In this document: in pieces, positions 1 to 56,267 of the stretch
Layout: each line of letters starts with the position of its first letter
How positions within the stretch are numbered: position 1 is the first letter of the stretch
NCBI GenBank assembly: GCA_030148165.1
Contig: JASBTZ010000012.1
Span: 1-56,267 of the forward strand
Reading direction: 5' to 3'
Length of the DNA: 56,267 nucleotides
Origin: Bacteroidota bacterium
GTDB taxonomy: Bacteria > Bacteroidota > Bacteroidia > Flavobacteriales_D > Crocinitomicaceae
Notes under the pieces: generated by a model
The model's input: the letters and a program-made list of their open reading frames with translations, nothing else
What the model was told of the DNA's origin: nothing
The model's database searches: none
Translations under genes and position numbers: made by a program

Positions 1-245
1 GATGCCGGTTCTTGAACCTTGCCGACAAACTTGATGTCCTTGTTGTCATTAAAGGTAAAGGAAGTAGGGATCGGTCCTATTTCATTATCAATGTGTTGAC
101 TGTACAAATGCCAACCTTCGGCAATCATCGCTTTTGCTTCAATTTGATCCGTCTCGGCGTTATACGAGAAATCCCAACGCACACGATCCTGTGAAAACAG
201 ATACGTGCACGTTAAAAGAAAAATGATAATTAATGAACTTTTCAT
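1..245 (-). CDS. DsbD-domain-like secreted protein, N-terminal part (cut by window edge)
   Basis: Only the first 81 codons are in the window; the gene continues past base 1. The ATG is at 245-243. It begins with a signal peptide (MKSSLIIIFLLTCTYLFSQ) and continues with WDFSYNAETDQIEAKAMIAEGWHLYSQH and then IGPIPTSFTFND. The pattern of a beta-sandwich with WHLYSQ followed by a P(I/T)PTSF segment is typical of the N-terminal domain of DsbD-like proteins common in Bacteroidota, where it precedes a cytochrome-c-biogenesis-like membrane domain and a thioredoxin domain. Whether those follow here cannot be seen. A good -7 box lies 31 bases upstream. The domain call is from pattern memory, not a search. 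Confidence 0.7.
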   Translation of the reverse strand, partial: MKSSLIIIFLLTCTYLFSQDRVRWDFSYNAETDQIEAKAMIAEGWHLYSQHIDNEIGPIPTSFTFNDNKDIKFVGKVQEPA

Positions 246-275
246 TCTTTGTGTCTGACTCAAATCAATGCAATT

Positions 276-283
276 CAAATCTA
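276..283 (-). promoter_or_regulatory. Promoter -7 box of the DsbD-domain gene
   Basis: On the minus strand the bases read TAGATTTG, a full match to the Bacteroidota -7 consensus TAnnTTTG, 31 bases before the ATG at 245. No TTG was found at the ideal 19-base distance upstream, so the -33 element is weak or absent. Confidence 0.5.
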
Positions 284-356
284 CAAAGAAGGAATAAATA
301 ATTGAACGGATAAATTAAAATATCCTTGAAATCCCAAATGTGTATTTATGGAGGTA

Positions 357-638
357 TTAAGCTTTTATCTCAACGATTCGGTCAATTGGAATCCAAATAC
401 CACCTTTCAAACAAATGTATTTTGCGCCATATGCCCAAATGGTAGTATCGACACGTTTTAAACCTTCGTCGTCTTCAAAAATAATAGAGACTTTACCACG
501 ATAGGCATTACCCAACCTGGTTGCACTCGCCAATTGTGCCTGTAAGTTCGGATGTTGATCTACTTTTCTATAATCGCTGAAAGATAAGGAGCTGATGATC
601 TCCTTCTCGACTAAAGTCGGTTTTAAAGTTACTTGCAT
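357..638 (-). CDS. Small conserved-looking cytoplasmic protein, unknown function
   Basis: A 93-residue protein with no signal peptide or membrane segment. It is rich in beta-prone sequence, with a segment GNAYRGKVSIIFEDDEGLKRVDTTIWAYG that could form a small barrel or sheet, and ends WIPIDRIVEIKA, resembling the end of SH3-like barrels. I do not recognise the family. It is co-directional with tsaD, which ends 97 bases upstream of its start, so the two may be co-transcribed. Codon use and the clean ATG support a real gene. Confidence 0.75.
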   Translation of the reverse strand: MQVTLKPTLVEKEIISSLSFSDYRKVDQHPNLQAQLASATRLGNAYRGKVSIIFEDDEGLKRVDTTIWAYGAKYICLKGGIWIPIDRIVEIKA

Positions 639-735
639 AGTTATGGAGCTTGGTTCAGTATTAATTTACTAAAATTCAGAACACACAATGAAGCAAATGA
701 ATAAAATCGAGTTCCGAGTGAAGATTTTAACGTTT

Positions 736-1755
736 TTAAGGTTTAAACTCCATTCTTGCACGTGCACTAACTGACTGATCTGCAGTCATTCCTGCCTCGT
801 ACATGTACCTTCCTGCAATTGCTATCATTGCCGCATTATCAGTACAATACTCGAACTTTGGGATGTAGGTGTTCCAGTGTAATTTCCTGCCTGTTTCCTG
901 CAATCTTGAACGTACTTCGCTATTAGCACTTACACCACCTGCTATGGCTACGTCCTTCACGTCATATTCCTTCACAGCTTTGATCAATTTATCGAAAAGT
1001 ATGTCGACAATCGTTTTTTGTATAGAGGCGCATAGATCTTCCAGATTTTCTTTGATGAACCCATCCTCCTGCTTCTGTAAAAAATAAAGAATCGATGTTT
1101 TGAGTCCACTGAAGCTATAATCTAATCCATCCATCTTAGGTTTGGAAAATTCAAACTTTTCCGGGTTACCCTTTTTTGCATACTTATCAACTAATGGTCC
1201 ACCCGGATATTGAAATCCCAGCATTTTAGCCGCCTTATCAAATGCTTCACCGGCGGCATCATCAATAGTTGTCCCAACAATGTCCATGTCCAAATGATCT
1301 CGAACCAATACAATCTGCGTGTGGCCACCACTAACCGTCAGGCAGATAAAGGGAAATTCAGGTTTCTTTTCTCCGGCATCATCGATGAAATGAGCTAAAA
1401 CATGGCCGTACATGTGATTGACATCAATTAAAGGAATGTTTTGTGCAAGCGCAAATGATTTCGCAAAAGAGACACCTACGAGTAAGGACCCCAGTAATCC
1501 CGGGCCTTTTGTAAATGCCACAGCATCAATATCGTTTTTATCAACTCCAGCCTTTTTAATGGCCTGATCCACCACCGGCAATATGTGCTGCATGTGGGCT
1601 CTACTGGCTAATTCAGGAACAACTCCACCAAAATCACTATGAACAGATTGCCCTGCCACTAAATTTGAAAGAATGGAGTCATTTTTGAGGATAGCAGCAG
1701 AAGTATCGTCACAAGAGGATTCTATGGCTAGAATTATGGTATCTTTTCGTGGCAC
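736..1755 (-). CDS. tsaD: tRNA N6-adenosine threonylcarbamoyltransferase TsaD
   Basis: A 339-residue TsaD/Kae1 protein. It transfers the threonylcarbamoyl group from TC-AMP to A37 of tRNAs that read ANN codons, acting in the cytoplasm with TsaB and TsaE. Seen: the ASKHA opening LAIESSCDDTS at residues 9-19, metal-binding histidines in NHMYGH (H114, H118), SGGHTQIV near 142-149, and the late GGVSANSEVR. Length is normal for the family. The only workable start is a GTG at 1755, because the conserved IESSCD motif begins ten codons in and no ATG precedes it in frame. That start lies opposite the promoter of the divergent TamB gene, so the two genes share a very short control region. Confidence 0.97.
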   Translation of the reverse strand: MPRKDTIILAIESSCDDTSAAILKNDSILSNLVAGQSVHSDFGGVVPELASRAHMQHILPVVDQAIKKAGVDKNDIDAVAFTKGPGLLGSLLVGVSFAKSFALAQNIPLIDVNHMYGHVLAHFIDDAGEKKPEFPFICLTVSGGHTQIVLVRDHLDMDIVGTTIDDAAGEAFDKAAKMLGFQYPGGPLVDKYAKKGNPEKFEFSKPKMDGLDYSFSGLKTSILYFLQKQEDGFIKENLEDLCASIQKTIVDILFDKLIKAVKEYDVKDVAIAGGVSANSEVRSRLQETGRKLHWNTYIPKFEYCTDNAAMIAIAGRYMYEAGMTADQSVSARARMEFKP

Positions 1756-1761
1756 TTTACG

Positions 1762-1769
1762 TAGATTTG
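1762..1769 (+). promoter_or_regulatory. Promoter -7 box of the TamB-family gene
   Basis: TAGATTTG matches the Bacteroidota -7 consensus TAnnTTTG exactly. It sits 9 bases before the ATG at 1779 and downstream of the longer in-frame ATG at 1749, so transcription from it would exclude that upstream start and produce an almost leaderless mRNA. It is only 7 bases outside the tsaD start. Confidence 0.55.
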
Positions 1770-1778
1770 TACAGCTGT

Positions 1779-4700
1779 ATGGCGAAATTACTTAAAATAA
1801 CAGGACGCGCATTTGGAATTATCCTTGAATGGGTGCTTATCTTTGTCATTTTATTTCTGTTTGCAGTACGCTCCAGTCCGGTTCAAACATATCTCGCTGA
1901 ACAGGCAACTGCTTATTTATCAGAAGAATTAAACACCACTGTTAAAGTAGATCGTATTTCAATTATCTTCTTTAGCGCAGCCGTCATAGAAGGATTCCTG
2001 GTTTTGGATCAGCAAGGCGACACCTTAGCTTCTGCAGAAAGTATCTATGCAAACGTTAATGATTTAGACATTTTCAAGCGTAGTTTCAAACTGAAAAATG
2101 CAGAGGTGGACAAACTCTTTTTGCATGTCCAGAAGGAGGTTGATGGCACTTTCAACCATCAGTTTATTAAGGACTATTTCACGAAGCCAAAAAAGAAAAA
2201 GAAGGACATCTACTTTACGCTTGATGAAGGCATCGTTACGAATGGACGTTTTCGTTACGATGATTACACCAAACCGGTAAAAACCAATTATGGCATCGAT
2301 TACTTCCACATCGCGACACATAATATCAATGGTGCAATTGAAGAAATGACCTTTATTGACCACGTTTTTACGGGACAGATCAAAGAATTTTCGTGTAAAG
2401 AGAAGTCTGGTTTTGAATTAAAAGATCTGGTTGCTGATGCTTCTGTTTCATCCGGAGGTGTTTTCCTTAATGAACTAACGCTGGAGACGGAGCGATCGAA
2501 AATTAAATCATCCAAGTTCAATCTGCTTTCTGATACATATACCTCCTTTAAATATTTCGTGGACAGCGTTGAATTCGATGCTCGTTTGAGCGAGAGCAAT
2601 GTCAACCTTGACGACGTAGCATATTTCGCATCTGCACTTAAAGGGATGAACGACAACATACGCTTATCAGCGCGATTGAGTCAGCGTGTACCGAATCTTC
2701 GAATATCTGATTTTGATTTGCGCTATCGTGAACGCACACAGTTGCAAGGAACGATCAATTTAACCGATTACCGCAATTTCATGGAAGGAGACTTCCATGA
2801 AAAACTGAATTATGCTTTCGTAGACTTCAACGAGATCGAAGAGTTACGACTTCCCGATGCATCTAAGGAACCCTATCTCGTACTTAATGAAAAGATCAAA
2901 CGTTTAGGACACTTCGAGACCGAAGACATTCTACTCAAAGGCAAAACCGATAAATTCGTTCTGTCAGCTAGTGTGATCCATACTGATCTCGGGGCGGCTC
3001 AACTCATCAATGGCATCGAGTTCACGAAGGATGAGCAAACTGGTGGTTACAAGTTTATGAATGAAAAGGAAAGTAACTACGACGTGAAATTTTACGAGCT
3101 TCAGTTAGGGACCTTAATAAATAAAAAAGAGATAGGCATATTGGATGGTAGTTTTGCGGTAAGAGGATTAATTAAACCTGTACCAACTTATATCGATACG
3201 ACTTATGTTGTCGAATTCGATGCAATTAGCGGAAATGTGAAACGTTTTGATTACCTCGATTACTCATACAAAGGCATTACTATCCATGAAGGGGAATATC
3301 GTGATCAACAATTTACGGGAAAAGTAGATGTTAAGGAGGATAACCTTGATCTTACCTATGATGGTTTCATCGACTTCAAGGAAAATCAGCATATGGTTTT
3401 CACCATAGATATAGCGGATGCCTTTTTGGACAACCTGAATTTTTCCGAGCGTGATTCCTGGATGCGATCCAAGTTTGTTGTTGATATCCATGGAAAAACT
3501 GCTAACAGTATGTATGGTAAAGTACATATGGATGGATTCGTCTATAATCGCGAAGGAAAAAACATACATATCCCTTCTTTAGATCTACTCGTTAAACGTA
3601 CAGACTTACAAGATGAATTTATTATCAGCAGTTCTATTGTTTCGGGAAAGATTGTCGGCAAAGTAGATTTTAGTCGAGTCATTGACGATTTCAAATACCA
3701 ATTTGCCCAAGTCTTCCCTTCGCTTATGAGGAACGAAAAGATCAAATCACACAATGCTGAACTCGATGAATTCTCGTATGACTTGACTTTTCATAACACT
3801 GAAGAGGTTCTTCATTTGTTCTTCCCCGACCTTACCGTTGAAGGTGAGACCTCGCTTAAAGGATATTATTCTGGAAAAGAAGGGAACTTCAATGTTAATC
3901 TCGAAGATGCAGATCTCACATACAAGGGAGTTAAATTCAAGGATGTTTCGTTCAATCAGATCATTGATTCTGTGAGTGTCTTGGGAACGTATTACGCTGA
4001 TCAGGTTATCTTTAATGACTCGCTCAAATTTTATCATGCTGCTTTTGAAACAAAAGGTGGAAAGGACGACTTGTATCATACATTGAGATGGGAAGGAGAA
4101 GATACCACTAGCTCTCTAATCGCCTGGCATACAACGATCAACGACTGGAACGATTACAAGTTCTTATTAGAGCCTTCTTATTTCTACATTACAGATCACA
4201 GGTGGGATATTGCCCATGAATCAACGTTGCGAATCCTTGGTGACACTATCGCAGTAGATTACTTTGAATTAACGCGGAATAATCAATTAGTCCTGATCGA
4301 TGGAATCATCTCTTCTAAACGGAGTGATCACCTGAACTTTAAAGTCAACGATTTCGAGATTGAAGAGATCAGTAAGTTCATCACAAGTGACTACCCCATG
4401 AAAGGAAAACTAAATGGTTGGGGCTATTTGTCCGATCCCTTCAATCAGATCGAATATGTGGGAGATGCTTCCCTTATTGGCTTTCATGTGAAAGGTCGTG
4501 AAGTCGGAGACATATTCATACAGTCAGACTGGGACAGCGATGAACAGAGTATCAGTGCACGAGGTGATTTGATCTACAAGGGAAATCAAACTTTTGATTT
4601 TGACGGCCATTATTATTTAGATCGCGAATATGATCCACTCGATTTCCGGCTCAACTTCGACTATACAGATATTCAGTTTGTCAATGCCTTTCTAGATCCG

Positions 4701-6398
4701 GACATTCTCTCAGATATCCGGGGCATTCTTGTTGGAGGAATTCAGGTATGTGGAACGATCGATAAGCCAACCCTGAGCGGTATTGCAGAACTAGAGAGTG
4801 GTAGTGCTTATGTAGACTTGCTCGGTGTTCACTTCGGTGTGGACGGTCCTATTGAGATTGACAATTATGGATTCTACATGAACAACATCCCTGTTTTTGA
4901 TGAAGAAGGAAATGCCGGCTACCTCATTGGTTCCGTTTATCACGATGACTTTACCAACTTCAACTTCGATCTTCAATTTGATCTGGAACGAGATGCAATC
5001 AATAAAGACCCATTGCATCCGTGGAAGGTGGTTCCACTGAAGAAATTCCTGCTGCTGAATGCAGCCTACACACCGGATCAACTTTTCTATGGTAAAGGAT
5101 ATGGAACCGGAGACGTCAACATATTCGGTTATACAGAAAACCTTGAAATCACCGTAAACTTACAAACGCAAAAGGGCACAAAAGTTAATGTTCCAATGTA
5201 TGGAATTGGTGAACTGGATGAGGAAAATGATTTCATTGTCTTTCAGGATACGATCGCTGACACAACCAAAGTCAAAGAATCTTTATTTGACTTCTCAGGT
5301 GTTGACCTCGACTTGAATTTTGATGTTACAGAAGATGCTGAATTAAAGATCGTCTTTGATGAGCAATTGGGAGATGAATTGGAAGCAACTGGTAGCGGTG
5401 ATATTTCCATTCGATTGGATAATTTTGGCAATGTACGAATGGATGGACTTTATACCGTAGAGAAAGGGATTTATCATTTTGCCATGCGTCCAATCGAAAT
5501 GGGTCCTGCTGTCAAAGAGCGCTTCTTTATCGAGAAAGGTGGAACAATAAACTGGACAGGAGATCCATACAATGCCAATTTGAATTTGAAGACTTATTAT
5601 AAAACTCAGGCTGATGTTTCTGATATCAGTCAGGATTTGTTAGCATCAGAAGTCAGTAGAGACCAGCCGATTCTCTGTTATTTAAATCTGACAGAATCTC
5701 TGTTAAGACCAACCATCGAATTTGACATTAAGGCACCGCAGGCAAGTGACGTTGATAGACAGCTGATCATGCGAGTAACCAGTGATCAGGATGAATTAAA
5801 TCGTCAATTCTTCTCCCTGTTGATTTATAATCGCTTTCAACCTTTGGCAGGTACGGAACGAAATGCATCAGCAGCTGCAAATCTCATCACGAATCAAATC
5901 AATTCCATCCTGTCGACGGTTTCAGATGAATATCGCCTGAATGTCAATTATGACAATGACTTCATTAGTGGCGATAAACAATATGAATTTGGTTTTTCAA
6001 CGGGATTCCTCGATGAACGTTTGATCCTGTCAGGCAGCTTTGGTGTGGAGACATACACGGAAACAAATGTGGACGAAAACCAAAATGAATTGATTGGAGA
6101 TATCAACCTGGAATACCTCTTGAATGAGACGGGAACCTTCCGGGTAAATATCTTTAATGAATCGACCGATAAGTCTGTAATTATCCAGAACGACCTCGGC
6201 AAGTTCACGCAGGGTGCCGGTCTGACTTATAAAGAAGACTTCAACTCATTCCGCGATTTCAAATTGATTCAGGCCTTTCTGGATCTCTTCCGGCGAAAAG
6301 ACAAACGAAAAGTGAAGCGGGATAATGAACGTCGTCCGGTACCAAAAGATTCCGGTTCAATTGAACTGTTGAAACCAGAGGAAATTGAATGCTCCTAA
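1779..6398 (+). CDS. TamB-family translocation/assembly module protein
   Basis: A 1539-residue protein with one N-terminal membrane anchor (about residues 10-32, IILEWVLIFVILFLFAV) followed by a very long, regular beta-rich region and a C-terminal TamB (DUF490) domain, roughly the last 400 residues. TamB-like proteins are inner-membrane-anchored bridge proteins crossing the periplasm; they are linked to outer-membrane protein insertion and to phospholipid transport. The early segment YLSEELNTTVKVDRISI is the AsmA/TamB-like start. Bacteroidota members of this length are usual. I chose 1779 over the in-frame ATG at 1749 because the -7 box lies between them. The tail RRKDKRKVKRDNERRPV is strongly basic, which is unusual. 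It is divergent from tsaD. Confidence 0.9.
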   Translation: MAKLLKITGRAFGIILEWVLIFVILFLFAVRSSPVQTYLAEQATAYLSEELNTTVKVDRISIIFFSAAVIEGFLVLDQQGDTLASAESIYANVNDLDIFKRSFKLKNAEVDKLFLHVQKEVDGTFNHQFIKDYFTKPKKKKKDIYFTLDEGIVTNGRFRYDDYTKPVKTNYGIDYFHIATHNINGAIEEMTFIDHVFTGQIKEFSCKEKSGFELKDLVADASVSSGGVFLNELTLETERSKIKSSKFNLLSDTYTSFKYFVDSVEFDARLSESNVNLDDVAYFASALKGMNDNIRLSARLSQRVPNLRISDFDLRYRERTQLQGTINLTDYRNFMEGDFHEKLNYAFVDFNEIEELRLPDASKEPYLVLNEKIKRLGHFETEDILLKGKTDKFVLSASVIHTDLGAAQLINGIEFTKDEQTGGYKFMNEKESNYDVKFYELQLGTLINKKEIGILDGSFAVRGLIKPVPTYIDTTYVVEFDAISGNVKRFDYLDYSYKGITIHEGEYRDQQFTGKVDVKEDNLDLTYDGFIDFKENQHMVFTIDIADAFLDNLNFSERDSWMRSKFVVDIHGKTANSMYGKVHMDGFVYNREGKNIHIPSLDLLVKRTDLQDEFIISSSIVSGKIVGKVDFSRVIDDFKYQFAQVFPSLMRNEKIKSHNAELDEFSYDLTFHNTEEVLHLFFPDLTVEGETSLKGYYSGKEGNFNVNLEDADLTYKGVKFKDVSFNQIIDSVSVLGTYYADQVIFNDSLKFYHAAFETKGGKDDLYHTLRWEGEDTTSSLIAWHTTINDWNDYKFLLEPSYFYITDHRWDIAHESTLRILGDTIAVDYFELTRNNQLVLIDGIISSKRSDHLNFKVNDFEIEEISKFITSDYPMKGKLNGWGYLSDPFNQIEYVGDASLIGFHVKGREVGDIFIQSDWDSDEQSISARGDLIYKGNQTFDFDGHYYLDREYDPLDFRLNFDYTDIQFVNAFLDPDILSDIRGILVGGIQVCGTIDKPTLSGIAELESGSAYVDLLGVHFGVDGPIEIDNYGFYMNNIPVFDEEGNAGYLIGSVYHDDFTNFNFDLQFDLERDAINKDPLHPWKVVPLKKFLLLNAAYTPDQLFYGKGYGTGDVNIFGYTENLEITVNLQTQKGTKVNVPMYGIGELDEENDFIVFQDTIADTTKVKESLFDFSGVDLDLNFDVTEDAELKIVFDEQLGDELEATGSGDISIRLDNFGNVRMDGLYTVEKGIYHFAMRPIEMGPAVKERFFIEKGGTINWTGDPYNANLNLKTYYKTQADVSDISQDLLASEVSRDQPILCYLNLTESLLRPTIEFDIKAPQASDVDRQLIMRVTSDQDELNRQFFSLLIYNRFQPLAGTERNASAAANLITNQINSILSTVSDEYRLNVNYDNDFISGDKQYEFGFSTGFLDERLILSGSFGVETYTETNVDENQNELIGDINLEYLLNETGTFRVNIFNESTDKSVIIQNDLGKFTQGAGLTYKEDFNSFRDFKLIQAFLDLFRRKDKRKVKRDNERRPVPKDSGSIELLKPEEIECS

Positions 6399-6458
6399 GT
6401 ACGGATAGTTTAAAAAATTGGTACTTTCGTACTTGTCATTCAAAAGTACAAAGCAGGT

Positions 6459-7943
6459 ATGAAAAAAGTTCTGATAGCTAACCGAGGAGAGATTGCGAGA
6501 AGAGTCATTCGAACGCTTAACAAGATGGATATTGCCAGTGTAGCAATCTATTCTGATGCGGATGCGAATGCACCACATGTGTTGGAAGCCGATGAAGCTG
6601 TTTACATAGGAAAGAGTCCATCCTCTGAGAGTTATTTGAAACAAGATGAAATTCTCAAAGTTTGCAAGGATCTGGGAGTTGATGGAATTCATCCCGGATA
6701 CGGTTTCCTTTCAGAAAATGCGGAATTCGCACGTAAAGCGGAGAAGGCAGGCATCACTTTTATCGGACCTTCTGCAGAAGCAATGGAAATTATGGGTGAC
6801 AAGCTCAGTGCGAAAAATGCGGTTAAAGAATACAACGTGCCACTCGTTCCTGGAGTTGACAGAGCTATAACAGACACTAATGAAGCTAAAGAGATCGCGG
6901 AGAAGATCGGTTATCCGGTTTTAATCAAAGCATCTGCAGGTGGTGGTGGAAAAGGTATGCGTTTGGTTGAATCTTCCGATGAGATTGAAGAGCAAATGCG
7001 AATGGCGCAGAATGAGGCGCGTTCTTCTTTCGGAGATGATGCTTGTTTCGTAGAAAAATTCGTTACCAAACCACGTCACATTGAAATACAGGTATTCGCA
7101 GACAAGATGGGGAATACGGTCTACCTCTTCGAAAGGGAATGTTCGGTTCAGCGTCGTCACCAAAAAGTGGTGGAAGAGGCTCCTTCTGCTATCCTGACCG
7201 AAGAACTAAGAAAGAAAATGGGTGAAGCTGCCGTGAATGTTTGTAAAGCGTGTGACTATGTTGGCGCTGGCACCGTGGAATTCCTGGTCGATGCGAACAT
7301 GGACTTTTTCTTTCTGGAGATGAACACACGACTGCAGGTTGAACACCCGGTGACAGAAGAGATCACAGGACTGGATCTGGTTGAATGGCAGATTCGCGTT
7401 GCACGTGGAGAAGAATTACCAAAGAAACAAGAGGAATTAAGCATCAATGGTCACGCCATTGAAATTCGCGTTTACGCCGAAGATACTTTAAACGGATTCA
7501 CCCCGGATATCGGAACGCTTGATCGCTACCGTGTACCTTCAGGAAGAAGCGTCCGGGTTGATGATGGCTTTGTCGAAGGTATGGAGATTCCTATCTATTA
7601 CGATCCTATGATTGCTAAACTGGTAGTCTGGGGTCACGACCGAAAGAGTGCTATAAAGAGAAGTATCATTGCTATCGATAACTATCAGATCTCTGGAATT
7701 AAAACAACGCTCGATTTTGGCAAATACGTATTAAAGCATCCTGCTTTCATTTCAGGGGACTTCGACACCAATTTCGTAAAGCATTACTTTCAGGATCCAA
7801 CCATCATGTATGAGGCGATGGAAGAAGAAGAAGATGCGTTAGTTCACGGAATTAATCAGATTTGGGACGATATACTGGAGACCAAGAAAGAAGAATTTGC
7901 ATCCCGCGAGATCAGCAGCGGATGGCGTAGAGAGCGATCTTAG
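6459..7943 (+). CDS. accC: Acetyl-/acyl-CoA carboxylase biotin carboxylase subunit
   Basis: 494 residues. It catalyses ATP-dependent carboxylation of the biotin prosthetic group on the carrier protein, the first half-reaction of acetyl-CoA (or propionyl-CoA) carboxylase. Seen: the N-terminal KKVLIANRGEIA, an ATP-grasp glycine-rich loop KASAGGGGKGMR (about residue 160), the ECSVQRRHQKVVEEAP segment, the catalytic region FLEMNTRLQVEHPVTEEITG, and a normal biotin-carboxylase C domain. It is about 45 residues longer than the E. coli enzyme, with an extra C-terminal tail rich in E, which is common in acyl-CoA carboxylases of Bacteroidota. No carrier or carboxyltransferase gene adjoins it, so the substrate cannot be told from context. 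Confidence 0.93.
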   Translation: MKKVLIANRGEIARRVIRTLNKMDIASVAIYSDADANAPHVLEADEAVYIGKSPSSESYLKQDEILKVCKDLGVDGIHPGYGFLSENAEFARKAEKAGITFIGPSAEAMEIMGDKLSAKNAVKEYNVPLVPGVDRAITDTNEAKEIAEKIGYPVLIKASAGGGGKGMRLVESSDEIEEQMRMAQNEARSSFGDDACFVEKFVTKPRHIEIQVFADKMGNTVYLFERECSVQRRHQKVVEEAPSAILTEELRKKMGEAAVNVCKACDYVGAGTVEFLVDANMDFFFLEMNTRLQVEHPVTEEITGLDLVEWQIRVARGEELPKKQEELSINGHAIEIRVYAEDTLNGFTPDIGTLDRYRVPSGRSVRVDDGFVEGMEIPIYYDPMIAKLVVWGHDRKSAIKRSIIAIDNYQISGIKTTLDFGKYVLKHPAFISGDFDTNFVKHYFQDPTIMYEAMEEEEDALVHGINQIWDDILETKKEEFASREISSGWRRERS

Positions 7944-7996
7944 TGTCTTGCCCAATTAGCGTTGAAAACTTTTCGCAAAATCAGGAAGACAGGCTC

Positions 7997-8026
7997 TTGA
8001 CTCTTCCATAAATCCTGTTAAATTTA
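7997..8026 (+). promoter_or_regulatory. Promoter of sucC
   Basis: TTG at 7997-7999, a 19-base spacer, then TAAATTTA at 8019-8026. This matches the Bacteroidota layout TTG-N19-TAnnTTTG with one mismatch, and lies 20 bases before the sucC ATG. Confidence 0.5.
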
Positions 8027-8046
8027 CACTTCAAATTTCATAGCAA

Positions 8047-9258
8047 ATGAACTTACACGAATTTCAGGGAAAATCAATATTAAAGAGCCACGGCGTTGCC
8101 ATACAGGAGGGAAAAGTAGTCTATAAAGCAGAGGACGCATTAGCGGCAGCAAAAGAACTAACAGCAGAAACAGGAACTGACTGGTATGTAGTTAAAGCAC
8201 AGATCCATGCGGGAGGTCGAGGAAAAGGTACAGTAGAAGAAACAGGATCGCACGGTGTTGTACTGGCTAAAGGTATTGACCAAGTGGAGGAGAAAGTTAA
8301 GGGAATTCTTGGAGGTCATTTAGTAACTGCCCAAACTAATGGTGTTGGTAAGAAGGTAAATCAGGTCTTGATCGCTCAGGACGTTTATTACCCGGGAGAA
8401 TCTGAACCATCTGAATTCTATATGTCAGTGCTATTAGATCGTGAGAGAGGTCGCAATATCATCATGTATTCTACTGAAGGAGGGATGGATATTGAATCCG
8501 TTGCGGAAGAAACTCCACATTTAATATTCAAGGAAGAAATTGACCCACGCGTTGGGCTACAAGGATTCCAGGCTAGACGTATAGCTTTTAACCTGGGATT
8601 ATCCGGACAAGCATTCAAAGAAATGACGAAGTTCGTTTACTCACTATATGCTGCTTATGAAGGATGCGATGCTTCCATGTTTGAGATTAACCCGGTATTA
8701 AAGACTTCAGATGACAAAATCATTGCAGTAGATTCGAAAGTTACATTAGATGATAACGCATTGTTTCGACATAAAGAATACGCAGAGATGCGTGACAAAT
8801 CGGAGGAAGATCCAACAGAAGTTGAAGCGGACGAAGCAGGATTAAACTTCGTTAAACTTGACGGAAATGTCGGATGTATGGTAAATGGAGCCGGATTGGC
8901 AATGGCCACCATGGATATTATCAAACTATCGGGCGGAAACCCGGCTAACTTCCTTGATGTTGGTGGTACGGCGGATGCAGAACGTGTTTCCAAAGCATTT
9001 AATATCATACTAAAAGATCCGAATGTAAAAGCCATTCTGATCAATATCTTCGGTGGAATTGTACGATGTGATCGTGTAGCACAAGGAGTGGTTGATGCCT
9101 ATAAAAGTATTGGTAACTTCCCTGTCCCATTAATCGTTCGTCTTCAAGGAACAAACGCCGAAGAAGCTAAAAAGCTAATCGACGACTCTGGACTTGATGT
9201 TCACTCAGTTGTGTTGCTTCAAGAAGCAGCTGATAAAGTGAAAGAAGTTCTGGCTTAG
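8047..9258 (+). CDS. sucC: Succinate--CoA ligase (ADP-forming) beta subunit
   Basis: 403 residues, a usual length for SucC. With the alpha subunit SucD it interconverts succinyl-CoA and succinate with ADP or GDP phosphorylation in the TCA cycle. Seen: the opening [12 protein letters not shown], the ATP-grasp segment [14 protein letters not shown] near residue 50, EINPVLKT near 215, the ligase-domain [14 protein letters not shown], and IFGGIVRCD. sucD is not next to it, which is common in Flavobacteriales. It is bounded by its own promoter and a strong terminator, so it is probably transcribed alone. Confidence 0.96.
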
Positions 9259-9278
9259 TTAATTAATTTAAAGAAGAG

Positions 9279-9308
9279 CGCCTGCTGTTTACAGTGGGCG
9301 TTTTTTTT
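9279..9308 (+). terminator. Rho-independent terminator of sucC
   Basis: A stem pairs CGCC TG CTGT with ACAG TG GGCG (two inner wobble pairs) around a tight loop and is followed by eight T residues at 9301-9308. It starts 20 bases after the sucC stop codon. Confidence 0.9.
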
Positions 9309-9320
9309 ATGGAATAACGC

Positions 9321-9328
9321 TATCTTTG
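9321..9328 (+). promoter_or_regulatory. Promoter -7 box of map
   Basis: TATCTTTG is an exact match to TAnnTTTG. It lies just after the sucC terminator. With transcription starting about five bases later, an ATG at 9336 would be nearly leaderless, whereas the ATG at 9357 would have a leader of about 25 bases. This helps decide the map start. Confidence 0.55.
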
Positions 9329-9356
9329 CAGCCGGATGCATTTACTCAATAGAAAA

Positions 9357-10136
9357 ATGATCATTTACAAGACGCCTGAAGAAATCGAGATCATGCGTGA
9401 AGCCGCTTTGGTTGTCTCACGAACCCTGGGAGAAATAGCGAAAGTTATTGGTCCCGGTGTAACCGGAAATCAACTGGATGAGCTCGCCGAAGATTACATT
9501 CGTTCTCAGGGAGCCGTGCCCGGATTTAAGGGATTATATGGCTGTCCGAGTACGGTTCTGGTATCGGTAAATGAACAGGTAGTGCATGGATTACCTTCGG
9601 ATATTCCTTTCAAAGAAGGTGATGTAGTGGCGGTAGACTGTGGAGCAGTTTGGAAGGATTATTACGGAGACCATGCTTATACATTTCAGATCGGAGAGGT
9701 TGATCCCGAAGTAAAGAAACTATTAGAGGTTACTCACGAATGTCTCAATATTGGCGTGGAAGCTGCTAAAGTCGGTAATCGCATAGGAGATATCGGTTTT
9801 GCTATCCAGCAACATGCAGAGAAACATGGATACGGTGTTGTGCGCGACCTGGTAGGTCATGGCTTGGGTAGATCTCTTCACGAGGAACCACAGGTTCCGA
9901 ATTATGGTCGAAAAGGAACCGGCAAGAAGATCCAGGAAGGTTTGACCATTGCTATTGAACCCATGATTAACATGGGAACAGAAAAAGTGATTCAGTTGGA
10001 CGACGATTGGACCATAGTAACGGCTGACGGCAAGCCAAGTGCGCACTTCGAACACGATATTGCGATTGTGGATGGAAAGCCGGAAGTACTTTCGACATTC
10101 AAATACATTGAAGAAGCGTTAAGCAAGAAATCATGA
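9357..10136 (+). CDS. map: Type I methionyl aminopeptidase
   Basis: 259 residues. A cytoplasmic metalloenzyme that removes the initiator methionine from new proteins. Seen: the start MIIYKTPEEIEIMREAA typical of type I enzymes, the metal-ligand region VVAVDCGAVWKDYYGDHAYTF, the histidine motif VGHGLGRSLHEEPQVPNY, the glutamate segment IAIEPMINMG, and FEHDIAIV. I chose 9357 over the in-frame ATG at 9336 from promoter position and family N-termini. Its stop overlaps the next gene's start by 4 bases (ATGA), so translation of the two is probably coupled. Confidence 0.95.
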   Translation: MIIYKTPEEIEIMREAALVVSRTLGEIAKVIGPGVTGNQLDELAEDYIRSQGAVPGFKGLYGCPSTVLVSVNEQVVHGLPSDIPFKEGDVVAVDCGAVWKDYYGDHAYTFQIGEVDPEVKKLLEVTHECLNIGVEAAKVGNRIGDIGFAIQQHAEKHGYGVVRDLVGHGLGRSLHEEPQVPNYGRKGTGKKIQEGLTIAIEPMINMGTEKVIQLDDDWTIVTADGKPSAHFEHDIAIVDGKPEVLSTFKYIEEALSKKS

Positions 10137-10714
10137 CACGCGAAATACGGGCGATTTTTCTGGCATTACTCACCTTATTCGTTTATGCGGGGCTCATTTT
10201 CTTTACCGATGGAAGTTTCATCTTCCCCTACCCGATCAATGAATTGATTTTTGCTGCAGTTGTACTTCAATTCTGTTATTGGGAACGTCATCTGAAGGTA
10301 AAACTGCTCTACCCGGTTGGTGTAGCTTTTCTGGCAATCTTCTCGACCGATGTTAGTTGGGAGATCATATTAAATCAGCAACAACTGGAGCAGCTTTTTG
10401 CAACTCCCTGGCCTCGCATAATTCGCATTTCATTTTTAATTGGGATTGTTTTTTCAGCAGTAGCCATTGTGTTGCATCAGGATAAGTGGCAGGCTCGCTT
10501 CATGGCCATATTTGGCATGGGGATGTTCATAACCGGTTACGCACTTGATTTGGAACACATTCATTACTCCTACTCCATGTGGTATTCGCTGGCCGGTGCA
10601 TTATTGATCGCGATTGGTGTTTCGATCGAACCGAAATACGAACCCTTCAATTACCTATGGATTTTAATCGCCGGACTTGAGTTGACGCATGTCTTGACGT
10701 ATTTGCTGGCGTAA
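10133..10714 (+). CDS. Integral membrane protein, unknown function
   Basis: 193 residues with about six predicted membrane helices: IFLALLTLFVYAGLIFF, INELIFAAVVLQFCYW, a region around LYPVGVAFLAIFS, ISFLIGIVFSAVAIVL, MAIFGMGMFITGYAL, and the pair at the C-terminus ending LELTHVLTYLLA. No catalytic motif or known family was recognised. The start overlaps the map stop codon (ATGA), so it is translationally coupled to map. There is no signal of membrane-bound enzyme activity. Confidence 0.8.
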   Translation: MTREIRAIFLALLTLFVYAGLIFFTDGSFIFPYPINELIFAAVVLQFCYWERHLKVKLLYPVGVAFLAIFSTDVSWEIILNQQQLEQLFATPWPRIIRISFLIGIVFSAVAIVLHQDKWQARFMAIFGMGMFITGYALDLEHIHYSYSMWYSLAGALLIAIGVSIEPKYEPFNYLWILIAGLELTHVLTYLLA

Positions 10715-10825
10715 CAATCATTCTTGTTTATAACTCAGAGAATTTGTGGAAAACTGATCCTGAATCTTTTAGGCTTCAGCGGTTGATTTTCATAACTTGG
10801 GATTCCCTACTATTTAATTAAAATT

Positions 10826-11074
10826 ATGTCTGAGAATCTTACAGCTATCGTCTCGAATCTCAAGAACTTTCTTCATGACAAGGAGGAAGTTATACTCTCA
10901 AAAGGAACTTTAACTTCTGATCTAACGACTATAAAATTATTTCATCGACAGATTGATGATCTTGAAGATTCCGCAAGAGAGATTGAATCCTATTACTCCG
11001 ACAACAAGAACATTCTGTACAATTTTAATAAACGTGTTCTGGAGATTCAACGCGAGATAGATCAGTTCGAGTGA
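10826..11074 (+). CDS. Small helical (coiled-coil) cytoplasmic protein
   Basis: 82 residues, highly charged and almost wholly helix-forming, with heptad-like spacing through IDDLEDSAREIESYYSDNKN and ending LEIQREIDQFE. No family recognised. It stands alone in front of a strong terminator and is the last gene before the duplicated tRNA-Pro end that probably marks the island boundary, so it likely belongs to the core chromosome. Confidence 0.65.
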   Translation: MSENLTAIVSNLKNFLHDKEEVILSKGTLTSDLTTIKLFHRQIDDLEDSAREIESYYSDNKNILYNFNKRVLEIQREIDQFE

Positions 11075-11109
11075 TAAAGCTGAAGGGCTTAAAAGATATT
11101 TAAACGAGA

Positions 11110-11151
11110 AACCCCGCCGTATCTAGGATACAGCAGGGTTGTTCTTTTTTT
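11110..11151 (+). terminator. Hairpin terminator next to the tRNA-Pro 3'-end duplicate
   Basis: AACCCCGCCGTATC at 11110-11123 pairs with GATACAGCAGGGTT at 11127-11140 (two mismatches, loop TAG), followed by a T-run ending at 11151. It can end the plus-strand gene upstream. Its layout and bases (GGATACAG, then a GGGTT arm, then TTGTCGGGGTGGCAG) resemble the terminator of the intact tRNA-Pro at 55925-55960, suggesting that it was originally that tRNA's terminator. Confidence 0.75.
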
Positions 11152-11164
11152 GTCGGGGTGGCAG
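11150..11164 (+). repeat. Left attachment-site candidate (attL): copy of the tRNA-Pro 3' end
   Basis: TTGTCGGGGTGGCAG is identical, in the same orientation, to 55971-55985, which covers the last bases of the intact tRNA-Pro gene plus three bases beyond. No other part of a tRNA is present here. Length and location fit the 13-14 bp common cores at tRNA 3' ends known for Bacteroides NBU elements. Bases 11159-11173 can also form a small hairpin (GTGGC-AGTC-GCCAC). Confidence 0.6.
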
Positions 11165-11178
11165 TCGCCACGATTTTT

Positions 11179-11193
11179 GCTCTGTATCCCTTT
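11179..11193 (+). repeat. 15-bp inverted copy of part of the tRNA-Pro terminator
   Basis: GCTCTGTATCCCTTT here equals the reverse complement of 55940-55954, which lies inside the terminator hairpin of tRNA-Pro. It lies 15 bases after the tRNA end duplicate. Such nearby double similarity is unlikely by chance and suggests rearranged tRNA-flank sequence. Confidence 0.4.
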
Positions 11194-11226
11194 GTTAATA
11201 AGGGTTTTATGTTTTGGAATTTCGTC

Positions 11227-11246
11227 AATTCACTAATTTGTTCACT
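11227..11246 (+). repeat. Interspersed 20-bp motif, copy A
   Basis: AATTCACTAATTTGTTCACT, made of two related halves each containing TTCACT. Near copies are at 34176-34195 and 38509-38528 (two mismatches each) and, on the minus strand, at 55876-55895 (three mismatches). A separate 8-bp inverted repeat, ACCTATCG/CGATAGGT, follows at 11260-11286. Confidence 0.5.
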
Positions 11247-11362
11247 AAATTTAGTGTATACCTATCGGAAGTTAATTTCGATAGGTTGAAGGTAGGAAAA
11301 ATGACTAAGAAAATGGGGGTTGGTTCATCAGACTTATTAACAGTTGTACAGGGATTCAATTT

Positions 11363-13873
11363 TTAGTGGATGATAATCTTCGAGGAAGCGATCACATACT
11401 CATCATATAAGAAGCTCACAATGTATATTCCAGGAGTCAAATTCTCGAGATTTAGTAGAGGTTTATAAGGTTCGTTATACACTTTGGTCCCATCAAGAGA
11501 ATAAACTAATGTGTAATCTATTTCTTGATTGCTTTGAATATGAAATACTCCAGATGAAGGGTTTGGATATAAAAGTACTCTAGGACTGTCAATTGAATTT
11601 TCTTCAATTCCAACGATTTTAAGATTTTTATAGAGTATTGTAACGTACTCAGCTCCATTATCACCACAAAGAATTACATCCTCATCAGAATCATTATCAA
11701 AGTCAAAGAAATGAACTTTACTATCCAATACGTTGTCAAATGGGAGGTTTGACTGTAAAATAAATGTTCCATTGCCAATATTTAGATAAAGCTCCGTTAG
11801 TGGCAGATTATTCACATCTTCACCAACTATCAATAGGTCTATATCACCGTCAAGATCAACATCGGAAGTTGTAACGTCCTTGTTATTGTAATAGGTAAAG
11901 TTAGTGGTAAAAGTTTCGGTAAAATTTCCTAAACCATCGTTTGTATAAGTTCTTATTAACTTCGGTCCGAAAGATTCGATCAGGATTATATCGCTATCCA
12001 AATCATTGTCAATATCTGCGAATATTATTTTACCAACAGGTAATGAAGTAATAAATGAAGTGAAATTTGCCGTACCATCATTTTTATAAATTGTCTGGTA
12101 GTAATTACCAAATCCATCGCCACCTGAAATTGCAATATCCAGATCATTGTCACCATCAATATCAGCAGATGAAATGCTAGCGCTAAGATCCGGTAGTGGA
12201 CTAAAGGCATTTGTAAATAGCCCATTATTATTAATATAAAGATCTGTAAATGTTGAAGTGCTGACAGTTGAGCCACAAATCAGTATGTCATTTTGCAAAT
12301 TAGAATTTAAATCTCCAACTAATATATTTCCGACCACACCATTGAATGTAGAATTGGTATCCTCTGAAAAGACTCCTGTTCCATCGTTTGTGAATAGCTT
12401 TGCCACGTAATTAAAATCGAAATCCTTGCCAACCACAATTAAATCCAAGTCTGAATCTCCATCTAGATCAGCGAGTTCGGTATCTGTTGGCCAAAGATTA
12501 TCGAAAACAGTGTCCATAACGAGGCTAAAATCCCATAAGTTGTTATTATGATAAAATGCCATATACATTCTTGACTGCTTGTCTTGCCCCGTCATTAGGA
12601 AATCCAAATTTCCGTCACCATCAATATCCCCTGATGCTAAATCTGCCCAACGTATTCCATAAAAACTATTTGTTGTAGCTTCATAAAACTTTCCTTTCCC
12701 ACTATTTACATGCAATTCAGCGGTATAGTTATCAAAGTTTTTTTTGCCATTTAAAAACAGATCTAAATCGCCGTCTAAATCAACATCTAATAGCTTTACC
12801 TGTGAATTACTTAATTGGCTAAGGCTATATGGTGGTCCATATGAGAACGAACCATCACCGTTATTAAAATACAAAAGTGAGGTGCTATTTCCATTTGTGC
12901 TTACCCCTGAAACAACAATGTCTGGGAAGCCGTCATTATCTATATTACCTATTTCAAGATCTCCAAAGACAACTCCATTAATTGAGCAAGACATTTCGGT
13001 AAAATTACCTACTCCGTCATTTATATATCTCCGAGTAAGGGTGTCTCCAAGTTCGTCTACTCCTGTAATAATTATATCTGAACTATTTGTACCATCGATA
13101 TCAGCTACTGCCAAACTTACATTTTGATAGCCCATGATAGAGTTACTAATATCCTCAGAAAAGTTCCCTGATCCGTTGTTTACATACAGCTTGGTTAATC
13201 TTTGAGATGAAATTGATAAACCCGAAATAATCACGTCCATATCATTATCATTATCAAAATCAGCTGCTGCTAATTGAGATAGCATAACGGGATCAAAAGG
13301 TTGAATCAAAGCTTGTGTAAAGTTTCCATTTCCGTCATTCTCATACAGAACTGTTATGATATTAAACGAATTATCAATTCCGGATAATATCAGATCTTGA
13401 TCATTGTCATTTTCAATATCTAAGAATAGAATATCTCCATCTCGCAATCCGATAAAATTTTGTGTTATATCTTCTGTAAAATTGCCTGCACCATCATTCA
13501 GATAGAGTTTTGTAATCTCATTTGTTGCTCTTCCCAAGATGAGAAGGTCAACATCACTGTCTCCATCTACATCAGCAGATTTAATTGAACTGGCATAGAC
13601 TCCTGCGAATTGATTTGAAGTAAGCGAGTAGTTTCCATTTCCGTCGTTAAAATATAATTCTGTGACAGTAGGGCCTAAATATCTTAAGCCACAAATGATG
13701 ATATCCAAATACCCATCCTGATCAGCATCGAAATAATGACTAGAACCTTGAGATGTTCCATTAAAATCATGAATAAGTTGTGGCACAACTGGGTAGGCCA
13801 CTTCTTCAAACAAAACCTGACTCATAAGGCAGTTATTCGCGAAGAGTAATATGAATAGTAGTCTCATTTTCAT
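11363..13873 (-). CDS. Secreted FG-GAP/VCBS-repeat protein with T9SS sorting domain
   Basis: 836 residues. A signal peptide (about 1-19, ending NNCLMSQ) is followed by about a dozen repeats of roughly 60 residues carrying the calcium-loop pattern DxDxDxDxD, for example DVDGDSDVDLLILG, DFDNDNDMDVIISG and DLDGDLDLFLNG, alternating with LYxNDGxGNF. This is the FG-GAP/VCBS beta-propeller type. The end (YPNPSSGVFHIQS ... GIYIVSFLYDEYVIASSKIIIH) is a type A T9SS sorting domain, so the product should be exported and anchored to or released from the cell surface. Ligand unknown; repeats of this type often bind surfaces or glycans. It is divergent from the next large T9SS gene. Confidence 0.92.
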   Translation of the reverse strand: MKMRLLFILLFANNCLMSQVLFEEVAYPVVPQLIHDFNGTSQGSSHYFDADQDGYLDIIICGLRYLGPTVTELYFNDGNGNYSLTSNQFAGVYASSIKSADVDGDSDVDLLILGRATNEITKLYLNDGAGNFTEDITQNFIGLRDGDILFLDIENDNDQDLILSGIDNSFNIITVLYENDGNGNFTQALIQPFDPVMLSQLAAADFDNDNDMDVIISGLSISSQRLTKLYVNNGSGNFSEDISNSIMGYQNVSLAVADIDGTNSSDIIITGVDELGDTLTRRYINDGVGNFTEMSCSINGVVFGDLEIGNIDNDGFPDIVVSGVSTNGNSTSLLYFNNGDGSFSYGPPYSLSQLSNSQVKLLDVDLDGDLDLFLNGKKNFDNYTAELHVNSGKGKFYEATTNSFYGIRWADLASGDIDGDGNLDFLMTGQDKQSRMYMAFYHNNNLWDFSLVMDTVFDNLWPTDTELADLDGDSDLDLIVVGKDFDFNYVAKLFTNDGTGVFSEDTNSTFNGVVGNILVGDLNSNLQNDILICGSTVSTSTFTDLYINNNGLFTNAFSPLPDLSASISSADIDGDNDLDIAISGGDGFGNYYQTIYKNDGTANFTSFITSLPVGKIIFADIDNDLDSDIILIESFGPKLIRTYTNDGLGNFTETFTTNFTYYNNKDVTTSDVDLDGDIDLLIVGEDVNNLPLTELYLNIGNGTFILQSNLPFDNVLDSKVHFFDFDNDSDEDVILCGDNGAEYVTILYKNLKIVGIEENSIDSPRVLLYPNPSSGVFHIQSNQEIDYTLVYSLDGTKVYNEPYKPLLNLENLTPGIYIVSFLYDEYVIASSKIIIH

Positions 13874-13914
13874 GTTAATAAACCAAGTTACGAAAAATGA
13901 TTGATCTAAAATAA

Positions 13915-13930
13915 ACTATACCGATATAGT
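13915..13930. promoter_or_regulatory. Palindrome in the divergent promoter region of two T9SS genes
   Basis: ACTATA-CCGA-TATAGT, perfect arms, centred in the 99-base gap between the genes starting at 13873 (minus) and 13973 (plus). A -7-like TATTTTTA follows on the plus strand. It is a candidate operator; no binding protein is known. Confidence 0.35.
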
Positions 13931-13972
13931 AAATTCTTGCTATTTTTAATCCAATAACCAAAAACTACTATT

Positions 13973-16900
13973 ATGAAAACGATATTAGCAATCGCATGTC
14001 TTCTCATTCTACTTACAAACGATTGTTTTGCTCAGTCTGTAAAAGGCATTCCTAAATCTCTTATGCCCACAACTGTTACGAATGGAACTCCTCCATCTTT
14101 AGACTCAATATATACACGGTATCGAGACTTGATATCAAATCCAGACACAAATCTGAGACACGAAAAGAACAAGGCAAGTAGGTGGATGTATTACACCTTC
14201 GGAAACTATGACGTTAACTCAAAGTATGACTATAACCATGATGGATACAGCGAGGCGCTAAAAGCCATCTATAATTCCAACCTGAATTGTGGAGCAAATG
14301 ATCCCGCGAATTGGGTCAGTGACGGACCTCAGAATATTCCAGAAAGTTATCAAGGAGCTCCAGGGGGATGGGTGGATGCAGTTTATAATAATCCCAATAG
14401 TATTAATGAGTTCCTGGTAGGAACAAGAACCTCAGGAATTCTTAAATCCGATAACTTTGGTGATAATTGGTATCCTGTCACGGATGACACAGACTTCCCA
14501 GTACTTGGGGTTAGACAAATTATAGCTGACCCTAACAATCCTGAATATCTAATTGCAATTACTGGTACGGAGTATATAGAAGGTGGAGTTGTTTTTAGTA
14601 ATAACGGAGGCGATACCTGGAATCAAATTAACCAATCAACCCCTCAGTTCTTTTGGCTGGATTATCATCCTACGATCCCAGGTTTGGTTTTTGCGGCTGC
14701 AAAGTCTGAGATTTGGTATTCACTGGATTACGGTATGAATTGGTTTGACTTGCCAAGCATGGTTAACTATCCTGATCATACAAATTTCGACAAGATAATC
14801 GTTCTCGAAGACGAATTGTACGTAACTACTGAATATTGGTATGGACCGGGGTGCAATTTGTATAATGCGAGTTTAATAATATCACCTGCAAATGTTCTTC
14901 TATTTTGGCAAGGTGAAGTAACTGCCAATTTTATCGGGTTAAACCAAAGTGAATTTTGTGATTTTTCAAATAAAACTCATAACAATCAGAGATTCCTTAT
15001 TGAATTTGTTACAGGAAATGGATCTATAGTAACAGTCTTTCAGACAACTGATCAGGGGACTTCATTCACAGATGTTTCAACTCCAGGAATGCCACCTGGA
15101 AGATACTATAAAAGCGAATTAATCGCTTCTCCCAATGATATCAATAGATTCTATATGGCATCGACATTTATGATGGAAACATTTGACGTAAACTTAGGTG
15201 GCTTGGGTCCTTTTCAGGATACACCAGGCGAATTAGGTCATCACAGTGACTATAGGTCATCGCACATTATTAATAATAACGGCATGGATAGACTCACTCT
15301 TGGAAATGATGGAGGGATTGCGTTTGTCGAGAATGCCTTTACACCAAGTCCAACAATGCGTTCTATTTACGGCGATTTATCTGTGAATTTGGTACACACA
15401 TTTGATTATAATGAAAAAACTGGGAGAACACTTTATGCTTTTCAGGATCACTCTCAACGCTATAAAGATGCCAATAACACGTATTCAGGATTAATCTCAC
15501 TTTCGTTCGAAGGTTCTACCGCAATGATACAAGAAGGGCATAATGATGCTTTTGTTGTAGAAAACGCCTATAACAGCATTAGAGACAATGGCGGAACCAC
15601 AAGATCAATCGTGTATGATTATGTTAATGGACTCAATTATCTTGGTATTAGTGGAAATTGTTTTCTTGGGGGTTATTTTTATCCAGGACGACATTATCCT
15701 GTCAAATTCATAAGAGGCTTCGCTAAAGCCAATAGCGAAACAGAAGCCTCAGTTGGATTAAACAGAGATATTGATATGTCCAAAAAGGTGGCTATTCCAA
15801 ATTCCGGGATGATTGGAGCGGTTGCATTCTGTGAAAGTAATCCGAAGTTTATGATGGCGGCTGAATTCGAGCGTATTGATCAACCGTACAAATTGTATCG
15901 ATCAGTAAATGAGGGAGATACCTGGGATGATATGTCGACATGGAACAATAATCAAGGGCCGCTTGTAAATCTTTCAGGTGTCGGCACTCAACCATTAAAC
16001 GAACAGTTAATTTGGAATCATGTACGAGCCATTGAATTCGATCCTTATTCTCCAAGAGTAATTTACCTAGGTATTGGAGGAGTGCATAGATATAACGGTG
16101 TCATTACCGATGAGCGCTTTAGAGTAATCATGTCTGAAGACGATGGAGCGACATATAAGGATATCTCAGAAGGTTTACCGGCATTTCCAGTTGAAAGGCT
16201 ACTAAAGGTTGAAAGTGATAACGGTTTGATGTTTTGCGGCACTAGTGTAGGGGTGTACTATAGAACAGATAATATGAATCAGTGGGAGTGTTTTTCAAAA
16301 GGACTGCCTAAGGCTCAAATCACTCATATGCAATATGATTACTGCGAAAATGTACTGTATGTTTCAACCTATGGAAGGGGGATGTGGAAGACACCCGTTC
16401 CAGTAGGTATTAGAGATGAAATTACTAGTGAGATAGCAATATTGAATCCCACCGTTTGGGACAAGGACTATAGAGCTACTCGAACAGTTAGGGTTTTGGA
16501 AGGTAATACATTAGAGATACAAGGGGATGTCTATTTTGATAAGGATAAAAAACTGATCGTTGAGGCCGGAGCTCGATTAATCATCAACGGAGGGAAACTT
16601 TCTAATGTTTGTAATTCATTATGGCCTGGCATTGAAGTGCACGGAAACAATGGTTTGATTCAAAACTCTGTCAATCAGGGTGTGGTTGAAATGAAAAACC
16701 AGGCTGTAATTGAAAATGCCGTGGATGGAATTAGAACTATTGCCACGCTACCTGGCGGTGGATTGGACTGGTCAAAAACCGGAGGAATTATAAAGATCTC
16801 TGAAGGAAGTTTCATCAATTGTAAACGTGGAATAGAGTTCATGAAGTATCATAATTTGGCTCCGAATGGCAATGAACTCAATAATCAAAGTTTTATATAT

Positions 16901-18985
16901 AACTGTGATTTTATTATTGATGAGGAACTTCCTGATGGCAATGTGCCATATGCTGGAATTTCAATGTATGATGTTTTAGGACTCAAAATACGCAGTTCTA
17001 GTTTTAAGAATCTAAGACCGGATATTAACAATGTACAAGAAAACCTTAGAGGTAGTGGAATTCATACAATCGACGCAAGCTATAAAGTTACATCTGGTTA
17101 TAGTCTAGGTAATGGTGCTCCTGTGCTTGGAACGGAAAATTATTTTCAAAATCTTTGGTATGGCGTGCTGGCAACAGGTGGTACATCTCCTTCGAACATA
17201 AGTGTTAAAGACAACTATTTTATTAACTGCGCTAGCGGGGTTGGACTAACAGGGACAAATTACGGGTTAATCGCAAGAAACGATTTTAAAATTCCTGGAG
17301 GAACAGGAGTGTTTTTTGATGATCCTGTGAGTGGAGCGGGATCATACGACTATGCGTATGGAGTTTATACTGCTGGAGCATGGGGCTTTAACATTCAAGG
17401 AAATGGATTTGACACTTATCTACCTTCAGGGTATTCGAAACAAGCGACACATATCAAAAATTCCAGTATCGTGACTGGATCTAAAGTATACAACAATGAG
17501 ATTGTCAATTTCGCATTGGGTACAAGATGTGCAATAAATAATTCAAATTTGATCATTGATTGTAATCAGTACATCAAGGGAATTTCTAGTGGGAATGTAT
17601 GGGATATATATAATGGAGGAGACCTTGCTGACCAAGGGATTTGCCAAGATGCAGAGCAGGTTAATAACGAATTCGTAGGAAATTGCGACAATACAAATCT
17701 GTATCAAATTAAAAATGACGGTCTTCCATTCTTATACAATTATCAGTTTATGACAATTGATCCAAGTTGCCATAATTTAGGGGCTAATGCTATAGAATGT
17801 TCACCTTCCTTAATTGATAATCCTTGTAACGATGAGTTGCCTCCTGATATTCCATTTCCAATAGGTACAACCATAAGTGATTTGCAGGGTGCATTGCTGA
17901 ATCTTGAAAATGAAATCAACGCATCAAAAACCATCCTAAAAAATGGAGATGCACAATATCTTTATGATGCTATTAATACACAAAGTGGGGCGCAATTGAA
18001 AAATACACTTTTGCAGGAATCACCTTACTTAAGCGATGGTGTTTTGATAGCCTATCTTGAAAAGGTGCCAACTCCACCTTATGGTTACTTGAAGTCTATC
18101 ATTGTTGACAATTCGCGAGTAACGCAAGAAGTAATGGATGTAGTTAACACCAAACCTTTTCCTGCAGGCATGTATAATCAAATAGTTGCTGCGCAAGATG
18201 AGGTTTCAGAGCGAAAGCTACTAGAGAGCCGCATTAGGACTTTGAACGCACAAAGATTGTCAACGATGGATCAGGTGGTTCGAATTTATCTTGATACGAA
18301 TTGGTTAGATAGCGCTTTAGTGTTCCTGGAAGATGAAGGGTCCATGCAGGCACTCTGCGCCTTAGTTCCGTTAGAAATGAGGCATGACACAACAAGAGTC
18401 ACCACACATATTACAACGTTACGAGGAGTTGCAGACTCTTTAGAGTTAGTTGATTCGACTGATATCATGATTTCGGAGTTACGTAGTTTTTGTGATTTTC
18501 ATGAACGAATGAAAAAAATAACACACCAATATGGTGGCTATTTTAATTTAGCTCCCAATGATTTAGCCTTCATTGAGAATATTGCTACTTCTGATTATGC
18601 CGTTTCTGATAATGCTCAAGCCATACTCGATTTTATTAAGCATCGTTTACCGGTTTATGAAGATGAGATTGCATTGTTGGCTGGTGGGAATCAACGGGGT
18701 TCTAACTCTAACAACAAAACGAGTCTTGGGACAGATTCTAAAGAGACAATCCTTACAGTAGTACCAAACCCATCCACAGGCTCAGTCGTCTTTAATATAA
18801 ACTCAGAAGTAGCTGACCATGTGATACTGATTTCCGATCTATATGGTCGCAGGATTGCAAGTGTTCAAGTAAATGGAAACAGTGCAGAATATAATTTTAT
18901 TAATGTAGCGGAAGGAGTATATATTGTTCGTTTATATAAAGGAATGGAATTACTCGAATCAGTACGCGTATTGTATGATAAATAA
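13973..18985 (+). CDS. Very large secreted T9SS protein: Asp-box propeller plus parallel beta-helix
   Basis: 1670 residues. Signal peptide 1-20 (ending DCFAQ). The first half contains sialidase-type Asp-box motifs (SDNFGDNWY, SNNGGDTWN, SLDYGMNW, SVNEGDTWDD, SEDDGATYKD), as in BNR/Vps10-like beta-propellers. From about residue 850 there is a right-handed parallel-beta-helix-like region with GARLIINGGKLSN and many short turns with N and G. A helical segment follows near 1300-1570. The end (VVPNPSTGSVVFNINSE ... GVYIVRLYKGMELLESVRVLYDK) is a T9SS type A sorting domain. It probably acts at the cell surface. Asp-boxes do not prove sialidase activity; the catalytic residues were not identified. 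Its stop overlaps the next gene's start. Confidence 0.9.
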   Translation: MKTILAIACLLILLTNDCFAQSVKGIPKSLMPTTVTNGTPPSLDSIYTRYRDLISNPDTNLRHEKNKASRWMYYTFGNYDVNSKYDYNHDGYSEALKAIYNSNLNCGANDPANWVSDGPQNIPESYQGAPGGWVDAVYNNPNSINEFLVGTRTSGILKSDNFGDNWYPVTDDTDFPVLGVRQIIADPNNPEYLIAITGTEYIEGGVVFSNNGGDTWNQINQSTPQFFWLDYHPTIPGLVFAAAKSEIWYSLDYGMNWFDLPSMVNYPDHTNFDKIIVLEDELYVTTEYWYGPGCNLYNASLIISPANVLLFWQGEVTANFIGLNQSEFCDFSNKTHNNQRFLIEFVTGNGSIVTVFQTTDQGTSFTDVSTPGMPPGRYYKSELIASPNDINRFYMASTFMMETFDVNLGGLGPFQDTPGELGHHSDYRSSHIINNNGMDRLTLGNDGGIAFVENAFTPSPTMRSIYGDLSVNLVHTFDYNEKTGRTLYAFQDHSQRYKDANNTYSGLISLSFEGSTAMIQEGHNDAFVVENAYNSIRDNGGTTRSIVYDYVNGLNYLGISGNCFLGGYFYPGRHYPVKFIRGFAKANSETEASVGLNRDIDMSKKVAIPNSGMIGAVAFCESNPKFMMAAEFERIDQPYKLYRSVNEGDTWDDMSTWNNNQGPLVNLSGVGTQPLNEQLIWNHVRAIEFDPYSPRVIYLGIGGVHRYNGVITDERFRVIMSEDDGATYKDISEGLPAFPVERLLKVESDNGLMFCGTSVGVYYRTDNMNQWECFSKGLPKAQITHMQYDYCENVLYVSTYGRGMWKTPVPVGIRDEITSEIAILNPTVWDKDYRATRTVRVLEGNTLEIQGDVYFDKDKKLIVEAGARLIINGGKLSNVCNSLWPGIEVHGNNGLIQNSVNQGVVEMKNQAVIENAVDGIRTIATLPGGGLDWSKTGGIIKISEGSFINCKRGIEFMKYHNLAPNGNELNNQSFIYNCDFIIDEELPDGNVPYAGISMYDVLGLKIRSSSFKNLRPDINNVQENLRGSGIHTIDASYKVTSGYSLGNGAPVLGTENYFQNLWYGVLATGGTSPSNISVKDNYFINCASGVGLTGTNYGLIARNDFKIPGGTGVFFDDPVSGAGSYDYAYGVYTAGAWGFNIQGNGFDTYLPSGYSKQATHIKNSSIVTGSKVYNNEIVNFALGTRCAINNSNLIIDCNQYIKGISSGNVWDIYNGGDLADQGICQDAEQVNNEFVGNCDNTNLYQIKNDGLPFLYNYQFMTIDPSCHNLGANAIECSPSLIDNPCNDELPPDIPFPIGTTISDLQGALLNLENEINASKTILKNGDAQYLYDAINTQSGAQLKNTLLQESPYLSDGVLIAYLEKVPTPPYGYLKSIIVDNSRVTQEVMDVVNTKPFPAGMYNQIVAAQDEVSERKLLESRIRTLNAQRLSTMDQVVRIYLDTNWLDSALVFLEDEGSMQALCALVPLEMRHDTTRVTTHITTLRGVADSLELVDSTDIMISELRSFCDFHERMKKITHQYGGYFNLAPNDLAFIENIATSDYAVSDNAQAILDFIKHRLPVYEDEIALLAGGNQRGSNSNNKTSLGTDSKETILTVVPNPSTGSVVFNINSEVADHVILISDLYGRRIASVQVNGNSAEYNFINVAEGVYIVRLYKGMELLESVRVLYDK

Positions 18986-20336
18986 TTGTCTGAAATATCT
19001 ATTTGTAATACTGGTGTCAACGCTGCCCTGCAAAGGGTATGGACAATACCTAAATCAGGTAAATCAATCTGATACTGTACACGATGTTTTTGAAATGCTC
19101 AACTGGGACAGTGGGACACTTTGTGGTCTCGGTTGGACGATAGATACTACAGATATTCCTACACAATTGTATAAATTGACTTTCAGAAAATATGACGCTA
19201 ACTTCAATGTAACACTAGAAACTAAGTACGGAGATACAATTTATGGGTACTATACTACGAAGAGTTTCGAATATTTCGATGGCTATTTCTACGCCAACGT
19301 CATTAAAACCAAATTAGGAGTAGCAGATTCGTTGTGGGGGGGGCTCGTCAAGATAGACACGTTGGGTAACGTGCTTTGGGAAAAAAAATATTTCATGAAT
19401 TATGCTAAAGTGAAATTACTTGACCTAGCACGTAAAGGAGATAGCTTAGTCATGTCAGCCGCACTGATCGGAGCTCCAAATGGAAACCAGGAACAACAGG
19501 TTTTAGTTTCTATGGATACTTCAGGTAATATTGGATGGATAGATTATTATAGCCCCTCATTTTATCAATACCCTAGAAAATTAAGGGCAACAAGTGATGG
19601 AGGATTTATTTTAAGTAGTCATTATGTAGCTAATCCTAATAACAAAAAGCCCGCGATTTTAAAACTTGATTCTCTCGGCAACGTAGAATGGTCTAATATC
19701 GTAGGAGGTAGCGTGGTAGATCACGCTTTGTTGTTCATAGGCGAGAAACCTGACGGCGGTTTTCTTGGGTATGGTTTTTCAGAAGATCCAGTAAGCTGGA
19801 GAAAACGTAGTTGGCTAGTAGATCTAGATCAGAATGGTAACATACTGAAGGACACCATTTATGATTTTTCAGTGGGCTACGATATTTTCGGTGTAGGTGC
19901 GCCAATATTTTATAACAATGGTTTTCAGTTGTTAGGAGCAATTTACGAAGATCAATTTTCCAATAACGCAATGGCCTACGTAACTAGAATAGACAGTAAC
20001 TACAATGTGCTTTGGCGACATGATTATTATCAGAGGAATTTTCAAAATGCACTTTTACATCAGTGGAAAATCGGCGGTGGATTTACCATGTTAGGAGGAA
20101 TAGCATATAAAGATTCACCATCGAACACTACAGATCAGTGGTTTATGATCATTGATAGTAATGGCTGCGATGTGCCACTCTGTAATCTTGGAATTGATGA
20201 ACTAAATTTCTCGGTTGATAGAAAACTAATGAGGATCGTAGATTTCATGGGAAGGGAAACAGAGGATGTTCCTAACACACCATTAATATACATCTATAGT
20301 GACGGAACTACTGAGAAGGTGTTTCGAGTAGAGTGA
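18975..20336 (+). CDS. Secreted propeller-like protein with variant T9SS tail
   Basis: 453 residues from the ATG at 18975, which overlaps the previous gene's stop by 11 bases; a longer frame begins at 18924 but only the 18975 start gives a clean signal peptide (MINNCLKYLFVILVSTLPCKGYGQ). The body has repeated units of the type LVKIDTLGNVLWEKKY, ILKLDSLGNVEWSNIVGG and WLVDLDQNGNILKD, a repeat common in Bacteroidota surface proteins and probably a beta-propeller. The tail (GIDELNF ... MRIVDFMGRETEDVPNTP ... SDGTTEKVFRVE) is a variant C-terminal signal shared with the genes at 20360 and 27270. Transcription is likely coupled to the large gene before it. Confidence 0.85.
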   Translation: MINNCLKYLFVILVSTLPCKGYGQYLNQVNQSDTVHDVFEMLNWDSGTLCGLGWTIDTTDIPTQLYKLTFRKYDANFNVTLETKYGDTIYGYYTTKSFEYFDGYFYANVIKTKLGVADSLWGGLVKIDTLGNVLWEKKYFMNYAKVKLLDLARKGDSLVMSAALIGAPNGNQEQQVLVSMDTSGNIGWIDYYSPSFYQYPRKLRATSDGGFILSSHYVANPNNKKPAILKLDSLGNVEWSNIVGGSVVDHALLFIGEKPDGGFLGYGFSEDPVSWRKRSWLVDLDQNGNILKDTIYDFSVGYDIFGVGAPIFYNNGFQLLGAIYEDQFSNNAMAYVTRIDSNYNVLWRHDYYQRNFQNALLHQWKIGGGFTMLGGIAYKDSPSNTTDQWFMIIDSNGCDVPLCNLGIDELNFSVDRKLMRIVDFMGRETEDVPNTPLIYIYSDGTTEKVFRVE

Positions 20337-20359
20337 GGTATTTGTTGTATTTTGTTGAA

Positions 20360-21133
20360 GTGAAGCAATTAATAATCATATTATTACTTTCATTTCAGGG
20401 ATTAACACAAGGGGTGGATTGTGGAGAGCTGATGGGACACTTTAATTTTGAGGTCATGCCAGACACAAATTATTTTATTGTCATTGATACAATATCAAAT
20501 CCGAATAATATCTGGCAAATTGGAGAATCTCAGAAATCTGTGGTTAATGGTGCTGTGTCTTCTCCAAACATTATAATCACCGATACGATAAATCCTTACG
20601 CTATCAATGATACATCTTCGTTTATAATTAAGTTTCCTGATATGGGAGGCTATTCTGATTTTGGCACGATTGAAATTGAAGGTTATTATAATGTACAGTC
20701 TGATAATCCTAACGATTTCGGCATGATAGAAGTTTCGTTGGATAATGGAGTAACCTGGATCGATGCAATTCAAAGTGGTTGGGTAAATTGGGCTTTTGGA
20801 CCGCCAATGTTGTCGGGTAATTCTAATGGATGGCAATATTTCTATGGAGACGCTAGTACATTGGCAAGTTTTTTTAACGGTTCAACAGGGGATACCATCA
20901 AATGGAAGTTTAGTTATCTTACAGATGGAATTCAAGATAGTTTAGATGGTTTAGCCTTTGATGATTTGCGATTCTGTAATTGGGCAATTGGTTTGGAAGA
21001 ATTGTCTAAGACTAGCAATTCATTGACAAAAATAGTTGATTTAATGGGTCGTGAATCGGAAGACTTACCCAACCAATTGCTTATCTTCATCTATTCAGAT
21101 GGAACTACTGAAAAAGTCTTTAGGGTTGAATAG
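20360..21133 (+). CDS. Secreted protein with variant T9SS tail, unknown function
   Basis: 257 residues from a GTG at 20360, chosen because MKQLIIILLLSFQGLTQ is a normal signal peptide; a GTG at 20333 overlapping the previous stop is also possible. The body looks like one jelly-roll or carbohydrate-binding-like domain: ESQKSVVNGAVSSPNIII, IIKFPDMGGYSDFGTIEIEG, MIEVSLDNGVTWIDA and DGLAFDDLRFCN. The last line resembles the FDDL-containing end of concanavalin-like sandwich domains seen in MAM or peptidase-associated modules. The tail GLEELSK ... SDGTTEKVFRVE is the same variant as its upstream neighbour. No catalytic residues seen. No start codon here is ATG. Confidence 0.75.
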   Translation: MKQLIIILLLSFQGLTQGVDCGELMGHFNFEVMPDTNYFIVIDTISNPNNIWQIGESQKSVVNGAVSSPNIIITDTINPYAINDTSSFIIKFPDMGGYSDFGTIEIEGYYNVQSDNPNDFGMIEVSLDNGVTWIDAIQSGWVNWAFGPPMLSGNSNGWQYFYGDASTLASFFNGSTGDTIKWKFSYLTDGIQDSLDGLAFDDLRFCNWAIGLEELSKTSNSLTKIVDLMGRESEDLPNQLLIFIYSDGTTEKVFRVE

Positions 21134-21748
21134 AATTAGTCTTCCTCATCCTAATCCTCATCCTCATCATTTCCTCTTCCATAAGTATACATAGTTGATT
21201 TTAAATGAATCAATCAGCTGAAAGAAAGCAATTAGTATAGTGTGAATGTCAGGGCGCCCCACTTCGAAGGTTGAGCCTAAAAGTTCGATTAAACTTCGGT
21301 TTTAGAAACTTACCACTTTCTCAGGTCACTAGAAATTCACTAAGTAGATCAAACCAGGGCTTTGACAATAGTTATACGAATTATACGGTTTCCAGATTCG
21401 GGTTTAATAAGGAAGGATGTATCCCCGGAAAGCTTATCCACCAGACACCTTCGAAATGGAGTTGAGTATAGTAGTAAGTCGTTCTCTATTACCTGGTTAG
21501 ACTTAATGCTATTAATCCAACCTTTAACAAGATTATACTCCTTGCTATGATGGAATCGAATGTGGAGATTGATAACGGCTTGATGTCTTGATTTCTTTTG
21601 GCAAAATGGGCACGAATTGGAATGTTTCATAGGAAGGTCTTTATACTAAAGATCATAAAGAAAACTGTTCGTCGGGTGGCTATTTATCATAATGTGAGTT
21701 GTATTTATCATAATAAGGCTTCAATGATGAAGAGGAGTGTCCTTTGAT
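21134..21748. other. Gene-poor 615-base stretch with one doubtful small ORF
   Basis: It begins with a short imperfect tandem hexamer run (CCTCAT repeated, 21144-21169), then contains a minus-strand ORF at 21349-21630 described separately. No terminator, tRNA or clear promoter was seen. The base composition from 21250 to 21630 looks more coding-like than spacer-like, so it could hold a decayed gene. Confidence 0.4.
21349..21630 (-). CDS. Possible small protein with a C2H2-type zinc finger
   Basis: 93 residues beginning MKHSNSCPFCQKK. The N-terminal part fits C-x2-C-x12-H-x3-H exactly (Cys7, Cys10, His23, His27), the classical C2H2 zinc-finger spacing, which is uncommon in bacteria. The rest is basic and hydrophobic with no recognised family. 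No clear -7 box or ribosome site precedes the ATG, and there is no neighbour on the same strand except the end of the LytTR gene upstream on that strand at a distance. It may be a true small DNA- or RNA-binding protein or a chance ORF. Confidence 0.4.
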   Translation of the reverse strand: MKHSNSCPFCQKKSRHQAVINLHIRFHHSKEYNLVKGWINSIKSNQVIENDLLLYSTPFRRCLVDKLSGDTSFLIKPESGNRIIRITIVKALV

Positions 21749-24352
21749 CTATTGTTCAATAAACTCAAGTACTTCATCAACACTTTTCTTAAAAACCCTA
21801 CCAATAACTATTTCTTCATCACCCACAGTAATCGTTTTTGAGCTGTACTTAGCGATTTGATCAATGCGGACGATATGAGATTTTCTAACTTGAACGTATT
21901 CAATAGGATCAGGTACTAACTGAATGAAATTTGAAATCTTATGCCTTATAACAAACTGATCATTTATTGTCTTGATTTGCAAATAATTTCCTAATGACTT
22001 GGCAAAAAGAACATCTCTAGAATTTATAGATATTATCTCTCCTTGCTGACGAATTGAGAACGTCATTGATCTTTTATTCAATCGCTTTAAAATGTTTCTT
22101 AAAATCGCACGAATTACATCTCTATTATAGCTTAGGATACGAAATCTAAAAAACAAATACACCAATATAACCGCTACAAATATGATAGAAGCGACAAACC
22201 ACCACGACTTATAATAAGGGGGGTATATCACGAATGAATATTCAATAGGATTACTTTGAGGATTACCTTCAACTATAGCTTGAATTAAAACTTGATAGCT
22301 TCCAGGACTAAGTGAACCTAGATTTATGTTGCCAACATTAGTATACTGCCAATTTGGGTCTGTTTTTCTTAATTTATAACGATAGCTAACAGTGGATTTG
22401 TTTTTTAAAGAAACCGCTTCAAATTTTATTTGAATGTTATTCTGATTGTAACTCAGCTTGTCTTTATCGAAATTTGAACTTTCATTGACTAGAACTCGGG
22501 TTAATATCAAGGGATAAGAATTTTTAATCTGATTAAACTTGATATCTGCGATCGGAATAGCTCCAACGCCAATCGAATTAACTACCCAAAGCGTATCGTT
22601 AAATAGTTCTACATCCAAAATATCATCAGAAGCTAATCCATGCGATTTATTCAGTGTATTAATGGAAAGAACTCCGTTCCCTGAATAGGCGATTCTATCT
22701 AAGCCTCTTGATGTACATATCCAGATTACCGTATCATTCTGAATATATACATCGTTAATGAAATTACTTGACAAACCATTCTCCTCCGTTAGCTGACGGT
22801 AAGAATTGGAATAGATGAATAGACCGCTCCCTTTTGTTGCAATGTAGAGATTAGATTCTGTAGGCTCGAGATCACTGACGGTAGAATTAAGACCTTTGAT
22901 TGGTAATTTACGTTCAGTTGAGTTGCCTTTATCATATAGATAAACTCCTTCCTTCTTTCCAACGTATAAGCCCTTTTTAAAATAACATGCATCGGTATTA
23001 AATCCAGATGTAGCATATTTAGACAACCTATCCTTTTTATACTCAACTATTGCATATTTCCCTGTTAGCAGCACAAAATCCTTATTCTCCTCTGATATAT
23101 TTCTTACGTATTCGCCTACATCAATCTTTCGATCACCAATTGATAGTATAGATATATCCGAAACTACAAATTCATTATCGCCAAATATGCCAACTAAAGA
23201 GTTCTGCGTTTTTTCCGAAGTATGTATGAGATTGATTTCATTTCCTTTAAATTTCAATACCTCCCCTCTTGAAGTAACGAAATTGATCGATTCTTTTATT
23301 CCTCGAGAAATGGAAACAACATTACCGTACTTTTCAAATTCAAAGTGTTTGGTAAATATACTTGTTGATCTAAATAGTCCATTATTAAGAGTTGAAATCC
23401 AATAGTTGTTTTCTGAGTCTAATAAAATGTTTGTTACCGATTTTCCTTTGAGATAATTCGAAATTGAGTTTCCTTGAAAATCAAATAATTCAAACCCTCC
23501 ACCAAGATAACCTACCCATATGTAAGAATCGTTAATGATTCCTGCGCGTAGTGGCCGATGATTTTGTTTTATAGTAAATTGTATGTGCCAGTTTTTCAAG
23601 AGATAGACCTTATCCCAGGTAATTGCAAGTTGAACATTTCCTTGTTCGAATAATTTAAAGTAAGATAAATTACCTGCAGTTGAATCCAATTTAAACACGC
23701 TAGATTTGAAGTGCGCTAGCGTATCGATACTCCTGTAATGGAATAGTTCATCATTTCCATCCTTGTATACAAGCACACTAGGTCGAGACGGGCTTTCTTT
23801 TGAAGGTCTCGACAGCAATTTACCATCCTTTGAGATTCTGGCAACTCCGTGCCCCAACATATAACTTAATAAAAGATCTCCATTTTCTGTCACATATAAA
23901 TCTTCAATAGATAATTCAGTCGAAGCTGACTTAATTACTTTATTATTCTTATGAGGCCATAGTTCACGTCTTTTTACATTGACAATAAAAACTTCATTCA
24001 TTGAACACGCCAATAATTCTCCGCTAGGTTGGGGAAAAAATTGAAGTATGGGTTCAATAAATTCCTTTCCATTCAATCTTATTGATTGAAACTCAAGACC
24101 GTCATAGCAAAAAACACCCATTTCAGTTGCAATCCAAAGCTTGTTGTATTTATCTTGATACAAGTCATAGATCGCGTTACTGATTAAATTATCCTCGTGT
24201 GAATAGTTTTGAAAAAGTGTACTCTGACAGTGAGAAGAATGTGAGGAGAATAATGATAATACTACTACTGCCATTCTATATCTCCAGAATAGAAATGTCT
24301 TAGCAATTAAATATGCAGTGTTGTTTATCACAATTATTATTCTGTTTATCAC
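21749..24352 (-). CDS. Membrane-spanning propeller regulator with LytTR DNA-binding domain
   Basis: 867 residues. The order is: N-terminal signal/anchor (residues 10-40), an extracytoplasmic two-component-regulator-type propeller with repeats such as IYDLYQDKYNKLWIATEMGVFCYDG, YVTENGDLLLSYM and NDVYIQNDTVIWICTSRGLDRI (about 45-630), a Y_Y_Y-like domain (about 640-705, VSYRYKLRKTDPNWQYT), one membrane helix (SWWFVASIIFVAVILVYLFF, about 715-735) and a C-terminal LytTR domain (about 765-865, DVLFAKSLGNYLQI ... YVQVRKSHIVRIDQI). No histidine kinase or receiver is present, so it is a one-component sensor binding DNA directly. The start could instead be the ATG at 24274. It is divergent from the SBBP-protein gene, which may be its target. 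Confidence 0.9.
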   Translation of the reverse strand: MINRIIIVINNTAYLIAKTFLFWRYRMAVVVLSLFSSHSSHCQSTLFQNYSHEDNLISNAIYDLYQDKYNKLWIATEMGVFCYDGLEFQSIRLNGKEFIEPILQFFPQPSGELLACSMNEVFIVNVKRRELWPHKNNKVIKSASTELSIEDLYVTENGDLLLSYMLGHGVARISKDGKLLSRPSKESPSRPSVLVYKDGNDELFHYRSIDTLAHFKSSVFKLDSTAGNLSYFKLFEQGNVQLAITWDKVYLLKNWHIQFTIKQNHRPLRAGIINDSYIWVGYLGGGFELFDFQGNSISNYLKGKSVTNILLDSENNYWISTLNNGLFRSTSIFTKHFEFEKYGNVVSISRGIKESINFVTSRGEVLKFKGNEINLIHTSEKTQNSLVGIFGDNEFVVSDISILSIGDRKIDVGEYVRNISEENKDFVLLTGKYAIVEYKKDRLSKYATSGFNTDACYFKKGLYVGKKEGVYLYDKGNSTERKLPIKGLNSTVSDLEPTESNLYIATKGSGLFIYSNSYRQLTEENGLSSNFINDVYIQNDTVIWICTSRGLDRIAYSGNGVLSINTLNKSHGLASDDILDVELFNDTLWVVNSIGVGAIPIADIKFNQIKNSYPLILTRVLVNESSNFDKDKLSYNQNNIQIKFEAVSLKNKSTVSYRYKLRKTDPNWQYTNVGNINLGSLSPGSYQVLIQAIVEGNPQSNPIEYSFVIYPPYYKSWWFVASIIFVAVILVYLFFRFRILSYNRDVIRAILRNILKRLNKRSMTFSIRQQGEIISINSRDVLFAKSLGNYLQIKTINDQFVIRHKISNFIQLVPDPIEYVQVRKSHIVRIDQIAKYSSKTITVGDEEIVIGRVFKKSVDEVLEFIEQ

Positions 24353-24390
24353 TAACCTGTCGTTATATTGGAAGAATAGGCGAATCTATA

Positions 24391-24402
24391 ATACAATTGT
24401 AT
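24391..24402. promoter_or_regulatory. Palindrome between the LytTR regulator and the SBBP gene
   Basis: ATACAATTGTAT is a perfect 12-base palindrome in the 121-base divergent gap, nearer the regulator's start. A partly LytTR-site-like ACAGTTCTG lies further right. A candidate operator for the neighbouring LytTR protein. Confidence 0.3.
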
Positions 24403-24473
24403 AGAAAAAAAATGAATTCCGGATCTCGTACAGTTCTGCCAGATTGTATTACCGAAATTAAGAAGTACCTTAT

Positions 24474-27143
24474 ATGAAATCAATTACTTGTTTTTTTGTC
24501 GCTCTTTTTTGCTTTTGTTTGAATACAAATTCTCAATCGCAATTAACGAATAGTTTTAAAACGAATTACAACCACTTCTTTTTTCCCAATGAAGGCCAAA
24601 TTAAAGATGCGGACGGAAATTCTGCTCAAGGGGTAAAATTTAGCTGCCAATCAAATAATCTAAAAGTCTTTTTACAGTCAAATGGCTTGTCGTACCAGTT
24701 TTATTCTAAATCAGATGATTCATTATTGGCTACTTTTCGTATTGATGCAATTCTTGAAGGAGCGAATAACGATCCTGTAATTCTCACAGAAGAACAATCG
24801 TCGCATTATTTAAATTTTTATCCGGGTAATTTTGATCACGTATATGGGTTTCGAAAAATTACTTATAAGAATGTGTACCCATTAATAGATTGGGTGATTT
24901 ATTGGAATGAAGATCAACTTAAGTACGATTTTATAGTCCATCCCGGAGGTAATTACACCGATATTAAAATCAAGTATAGCCACGCTGACGAGGTATCTAT
25001 TGAAGCTTCAGGAAAACTAGCGATTGTTTCAAGTTTGGGAAGGATAATTGAAGATGCTCCTATTTGTTATCAAAATGGGAGAACCATTAATTCAATGTAT
25101 GCCTTGAATGACAACATCTTATCTTTTAATCTTGAAAAGACTAATCCTAACTCAACCTTGATTATTGATCCTGCTATTGATTGGGTTTCGTACGTTGGAG
25201 GTACAGCTCAAGAAGCTTGCGAATCTATTGCTGCTGACTCAGATGGGAATGTTGTTACTGTAGGGAATACGGATTCTCCCAATAATATAGCGTTTGGTGG
25301 TTATCAGAATTCACCAACGCCTATTGGTGATGCGTATATCATGAAATTTGATTCTCTCGGGAATTTACTTTGGGGAACCTATTACGGTGGAAGCTGGGGG
25401 GAGAGTTTTAAGGATGTTGCAATAAATTCGAATGATGAGATTATTGCAGTTGGTTATACTCAAAGCTCAGGTTTGGCCATCAATGGCTGGCAAGACACTT
25501 TAAGTGGTACTGGAATTAATGGATTAATATTGAAGCTTGATCCAGCTGGAATACCCATTTGGTGCACCTATTATGGCACAAGCGGCACTTTTTGGTTCGA
25601 GTCATGTGCGATTGATTCAAATGACAATCTATACGTGGCCGGTAGAGCTCAGCAGAATCCAACAATGGTTATGAGTGGATTTCAACCAAATTATGGTGGT
25701 GGAAATGCGGATGGGGTTCTTATTAAAATGAATGATTCAGGTAATTTACTTTGGGACACCTATTATGGAGGTTCAAGTGGAGATGAAGGAACAGGTTGCG
25801 CAGTTGATATACAAGGTAATGTATTTCTAACTGGTGAAACATACTCGTCGGCTGGAATTGCCTTCAATGGTTTTCAAATGTCTTATGGAGGTGGCGGAGA
25901 CTCATTTATTGTCAAATTTGATAGCCTTGGAAACAGACTTTGGTCAACGTACTATGGGAACGCATTCGCCGCAGATTATACTTCCTGCGTAGCTGACAAC
26001 AATGGAAATGTTTACCTAGCGAGTGCAGTCGCATATGGTGATAACTTAGCATTCAATGGTCACCAAATGACAAATGGCGGGGGTGGCGTTTTTGATGCCT
26101 TATTAGTAAAATTTGACAGTCTTGGGAATCGTCTTTGGGCTACTCTCTACGGTGGTAATCTTCCAGAATTAGGGTGGGATTGCGGCACAGATTCCTTTGG
26201 CAATGTCTATTTAGGCGGCATGGCTCAATCAACATATAATATTGCCTTCAATGGTTTTCAGAATACTCAAGCGGACACCTTAGTCGATCAGGGAGATGCT
26301 TACATAGTAAAATTTAATTCTTCGGGAGTTCGTCAATGGGGATCATACCTAGGAGGCCCACATGAGGAATTAGGATTTGGCATGTATATTTCACCGATAG
26401 GTCAAATTTACCTCTGCGGTAGAACTAGATCAGAATATAATCTTGCTACAGGAGGCAATCAAACAACCTATGGTGGTGGATCTCATGATGGATATATAGC
26501 AAAAATCAATCAATGCGTACCAACTACCAGCTCTATGTCTGAGACTGCTTGTAATTCATATCATTGGATGGAATCTGGGCAGACCTATACGAATTCTGGT
26601 AGCTATAATGTTATACTTCAAAATTCCGCAGGGTGCGATTCTATAATTACGCTAAATCTAACCATAGACGCTGTTGACAATAGTATCACACAGTTGAATG
26701 ATTCAATCCTTGAGGCAAATTCGATGGGAGCACAATATCAATGGTTGGATTGCAATAATAATTATGCGCTTATTTCGGGCGAAACCAGCCAGAGTTTTAT
26801 CGCCACCTCTAATGGCAATTACGCGGTTCAGATAACTGAAAATGGATGCATTGATACGAGTGTATGTATACCTATTACAACGTTGTCAATTGTTATGAAT
26901 GAACAAGCATCTGTCGCAATTTCACCTAATCCTACCTCAGATAAAATTTACGTGGATTTAAATGCTTATCACGAACGAATTACCATTAGAATTTACAGTC
27001 CTACGGGACAACTTTTAACCAGAGAATCGTACGAATCGATTTCCGAAATTGAAATTGATATAAATCCCATTCCTGGTCTATACATAGTGGAGATTCTAGA
27101 AGAATCAAACTTAATTAGCAGAAAACGAATTATCAAAATTTAA
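24474..27143 (+). CDS. Secreted SBBP-repeat propeller protein with T9SS sorting domain
   Basis: 889 residues. Signal peptide (about 1-20). The N-terminal domain (about 25-235; FPNEGQIKDADG ... VKFSCQSNNLKVFLQ ... DWVIYWNEDQLKYDFIVHPG ... LIIDPAIDWVSYVGG) is the domain usually preceding SBBP repeats. Then come at least eight SBBP-type blades, for example DSLGNLLWGTYYGG, DAYIMKFDSLGN and VLIKMNDSGNLLWDTYYGG, to about residue 690. A linker with TACNSYHWMESGQTYTNSG follows, a motif common in Bacteroidota adhesin-like proteins. The end (ISPNPTSDKIYVDLNAY ... GLYIVEILEESNLISRKRIIKI) is a type A sorting domain. Surface display is likely; the ligand is unknown. It starts opposite the LytTR regulator. 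Confidence 0.93.
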   Translation: MKSITCFFVALFCFCLNTNSQSQLTNSFKTNYNHFFFPNEGQIKDADGNSAQGVKFSCQSNNLKVFLQSNGLSYQFYSKSDDSLLATFRIDAILEGANNDPVILTEEQSSHYLNFYPGNFDHVYGFRKITYKNVYPLIDWVIYWNEDQLKYDFIVHPGGNYTDIKIKYSHADEVSIEASGKLAIVSSLGRIIEDAPICYQNGRTINSMYALNDNILSFNLEKTNPNSTLIIDPAIDWVSYVGGTAQEACESIAADSDGNVVTVGNTDSPNNIAFGGYQNSPTPIGDAYIMKFDSLGNLLWGTYYGGSWGESFKDVAINSNDEIIAVGYTQSSGLAINGWQDTLSGTGINGLILKLDPAGIPIWCTYYGTSGTFWFESCAIDSNDNLYVAGRAQQNPTMVMSGFQPNYGGGNADGVLIKMNDSGNLLWDTYYGGSSGDEGTGCAVDIQGNVFLTGETYSSAGIAFNGFQMSYGGGGDSFIVKFDSLGNRLWSTYYGNAFAADYTSCVADNNGNVYLASAVAYGDNLAFNGHQMTNGGGGVFDALLVKFDSLGNRLWATLYGGNLPELGWDCGTDSFGNVYLGGMAQSTYNIAFNGFQNTQADTLVDQGDAYIVKFNSSGVRQWGSYLGGPHEELGFGMYISPIGQIYLCGRTRSEYNLATGGNQTTYGGGSHDGYIAKINQCVPTTSSMSETACNSYHWMESGQTYTNSGSYNVILQNSAGCDSIITLNLTIDAVDNSITQLNDSILEANSMGAQYQWLDCNNNYALISGETSQSFIATSNGNYAVQITENGCIDTSVCIPITTLSIVMNEQASVAISPNPTSDKIYVDLNAYHERITIRIYSPTGQLLTRESYESISEIEIDINPIPGLYIVEILEESNLISRKRIIKI

Positions 27144-27269
27144 GCTGCGGATTTCGAAGTAAACTTCCAGCATCCGTCCCGCTTAATAGTTTATTCAAAC
27201 AGCTAGATCAATAGAACAACAACAGTGTTAAATAAACTCAAAACAATATCTAAATTGAAAATAAAAACG

Positions 27270-28706
27270 ATGAAATCACTACTACTTATTTTTACCTGCT
27301 CGCTTGCTTCAATAGGATTTTCACAAGCAATTCAAATCGAATGGCTTCGCATGCAGGGAAGCGTATCTTTCGATCAAGGGGCGTACGATGCTCACGAAAC
27401 ATCTGACGGAGGATATATCTATATCAGCACCATCAACTCGAGTAATACGGGTGATGTAACCGGAACACATGGCCAAAAAGAAGCCTGGATGGTAAAAACA
27501 GATGCAGCCGGTTTTATAGAATGGCAACGAGCCTTAGGCGGGCCCGATCTAGAAGATGGTTATGGTGTCCTCGAAACCATCGACGGCGGATTCGTTGCTG
27601 TTGGAAGTGCAGGATCAGACACCAATGATGTTTCATTTAATTATGGTGGTTGGGATCTTTGGGTGGTAAAGGTAGATTCGCTTGGTAATTTACTATGGGA
27701 TGCGCCTATTGGAGGCTCAGCAGAAGACAAAGGTTATGGAATCTATGAAAATCAGGATGGAAGTTTGGTCGTTGTAGGACATACAAAATCTAATAACTTC
27801 GACATTACTTTAAATCAAGGATTGGCGGACGTTGTCGTATCTAAACTATCCGCGAATGGCGCAATTCAGTGGGTGAAAACTTTTGGAGGATCTAGTGCAG
27901 ACTACGGTTTGTCTATTAATGGCACCAATGACGGTGGATTCATTGTTGCAGGTCAAACATTCTCCAGCGATGGAGACATCACTTCTAATGCTGGTTTCTA
28001 TGATTCCTGGTTACTCAAATTGGATTCAATCGGAAATCTACAATGGCAAAAAACATATGGAGGTAGCGGGGATGAAAAAGCGTATTCTGTTCAACAGACT
28101 TCTGATGGAGGATATATCATTGCTAACGAGACCGATTCAAATGACGGTGACATTTCCTTCAATCATGGAGGCTTCGATTATTGGTTGATCAAAACGGATG
28201 CTTCAGGAAATATCGAATGGGAGAAAACCTACGGGGGTACAGATTATGATGTTGCTCAATCAGTAATTGAGACTAGCAATAATCGATATTTCTTGATAGG
28301 TCTCGCCTACTCCATTGATGGAGATATTTCTTCTCCCAAAGGAGACCTTGATGCATGGGTATTAATCCTTGACAACACTGGGAATATTCTAGAAGAACGA
28401 TCAATCGGAGGTACTGCTGCTGATTTTGGCGTTTCTATAAGTGAAAACGCCAATGGTATGTTCATCATGGCTGGTGCTTCTGAATCAAATGATGGCGACG
28501 TTTCGGGATTAATTGGGAACAGAGATATTATGATCACCAAACTTCGAATTCTGGCTAATGTAGGACTTGAAGAAGTAGCACCAAGCTCACTCGAAGTGAT
28601 AGAAGTTTACGACTTGCTTGGACGAGTTACTAAAACTCAACCAAATACACTTTTGATTTATAAATACGAAGACGGCACGACAAAAAGAGTTTTCAAAGTA
28701 GAGTAA
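27270..28706 (+). CDS. Secreted propeller-like protein with variant T9SS tail
   Basis: 478 residues from the ATG at 27270, which starts a clear signal peptide MKSLLLIFTCSLASIGFSQ; the in-frame ATG at 27225 would add 15 basic residues before it. It has about seven repeats of about 55 residues: SDGGYIYISTINSSNTGDVTG, DLWVVKVDSLGNLLWD, QTSDGGYIIANETDSNDGDIS and WLIKTDASGNIEWEKTYGG. The blade phrase GDISxNxGxxDxWLxK(L/T)D is a frequent Bacteroidota surface repeat, probably a propeller. The tail GLEEVAPSSLEVIEVYDLLGR ... YEDGTTKRVFKVE is the same family of C-terminal signal as the genes ending at 20336 and 21133. Confidence 0.9.
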   Translation: MKSLLLIFTCSLASIGFSQAIQIEWLRMQGSVSFDQGAYDAHETSDGGYIYISTINSSNTGDVTGTHGQKEAWMVKTDAAGFIEWQRALGGPDLEDGYGVLETIDGGFVAVGSAGSDTNDVSFNYGGWDLWVVKVDSLGNLLWDAPIGGSAEDKGYGIYENQDGSLVVVGHTKSNNFDITLNQGLADVVVSKLSANGAIQWVKTFGGSSADYGLSINGTNDGGFIVAGQTFSSDGDITSNAGFYDSWLLKLDSIGNLQWQKTYGGSGDEKAYSVQQTSDGGYIIANETDSNDGDISFNHGGFDYWLIKTDASGNIEWEKTYGGTDYDVAQSVIETSNNRYFLIGLAYSIDGDISSPKGDLDAWVLILDNTGNILEERSIGGTAADFGVSISENANGMFIMAGASESNDGDVSGLIGNRDIMITKLRILANVGLEEVAPSSLEVIEVYDLLGRVTKTQPNTLLIYKYEDGTTKRVFKVE

Positions 28707-28930
28707 ACGAGTGGTGACTAATAACACAAGCTCCTTATAATAAGGGTCATGATTCTTGAGTTAATTACTTGCTTAAGAAAATAAAAGAATGATACGAAGT
28801 TGCGTTCGAGTCATTTCCTCACTAACATACTTCAATACACGCTCAACAGATTGGTTTGCCGACTATTCGAATTTCAAATGAGTAGATTAATTATTTGGTC
28901 TCAAACGATACAGATAAACATTATTAACAT

Positions 28931-29536
28931 ATGAAATTCCGGCTTATATTACTTTCGGCCATTTGTGTATTGAGCTTCTCTACTAACGCAAAAGGAATAG
29001 AAGGCACTTACTCCTTGACTGGAAAAGCGTACGCTGCCAACGAAGAGTTAATACGAAATAGTGAAATTGAAGTTGAAATCAACGGCAGTAAAGAAATGGT
29101 AGAAACTGACAGCCTTGGAAACTATCATTATGAAGTGGATTATAAAATGGTCTGTCCATCAGAATTTAAAGGAATCAGAAGACGCAGGACAGACAATAAA
29201 ATTAACCCGAAATACATCACGTTTAAATACGCCGATCAAAAAGTGCTCGTGAAGAATAAATGGCGTAAATACAAATCTAAGAACGAGTGTAACCTGGATA
29301 TCAGATTTAAAAAAGCTGATCTTTTGACCATTTACGAGTTTGGACCATACTTTGATACTGGATCTACTTGCGAAAGATCAATCAGAGCAAAGTATGGATT
29401 CAAAACTACATGGGGAACATGCATTGCCACCAAACGGATGCTAAGAAATAATGCACGAGTATATCGAAAAATTAAAAGAATACATGGCTATAATTGGGAA
29501 GAGAGGTACGAAAAAGAGATGGAACAATGTCAGTGA
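28931..29536 (+). CDS. Exported protein of unknown function (first of a small-gene cluster)
   Basis: 201 residues. Signal peptide about 1-21 (ILLSAICVLSFSTNAKG). It then has GTYSLTGKAYAANEELIRNSEIEVEINGSKEMVETDSLGNYHYEVDY, resembling a carboxypeptidase-regulatory-like domain (a beta-sandwich often found in Bacteroidota exported proteins). The basic second half includes RRRRTDNKINPKYITFKYADQ, a tyrosine/glycine segment YEFGPYFDTGSTCERS, and a C-terminal basic helix. No sorting domain. The next gene starts 4 bases after its stop, so they form an operon. Similar unknown proteins are found in Flavobacteriales in my memory, but I cannot name the family. Confidence 0.7.
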   Translation: MKFRLILLSAICVLSFSTNAKGIEGTYSLTGKAYAANEELIRNSEIEVEINGSKEMVETDSLGNYHYEVDYKMVCPSEFKGIRRRRTDNKINPKYITFKYADQKVLVKNKWRKYKSKNECNLDIRFKKADLLTIYEFGPYFDTGSTCERSIRAKYGFKTTWGTCIATKRMLRNNARVYRKIKRIHGYNWEERYEKEMEQCQ

Positions 29537-29539
29537 TCA

Positions 29540-30172
29540 ATGGGTAGACAGTTAATCATATTAGGTTTTATTTTGACTCCACTTGTTGGAATAGGACAAG
29601 TTGATACGCTAAATCAAATAGATGAGGATGGCTTAATGCAAGGTCATTGGATCTATTATGGTAAAGACCGACCAGAATCTGGTTATCCAGAAAATGGAAA
29701 GATCGAAGAGGGCACTTATTTGAATGATCGTAAGGAAGGCATTTGGATCAAATATTACCCGGATGGCGTTACACCTAGATTAAAGGTTGAGTATCATAAC
29801 AATCGACCAAATGGCAGCTTTTGGAAATATGACATCAATGGATCGGAGAAGGAAAGTGGTGAATTTGATTATTCTCAATTCAAAAAGAGTCAGCTGGTGC
29901 GGGGAAATCATTCTGGTGTTCACGATCTGCCGCGTGATTCAGTTACTCAGAGGGATAAATCTCCGACGATTCAAGGCTGTGTAGTTGGCTCAGGATTTAA
30001 GGAGGATGGATATAACAAAGTTTTTAATGACAAAGGCGAACTCTGGCAAGAAGGAGAATTTAAGGACAAACAATTATGGAACGGCAAGTTATACGAGTAC
30101 GATGATGATGGTATTCTATTGAGAATAAAGATCTATAAAAACGGAGAGTATCATTCCGAAGGAGAACTATAA
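29540..30172 (+). CDS. Exported MORN-like-repeat protein (YwqK-type)
   Basis: 210 residues. Signal peptide 1-19 (MGRQLIILGFILTPLVGIG). MORN-variant repeats follow: GLMQGHWIYYGK, GKIEEGTYLNDRKEGIWIKYYPDG, NRPNGSFWKYDINGSEKESGEF, KGELWQEGEFKDKQLWNGKLYEYDDDG. The pattern of G-x-W/Y-x-x-Y-x-x-G blocks is that of the YwqK/MORN-repeat family, often annotated in Bacteroidota as antitoxin-like by name only. The last repeats lack a toxin neighbour, so an antitoxin role is not supported. It is co-transcribed with the gene before it and the small genes after. Confidence 0.75.
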   Translation: MGRQLIILGFILTPLVGIGQVDTLNQIDEDGLMQGHWIYYGKDRPESGYPENGKIEEGTYLNDRKEGIWIKYYPDGVTPRLKVEYHNNRPNGSFWKYDINGSEKESGEFDYSQFKKSQLVRGNHSGVHDLPRDSVTQRDKSPTIQGCVVGSGFKEDGYNKVFNDKGELWQEGEFKDKQLWNGKLYEYDDDGILLRIKIYKNGEYHSEGEL

Positions 30173-30225
30173 CACTATCCAACGTTCTAAGTTTGACAAA
30201 GGGCAAAACATACCATTTATTAAGC

Positions 30226-31005
30226 ATGCAATTTCTTCAATTTTTGCTGTTTCTTTCTTGCTCCATGTCATCACTGGGACAGCAGTCATACGAACAGATT
30301 TTTAAAGATAGCATCAAAGAAATAACATGGTCCTGCGGAATCGTGTACTTACCATCACCTCATACGGAAATGATGAGCTTAACAGCTACAGCTGATAATG
30401 TTAAAGGTGAGTATATCGAACACAAAGAGTCCAAATTATTTAACAGAAGTAAGAAACGTCGGCTGAGAGTGTCAAAAGAGGAGTTCACTACGTTGTGTCA
30501 ACGCTATTATGAATTAACCGAACAGATAGTTGAATTCCATATCACATCGGCGGATAAGGACTCACTGAGAGCTTTTTTGAAGCAAAGGACATATGATGGA
30601 AAACCCGTATATAAACTTAGCGTAGCGCAATTAGAAAAACACCTGAATAACGATAGTATTCAAGTCGATATGACCGTTTTTGAAATGGATAGTTTAAATG
30701 GACTTTTCTCTGGAATGGTGATCGATGGCGCTCCTTTTCGTTTTCAGGTCGTGACTACATTAAATAGTAAATCAATTCTTCACACTTATGATGGGAACCT
30801 AGCGGGTGGTGACCGATATCGAGATTTGGGAAATCATCTTATTTTCAGCACAATAAACTCAGAATTTGAGATTTTTAAGCACTTACCATTGGAAGATTAT
30901 TTCTCACGGTCTAACTTTTTACATGCTGCTCTAAGATACCTTGAAGGCAAAGAAGGATTATTGGAATTTACACCTTCAATTCCACCCAAAAAGGATAAAC
31001 TATGA
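30226..31005 (+). CDS. Exported protein of unknown function
   Basis: 259 residues from the ATG at 30226, which gives the signal peptide MQFLQFLLFLSCSMSSLGQ; an upstream in-frame TTG at 30193 adds 11 residues. The mature part has KEITWSCGIVYLPSPHTEMMSLTATADNVKGEYIE, an acidic/aromatic helical part, and a late segment APFRFQVVTTLNSKSILHTYDGNLAG. No recognised family. It is followed closely by a lipoprotein gene that starts 26 bases after its stop. Membrane-anchored or secreted periplasmic location is all that can be inferred. Confidence 0.65.
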   Translation: MQFLQFLLFLSCSMSSLGQQSYEQIFKDSIKEITWSCGIVYLPSPHTEMMSLTATADNVKGEYIEHKESKLFNRSKKRRLRVSKEEFTTLCQRYYELTEQIVEFHITSADKDSLRAFLKQRTYDGKPVYKLSVAQLEKHLNNDSIQVDMTVFEMDSLNGLFSGMVIDGAPFRFQVVTTLNSKSILHTYDGNLAGGDRYRDLGNHLIFSTINSEFEIFKHLPLEDYFSRSNFLHAALRYLEGKEGLLEFTPSIPPKKDKL

Positions 31006-31030
31006 TATTTGTATCTTGACTGTAAACATT

Positions 31031-31381
31031 GTGATTATCAAACGGTTGTTTTTATTTCTAGTTGTTGGCTTTTTATCGAGTTGTGGCAAAACCTATACTC
31101 GATATTCACACTTACATCACTTGCCTTATAGTGTAAGGTTAAAGATCACGGATAAAGATGAATGCATTATAAAAACATTGTCGAGAGACAAGCAATTGAG
31201 ACGGAAGAAGAAATACACATATTTCCCATGTACAAAGGTCGATGACGCATTAGTCAATGACAGTTGCTTGGTTTTTATAGAAGAAGGCAACGTCATTTAT
31301 TTTAAAGGCTCATTCTGGGTAAAAAAGAAAAGTCCGGACTCGCTTATCGTAAAATACACGAATACCGACTTAAACTTTTAG
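31031..31381 (+). CDS. Small lipoprotein, unknown function
   Basis: 116 residues from a GTG at 31031, giving MIIKRLFLFLVVGFLSSCGK with lipobox LSSC (Cys18); a TTG at 31016 is an alternative that adds five residues. No ATG gives a signal sequence. The mature protein is basic and beta-prone (SVRLKITDKDECIIKTLSRDKQLRRKKKYTYF) and ends VKYTNTDLNF. Family unknown. It probably shares an mRNA with its neighbours. Confidence 0.6.
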   Translation: MIIKRLFLFLVVGFLSSCGKTYTRYSHLHHLPYSVRLKITDKDECIIKTLSRDKQLRRKKKYTYFPCTKVDDALVNDSCLVFIEEGNVIYFKGSFWVKKKSPDSLIVKYTNTDLNF

Positions 31382-31394
31382 TAGATTAACGACA

Positions 31395-31868
31395 ATGACA
31401 TTAACCAAAACATATGAAACGGAATCTCAGAAATTAGCCAAGGCAATTGATATTGCGGTTGATGCATTTACTCATGTATGCCCTAAGAATTTCACCAAAG
31501 AGAACCAAGACCATTTCATCAAGACCTATCTTAAATGGAAAGAATCCTGTTTAAACCCAGAAGCTAAATATCGTAACCTTCAATCTTTGAAATACGATAT
31601 CAATAACGTATTCACGTATTTTCAAGAAGGTACTGGTCCAACCGTTGAATATTTTTGGGGCAAAATAGCTGAGGCAGGTCTGTATTACAATCGCGAGAAT
31701 AGAATTAAAAAAATACTTGATCGAGGTAAAATCAGGGGAAGAGTAGAATTCGAATGCGTTGTTGATATGTTTGTCGTAGCACAACAAAACGGAATGATCA
31801 CAAAAGATGAGGCCCTGCGACTAAGCGATATATTAAAGAATTATGAACTAAAAAATAAAAACGAATGA
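31395..31868 (+). CDS. Cytoplasmic helical protein, unknown function
   Basis: 157 residues, no signal peptide or membrane segment, mostly alpha-helical: KLAKAIDIAVDAFTHV, then HFIKTYLKWKESC, GKIAEAGLYYNRENRIKKILDRGK and VVDMFVVAQQNGMITKDEALRLSDIL. It is the only non-exported protein in this run of small genes. Its stop overlaps the start of the next lipoprotein gene by 4 bases, so the two are coupled. No family recognised; an immunity-like or adaptor role would be guessing. Confidence 0.65.
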   Translation: MTLTKTYETESQKLAKAIDIAVDAFTHVCPKNFTKENQDHFIKTYLKWKESCLNPEAKYRNLQSLKYDINNVFTYFQEGTGPTVEYFWGKIAEAGLYYNRENRIKKILDRGKIRGRVEFECVVDMFVVAQQNGMITKDEALRLSDILKNYELKNKNE

Positions 31869-32071
31869 GATCGATCTACTTCATAATTATCGTTGTTTCT
31901 ACTTCAGTTGCATGCAAACCTAAGGAGAAGGATTGTAATTGTCATTGTTTCGACAGCAATGGAGCGGTTGTTATTGATACAGTATTTCATGCTACCTCAG
32001 ACATGGCCTATCAACAGTGTGAAGGGCTTGAATCCAACACGAATGTCGCAGATTGTGCGATTTATGAGTAA
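31865..32071 (+). CDS. Small cysteine-rich lipoprotein
   Basis: 68 residues. Signal with lipobox about IIIVVSTSVACKP (Cys17), followed by a Cys-rich patch KEKDCNCHCFDSNG and a Gln/Cys segment. The mature part of about 50 residues has several more cysteines, so disulfides or metal binding are possible. It overlaps the helical gene upstream (ATGA) and is followed by another exported gene after 3 bases. Family unknown. Confidence 0.6.
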   Translation: MRSIYFIIIVVSTSVACKPKEKDCNCHCFDSNGAVVIDTVFHATSDMAYQQCEGLESNTNVADCAIYE

Positions 32072-32074
32072 GGA

Positions 32075-32491
32075 ATGAAAGTTAGTTTTATCTACATAGC
32101 GTGTTTATGTTACGTTCTTACCTTCACAAGTGCCGGATTTTCGCAAAACAGAGTTGAAGGTAAGTATGAAGTTGTTGCTTCGAGTGGTTGTGCTAATCAC
32201 TATAATTTTAGAGAAATGTATAAACTTGAATTAAAGACTGATAGTACATATATCCTCGAGTACTTTTATCAGGTTAACAATCTTCAGAAAAGAGGTAAAT
32301 GTGGCTGGGAACTTCAATCGTATAATAAGGACTACGGTGAATGGCGTATTGAGAAAAGTGACATAATCGGATTTTCAGACAGTCTTAAATTGGTAATTGT
32401 GGATAACACGTTAGAGTTGAATGACATACCGATGAAAAAGAGAAAAGGGTACTTTTTCTTTAGACGGAAAAAGCCTAGAGAGCAATTTTAA
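32075..32491 (+). CDS. Exported protein of unknown function
   Basis: 138 residues. Signal peptide about 1-24 (YVLTFTSAGFSQN). The mature part has GKYEVVASSGCANHYNFREMYKLELKTDSTYILEYFYQVN ... GKCGWELQSYNKDYGEWRIE ... LKLVIVDNTLELNDIPM, a lipocalin-like small beta-barrel outline (G-x-Y start, S-x-Y-x-L-x-Y-x-x-x strands, then G-x-W-x-x-x). It ends with the basic YFFFRRKKPREQF. Family not identified. It follows the lipoprotein gene by 3 bases. Confidence 0.65.
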   Translation: MKVSFIYIACLCYVLTFTSAGFSQNRVEGKYEVVASSGCANHYNFREMYKLELKTDSTYILEYFYQVNNLQKRGKCGWELQSYNKDYGEWRIEKSDIIGFSDSLKLVIVDNTLELNDIPMKKRKGYFFFRRKKPREQF

Positions 32492-32506
32492 TAGAAGAAA
32501 AATAAA

Positions 32507-32914
32507 TTGAAGTACTTTCTGTTTAACATAGTGTTTGCTTTTAGTGGAAACTTGTGTGGTCAAACCCAGAATTTGCCCTGCTTTACGGTGATCGATGATT
32601 CAATGAAGAACTACACGGAGCTCTGCATTGAAGATCAATACAAGATTCAACAGTTCTACAAAGATCAAGGTGCTATTCCGATGGAAAGGGCCCTGGAGAA
32701 AGTAGGAAGAAGAAATGTGATCGAATCTGTCACTTACAAGAAACGCGACGAATTCGAAAATAATGTGTGGTCAATTGTTTGTGATTATAGGGTAAGTGCA
32801 CCCAAGCGCTACGGAGGCTTTACGACCTTGCTGAAATACCGCGTGATAGTTGTTGATGCGACTACAGGAGAATGGCTTTCGAAAAAGAGAGTAAAAGTGT
32901 TAAATGCCTATTAA
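32507..32914 (+). CDS. Exported protein of unknown function (TTG start)
   Basis: 135 residues starting with TTG at 32507, giving the signal peptide MKYFLFNIVFAFSGNLCGQ; no ATG is available. The mature part has an acidic middle (DDSMKNYTELCIEDQYKIQQFY) and a C-terminal half with VWSIVCDYRVSAPKRYGGFTTLLKYRVIVVDATTGEW, resembling a PepSY-like end (VVDATTGEW). A role in inhibition of a secreted protease is conceivable but not supported by more than that segment. The next gene starts 6 bases after its stop, so they are probably coupled. Confidence 0.6.
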   Translation: MKYFLFNIVFAFSGNLCGQTQNLPCFTVIDDSMKNYTELCIEDQYKIQQFYKDQGAIPMERALEKVGRRNVIESVTYKKRDEFENNVWSIVCDYRVSAPKRYGGFTTLLKYRVIVVDATTGEWLSKKRVKVLNAY

Positions 32915-32920
32915 AGATCA

Positions 32921-34093
32921 TTGCGGCATACTATTGCACATATCATTTTTTTGAGCTTAGCGTTCATGACAGCAGCTCAGAGTAACCGTTCCGCCAATTC
33001 TGTCAATCAACTGCGAGTTGAATTTATTGATGTCATAACACGAAAACCTCTAGGGGATCTACATTTCACACTGATTGTCAACTCTGATACTTCGAACATT
33101 TATGTTGAATCTCCATATAATTTGAATTTTGATCTTAAGGATGTTGGGAATTACAGTTGTCAGGTGATGAAAAAAGGATATGAGACTTTATTTCTTGAAT
33201 TTGAGAACACAAGTGAATCTACAGAACATATCTTGGAGTTTTATCTTCCCAGGACGGATCTAACCAAGGATGAGAAGAAAGAGGCACACGGACAATCACT
33301 TCATTTACCAGAACCTTCTGATGAGCTGTCAGGAGGATTTCAGAAAGTAAGAATTACAAAGAGGGAGTTTATTGTGCTTAGGTACAGAGCATATCTTGAT
33401 GATAGCTCAACCAAACAATATGAGTTCAGAAAGGTTCGAACAAGCAAGTCTGCACAGAAACCTGAAGCGACTAATAAAATGGTTGAATACGGCGGAGGGC
33501 GAATAGGTTTTTCTGCTTGTCATTTGAAACTTTACGATGATTCAACTTACTATTGGCACGAATGGACTCACGCAGGCTTAAATTTAAACGATACCGGAAC
33601 TTGGAGTGAATTGAACGGGCATTTCTACTTGCAATCGGCAATAAAAAGGAAACAAAAAGCAACAGATATCATACGTTTTGAAGCTCAGGAATTCACGATA
33701 AATGGAGACACCTTAAGACTGATCCCTAAAGATCCTAAACAGATAGACTACTACAGCGAGTACTTTACTTTGATGAATCGAATAGATAGTGCTGAATTCA
33801 AACTGATGCAAAAGAAATTGGTTGGTTGTTGGCGTTCCAAAAATTATCAATTCATATATGAGACTAATCTTGGTAGCGAATACAAAAGTCGTGTGCATTC
33901 ATCTGCTCCGGTCTTCAAATTGGTTCTTAAAGATGAAGAAATCTATTTGGAGTGGATCGAACTCACTGGAGGCGAGAATTATCAACGCATTTTGTCTCTC
34001 ACAGAGAATAAGCTCACGGTAGTGAATGAAGATGGGATAAAGGTAGTTTATAAACGAAACAGGGATTGTTCTTCAAGAATAAAAGGGATGTAA
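32921..34093 (+). CDS. Exported protein of unknown function, last gene of the cluster
   Basis: 390 residues from a TTG at 32921 (no ATG available; the preceding stop is just upstream). Signal peptide about 1-19 (MRHTIAHIIFLSLAFMTAA). Then comes a carboxypeptidase-regulatory-like segment (QLRVEFIDVITRKPLGDLHFTLIVNSDT ... YSCQVMKKGYETLFLEFEN) about 30-105, a long polar middle, and two lipocalin-like blocks: FSACHLKLYDDSTYYWHEWTHAGLNLNDTGTWSELNGHFYL (about 205-245) and VGCWRSKNYQFIYETNLGSE (about 305-325). Specific function unknown. The gene ends the same-strand run that began at 28931; a possible terminator was not found. Confidence 0.65.
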   Translation: MRHTIAHIIFLSLAFMTAAQSNRSANSVNQLRVEFIDVITRKPLGDLHFTLIVNSDTSNIYVESPYNLNFDLKDVGNYSCQVMKKGYETLFLEFENTSESTEHILEFYLPRTDLTKDEKKEAHGQSLHLPEPSDELSGGFQKVRITKREFIVLRYRAYLDDSSTKQYEFRKVRTSKSAQKPEATNKMVEYGGGRIGFSACHLKLYDDSTYYWHEWTHAGLNLNDTGTWSELNGHFYLQSAIKRKQKATDIIRFEAQEFTINGDTLRLIPKDPKQIDYYSEYFTLMNRIDSAEFKLMQKKLVGCWRSKNYQFIYETNLGSEYKSRVHSSAPVFKLVLKDEEIYLEWIELTGGENYQRILSLTENKLTVVNEDGIKVVYKRNRDCSSRIKGM

Positions 34094-34175
34094 GAATATG
34101 GTTTGACTAGTGGTAGTTATTCTTTTCAATGTCAAATGCTAATGTTTTCAAGACTTCTAATGAAAGGACGTTCTA

Positions 34176-34195
34176 AATTCACGAACTTGTTCACT
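34176..34195 (+). repeat. Interspersed 20-bp motif, copy B
   Basis: AATTCACGAACTTGTTCACT, two mismatches from copy A. It lies between the plus-strand cluster and a minus-strand gene. Confidence 0.45.
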
Positions 34196-34276
34196 AACTT
34201 TACCATGCTATTCCATCATGGTCGAATCTAGATTAATATTTTTGAAGGATAAAACAAGAGGCGTATTAGTCCACGA

Positions 34277-34747
34277 TTATTCACACCGATCAATTAATTT
34301 ATATGTACGCATTTTTATATCGCAATAAATTTTAGGTTTTTTCCCATCAATTAAGACTTTGTCTCGATTTACAATCTTACCATCAGTTGTATTCTCTCGT
34401 AAAAACTTTGTAAAGTCTTTGTCTTTGAATTTACAATACACAATTAGATCAGGATAATGAAGCTCTAGATAATTTCTGTCATGGCGATAAGCTGCTATCA
34501 CAGAGTCTCTTACTATCGCTGTTTTACCCACAACACCAGTTGTATACACTTGACATTGTCTTATGTTGAAAAGACCATACGATGCTCCATTAGTGTCTAG
34601 ATAATAGAAACTGTACTTAATAAAAGTACCATCTAGATTTAAATAGTCTATTCGATTTATTGTATCTAGGGTATCTTGCGCTTTCGCAGAATTAGTTGAG
34701 CAGATCAGCGCCACAATAACAAAAGCAATATTTAATATATACATCAT
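34277..34747 (-). CDS. Exported protein of unknown function
   Basis: 156 residues. Signal peptide about 1-23 (NIAFVIVALICSTNSAKAQ). The mature part is rich in tyrosine and beta-prone: FIKYSFYYLDTNGASYGLFNIRQCQVYTT, YLELHYPDLIVYCKFKDKDF and IYCDIKMRTYKLIDRCE with paired cysteines. No family recognised. It is alone on its strand; the large hairpin at 34763-34824 is 15 bases before its start and may form part of its 5' leader. Confidence 0.65.
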   Translation of the reverse strand: MMYILNIAFVIVALICSTNSAKAQDTLDTINRIDYLNLDGTFIKYSFYYLDTNGASYGLFNIRQCQVYTTGVVGKTAIVRDSVIAAYRHDRNYLELHYPDLIVYCKFKDKDFTKFLRENTTDGKIVNRDKVLIDGKKPKIYCDIKMRTYKLIDRCE

Positions 34748-34762
34748 GGAAAATAACGTTTT

Positions 34763-34824
34763 GGCGCTAGGCTTCGTGGGGCATTTTAGCAGCAGTGGTT
34801 GATAGCCCCATGAAGCTTAGCGCC
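34763..34824. repeat. Long imperfect hairpin
   Basis: Arms GGCGCTAGGCTTCGTGGGGC and GCCCCATGAAGCTTAGCGCC (18 of 20 pair) enclose a 22-base loop. It lies between two minus-strand genes, downstream of the S74 protein gene and just upstream of the exported-protein gene. It could be an mRNA leader structure or terminator; there is no T-run. Confidence 0.6.
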
Positions 34825-34972
34825 TGTTAGTAGCATATTATTTTCTTTATGTGATTACTGCGATCGATTTTCAATATAAACTCAGGTTAAAAAAAAGGGC
34901 AATTCAATCATCTTTTCATACACTATCCATACATTATCTATGCACTGTCTATATTTACAAGATGGATTTGAG

Positions 34973-37141
34973 TTATTCCTTCACCATACGTTTTGTAGAT
35001 ATGAAGCGACCATCTGCAATTAACGAGTAGGTATAAATTCCTGAACTAAGGTCGTCAGCATAGACATTTATTTGACCATTACCACGTTCTTTTATTTCAA
35101 CTGTGTTGATAAGTCCTCCTTCATTGTTGTAGAAATGAATTTGTGCTTTACCAATTGATTCAGGTATGAAATAGGTGATGATGGTTTTTTCAGCAAATGG
35201 ATTTGGGACGTTTTGATTGAGTACTATAATTTCCCCATTTCGAAGTTTAACATCAATGCTATTCGCTAATCGCTGCTGTTCAACTTGTGAATTCTGCTCG
35301 GGTGTACGTAAATTAGTATTGCAGATTCCTGCATTATTTAAGCAATTTTGCATGCTTGATAATTCTAATGCTAAAGAATCAATCATAGCTTGCTGTTCTT
35401 TCATTCCAGCAATTAGGATCGGTATAAACTCTTCGTAATCCAAGCCTAAAAATTCGATTGGCGGAGCAATTTGATTTCCGATAGAATCAAAGATCGGAGG
35501 ATGTACATTATTGTTCACAAGCTCTGGTAGCACATTTTGTACATCTTGGGCTATTAGACCAAATTGATTGCCGCTATCTAAATATAATGAAGGATAAGCA
35601 AGTTGGTCGAATTCAAAGGTTTTGGGCATTAACTGATCTATAATATTCAGGGCGTTGAAAACATCCTGGATGTTTGTTTTAAGATTCGCATCAGAAGGGC
35701 CGTATGCATCAGAAATAAACACGTCACCATTAAAGAAACCCGCATAGTTTGGTCCACCTAATGCGCCACTTGGATCCGGCGGCCCACATGTAGCGAGGAC
35801 AGCATAACTAAATCCTCCTGTTGGCGCAGAGGCCGCGTCAGCACGGACAGCGACGTTTACACTTGTTCCTCCCGTTGCTAATGCCGTTATCCCTGCATTA
35901 TAACTGCTTTGACCGTCGGCTACAGCTTCAACCCCGGTTAAAGTTCCAGTAGCATCGCAACTAGCGAAGAATCTTCCTGCCTTACCTTGTATGGTGTTAA
36001 CTGAGCCTGGAGGGATAATACCCCAAACCCCAACTGGAACACCCGCATTACTCCCCTCGAAATAACCACCAACATTATAGTTCTTTAGTAAAGTCTGTGT
36101 ACCGGAAGCTTCTCCATAGACTCCACTAAAAATATTAGGATTTCCGGGAGTAATGACATCAAGAATGTCGGTATTAACGGCATGAACAGCTGATGTACCT
36201 TCGTCAACAACTATAGCTGGAGGATGTGTTTGATGAACGCTGAGTTTTCCGGGCAACATATCAATACAGCTATAGCCTATTCCAATATGATTTAAACCAA
36301 ACGCATCATTGTTTTCAAAATAAAGTTGGAAATTATTTAAATCGAAGTGTGAGTTATCCGATAAATCGGCTGCACCTGTTGTATTGGAACAAGCAACCGG
36401 AAAACTTGGTGCAGACCAGTTTCCAGTGCCGTCTAAGTACACATTTGGATCTTGTGGAAAATCCAATCTTCTTACGTCAAGATCATCCAAATTTCCAGGA
36501 TTGTGTCGGACGCCAATGAACAAAGCATCTTTAGGGTTGGCGATTTGAACATCACGGATGCGTAAATCACCATTTATGTCGAATCTAGATGTAGGACCAA
36601 CAGTATTTACGCCAATATATCCTTCGTCTGCTTGACCAATATTAGCATTAAAATGCATGCGAATTGGGCCAAAGGAGCCAACGGAAATTTGTAGTGGACG
36701 ATCTTCAAATTGCTGAATTCTAGCAATTTGTTGAAAGCTTAATCCAATTCTTACACCGCTCTGCATTGGCGGTACTGACCCTCCTGTAGTGTTGTCGCTG
36801 GTGAATTGGATATAACATCCATCTGTACCGGTACCATTATCTGTTTTGTGCAAATGTAATCTTGATTGAGGTTCAAATCCTGCAGGAAGATCATTACCGA
36901 AGGCCACTCTACCTCCAATTACGCCATTCCCTCCTTGGGTAACAACCATACGTTCGAATCCGTTTGTGTGAAATCTTATAGGTAAATTTGGTAAAGTACC
37001 TAAAATATTATTTGTTGCGTTCACGCCATCTGGAGGAGGAAAGGCAGGATTTCCGCCTAATCGCCAGTGACCGGGGCCTTGGCCTAAAGAAGTAAAAATT
37101 GAATGAGCCAATAATATGGCTACGAAAATTGCTTTTTTCAT
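34973..37141 (-). CDS. Secreted tail-fibre-like protein with S74 chaperone domain and T9SS tail
   Basis: 722 residues. Signal peptide about 1-20 (ending IFTSLG). A long region of G/N-rich, repetitive beta sequence (LRIRDVQIANPKDALFIGVRHN and similar) is typical of trimeric fibres. A C-terminal S74/intramolecular chaperone region begins near 485 (PSDANLKTNIQDVFNALNIIDQLMPKTFEFDQ ... GNQFGLIAQDVQNVLPELV ... GLDYEEFIPILIAGMKEQQ); the known family self-cleaves at a Ser after trimerisation, and SDANLKT contains the expected S-D/K region. The end NQNVPNPFAEKTIITYFIPE ... GIYTYSLIADGRFISTKRMVKE is a T9SS sorting domain. Surface fibre or adhesin is the likely role. The gene at 37152 lies 10 bases upstream, so they are an operon. 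Confidence 0.85.
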   Translation of the reverse strand: MKKAIFVAILLAHSIFTSLGQGPGHWRLGGNPAFPPPDGVNATNNILGTLPNLPIRFHTNGFERMVVTQGGNGVIGGRVAFGNDLPAGFEPQSRLHLHKTDNGTGTDGCYIQFTSDNTTGGSVPPMQSGVRIGLSFQQIARIQQFEDRPLQISVGSFGPIRMHFNANIGQADEGYIGVNTVGPTSRFDINGDLRIRDVQIANPKDALFIGVRHNPGNLDDLDVRRLDFPQDPNVYLDGTGNWSAPSFPVACSNTTGAADLSDNSHFDLNNFQLYFENNDAFGLNHIGIGYSCIDMLPGKLSVHQTHPPAIVVDEGTSAVHAVNTDILDVITPGNPNIFSGVYGEASGTQTLLKNYNVGGYFEGSNAGVPVGVWGIIPPGSVNTIQGKAGRFFASCDATGTLTGVEAVADGQSSYNAGITALATGGTSVNVAVRADAASAPTGGFSYAVLATCGPPDPSGALGGPNYAGFFNGDVFISDAYGPSDANLKTNIQDVFNALNIIDQLMPKTFEFDQLAYPSLYLDSGNQFGLIAQDVQNVLPELVNNNVHPPIFDSIGNQIAPPIEFLGLDYEEFIPILIAGMKEQQAMIDSLALELSSMQNCLNNAGICNTNLRTPEQNSQVEQQRLANSIDVKLRNGEIIVLNQNVPNPFAEKTIITYFIPESIGKAQIHFYNNEGGLINTVEIKERGNGQINVYADDLSSGIYTYSLIADGRFISTKRMVKE

Positions 37142-37151
37142 ATCAGTTATT

Positions 37152-38150
37152 TTAGTGAATAATTAGTATTCTTTTTGAAAAGATAGATTGCGCGCTTCCA
37201 AGTTTTAAATAATAGATTCCACACTCAATATTGGCTACATTTAATGAATTTAATCCGGGAAATAAATTTGTTGTGCTCATCACTATTTTACCCTTTGAAT
37301 CGCGTAGTTCAGCACATATGTTGTCACCTATGTCTGGAATCATAACATTTAATTGATCGATGGCAGGGTTAGGATAACAGAAAAGATTGGCTAAAGCGTT
37401 TAGTGTATTTACCCCAACTGAACTTATACATGTTAATGAATCATCAGAGACACACACATCATCGATGTAATAGTACGAATTACAGTATGTATTTGTATCC
37501 ATTATCTGAACGGTTGTATTTGGATCGTCAAAAAAGTTGCCTATTGTGATATACTGATACGCCGAATCTGCGATTAATGTACCTGAAATAGTTGTCCATC
37601 CAGCAGTATCAGTCACAATAGCAGAAGATACTATGTGGGCTTCATTTCTGATCAGTGTTGGATTCGGAATTCCAAAATCAAATTCATTCACAGAAAATAA
37701 AATTCCGATATTATTTGTCGCACAATTGCAGTAAATAGAATTACTTAGGCTGAGGTTAATTTTAATTGAAACAAAATATTTTGTACCAACGGTCATTGGA
37801 ATAGAAAGTGATCTACCTATATATTCCCTTGAATCGCAATATGTACTATCTGAACATTGATATCCGAATACTGGATCACCAAAAGTGCCTATCGCTACGT
37901 ATGCGTTACCAGAAGACGGTTGCTGATAGCCTCCCCAGTTATAGGGCACAGAAACGTCCGGAGATACAGAGCAAGAATTGAAGTAATCAGGAGAACCGTA
38001 TGCGTCCCACCCAACACAATTGTAGAGTTGATCATCAGAAGTGGGACATAATATCATGTCTTCGAAACTAGGATTGGGAATAAGGTTGGATTGACCCCAA
38101 CTTAGCGTTAAGCTAAAGCAATAAAACAATATCAGAAAAACTTTCGTCAC
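37152..38150 (-). CDS. Secreted protein with T9SS sorting domain, unknown function
   Basis: 332 residues. Signal peptide about 1-19 (ending TLSWGQ). The N-terminal domain reads SNLIPNPSFEDMILCPTSDDQLYNCVGWDAYGSPDYFNSC; the NLIPNPSFE opening and later FxV-Y-NWGGYQQPSSGNAYVAIG pattern is a jelly-roll family found at the N-terminus of many Bacteroidota OmpA-like and T9SS proteins. It continues to about 250 with YYIDDVCVSDDSLTC. The end YPNPAIDQLNVMIPD ... IECGIYYLKLGSAQSIFSKRILIIH is a type A sorting domain. Surface or secreted, ligand unknown. It is the upstream gene of the S74 protein. Confidence 0.85.
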   Translation of the reverse strand: MTKVFLILFYCFSLTLSWGQSNLIPNPSFEDMILCPTSDDQLYNCVGWDAYGSPDYFNSCSVSPDVSVPYNWGGYQQPSSGNAYVAIGTFGDPVFGYQCSDSTYCDSREYIGRSLSIPMTVGTKYFVSIKINLSLSNSIYCNCATNNIGILFSVNEFDFGIPNPTLIRNEAHIVSSAIVTDTAGWTTISGTLIADSAYQYITIGNFFDDPNTTVQIMDTNTYCNSYYYIDDVCVSDDSLTCISSVGVNTLNALANLFCYPNPAIDQLNVMIPDIGDNICAELRDSKGKIVMSTTNLFPGLNSLNVANIECGIYYLKLGSAQSIFSKRILIIH

Positions 38151-38717
38151 TGTAGCAGTAATTCGATTATTTTTGAAAATACGAATTAATTTCTGTTAAT
38201 CATCTTATTTCTAACAAAATAGGCGATTACACTTATTGAATTTTAGCAATAAAATTGAATGCCTATTTGAATTGCCCCTTTTATCTGTCTACCATGGTTT
38301 ACTCTGGTATTATTGCTACTAACTTGTTTATATGCACCATTAAAGTAATACTTTATGGTATATATACGACCATTTTGGTCGACTACGCACAACTTCAGTA
38401 GTGCATATAACCGTTGTCTGTCGTTTGTAAATGGCTCTTCATGGTGCGATTCGAACCTTTTAGCCCGAATGCTTTAAACGTAGGGGACTCGTAATTAGCA
38501 GAGGGGTCAATTCACGAATTCGTTCACTCAGTTAGAAATACCTTTTCTGTAATGCCGTTTGTAGCTATGTGGCCGGAGCAACTCCTCAAATATCTTTTTT
38601 TAAGATAGAATATCTGTGCGAGTCGGGTTTATTCAACGATGAATGAATGCTGAGATGAAGTGTTGTTGCAGTTATATGAATCAATATAACTCGTAGAACG
38701 AAGTAGATTCAAATGTT
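38151..38717. other. Non-coding 567 bases rich in inverted repeats
   Basis: No credible ORF. Structures seen: AAATAGGC at 38217-38224 pairs with GCCTATTT at 38261-38268, and inside it TTATTG (38233) pairs with CAATAA (38247); TATATGCAC at 38329-38337 pairs with GTGCATATA at 38401-38409 and encloses the hairpin CGACCA-TTT-TGGTCG at 38367-38381. Copy C of the interspersed motif follows. A lone GATTCGAACC at 38448-38457 resembles a tRNA T-arm but does not fold into one. Confidence 0.5.
38509..38528 (+). repeat. Interspersed 20-bp motif, copy C
   Basis: AATTCACGAATTCGTTCACT, two mismatches from copy A. It lies in the gene-free stretch before the lipoprotein gene. Confidence 0.45.
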
Positions 38718-39368
38718 TTAGTGACCTAAATTTTTGAGGAACGAATATGGTATTTCAATTATTGTGGAATTCTCTAATTCAACAACTGCACTACCCCCCT
38801 TAAGCTCGATAACCTTTCCTTTGTACTGTTTACCAATTTCGCCACTAAAGTTAACTTCACCAATGTGTTCTTTTAAATCTTTAGTGTATGTAAATACAAC
38901 AGTATCGTTTTTATGAAACCCTTTAATTTCAGCATCTTCTGAATAGTTACCCCAAACATCACCGGCTACAACGTAATATATAGCAACATCTGCAAATTTG
39001 GATCCTTTGATTTCATTCACTTGATAGACACGTAGGTTGTTAATATACTCACCTCCTGGCACACTTTTAACAACGTTGTCAATAGCTTCGTTCAGAGATT
39101 TTGCTTTATATGAATCCACGGTCTTAATTATTGGATTCTTTTTCTTGATCTTCCCATTTTTATTTGTTGAACTTGCGGCTTCCACATCTGTTCTGCTTAA
39201 TCCGGCGTAACTTTTCAGTTTATCATATTTTTTAGAATACTCGATATTCCTAGTCGATGCAGATGTTAACTCTCCTATTGGAGTTATTGTGTAGTAGGTA
39301 GAGCATGAGAACATGACTAGTGAAATAAATGGCAATAACGCAATTGATAAAGTAAATAATCTTTTCAT
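38718..39368 (-). CDS. Lipoprotein of unknown function
   Basis: 216 residues. Signal with lipobox LVMFSC (Cys22). The mature part is Lys-rich (NKNGKIKKKNPIIKTVDSYKAKSLNEAIDNVVKSVPGGEYINNLRVYQVNEIKGSKFADVAIYYVVAGDVWG) and ends with a small barrel-like segment (GFHKNDTVVFTYTKDLKEHIGEV ... GKVIELKGGSAVVELENSTIIEIPYSFLKNL) reminiscent of an SH3-like fold. The middle resembles a periplasmic TRL-like or peptidoglycan-associated region only vaguely. No family recognised. Long inverted repeats sit immediately upstream in its leader. Confidence 0.7.
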   Translation of the reverse strand: MKRLFTLSIALLPFISLVMFSCSTYYTITPIGELTSASTRNIEYSKKYDKLKSYAGLSRTDVEAASSTNKNGKIKKKNPIIKTVDSYKAKSLNEAIDNVVKSVPGGEYINNLRVYQVNEIKGSKFADVAIYYVVAGDVWGNYSEDAEIKGFHKNDTVVFTYTKDLKEHIGEVNFSGEIGKQYKGKVIELKGGSAVVELENSTIIEIPYSFLKNLGH

Positions 39369-39944
39369 GGTTAGAAAATTTAGTCTGTCAGACCCGAACA
39401 GGGTTAGTATAAAAAGTCGGCGTGGGTCTGAAACCTACCTGCTTTCTAGGTATCGCCAGATACCCATTCCACAAATAAGCACAGCCCACGCCTTACCGTG
39501 AGCGTTGCACTTATTATTCTTGTGGAATTAATAAAACTGGCGATTTTAGAAAGCAAGAATAAAAGCTTACGCTAACTATATTTTAATTTCTGTTATTCTA
39601 TAATTTCTGTTTTTAAGTCGACACTAATTTAAGCTATTGTTTTGATTTGAAGAATTCTTCCTTATGCTATTTATCGTATAAAGGTCCTCATGAATTTTTT
39701 TATTAATAGCACTTAAGTAAAGCTTAATTTCATTTAAATTGTATGTCAGTTTTTACCTGTGCATGATATTTCACCACTCTAAATGTCTTGATAATATAAT
39801 TGAATTTGAAAACTTCAGAATTCGGCCTAACTCATCAAAAACCTTGCGGTTAATAACTGAATGAACTAATGTGGTGTGTGAAAAATCCAATTTAGCCATT
39901 ATACTATATACAGAAAATTGAATCTGGAACGAATTCCACTTTTC
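39369..39944. other. 576 bases without a clear gene; nested inverted repeats
   Basis: Upstream of the lipoprotein gene are nested inverted repeats: TCAGACCC 39388-39395 with GGGTCTGA 39424-39431; GGCGTGGG 39419-39426 with CCCACGCC 39485-39492; GGTATC-gcca-GATACC 39449-39464; ATTCCACAA 39466-39474 with TTGTGGAAT 39520-39528. Between 39530 and 39944 the sequence is AT-rich with no terminator seen after hsdR. A possible 42-codon minus-strand frame (39771-39899) is too weak to call. Confidence 0.5.
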
Positions 39945-42900
39945 CTATCCTATGTCTTCCAAACTATTAAAAGTATCGATAATAGAGAAGATTTTATCAG
40001 ACTGTTGTTCGTTGAAAACACCATCAATACCTAATGAGTGATAGTTTTTAAATGGTGCATCGTAGAGTTTTGCAGGATCTATTTTACCGTTTTTTGTGAG
40101 GAATAATTTCAGTGTATCAAGGAATTGAATTTGAACTGAATTCAGCTGGTAGGCATTAATAAAATCTGCAAAAGCTGAATTAACTTTTTCTTCCGATAAC
40201 CCCATTAGTGAGATTATGAATTTGATCAGGTTCAACTCATGACCTATTTCGCTTTCAATCTTTTCCTTTTGTAATTCATCATTGAACAGTAATTGTTCTA
40301 GGGATCTTAGTTCCTGTTCAGTGATTGTATCCCCCCTCCTAATACGATCGATCGTTAAATTGTTACTGTTTTCCCTGATGATCTGTTCCAGTCTGTGAAC
40401 ATTATTTGGAAAGGGTGATTGATATTCTTCTTCGTCTTCATTCCAATCTTGTGTTGTTTGCTTAATCTCGTACAATTCATCTTTGAAATCACTAGTAACG
40501 TACTTTTGATCTTCCGGATCAATATATTTTAGCAAGTCTCTTATTCCCACCCGAATTTTTTCCAAATGATCAATACCATCTTCTTCCCAAAAAGCTTCTA
40601 ACAAAGGTTGTTTTATTGTCTCTTCTTTCGCCTTTACTTGTGGGATTGAAGTTTTACGTAATAGCTTCTTAGATAATATTGCGGTTTTTGTGATTGGTAT
40701 GCTGTACTTTGTAACAAACTCTTCAATATCATGTGATTCCAGCTTCCTTAGAATCAAGTTAAATAGAAGTTTGTCGTAATAGCGTGATAAGTCTGATTCA
40801 TCATGACGTGGCTTAACCAAAGGTGCTAATTCATCAGAAATAATTTTACAATCCTGTTTGTTCAGATGATTCCACAGTTCACGATTGTCGCTTCCATAAT
40901 CCAAAACCGTTTTGATCTTCATTTTAACGTCAAACCTGGTTGAGTCTAAAGAATGAATATCATTGTATAGCCCATCCAGTAAAAACTGTCTATATGATTG
41001 CAGGTCTTCATTGTTTTGAAATTTACCATCTGCTAAATATTGTGCTAATTGAAGTCTTAAGCTGAAGACGATCTCTGTTAAGCTTTTTTGTGTATTGCCT
41101 TCTATCCCCATTGGGTTTTCAGCAAAAAATTCAAAATTACCACAGAGATCAAATATTAAGAAGTGTGTTTTATCTTGTCCCTGTCCAAACAAATCCGGCC
41201 TCAAACGAGAACCTCTACCGATCATCTGCCAAAACTTAGCATAGGACTTGACAGGTTTGTAGAACACAAGGTTAACACATGAAGGAGCATCAATCCCAGT
41301 ATCCATCATATCAACAGAAATAGCTATTTGAGGTAAGCGTTCTTTTTCTTCATCACAGAATCTTTGGATGAATTCTTCGGCTTTAGGCTCGCCATGAGTA
41401 ATCACTTTAACATAGTCATTTCCGTAAAGTTCCTTATCCAATTCCAGGAACATGTCCTTTAAGAAATGAGCATGTTTTTTATTTCTTGCAAATATTATTG
41501 TCTTACCTAACTCATCACCGGAACGCTTTTTAACTCCAAGTTCAGTTATCTTTTTTAGTGTTTCCAGAGCGGTGTTTTTGTTGAATAGCCATTGGTTTAA
41601 AGCGTTCTTATCAACCCATTCTTCACCAGTCGCTTCCTCACCTTCCAAAATCTCTTCTTCAAACTGCTCTTTCTCTTCTTCCGAAAGATCTGCGTATTTA
41701 ATTCCTGATGACAAGAATTTAGTAGACAGTTCAATTGTATGATATGGGACCAGATGTTTGTTAGCTACAGCCTCTTCAAATGTGTACGCATCAGTAGGAG
41801 ATTTATCCGGCAATCCAAAGACCTCATAGGTGTTTCGATCGATGCTATTCTTGGGAGTTGCTGTTAACCCAAGAAATAGCGCATCAAAATATTCAAATAT
41901 GGCTTGGTACTTCTTGTAAATGGAACGGTGTGCCTCATCAATAATAATCAGATCAAAATGACCTACACCATAGAAGCGTTTTTCATTCTCTCGGGAGCCA
42001 TCAATTAACCCCATCATCGTTTGATATGTAGAAAAAGCAAAACGAGCTTCCGGATTGTCTTTTTCTTCCAACAAATTCACGCTTTTGTGTTCAGGTAAGA
42101 GTTTTACGAAGTTTCTTTTAGCCTGACTAACCAGGCTCTTTCTGTCCGCAAGAAACAAGACCCGTTTTGCCCAGTTACATTCCAATAGCAGCTTAGAGAA
42201 TGCAATCGAAGTTCGTGTTTTACCGGTTCCGGTAGCTAAGACTAATAATGCGCCTCTATTGGTGCCAATCAAATTACCGTTCGTTTTATCAGTGCCCGCA
42301 AAATGCTCCGCAATACTTTTTATTGAGCGCATTTGATATGTTCTACCAGCAATACTTGTATCGATTGGAGCTAAACGAATATCTTCTCTGTTTTCACGAC
42401 GAAACATGATTGTCTGAAGCTCCTGCTTAGTATAAAAACCATGTACTCTTCTTGAGCCTTTATAGAATTGATCATCCCAAAGGAATGTTTCAAAACCATT
42501 CGTATAATACATAACCGGGCGACGCCCATACATCTTTTCAAGACAATCAGCATAAAGCTGTGCCTGGTTTTCTCCTTTGGAAGCGCTTTCCATTGTCTTT
42601 TTAGCCTCAACAAGTGCTAAGGGGTCTCCATCATCATCCCATAACACGTAGTCTACAAAACCCGTTTCTGTGATGTTAGTGGAACTAGGCATATACTCCA
42701 CTTTGAATTCCTTGTCTTTGGCTCCTGCAAGATCCCAACCGGCTTCGCGTAATGAAACATCAATGAAGTACTTTCTAGTCTCATACTCATTTCGCGGATG
42801 CTTCAATTCATCAAGTTCATCTGCGACGTCCTTATTCTCTTTAATCTGAGCCTGAAGTTCTTCGATTCGCTTTTTGAAGAGCTCATTCTCTTCTTCAAGT

Positions 42901-43436
42901 TTCTGATTTCTTTCCTTCGTAAATTTTAATTCAACCTGAAACTTGTTCAGGTCCTTTTCAAAGTTCACCTGTAATTCGTCTAATTGACGTTTCGAAAGAG
43001 CTGCTTTACCCTCTGTAGGAATTAGTGTTCCATCGAATATTCCAGGAAGGTCAATTGATTCTGAACTATAAGACTTGGCAAACCACTTAGTAAAATAATA
43101 CAGGTTTGAAATCACTATATCTGAATCAGTATCAGATACGGGTTTGTTGTGAATAGCAAGATTACCAACCTTACGAATAAGATCAATCTCGTTGTAGAGT
43201 TTGAAAGGAAACTGATCCTTAAAATCGTTACTCTTCATTAACGAATTCAGAGAAGTGTCATAGGGTGTTTCTAATTCACGATCATTATTGAACATCCAGT
43301 TTACAGCCAATTCCAATGCCATACGAGCATAAGCCAAAGAAGTTCGAGGGTCTGTTACCACCAACTCTTCTGCTTTGGATGCACGCTGAAATAATTCAGC
43401 CCATTCGCGTTGTAGGAAATGGAAGTTAGAATTCAT
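39945..43436 (-). CDS. hsdR: Type I restriction enzyme R subunit (HsdR)
   Basis: 1163 residues. The motor/nuclease subunit that translocates and cleaves DNA lacking the system's methylation. Domain order: N-terminal DUF4145/HEPN-like region (about 15-120, with LIRKVGNLAIHNKP), coiled coil (about 150-212), HSDR_N-type nuclease with GFVDYVL (D262) and LVEAKK (E277, K279), helicase with Walker A ATGTGKT (401-407), DEAH (500-503), GLTATP, and QMIGRGSRLR, then a C-terminal assembly region. The DUF4145-fused form is a known HsdR subgroup. Its start codon overlaps the stop of the membrane-protein gene by one base, so these are translationally coupled. It is separated from hsdS by two extra genes, which is unusual. 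Confidence 0.95.
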   Translation of the reverse strand: MNSNFHFLQREWAELFQRASKAEELVVTDPRTSLAYARMALELAVNWMFNNDRELETPYDTSLNSLMKSNDFKDQFPFKLYNEIDLIRKVGNLAIHNKPVSDTDSDIVISNLYYFTKWFAKSYSSESIDLPGIFDGTLIPTEGKAALSKRQLDELQVNFEKDLNKFQVELKFTKERNQKLEEENELFKKRIEELQAQIKENKDVADELDELKHPRNEYETRKYFIDVSLREAGWDLAGAKDKEFKVEYMPSSTNITETGFVDYVLWDDDGDPLALVEAKKTMESASKGENQAQLYADCLEKMYGRRPVMYYTNGFETFLWDDQFYKGSRRVHGFYTKQELQTIMFRRENREDIRLAPIDTSIAGRTYQMRSIKSIAEHFAGTDKTNGNLIGTNRGALLVLATGTGKTRTSIAFSKLLLECNWAKRVLFLADRKSLVSQAKRNFVKLLPEHKSVNLLEEKDNPEARFAFSTYQTMMGLIDGSRENEKRFYGVGHFDLIIIDEAHRSIYKKYQAIFEYFDALFLGLTATPKNSIDRNTYEVFGLPDKSPTDAYTFEEAVANKHLVPYHTIELSTKFLSSGIKYADLSEEEKEQFEEEILEGEEATGEEWVDKNALNQWLFNKNTALETLKKITELGVKKRSGDELGKTIIFARNKKHAHFLKDMFLELDKELYGNDYVKVITHGEPKAEEFIQRFCDEEKERLPQIAISVDMMDTGIDAPSCVNLVFYKPVKSYAKFWQMIGRGSRLRPDLFGQGQDKTHFLIFDLCGNFEFFAENPMGIEGNTQKSLTEIVFSLRLQLAQYLADGKFQNNEDLQSYRQFLLDGLYNDIHSLDSTRFDVKMKIKTVLDYGSDNRELWNHLNKQDCKIISDELAPLVKPRHDESDLSRYYDKLLFNLILRKLESHDIEEFVTKYSIPITKTAILSKKLLRKTSIPQVKAKEETIKQPLLEAFWEEDGIDHLEKIRVGIRDLLKYIDPEDQKYVTSDFKDELYEIKQTTQDWNEDEEEYQSPFPNNVHRLEQIIRENSNNLTIDRIRRGDTITEQELRSLEQLLFNDELQKEKIESEIGHELNLIKFIISLMGLSEEKVNSAFADFINAYQLNSVQIQFLDTLKLFLTKNGKIDPAKLYDAPFKNYHSLGIDGVFNEQQSDKIFSIIDTFNSLEDIG

Positions 43437-44164
43437 TATTCAATATGATTTCTTGTACTATAGTTAGGGTTTACCTTATAAATTGTTTCCCTGAATTTAT
43501 TATGATCTTCCAAAAATGCCAAAATATAACCTTCCATTTCTTGGAAACACTCTTGATATCTGGGATCATGACTAGGTAATCCGGGGCAGAGTCTATAAAA
43601 ATGTCCTGTTCCTCCTGGACCAAAATTGTTTGGCATAAAATCAATTAATTTACCCAGATGATCCGTCATTGATAATTGAAGAGTTCTGAGCGTTTTATGA
43701 CGGAGTATGTTCTCGTCTCGTACTAAAATGTTGTAGTAGTCTTCCAAATAACCAAGTTGATTATTGAAGAAAGAATGATTCGATAACAAACGGTCGTAAA
43801 AGAAATATATGAGATCATCAGGTGAAGTATAATTATCCAGTTCGTTGATAGCCAATGTATCCAACAGTTTTTTCCTATCTGAGTAACCGAAAAATTCATG
43901 GAATAACAAGTATAATCCAATAATAAGAAGTATCATTCCAGTGATGAAAACAATAATCTGAAAAACGGATGATTCATTATCACAGATATTACCGTCAGAC
44001 AAAATGTAGTCTATCAACTGAATGAAAATCGGCAACTGAGTACCAATAAGAATGGCAGCAACCCAAAGTAGCAGTAAGCCTGCCTTTGTTTTCGCCCCCC
44101 TAAAAAGTAGTTTACTAATCAGGGCATCCTTTAATCTTTGACTCATTATTGCCATTTTAGTCAT
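43436..44164 (-). CDS. Two-helix membrane protein between DUF3825 gene and hsdR
   Basis: 242 residues. Two membrane helices near residues 28-52 (GLLLLWVAAILIGTQLPIFI) and 67-88 (VFQIIVFITGMILLIIGLYL) enclose a short external loop with two cysteines. The remaining 150 residues look cytoplasmic and partly helical, with many aromatic residues (DDLIYFFYDRLLSNHSFFNNQLGYLEDYYNILVRDE). No family recognised. Start: ATG directly follows the DUF3825 gene's stop; internal in-frame ATGs at codons 4 and 7 are alternatives. It is sandwiched with zero or one-base spacing between two system genes, so it belongs to the system. A membrane effector or anchoring role is possible. Confidence 0.85.
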   Translation of the reverse strand: MTKMAIMSQRLKDALISKLLFRGAKTKAGLLLLWVAAILIGTQLPIFIQLIDYILSDGNICDNESSVFQIIVFITGMILLIIGLYLLFHEFFGYSDRKKLLDTLAINELDNYTSPDDLIYFFYDRLLSNHSFFNNQLGYLEDYYNILVRDENILRHKTLRTLQLSMTDHLGKLIDFMPNNFGPGGTGHFYRLCPGLPSHDPRYQECFQEMEGYILAFLEDHNKFRETIYKVNPNYSTRNHIE

Positions 44165-45352
44165 TTACGGGTTTAACCATTCTCGATCGGGCTTCGCTAA
44201 TAATCTTGCATTGTTATATGCCCAATCCAATGGTAAGATAGTATTTGCACGATAAATTTCATTTTCTCTTGCGACGACCAAGGCTAAATCTGCCTTTTCA
44301 GGTTGTTCTAAACAAAGTGGCAACAGCAATTGTATACCACCATTATAAAATTGAGGGATGGCGGTTTTATAGTTTCTTCTCACTCTCTTCAGAGCACTAT
44401 CGATCGCTGAACGAAGACGTTCCATGATCTGATCGTCTGAAAGCGTTTTAAATGACTCCGGAAAGCGATCCTCGCGATCATCTACGATATGTTCAAAGTC
44501 AGGGATAAGTCTTCTGTTTACATCATACAATAAATCAATTGGGTCGGAGAAATAATGCGCTAGTTTAGGTCGCTCTTTGAAGTGTGTCATTATACGATCA
44601 CTTTCTCGCTCAAACTTAATGAACTTCCATGGTTGAGAATCCAAATTCAAGTATGAATATGTTGGCGACGGTGGACGGTTAACCTCAAAATAAGCGAATA
44701 TTTCTTCTTGCTTGGTGGTAACCAGACCTGTGTTGAAAGCGGCGTACTGTCGAACACCATTTTGTTCAGCTATTTCAATCTTCCCCTCTTTCTTTAATTG
44801 AATGAAAGTTTGATGAATGTAGCTGTCAAGAACAGGTTTTTTACCCGTTTTTTCATCTAAATAGTCCCATTCTTCTGGTTGAGCAAGTATCGCTAAATCA
44901 TCAATAGCTTTTTCCCAATTACCGAGGTAAGCAAATTTTTCCAAACCATTGCGGGTATCCAGGCATATTACATTGTCTGCACTTAGCCTACCATCATCAA
45001 CCGGCGTGAATTCGACCAAGAAATCTTCTCTTATCTTTTTAAAGCCATATTGACCTACAACCTGTGTGTGATGAAACCAATATTTTTCGTCTTCATGTTC
45101 AATATATCCCCAGCCATCAGACATTTGATATTCCTGTATTACACCTCGTTTACGTTCAATTGACCGAGTGACATTTGTGGCACTTTTTCCTTTATCAGTT
45201 TCTTCCAATTCAAACTCAACAATCTCGCCCTCATAAAGTGCTTTACATTTATCTTGAACCTCAGAATTATGAACAAAATATTCATTCAAATCTTCATCAA
45301 GAATTTTCCCGAATCCCCGAGGGATATTAAAAAAAGAGACTTTTCCTTTCAT
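44165..45352 (-). CDS. Double cold-shock domain protein with DUF3825
   Basis: 395 residues. Two tandem cold-shock-like domains (OB-fold single-strand nucleic-acid binders): CSD1 with GKVSFFNIPRGFGKI (R12-I17) and YFVHNS (25-30), and CSD2 with DGWGYIEHED (79-88) and YWFHHTQ (91-97). The C-terminal part (about 153-390) matches my memory of DUF3825 (LEKFAYLGNWEKAIDDLAILAQPEEW), a poorly characterised domain associated with RNA-related architectures; that identification is not certain. It has its own promoter with the shared palindrome, 45 bases upstream of the ATG. The next gene starts with no gap after its stop. It likely binds RNA or single-stranded DNA. Confidence 0.85.
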   Translation of the reverse strand: MKGKVSFFNIPRGFGKILDEDLNEYFVHNSEVQDKCKALYEGEIVEFELEETDKGKSATNVTRSIERKRGVIQEYQMSDGWGYIEHEDEKYWFHHTQVVGQYGFKKIREDFLVEFTPVDDGRLSADNVICLDTRNGLEKFAYLGNWEKAIDDLAILAQPEEWDYLDEKTGKKPVLDSYIHQTFIQLKKEGKIEIAEQNGVRQYAAFNTGLVTTKQEEIFAYFEVNRPPSPTYSYLNLDSQPWKFIKFERESDRIMTHFKERPKLAHYFSDPIDLLYDVNRRLIPDFEHIVDDREDRFPESFKTLSDDQIMERLRSAIDSALKRVRRNYKTAIPQFYNGGIQLLLPLCLEQPEKADLALVVARENEIYRANTILPLDWAYNNARLLAKPDREWLNP

Positions 45353-45378
45353 ACGCTTTACTTTTTCAGTGTTCTCTA

Positions 45379-45413
45379 CAAACTTAAAACTAACTTGTGC
45401 AGTCGAACTGCAT
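45379..45413 (-). promoter_or_regulatory. System promoter 1: palindrome GTGCAGTCGAACTGCAT plus -7 box
   Basis: The 17-base palindrome at 45397-45413 is followed on the minus strand, after exactly 10 bases, by TAAGTTTG (45379-45386), a perfect -7 box. The start codon of the cold-shock/DUF3825 gene lies 26 bases downstream. There is no TTG at -33; the palindrome occupies that position. Confidence 0.75.
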
Positions 45414-45428
45414 TTAATAATTTATTTG

Positions 45429-46610
45429 CTACAATTCTCCATTAAACGCCTTTTGTAAAAGGCTGTTAAACAAATCTTCTGCTTTATCTAAGCTGGCTTG
45501 TGCCTTTGTTTGCTGACTTTTCAAAATCTCAACTCGTTTTTCGAACAGCCTTTGCAAATCGATGTGGGGAAGTGGAATGTTAGTTCCTTTCATAGCCCCG
45601 ACATTAAAATGTTTATGTATTCCACCAACAGACTTGCCAGCAACTAACTCTTTACCCCTTTCAGAATTTAGAAAATGGCATAAATAATTCGCGTTAAGTT
45701 TTGACTTGTCAACTCTTACGATGATCAAATCGATACAGTTAATTCCATCTAGTTCTTTGGTAATTAAGGCAGCTGTACCTGTATTTCCAGTTCTAACTAC
45801 CACGACATCACCGTCCTTTAATATAGACTTCTTAAGTTCATTCTTATGTGTCTCTTGAGAGAAATAAACGACATCACTTAGATCTATTTTAAAAGGCTTG
45901 ACATTTAGTGATCTTAATGCAATCACGCCTTTATCAACGTAATAAGACGCAGGTTTTATTACAACACCAACTGAAATTTTCACGCAAACATCTTCTCCTT
46001 TATATTTCTCCCACCCCTTTGGGTTCGTCACCGGATCCCCAAACATATCCAAGAATAAACTTTGGGTAAGTTCATCGTATTTGGCAATGAGGGCTTTGGT
46101 TTTTTGGCGGTAAGCATCTGCTGCGTCTAAAATGGCTGCTATCTTTTTTTGGATGGGTAGTGGGGGGAGGGGGATATCGAGATTATCAAAATGTTCACTT
46201 TTAAGATTGTTAATATTGGCACCCTCAGCTAATCCCTTTATTGTCCTTTTATAATATTCTGTTTCGAAATAATGTTTGAAATATGATAAATCTATTTTAG
46301 ATATGTCTGGTCTGAGTACCTTACAAAAGGCTCCAAAACTTGCGTTCATGTCTTGTGAAACCATCGCGGCCTTACCGACAATTGAAATACTGCCACTTGA
46401 TGCAGCAATTAATACATCGCCTTTTTTTAATAATTGCTTTGGTTTTACTATTCGTTTTGGAACATAAACATAATCTTCTTCAAGAATTTTAGATTCTTGA
46501 ATATTACCAGCTCTTAGTACTGGAATATAATCTTGAGAATATTCATCAGTAGAATCCTTCTTTGAATATGAAAGACCTCTAATTTGGAACATTACATCTT
46601 TTAACATCAT
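45429..46610 (-). CDS. hsdS: Type I restriction specificity subunit (HsdS)
   Basis: 393 residues. Two target-recognition domains (about 1-150 and 190-350), each followed by a conserved helix region: IPLPPLPIQKKIAAILDAADAYRQKTKALIAKYDELTQSLFLDMFG (about 148-192) and IPLPHIDLQRLFEKRVEIL near 340-360. It sets the DNA sequence bound by both methylation and restriction complexes. The start overlaps the hsdM stop by 4 bases, so the pair is coupled. The N-terminal TRD begins very near the protein start, which is usual for this group. The recognised sequence cannot be predicted from the sequence. Confidence 0.95.
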   Translation of the reverse strand: MMLKDVMFQIRGLSYSKKDSTDEYSQDYIPVLRAGNIQESKILEEDYVYVPKRIVKPKQLLKKGDVLIAASSGSISIVGKAAMVSQDMNASFGAFCKVLRPDISKIDLSYFKHYFETEYYKRTIKGLAEGANINNLKSEHFDNLDIPLPPLPIQKKIAAILDAADAYRQKTKALIAKYDELTQSLFLDMFGDPVTNPKGWEKYKGEDVCVKISVGVVIKPASYYVDKGVIALRSLNVKPFKIDLSDVVYFSQETHKNELKKSILKDGDVVVVRTGNTGTAALITKELDGINCIDLIIVRVDKSKLNANYLCHFLNSERGKELVAGKSVGGIHKHFNVGAMKGTNIPLPHIDLQRLFEKRVEILKSQQTKAQASLDKAEDLFNSLLQKAFNGEL

Positions 46611-48148
46611 CTCAACAACTCCTTTAAAGTTGACAACGCTTCTGTTCTTTCTTTGTCCAGCTCCTCGATCTGTTTGATGATGACATCAGGAGCTTCGTAT
46701 TCGATTTCTTCATACACAATCTCCTTGTAGCGATTAATGGAAAGATCCCAATCGTTTTCTTTGATATCTGAGAAAGGAACAAGGAAGGATTGGTCGGTTC
46801 GACTTCGACTACGCTCAGCCACCCCGTTTCTCTCAGCAAATCTGGCGATGATGTCCGGTAAGTTGAACTTGTCGTGTAGTGCTTTTTGTTGTTCCTCTGA
46901 CAGTTCGTCAGCTCCTTCACCAAAGGCAAAGGCATCAAACACTTCTTCCGGAACTAATAGGTTTCGTTTGTCGTCCAGGGATTTACCATCCGCTTTCATG
47001 TCGTAGAACCACACGTTGTCTGTGCCACCTGTACCTGTTTTGGTAAAGATCATGATGGCCGTGCTTACTCCTGCATAGGGTTTGAAAACCCCGCTCGGCA
47101 TGGAAATTACTGCCTCCAATTTGTTGTTTGCAATGATCTCTTCGCGAATGCTTTTGTGGGCTTTTCCACTTCCAAACAGTACTCCATCCGGTACGATCAC
47201 TGCACAACGCCCACCTTTTTTGAGCATTCGCAACATCAGGGCAAGGAATAGCAATTCCGTTTTGGTAGTGTTGGTTACGTTTTTAAGTCCAGGTGCAATA
47301 CTTTCCTTGTCAATAGTTCCTTTGAATGGAGGGTTTGCAAGGATGAGCGTATAGGCATCGTGTACCGTATTGTCTTTACTCACTGCATCCACATCAATGA
47401 TGTTTGGCTCTTCCACACCGTGTAGGTATAAATTCATGGAAGCAATGCGCAACATGGTTGCATCGAATTCCATTCCGTTGAACATTTCTTTGTTGATGTG
47501 GTTGGAATCCTTGTCGAGGTCGGTAACACTGTAGTGTTTGTCGATGTATTCTTTTACCGCTACTAAAAATCCTGCGGAACCTGCTGAAGGATCACAAGCA
47601 GTATCTTCTAATGTAGGCTTCATCAGCTCCACCATTAATTTAATGATGTGTCGAGGTGTTCTAAACTGACCTGCAGTACCGCCACCTTCGAGTTTCGAAA
47701 GCAAGTATTCGTAGATGTCACCTTTTGTGTCCTGGTTAGACATATTGATGTTCTCCAACTTCTCCATCACCTGATCCAATACCATTGGCTTTGAGATGCC
47801 AAAGGTTGCTCCGCGCATATAGGTTGAGAACAGGCTCTTTTCTTGACCCAATGTTCGAATGAATGGGAAGATACCATCAACAGTATTACTAAAGATCATG
47901 TGGCGCGCATTCACATCCATTTCTTTCAGGTTCTTCCAGCGGAATTGTTGCTGATCTTCACTGAAGATCGGGGTATATTTAAAACCTCTTTTGGCCTTTA
48001 ACTCGTTTCGTATCTCAGTCTCATCCAAATCTTTAATGAAGATGAGGTATGTGAGCTGTTCAACTATTGTGATCGTGTTAGTAATACCTCCGGTCCAAAA
48101 GGTGTTCCAGATCTGATCGATTTGTGATTTTAATTCTCCTGTTATCAT
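46607..48148 (-). CDS. hsdM: Type I restriction DNA methyltransferase subunit (HsdM)
   Basis: 513 residues. N6-adenine methyltransferase of a type I system: N-terminal helical HsdM domain (about 5-130), motif I DPSAGSAGF (186-194), and catalytic motif IV ANPPF (271-275), intact. A spaced segment of about residues 442-451 (VAERSRSRTD) is encoded by a palindromic repeat-like sequence and looks inserted before the conserved SFLVPFSDIKENDWDLSINRYKE. Its promoter carries the shared palindrome. It is followed by hsdS with a 4-base overlap. Length is normal for the family. Confidence 0.95.
   Translation of the reverse strand: MITGELKSQIDQIWNTFWTGGITNTITIVEQLTYLIFIKDLDETEIRNELKAKRGFKYTPIFSEDQQQFRWKNLKEMDVNARHMIFSNTVDGIFPFIRTLGQEKSLFSTYMRGATFGISKPMVLDQVMEKLENINMSNQDTKGDIYEYLLSKLEGGGTAGQFRTPRHIIKLMVELMKPTLEDTACDPSAGSAGFLVAVKEYIDKHYSVTDLDKDSNHINKEMFNGMEFDATMLRIASMNLYLHGVEEPNIIDVDAVSKDNTVHDAYTLILANPPFKGTIDKESIAPGLKNVTNTTKTELLFLALMLRMLKKGGRCAVIVPDGVLFGSGKAHKSIREEIIANNKLEAVISMPSGVFKPYAGVSTAIMIFTKTGTGGTDNVWFYDMKADGKSLDDKRNLLVPEEVFDAFAFGEGADELSEEQQKALHDKFNLPDIIARFAERNGVAERSRSRTDQSFLVPFSDIKENDWDLSINRYKEIVYEEIEYEAPDVIIKQIEELDKERTEALSTLKELLR
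46795..46823. repeat. Short palindrome-like repeat inside hsdM
   Basis: The 29-base segment contains TTCGACTTCGACTACGCTCA, resembling the interspersed elements with core TCGACTACGCTCA (or GGCTGAGCGTAGTCGAAG) often seen in flavobacterial and other Bacteroidota genomes. It is in frame and adds about 9-10 codons. There is no second copy that I found in this window. Confidence 0.45.
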
Positions 48149-48177
48149 GGGGGATGCTATTCGTATTGATTATTTGT

Positions 48178-48212
48178 TAAAGATAAATTTAATGTGTGCA
48201 GTATAGGTGCAT
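48178..48212 (-). promoter_or_regulatory. System promoter 2: palindrome GTGCAGTATAGGTGCAT plus -7 box
   Basis: Palindrome at 48196-48212, then exactly 10 bases, then TATCTTTA (48178-48185) on the minus strand; one mismatch from TAnnTTTG. The hsdM start codon is 29 bases further. Confidence 0.75.
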
Positions 48213-48219
48213 AGTTGAA

Positions 48220-49380
48220 TTAAATCTTCTGAGCTGATTTAACCCTAGTCATTGTTTGGTTTCGACGATGATCAAAGTAATCTTCCAATTCAGCTTCAAT
48301 TCTGTCATTTTCATTAAGTGAATACTGAGAAACAATGTTTGCCGGTATAATGCAACTGTCCGCTCCATTGTTTGGTCTAAAGAAGGCAAATCCTTTTTGA
48401 TAGTTAAAGTTAAATACCACCCCCAAAACTAAATTACTGTCGGTAATTTGGATTTCAGTTGTACTTTCCCAATTTTCTTGTTTTGGATTACCATCGACAT
48501 ATATTTTGAACCAAGTCAGAACATCCATAAGTTGATAAACAAGACTGGTTACCAGGTAACTGTTTTGAACTATTCTGATGTGTTGATCAATGGCAGAACG
48601 GTGAGATCCGGCTTGCGTGTAAATCAACAACCCTCTAATTAAATTTGACACTTCGGCCGGAAGGTGAGTCTCATCAAGATGCTTGAAGCCTTTCTCTTCA
48701 AAGTAGTTACCGTCGCGATCCTTACCTGCGAGAAATTTGCTTGATTCATTTAATGCTATACCAGATTGTATGAACTCAGCCGGCAACAATTTATACTTAT
48801 TAAAGGCGACAAAAAGGTCTTCGATTAACTTTCGGATCGTATTGAAGTGATCGTTCGTATTACCAGAATCTTCGATCTTTAATAGGCTGAGGAGATCTTG
48901 TCCTGCTGATTCACCTATATAGCGTTCGGTACACACATCAAAGGCTCGTTTATGTTTGAAGCGTAACTGTGTGTCTTCTTGTTTATCCGCCGCAGCTTTG
49001 ATATCAACAAAAAGCTGCTCTATGTCGTTATCATCGGCCTTTTTATATACCTTAAGAAAGGCTTTTGTGAACTGGCGATCATCGTATGCTTCTGCTTGGC
49101 CGGTTAATACAAATATTTCGAACTTTTTGGGGAGTTGTAGAATTCTCTCCTTCGCACGGTGAACGTTGTCGGTATCTTCCGATCCTGCAATATCACTATC
49201 ACTTTCTAAAAATTTTGCATCTAAGAGAACTCCATCGTAAAAGGTATAATTTCTCTCCAATTCATCTATACCGTCTAACGATTTGAATGGTACCAGGTTA
49301 ATCCCGTTTCGTTTAGCACGACCTTTGGTTCCTGTCAGGGTTTCATGCTCATCATCAATCCATAATACATTGTATTCCAT
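48220..49380 (-). CDS. Response regulator fused to a helical domain and a cold-shock domain
   Basis: 386 residues. Receiver domain about 1-130 with the acidic pair D9 D10 (LWIDDE), phospho-acceptor D54 (GVLLDAKF), T93 (VLTGQ) and conserved lysine K113 or K114 (VYKKAD): all key residues present. The middle (about 140-300) is helical (TIRKLIEDLFVAFNKYKLL ... EVSNLIRGLLIYTQAGSHRSAIDQH) and reminds one of a HEPN-like bundle, unproven. The end (about 318-380) is cold-shock-like: LGVVFNFNYQKGFAFFRP with RNP1-type KGFAFF (329-334). So a phosphorylation-controlled RNA/ssDNA-binding output is likely. It starts 2 bases after its partner kinase gene's stop. No DNA-binding HTH is present. Confidence 0.9.
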   Translation of the reverse strand: MEYNVLWIDDEHETLTGTKGRAKRNGINLVPFKSLDGIDELERNYTFYDGVLLDAKFLESDSDIAGSEDTDNVHRAKERILQLPKKFEIFVLTGQAEAYDDRQFTKAFLKVYKKADDNDIEQLFVDIKAAADKQEDTQLRFKHKRAFDVCTERYIGESAGQDLLSLLKIEDSGNTNDHFNTIRKLIEDLFVAFNKYKLLPAEFIQSGIALNESSKFLAGKDRDGNYFEEKGFKHLDETHLPAEVSNLIRGLLIYTQAGSHRSAIDQHIRIVQNSYLVTSLVYQLMDVLTWFKIYVDGNPKQENWESTTEIQITDSNLVLGVVFNFNYQKGFAFFRPNNGADSCIIPANIVSQYSLNENDRIEAELEDYFDHRRNQTMTRVKSAQKI

Positions 49381-49382
49381 AC

Positions 49383-51827
49383 TTAACCTATCAATTTTAT
49401 CTTAAACTTAAATTCGAATTCAACCGGGTAAACATCCTTATCATCAAGATGTAACTCCCAATTTGGATTTCCAAAATATGTGGCTATCCTATTAATATCA
49501 TATCCCCCTAATCCTGTTCCTTTCACGGGATGCGCAGTTGTATATTTTGTGGTGAATTTTTCTTGGGTAAAATTCTTTGGAAAAGGATTACCATTATTCC
49601 TAATACGAACAAATAAATAATCATCCTGATCCACCAATTCGATCACAACTTCATTTGTTACGTTTTTTTCGGGAAAAGCATATTTATTTGCGTTCGTAAG
49701 TACATTATCCAACAACACCTGTAATAGTGTTACATTGGTTTTAATTCCTCGGGTACCAAGTTCCTGACCCTTCAGTAGAAATTTCTTAAGCTCGAATTTG
49801 AACCCATTATTATTCAACGATGAAACAAAGTTGTTCAATTGCTTAAGTGAAATCAAGGATAGTGGGTAATCGTCAAGGATCAGGCCGTTCTCACCTTTTT
49901 CAAGAATCTCCGTCATGTGTCCGACATCTTTTTTGATTTCCTTCAATGCCTCAATTACATCTAAACCATAGAACTTCTTGAATTCATTATTAATTGACTC
50001 TATCGACTTCTCATTCTTTGTCAAGAAATCAAGAATATTATCTGCCCAATCCAATATATTTTGTCTTGGACGACCTAAGGAGTGTTTTAACGATGCAAAC
50101 TCATCGAATTTCTTCAGGGTTTGACCATGTGCTAATGCATTTCGTTCCGCCTCCAAAGACTTGATCTTATCGGAAAGTTCAAATAGCCCCTGAACCTTAC
50201 CTTCCTGTTCCTGGATGGAAGGAAGTTTAACTACAATCTTTAATATGTCTGCTTTCCTGATAGATGGAATACTTCCGGTGGTGCTATAACCTTCCAGCTG
50301 TTCTTTAACGTAGTCGGCATCTAACTCATTAATTAGATAGGTGCTATTGACTTTCGACGAGTCAATAAAAAAGGCTTCTATATCATTTGAAATATAAATT
50401 GGGATGCCAACATACTTGAAGTAAGTTGGTTTCAAGGATTTCCATCTCGTAGCTAATAAAAGACAAGATGAATCAATACGTTTAAACCCAGGTCTGGTAA
50501 TATGTCCAACATCTATTTTAGAGAGATCAAGAGAACTGTTTAAAGGGTCATTGCTTAAATCCCGAATGCGTACAATAGGTCCAAGCTCATTCACCTCGGC
50601 CCTGAATCCCCTGAATGGCTTTATGATGTCATTTAACTGTACGCCATCAATATTTTTGAATCGGTATCGATCTCCAACCAAACTATAGTCATCCTCACGA
50701 ATGCGACCAATATCAACAAACCATGAGTAGTTATTTTCACTCGTATCTGCATAGATCCCCCCTAATTTGTAGTCATCCAGTGTCTTTTTTTTAGTGGAAG
50801 GATTATATAAAGAATCTGCATTGATGAAACGGATCATACCGCGCGTTTCTTTCTGCTTGTTGATAATTAGGATACAAGTTTTTATTCCAGTTCCCTGAAA
50901 AATTCCTGATGGTAGTGAAATTACTGTTTCTAGATTTCCCGATTCAACCAGCATTTCCCGAATCTTTTTATCGCCAGATGCATTCGACAAAAACCCAAGA
51001 GGAAGAACAACAATCATTCTACCGGATCTTGTCAATGAACTCAATCCTTTGTATAGTAGGAACTGTTCAGCAGTTTTTACGAAAGGTGGGACATCGAAAT
51101 CATTGTGGGAAATCCTCGCACGAAATGGTGGTGTAGAAACGATTAAATCAAATTTTCTATCGGGCCAGTTGGAAATCGAATTGTCACATGAAAACCTTGA
51201 AGTTCCAGGTCTTCTTGATGCAATTATTCTCAAAGCACCAATTGCCCATGTTCTTCTGTTAAGTTCTTGTCCGTAATAAGTACTTCCATTCTCAAAAGAA
51301 ACACCATAAGATGCCAATCCAGCAAATGGATTGAATACTTCATCAGAATGCCTTTCTTTCGTAAGACCTGATATAAACCTTGATAATTCAAGAGGCTGTA
51401 AATGCTCAACCCCACGAACACCTTGAGATTCAATTATTTTATGAAGAACACTATCAAATATGCCTGGAAAGTGATCATCAAGAACTTTTTTATTGATTGA
51501 TCCGATTACACCTAATATTCTGTGTAGTCCATCGTCTTTAATATGTCTGAGGATAGGAGAAATCTCATTATGAATCTCAATCAAATCATGTCTCGCGTTC
51601 TTTCTATGAAGCTTTTCATATACCAATCTCTCAAATTCAATTCTATCTCTAGTTTCGTAAATGAGTTGATCAGAAAGAATCCCTTCTCGATAGTATGAAA
51701 GAAGTAGAAGCACAATATGATAATCTTCCGGACGAACTGCCTCGTTTCTAAGTACATTAAAAATGTCCCAAACGCGTTGCATAACAGCTTCTATTGGATT
51801 AATATCATCAAGTGTAAATTCTCTCAT
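49383..51827 (-). CDS. Fusion of methyltransferase-like domain, half specificity subunit and histidine kinase
   Basis: 814 residues. N-terminal helical HsdM-like part (1-150); Rossmann MTase region with motif I-like EVFNPFAGLASYG (163-175) and motif IV-like LIVSTPPF (228-235). The usual catalytic N of NPPF is a T (T232), so methylation is probably lost or weak. Residues about 395-545 look like one HsdS recognition half (VGHITRPGF ... GSIPSIRKADILKIVVKLP), then a helical linker. Residues about 570-814 are a histidine kinase: H-box LKHSLGRPRQN (H582), N-box LLDNVLTNANKYAF (N708, N712), G1 RNNGNPFP (744-749) and G2 GTGLGGY (770-776). It would bind a DNA target and signal to the adjacent response regulator. 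Own promoter with the shared palindrome. Confidence 0.9.
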   Translation of the reverse strand: MREFTLDDINPIEAVMQRVWDIFNVLRNEAVRPEDYHIVLLLLSYYREGILSDQLIYETRDRIEFERLVYEKLHRKNARHDLIEIHNEISPILRHIKDDGLHRILGVIGSINKKVLDDHFPGIFDSVLHKIIESQGVRGVEHLQPLELSRFISGLTKERHSDEVFNPFAGLASYGVSFENGSTYYGQELNRRTWAIGALRIIASRRPGTSRFSCDNSISNWPDRKFDLIVSTPPFRARISHNDFDVPPFVKTAEQFLLYKGLSSLTRSGRMIVVLPLGFLSNASGDKKIREMLVESGNLETVISLPSGIFQGTGIKTCILIINKQKETRGMIRFINADSLYNPSTKKKTLDDYKLGGIYADTSENNYSWFVDIGRIREDDYSLVGDRYRFKNIDGVQLNDIIKPFRGFRAEVNELGPIVRIRDLSNDPLNSSLDLSKIDVGHITRPGFKRIDSSCLLLATRWKSLKPTYFKYVGIPIYISNDIEAFFIDSSKVNSTYLINELDADYVKEQLEGYSTTGSIPSIRKADILKIVVKLPSIQEQEGKVQGLFELSDKIKSLEAERNALAHGQTLKKFDEFASLKHSLGRPRQNILDWADNILDFLTKNEKSIESINNEFKKFYGLDVIEALKEIKKDVGHMTEILEKGENGLILDDYPLSLISLKQLNNFVSSLNNNGFKFELKKFLLKGQELGTRGIKTNVTLLQVLLDNVLTNANKYAFPEKNVTNEVVIELVDQDDYLFVRIRNNGNPFPKNFTQEKFTTKYTTAHPVKGTGLGGYDINRIATYFGNPNWELHLDDKDVYPVEFEFKFKIKLIG

Positions 51828-51851
51828 AAACTTGTTCTAATTGGATTGTTT

Positions 51852-51886
51852 CAAATATCAGATTTTTCTGTGCAGTATAGGCGCAC
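51852..51886 (-). promoter_or_regulatory. System promoter 3: palindrome GTGCAGTATAGGCGCAC plus -7 box
   Basis: Palindrome at 51870-51886, exactly 10 bases, then GATATTTG (51852-51859) on the minus strand, one mismatch from TAnnTTTG. The start codon of the methylase-kinase gene is 24 bases downstream. Confidence 0.7.
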
Positions 51887-51888
51887 TC

Positions 51889-52869
51889 TTACTGATTAAT
51901 TACTTTTTTAGCTTCCTCAATTAGAATTGTTTTCAAATTGGCAGGACTAATTACCTGGACATCTCCACCAAAAGACATAAGATAACTTGTGAATTCTCGG
52001 TTTATCTTTAGATTTAAATGAATTCGGCCGTCTTTAAGTTTTTGAGATCCATGAATGGGCTTCGACAACACATAGGGAAGACGATGCTCCGAAAACTCCA
52101 GGACTATGTCTTCAGCAAATTGATCTTCAGGATTGGTAACACCGATTATATCCTCGAAGTATTCCTCGAAGTCTATCTGGCAATTTACGTAAGAGTTGGA
52201 TAGAGACTCAATTCCTGCAATTCTATCTAATGCAAGATTTTGAATTTTGTTGAATTCATCATTCAGACCAAACAGGAACCAACGATTATTATACTGCTTC
52301 AAGTGGTAGGGGTGTATGATGTATTCGATAGGTTTTTCCATTTTGAAACCTTGATATATGATCTTTAGGACCACTTTAGATTTAATGAAATTGTACAATT
52401 CCTGTAGGTGTTCAATTCCCCTTAAGTATGGATTATGATCAAAACTTATTATCTCATTGTTTTGTGCTTCCAAGGTGTCTCTTAGTTTAGTTTCCAGTTC
52501 GGCCATCCATTCGAAATTTGGAAGGCCTTTTATTCGACCAAAAATTTCAAGAGCATCTGATATCTGCTCCATTTCTTCAGGGTTAATTGGACTTTTCTCG
52601 ATACTAAAACTATCGTCGTCATACCGATAATATACCTGTTTACCATCTCTCATAGATTCAATGGGTGCAGTGTATCCAGCGTCACTTTTCATGAAGGTTA
52701 TATCATCGAATATTTGCCTTCTAGAAACTGTAATAGCCTCACCGACATGTTCAGAAATTCCATTTGAACAGGCATCAATCAGATCATTAATGTAGAACCG
52801 ACGGTATTTATTGCTAAAGCAGCGGTCTAGGATCTTGTATCGGATGAGAGCTCTTTTATTAGTGGCCAT
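51889..52869 (-). CDS. WYL-domain transcription regulator
   Basis: 326 residues. N-terminal winged HTH-like region about 1-75 (INDLIDACSNGISEHVGEAITVSRRQIFDDITFM), a middle linker, and a WYL domain about 160-255 with KIIYQGFKMEKPIEYIIHPYHLKQYNNRWFLFGLNDEF. WYL proteins often control defence islands and respond to nucleic-acid ligands. The gene sits between system promoter 4's gene and system promoter 3, same strand as all partners. No palindrome was found directly upstream of its own start, only the terminator of the 55-aa gene. It is the natural candidate to bind the four palindromes. Confidence 0.92.
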   Translation of the reverse strand: MATNKRALIRYKILDRCFSNKYRRFYINDLIDACSNGISEHVGEAITVSRRQIFDDITFMKSDAGYTAPIESMRDGKQVYYRYDDDSFSIEKSPINPEEMEQISDALEIFGRIKGLPNFEWMAELETKLRDTLEAQNNEIISFDHNPYLRGIEHLQELYNFIKSKVVLKIIYQGFKMEKPIEYIIHPYHLKQYNNRWFLFGLNDEFNKIQNLALDRIAGIESLSNSYVNCQIDFEEYFEDIIGVTNPEDQFAEDIVLEFSEHRLPYVLSKPIHGSQKLKDGRIHLNLKINREFTSYLMSFGGDVQVISPANLKTILIEEAKKVINQ

Positions 52870-52899
52870 AACTGTTTGTTAATAATGGGTGTTAAAATA

Positions 52900-52932
52900 G
52901 TAAAAAGGGGGAGTAGCCCTCCCCCTTTTTAC
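52900..52932 (-). terminator. Strong terminator of the 55-aa gene
   Basis: GTAAAAAGGGGGAG and CTCCCCCTTTTTAC are perfect 14-base arms with a TAGCC loop, and the A/T ends allow use in either direction. It abuts the stop codon of the gene at 52933-53100 and insulates the WYL gene from it. Confidence 0.9.
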
Positions 52933-53100
52933 TTAAGCGTAGCTTGATAATTTCCAAACTACCGCTTTTCCAGCATAAGGAGGCATCGTATTCCCCTTTG
53001 CGATTGGAGCTGTCGTAGTTGGTGCTCCAACTACTTTCCATACTCCGCTCTCAGGGCAATTTTCACCTGTCTTTGCTGTCGTGCCAATTGGTTTTCGCAT
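52933..53100 (-). CDS. 55-residue protein of the system, unknown function
   Basis: Protein starts MRKPIGTTAKTGENCPESG and ends GKAVVWKLSSYA. The pattern G-x2-C-P-x-S-G-x-W ... P-I-A-K-G-N-x-M-P-P-Y-x-G-K-x-V-x-W is compact and resembles small one-domain proteins of the YjzC-like kind; I recognise the flavour, not a family. There is one Cys. It is bracketed by system promoter 4 (99-base leader) and a terminator that directly follows its stop, strong evidence of a real, separately transcribed gene. It shares the palindrome with the restriction genes, so it is part of the regulon. It could be an antirestriction-like control or adaptor protein; unproven. Confidence 0.75.
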   Translation of the reverse strand: MRKPIGTTAKTGENCPESGVWKVVGAPTTTAPIAKGNTMPPYAGKAVVWKLSSYA

Positions 53101-53198
53101 GACGGATCAAATTAACATTCCTACCATAGGGGCAGTACCTCGAGTGATTCAGGGTACTCTCAAAACACTCACTCATTATATTTTGCGAATCACTGAAA

Positions 53199-53233
53199 CA
53201 AACTTAAACTGAACCTGTGCGGTGTAACTGCAC
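53199..53233 (-). promoter_or_regulatory. System promoter 4: palindrome GTGCGGTGTAACTGCAC plus -7 box
   Basis: Palindrome at 53217-53233, exactly 10 bases, then TAAGTTTG (53199-53206), a perfect -7 box on the minus strand. The leader before the 55-aa gene is about 95 bases, longer than at the three other promoters. Confidence 0.75.
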
Positions 53234-53342
53234 TGGAAAATTAAATGTGAAGAATTAATTACTACATAAAGTATGGTGTAATAATTCTGAATCATCCCCA
53301 CCAAATTGACAAAAATCTCGCGCTAAAAATTAATTATAAGGC

Positions 53343-53420
53343 TCGTAAAAATTATCCAAGTTACTCGTGTAACCCCAGTACACAAGAGTAAACGAGAGCA
53401 TATCCATGTAATTTTTACGA
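53343..53420. repeat. Inverted repeat with 12-base arms
   Basis: TCGTAAAAATTA (53343-53354) and TAATTTTTACGA (53409-53420), perfect, separated by 54 bases that hold further partial pairs (CTCGTGTA and TACACAAGAG). It lies in the 391 bases between the system promoter and the Cys-rich gene, an otherwise gene-free stretch. An AT palindrome GAAAATTAATTTTC is further right near 53460. It may be an RNA structure, recombination or origin-related site. Confidence 0.5.
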
Positions 53421-53491
53421 CCGCCTCGAGAATTAATTAAATAATTATTGGAAATTCCCGAAAATTAATTTTCCGCCTGAAATTATCGGAA

Positions 53492-53944
53492 TTAATTTTC
53501 ATCTGAATTTATGGATTCAATGAGACCAAGAAATGATTTGAAGGTGTCTTGTTTCGTATTTGTTTGAAATATTTCATCTCTTTCGCTTAGCTCAATGATT
53601 TGAATGCTCTTTAGACCGGTTAATCGATAAGCGAACCTACCTAATGCGAAAAAAGATTCTCCATTACGTATTACTGATTCCCCATAATCACCATACGAAA
53701 ATCCTCGTTTGCCAATTAGACGGAATTTAAAACTTGTCTCTCCAAAGATTTTAAAAAACTCTTCGCAGAGATCGCAGTCAAGAATATAGCGATCTATAAA
53801 TATATGACGATTGCCTTTGATTTTGTTCTTTCGAAGGTTGTGGTATTTATTTCTGCAAGGATCAGAGCAAAATTCCTGATCGCTTCTTACAGGCTCGAAC
53901 TCCTCATTACAGGAGTCGAGCTTACAAATGTATTCTTGCTTCAT
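53492..53944 (-). CDS. Cys-rich small protein next to the integrase genes
   Basis: 150 residues. The N-terminus has paired cysteines YICKLDSCNEEFEPVRSDQEFCSDPCRNKYHNLRKNK, a zinc-ribbon-like arrangement, and a further CDLCEEFF pair near 57-60. The remainder is a beta/alpha segment with no family recognised. Such proteins often accompany integrases in Bacteroidota elements, as far as I recall. Its ATG overlaps the stop of the HTH gene (ATGA), so the three genes int, HTH, Cys-rich form one operon. Confidence 0.7.
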   Translation of the reverse strand: MKQEYICKLDSCNEEFEPVRSDQEFCSDPCRNKYHNLRKNKIKGNRHIFIDRYILDCDLCEEFFKIFGETSFKFRLIGKRGFSYGDYGESVIRNGESFFALGRFAYRLTGLKSIQIIELSERDEIFQTNTKQDTFKSFLGLIESINSDEN

Positions 53945-54180
53945 TTCGTGGGTTTTGTTAGTGGAAGGATACTGTAGTAGACCTTCCCATTAATTTCCTT
54001 GGCCTCTATTAGGCCCTCATTTTTCCAATTCAGCAGCGTACGAACGCTAACATCATAAAGCTCGGCTGCTTTCTTGCGGCTCACCCAGTAAATTTGCTGG
54101 GGAGCCTGCAAGGAGATTTTCTCTAAAGCGACTTCGAATGATTTAATGAGTCGCTTAAGTTCCGCTGTGTTTTTCATCAC
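53941..54180 (-). CDS. Helix-turn-helix excisionase-like protein
   Basis: 79 residues. A long helical start is followed by YWVSRKKAAELYDVSVRTLLNWKNEGLIEAKEINGKVYYS, a MerR-like/excisionase-type winged HTH: residues about 31-70. In Bacteroidota elements such proteins are directionality factors that help excision, and their position directly after the integrase fits. It overlaps the integrase by 26 bases and the Cys-rich gene by 4. Confidence 0.85.
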   Translation of the reverse strand: MMKNTAELKRLIKSFEVALEKISLQAPQQIYWVSRKKAAELYDVSVRTLLNWKNEGLIEAKEINGKVYYSILPLTKPTK

Positions 54181-55420
54181 GATCCGGTTTAATTACCCTG
54201 AGTTTTACAGGATGGTTAATACTAGGTTTCTCCCTCATGTGATCGCCAAATGCCTGCATATCACCAAGCAGTTTCTTATCAATGAGTCGTGAATAGTGTT
54301 GTGTCATTCTTATATCGGCATGTCCTAAGACATGTTGAATGGTTACAAGTGGTACGCCCGCTGTTAGAGCCAGCGTCGCGAAAGAATGGCGCGCGCAGTG
54401 ACTGGACAATGGCTTATCAATCGTGGCAAGTTTGGTAAGACGCTTTAAGTTTCGATTAAATGTTTGATTACAATAAACCGGTAGAAGCGTTCCTTTTTTA
54501 CGTGCCAGGTAATGGTTCTTGTATTTGTTCAGGATTTGGAGGGCTTCATCGAATAAAGGTGTAGTGTAGGCAATCTTCGTTTTCTTTCGATTGCCTCGAA
54601 TTACAAGCTGTTCTCCCTGGCGTTCAATCTGATCTTCTGATAATTCGGCGAGATCAGAATACGAAAGCCCGGTTAGAGCCATAAAGAGAAACATGTCGCG
54701 AGTAAGTCGAAGCGAAGAGGAAATGTTTTCAAGATCTCTTAGATCATCGACTTCTTCTTCCGTTAGGAACGTTCTTGGCTTTACTTTTTTCGATAGCTTA
54801 AGCCCAAGAAAGGGGTCGTTTTTGATCATCTCATACTGTTGGTAGTGAGAAGTAAAACGCTTTAATCTTTCGAAGTGCTTAACGCGGCCATTATTCTCTG
54901 AAGAGGTATTCTCCATCATCCACTGATTGAACTGATCGATAAACATTCGATCGTATTCTAGGATCGAAATATCTTTTCGACTATAGCAGTCCTTAATAAA
55001 TCGAGTTAGAAATTTCTGGGTCGTGTAGTAGTTCTTCAAAGTCCCTTGAGATAGGACGCCTCCTTTGACTTCTGTTTCCAGGAATCGAAGGAACTTGTCA
55101 AACAGTGATAAGAGATTCATTGACTTAATTGTTTTGGTCTTAAAAGCCATCTTTACATCTGATGGGTGTTTGAGTCTATCATGCCTTTGAAGCTCAAAGG
55201 CAAATCCTTTAACCTGATCGAGGAACTCTTCGAGTTTTTCTTGCTTTTGCTTATCTACAAGCTTTTGCTCCTTTGAATTGTATTCGTATGAATTATTAAT
55301 TGAGATTCCAGTACAAATCTCCGATTGTTTATTTATGTATTTGATTCGAACGTATAGCGCAACAGCATCCCTTTGCTTTCGTGTAATAATGCTAAACGTG
55401 ATTCTATCATTGGTTTTCAT
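54155..55420 (-). CDS. Tyrosine recombinase/integrase of the Bacteroidota element type
   Basis: 421 residues. Arm-binding domain (about 1-90), core-binding SAM-like domain (about 100-200), catalytic domain (about 215-385). Catalytic residues: HCAR at 341-344 (H341, R344), GH at 366-367, nucleophile Y376 in MTQHYSRL. The first conserved Arg position has Ser (S253 in LTGLSYSDL), as in IntDOT-like integrases of Bacteroidota. It should integrate or excise the island at the tRNA-Pro 3' end 550 bases away. Start ATG at 55420. Confidence 0.95.
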   Translation of the reverse strand: MKTNDRITFSIITRKQRDAVALYVRIKYINKQSEICTGISINNSYEYNSKEQKLVDKQKQEKLEEFLDQVKGFAFELQRHDRLKHPSDVKMAFKTKTIKSMNLLSLFDKFLRFLETEVKGGVLSQGTLKNYYTTQKFLTRFIKDCYSRKDISILEYDRMFIDQFNQWMMENTSSENNGRVKHFERLKRFTSHYQQYEMIKNDPFLGLKLSKKVKPRTFLTEEEVDDLRDLENISSSLRLTRDMFLFMALTGLSYSDLAELSEDQIERQGEQLVIRGNRKKTKIAYTTPLFDEALQILNKYKNHYLARKKGTLLPVYCNQTFNRNLKRLTKLATIDKPLSSHCARHSFATLALTAGVPLVTIQHVLGHADIRMTQHYSRLIDKKLLGDMQAFGDHMREKPSINHPVKLRVIKPDRDEKHSGT

Positions 55421-55900
55421 TTTAAAAGTATTGAGTTAACATGAATTCATTAACCCTACCTTCAACAAAGGTAAGGTACAATTACTCACTGCGCAACTCA
55501 CTAAGCAGCTCTGAAGGCCCCGTCACATCTACATTTTTGTAGAAAAAACACATCGTAATTATGTTCCTTTTAAGCCTATTTTTCCAACCTATTTAGAATT
55601 TCAGCAGGATACGAAACGATTTTTGACAGATTCTCTCAAGGGTAGATCACAACACAACAATCCTGTTATTTGAATGCGATTTTCGTGCTCCAATCTTTCT
55701 GAAAAGCAGGATACGTAAGGCATGGAAATTATTTTCGAAAAAGTAGAGCGTAAAATGAAAGCCAAAAAGAGGTCAAAAAAAAGTAATATAATTTTTCAAC
55801 AGCGTTTTTGTTAATTCAACAGCTCGTAAATGATTTCCGGTCATTTCCCGTAATGGAATTTCATGTCGCGAAAAAAGTGAGTAAATTAGTGAGTTGGCGG
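55421..55900. other. Integrase upstream region (480 bases), no gene
   Basis: It holds TTACTCACT and AACTCACTAA (55482-55504) and, on the minus strand at 55876-55895, the same two modules joined in the opposite order. An ORF of 64 codons at 55773-55967 runs into the tRNA terminator and looks spurious. The layout (repeated short motifs between integrase and tRNA end) fits integrase arm-binding sites. Confidence 0.4.
55876..55895 (-). repeat. Interspersed 20-bp motif, copy D
   Basis: Minus-strand AACTCACTAATTTACTCACT, three mismatches from copy A and inverted relative to it. It lies 76 bases inside attR; copy A lies 63 bases inside attL. Confidence 0.5.
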
Positions 55901-55924
55901 ATTTGTTAGGGTCCCCTAACAAAT
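55901..55924. promoter_or_regulatory. Perfect 11-bp inverted repeat beside the attachment site
   Basis: ATTTGTTAGGG-TC-CCCTAACAAAT, two perfect 11-base arms. It lies between copy D of the motif and the tRNA-Pro terminator. It could be an operator, or a binding site for recombination proteins. Confidence 0.5.
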
Positions 55925-55960
55925 AAAACCCGCATCTGTAAAGGGATACAGAGCGGGTTT
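55925..55960 (-). terminator. Terminator of tRNA-Pro
   Basis: AAAACCCGC and GCGGGTTT close a stem with an inner TCTGTA/TACAGA pair; on the minus strand it follows the tRNA 3' end and is followed by a T-rich run. Confidence 0.8.
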
Positions 55961-55970
55961 CTAACAATTG

Positions 55971-55985
55971 TTGTCGGGGTGGCAG
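55971..55985 (+). repeat. Right attachment-site candidate (attR) inside tRNA-Pro
   Basis: TTGTCGGGGTGGCAG, identical to 11150-11164 in the same orientation, covering the tRNA 3' acceptor strand, discriminator base and three bases beyond. Confidence 0.6.
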
Positions 55986-56048
55986 GATTCGAACCTGCGA
56001 CCTCCTGGTCCCAAACCAGGCGCGATGACCGGGCTACGCTACACCCCG
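55974..56048 (-). tRNA. tRNA-Pro(TGG)
   Basis: Read on the minus strand: acceptor stem CGGGGTG with CACCCCG, D-arm GCGTAGCCCGGTCATCGC, anticodon arm CCTGG-TTTGGGA-CCAGG with anticodon TGG, T-arm GCAGG-TTCGAAT-CCTGC, discriminator A, no encoded CCA. 75 bases. A strong promoter and a terminator flank it. Its 3' end is the apparent integration site of the island. Confidence 0.95.
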
Positions 56049-56092
56049 AACAGTCTTTCAAAAACTCTCTGATCGTCCTCAGAAAGTGCGTG

Positions 56093-56122
56093 CAAAAATA
56101 AGGAATTACTTTAATTGTACAA
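56093..56122 (-). promoter_or_regulatory. Promoter of tRNA-Pro
   Basis: On the minus strand TTG, then exactly 19 bases, then TATTTTTG: a full match to the Bacteroidota promoter layout, 45 bases before the tRNA 5' end. It provides a local reference for reading the other promoters in the window. Confidence 0.75.
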
Positions 56123-56142
56123 TCTTTATTTTGCAATTCTTT

Positions 56143-56267
56143 GCGGTGAGAGGGGGATTACCCGTACCTGTTGCACAGGTACGGTGGTCTCCGCTTCGCT
56201 TCGGCACGAACCCCGTTGGGTTCTCATCCAAAGTCACCTTATTTCATGGCGGTGAGAGGGGGATTAC
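56143..56267. repeat. 19-bp direct repeats with hairpin at the window's right edge
   Basis: GCGGTGAGAGGGGGATTAC occurs at 56143-56161 and again at 56249-56267, 106 bases apart. Between them CCGTACCTGT and ACAGGTACGG pair around a TGC loop (from about 56162). The pattern GGTGAGAGGGGGATT recalls the 3' part of a tRNA gene read from the minus strand, but the T-loop TTCGAA is missing. The second copy is cut by the window end. Confidence 0.5.

Follow-up and report, generated by a model that had tools for sequence, protein, structure and literature searches.

A predicted two-component system with a type I methylase-like sensor in WYL-associated restriction islands of Bacteroidota

What is a type I DNA methylase fold doing in the same polypeptide as the ATP-binding part of a histidine kinase? 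The question is raised by one gene in a 56,267-nucleotide stretch of DNA (the window) from a Bacteroidota bacterium of the Crocinitomicaceae (assembly GCA_030148165.1, contig JASBTZ010000012.1), whose product an earlier note had described as a possible DNA-reading sensor kinase. The answer toward which we lean, with a confidence somewhat above even, is that the gene encodes the sensor of a cytoplasmic two-component system residing in WYL-controlled type I restriction islands, and that this methylase-fold sensor probably reads DNA.

Anatomy of the fusion protein

The gene lies on the minus strand (49383..51827) as a single 814-aa open reading frame, the plus strand across 49383-51827 being full of stops, and it encodes a type I methylase-like domain, one HsdS-like recognition domain (TRD), coiled coil/DHp-like helices and a HATPase domain. 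Pfam places N6_Mtase at residues 118-389 (50661..51476, nucleotide coordinates derived from the residue numbers; E 3.7e-33), Methylase_S at 437-564 (50136..50519; E 5e-5) and HATPase_c at 700-786 (49470..49730; E 2.5e-7), all on the minus strand and all above the curated cut-offs. Compared with solved structures, a 47-row profile of the kinase family returns HsdM chains at profile positions ~63-413, HsdS chains at 483-567 and histidine kinase chains at ~545-817, in this order along the protein. An AlphaFold2 model of the kinase alone, from an alignment of 47 of the 55 family kinases described below, has a mean pLDDT of 84.8 and a pTM of 0.65, and its weakest inner stretch (568-578) lies immediately N-terminal of His582; with Foldseek, this model best matches type I M subunits, DNA-bound PacII M1M2S and CamA. 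PADLOC assigns type I methylase and specificity models to the protein, and NCBIfam gives weak matches to models of hsdM and of histidine kinases, the former at 65.3 bits vs. a cut-off of 242.75; a single Methylase_S stretch is present, short of the two TRDs by which HsdS is recognized.

A genome scan with a six-row alignment recovered 56 further kinase loci, labelled as 54 Bacteroidota, one “Algicola” and one “Fibrobacter” MAG; at least two of them come from genomes already contained in the first set, obtained with a receiver profile, and L040 and L098 are probably one genome. Together with the window, these 57 loci provide 55 kinases longer than 700 aa, leaving out L081 (contig end) and L062 (split, 658 aa), and counting L089, whose kinase is cut at its start. 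His582, the H-box histidine in the family alignment (50082..50084, minus strand), is invariant in all 55, as are residues of the ATP boxes (N712 of the N-box N708/N712, N744 and G746 of G1, G772 and G774 of G2); this invariance excludes chance, and the methylase-like/half-HsdS/kinase fusion is confirmed as real. The anatomy proposed in the earlier note is thus borne out, including TPPF instead of NPPF at motif IV (residues 232-235; 51123..51134, minus strand).

Long relatives of the kinase were first met in a Myroides plasmid, in further relatives and in a human-gut scaffold labelled as phage. When viral and genome contigs were scanned with single sequences, no relatives were returned, and the six-row alignment gave none when run against viral contigs. 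The receiver profile found matches in 14 of 395 genomes of the phylum, that of the window included, and a second count of the regulator gave 13 of 395, again with that of the window, G285 being a short C-terminal match. Among 13 other regulator neighborhoods, 11 contain a kinase beside the regulator, with methylase/TRD similarity in 10 of these 11; L049 and L050 are weak regulator matches without a kinase.

The earlier note had taken the methylase part as probably a DNA sensor. The motif IV Asn is indeed missing from 23/55 kinases, which carry T, S, C, H, I or other residues, but the loss is not family-wide, since 32/55 keep it, and methylation could persist in the latter. By comparison, NPPF or NPPY is found in 47 of 48 neighboring HsdM proteins (L081, with its cut-off kinase, excluded), the remaining one being a fragment. 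On a sensor tree built without the motif IV columns, the Asn state changes at least 16 times (shuffled-label mean 17.7), and the starred branches of this tree force at least eight changes. The aromatic residue at position 235, which we take to be the base-stacking one, is retained in 48/55 kinases, and E188, the motif II acid by its place, in 55/55. Motif I reads NPFAG vs. DPxxG in HsdM, and its invariance (~165-172) in the scan set arises by construction, as the scan pattern contains motif I. The scattered motif IV Asn, together with the conserved aromatic residue and E188, suggests that catalysis is not under steady selection in this family, whereas the fold and perhaps SAM binding probably are.

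Several members depart from the common plan. L018, L043 and L044, which belong to the kinases selected without motif I, have a badly degraded methylase part, and Pfam gives no N6_Mtase match for L018. The kinases at L018:6872-9466 and L047:6695-9508 bear an N-terminal HARE-HTH-like stretch just below the Pfam cut-off (25.6 and 24.4 vs. 25.9 bits). HARE-HTH is a chromatin/restriction-associated module. At L046:6759-9050, a kinase adjoining a family regulator shows weak HATPase_c only in Pfam, with no methylase/TRD match, and L097:7835-12226 encodes a 1463-aa version with ~650 extra N-terminal residues, the palindrome described below being absent upstream.

The ATPase part of the kinase matches histidine kinase structures, and His582, situated within a long helix of the AlphaFold2 model, is also invariant in the 15 kinases picked without the motif I criterion (L046 left out). 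The kinase module claimed by the earlier note stands as to its H-, N-, G1 and G2 box residues, but the Pfam HisKA (DHp) family gives no match in the window kinase, and from the four printed alignments to the C-terminal part only that of HprS covers the His582 region, putting His582 on a His upstream of the HELRTP box of HprS itself, out of register. His582 is consequently a predicted phospho-acceptor, on the basis of invariance, sequence context and position rather than of alignment to a known H-box. This mismatch would suit a protein that is an active or former N6-adenine methylase, with its GHKL part working as a regulatory ATPase and not as a histidine kinase; GHKL ATPases of the paraMORC kind do occur in restriction-modification (R-M) loci (PMC8011034), and NPP[FYL] is kept in 32/55 members. 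We nonetheless regard this possibility as unlikely, considering the universal His582, an adjacent regulator with receiver residues in 55/55 cases, the repeated changes of the motif IV Asn and the TPPF of the window protein.

The adjacent regulator and the island

The gene following the kinase (48220..49380, minus strand) encodes a 386-aa protein composed of a receiver (1-132), a helical domain (135-300) and a cold-shock/OB-like end (304-386). It is the next gene after the kinase in 54/55 loci, and both reading frames, with starts as called, overlap in 31 of these 54. Pfam gives no significant family for the window protein, Response_reg included, and in one homologue Response_reg matches below the cut-off (E 0.022). 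Nonetheless D10, D54, K114, R183 and H260 are invariant in 55/55 homologues, D9 is present in 54/55 and position 93 is T or S in 55/55; Asp10, Asp54 and Lys114 were likewise invariant in the 16 receivers of the first regulator set. The AlphaFold2 model (pLDDT 89.9) displays a clean (beta-alpha)5 receiver, the helical domain and the OB-like end, and Foldseek relates it to PorX and other receivers, and to CspA. Judged by its sequence, the gene next to the kinase encodes a response regulator whose key receiver residues do not vary, in line with the likely phosphotransfer partner claimed by the earlier note. Its output appears exchangeable, since 9/55 regulators are short (280-311 aa), the OB part being absent judging by length, and in L048:2438-3385 the family receiver is fused to SLFN_AlbA_2 instead of the helical/OB output. 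The helical domain was also compared with DUF4145/HEPN, as found at the N-terminus of HsdR, and this candidate was rejected as weak (hhalign probability 6%, P 0.0064, with four control segments at P 0.11-0.37); several partner HsdR proteins have no DUF4145-like start.

Natural chimeras bear on the pairing of both proteins. When the sensor is alike (≥0.6) and the transmitter different (<0.4), mean regulator identity is 0.31 (25 pairs); when the transmitter is alike (≥0.6) and the sensor different (<0.5), it is 0.59, with single pairs down to 0.36 (20 pairs); with both parts alike, it is 0.72 (87 pairs). Over all pairs, the partial rank correlation of the regulator is 0.47 with the transmitter and 0.45 with the sensor, which does not separate them, so the case for co-variation rests on the chimeric pairs, which share members. 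The transmitter thus seems to co-vary with the regulator, as a cognate kinase-regulator pair predicts, and we consider this supportive and not conclusive.

Downstream of the regulator, on the same minus strand, lie hsdM (46607..48148), hsdS with two Methylase_S stretches (45429..46610) and hsdR with an N-terminal DUF4145 (39945..43436), all three recognized by Pfam and PADLOC. Between hsdS and hsdR, and also on the minus strand, there are genes for a protein with cold-shock domains and DUF3825 (44165-45352; Pfam) and for a predicted membrane protein that Saf_2TM matches below threshold (43436-44164; E 0.014), both candidate extra effectors. Upstream of the kinase, a WYL-domain regulator is the conserved partner (51889..52869, minus strand; WYL and WCX domains above the Pfam cut-off), and a phage-type tyrosine integrase near the island (54155-55420, minus strand; Pfam) suggests mobility. 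The usual order is WYL-kinase-regulator-hsdM-hsdS: the WYL gene lies at most two genes upstream of the kinase in 47/55 loci, and hsdM (at most four genes after the regulator), hsdS and hsdR are found in 45, 40 and 28 of the 55, respectively; these last three counts are lower bounds, as some loci run into the end of a contig and gene classes were assigned by BLAST against the genes of the window. A DUF2130 protein also recurs in the islands (L018:5612-6868, L067, L069, L078, L093, L106), its gene being placed directly behind an exact copy of the palindrome described next in five loci.

The window holds four exact copies of the palindrome TGCR-N7-YGCA, upstream of the kinase (51871..51885), of hsdM (48197..48211) and of the CSD-DUF3825 gene (45398..45412), and ~350 bp upstream of the WYL gene (53218..53232). 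Considering the 64 distinct loci with upstream sequence (duplicate genomes L038=L087 and L042=L100 counted once), the site precedes the kinase exactly in 50 and with at most one mismatch in 59, compared with a background elsewhere, per 180 bp, of 0.0099 sites (exact) and 0.135 sites (one mismatch); over 55 loci its density is 5.9 per 10 kb in intergenic DNA vs. 0.29 within genes. Such a bipartite target resembles those of type I systems, and it could be imagined that the kinase itself binds it in its own promoter, the more so as the exact site is seldom found at the WYL gene’s own promoter (-200 to +60; 1/44 kinase islands). We deem this highly improbable, since the site follows the WYL protein: in genomes devoid of the regulator, three of four close WYL orthologues (L137, L138, L140) carry an exact copy within ~300 bp of their start, even though L139 shows none in that interval, and three more distant WYL genes have none near their start. 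The WYL protein BrxR binds an inverted repeat, and a second such site exists in its island (PMC9122601). TGCR-N7-YGCA, including the copy upstream of the kinase, is therefore predicted to be the probable WYL operator.

What the sensor may recognize

The linkage of the kinase to hsdM and hsdS, and the homology of its TRD to HsdS, would be expected if the kinase sensed the modification state of the sites of its local R-M system and tuned restriction accordingly, which is close to the report on methylation state that the earlier note had envisaged. The comparison of loci disfavors it. Among the 71 best pairs listed, kinase identity is 0.52-0.97 and that of the kinase TRD 0.41-0.96, while HsdS identity is 0.19-0.43; among 62 pairs with sensor and transmitter both ≥0.6 alike and a comparable hsdM, HsdM identity falls below 0.4 in 40, and HsdM identity hardly follows kinase identity (rho 0.05-0.13), HsdM and HsdS being in these comparisons the first found per locus and not always the adjacent ones. 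A match of the kinase TRD to the local HsdS was likewise ruled out, as the TRD ranks the HsdS of its own locus at a median of 23 of 41, and first in 2/41. The sensor is thus decoupled from the local R-M specificity, and the own-site explanation retains a small probability. With its TRD conserved beside unrelated HsdS proteins and a random-like rank of its own HsdS, the kinase-regulator pair seems to be a portable module, and not a reader of the neighboring R-M recognition site.

The ligand could also be a protein. The sensor might act as a decoy or guard: by imitating a type I methylase, it would attract the anti-restriction DNA mimics of phages, and their binding would trigger the kinase. This idea would account for a methylase/TRD fold that is retained although neither catalysis nor local specificity is needed. 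The best Foldseek match of the kinase is an Ocr-bound type I MTase, which shows only the fold, and in close members the good conservation of the TRD goes beyond the need of a mere bait; we therefore consider the decoy improbable too.

In the DNA-reading explanation that we favor, the sensor would correspond to one half of a type I methylase (methylase fold plus one TRD), connected through the coiled coil to the kinase transmitter. A kinase dimer would bring together two methylase-TRD arms as in M2S, which could clamp a bipartite DNA target. The role of the sensor would be to read DNA and not to methylate it, the catalytic Asn being dispensable and most members retaining an aromatic residue at the next position of the motif. 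DNA binding would alter the coiled coil and lead to phosphorylation of His582, from which the phosphate would pass to Asp54 in the neighboring regulator. The output part of this regulator, helical and OB-like, may act on nucleic acid or the restriction machinery.

Known systems and significance

A search of titles, abstracts and passages, with mostly non-subscription coverage, revealed no described fusion of methylase, TRD and histidine kinase; the pair thus appears as a variant of R-M-linked cytoplasmic two-component systems with an input domain not found described there. The nearest published relative is the R-M-linked pair HEF_HK (PF19191)/Response_reg_2 (PF19192), of the paraMORC group, which also consists of a soluble GHKL kinase and an adjacent receiver formerly missed by Pfam, beside R-M genes (PMC8011034). 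HEF_HK systems mostly have an N-terminal HATPase_c_3 and accompany mainly type II R-M systems with C5 methylases, and, unlike for the window kinase, no methylase/TRD fusion figures in the accessible parts of their description (PMC8011034). Neither PF19191 nor PF19192 matches the window kinase or regulator at E≤0.1, both are absent for the 55 regulators among the families listed (best 25 of 34), and genome searches with these models gave no match, nor did any of 14 controls.

PADLOC assigned no family to four regulators. Detocs consists of three genes, encoding the sensor DtcA, DtcB and the effector DtcC, and its effector is an ATP-cleaving PNP. It is an anti-phage defense that shares two-component signaling with the present pair (PMC11249213), and differs from it in the methylase-like sensor and in the PNP domain, which was not found among the Pfam families listed for the window and the regulators. 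Other GHKL or histidine kinases have been linked to defense. CapK/CapS connects a GHKL kinase to the control of immune operons, its target being a serine in a repressor with a STAS domain, with neither a DNA methylase sensor nor a receiver in the published passages (PMC13373217); the Schlafen-histidine kinase-wHTH protein of BREX loci is also a histidine kinase fusion in a restriction-like defense locus, its fused part being a Schlafen RNase and not a methylase/TRD (PMC12839542). BrxR/CapW resembles the WYL protein as the regulator of a defense island with inverted-repeat sites (PMC9122601), although here the WYL gene precedes a kinase-regulator pair and the repeat is TGCR-N7-YGCA, a putative site. 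Other kinase or WYL links have been reported (PMC12839542, PMC7159879, PMC12255303). As to the methylase side, the kinase sensor shares methylase fold and TRD with HsdM/HsdS, and differs in its single TRD, in NPFAG instead of DPxxG at motif I, in the frequent loss of the motif IV Asn and in the added transmitter. MADS also comprises methylase and specificity genes within a larger defense operon, but its models are missed by the kinase and hsdM (25.4 and 94.4 vs. 720 bits for MAD2) and by hsdS (98.3 vs. 400 bits for MAD5).

The control of type I restriction has been described through subunit supply and proteolysis. We give an even chance to the broader proposal that the methylase fold here serves as the input of a histidine kinase, in a portable surveillance pair that reads DNA, or catches the DNA mimics with which phages oppose restriction, independently of the accompanying restriction enzyme, and licenses defense through phosphotransfer. 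For its study, His582 and Asp54 are residues that can be tested, TGCR-N7-YGCA is a probable operator, and natural chimeras separate sensor from transmitter. This proposal would account for proteins whose annotation says no more than “N-6 DNA methylase,” such as that on the Myroides plasmid, and, if true, these islands would possess a direct signaling route from DNA reading to defense.
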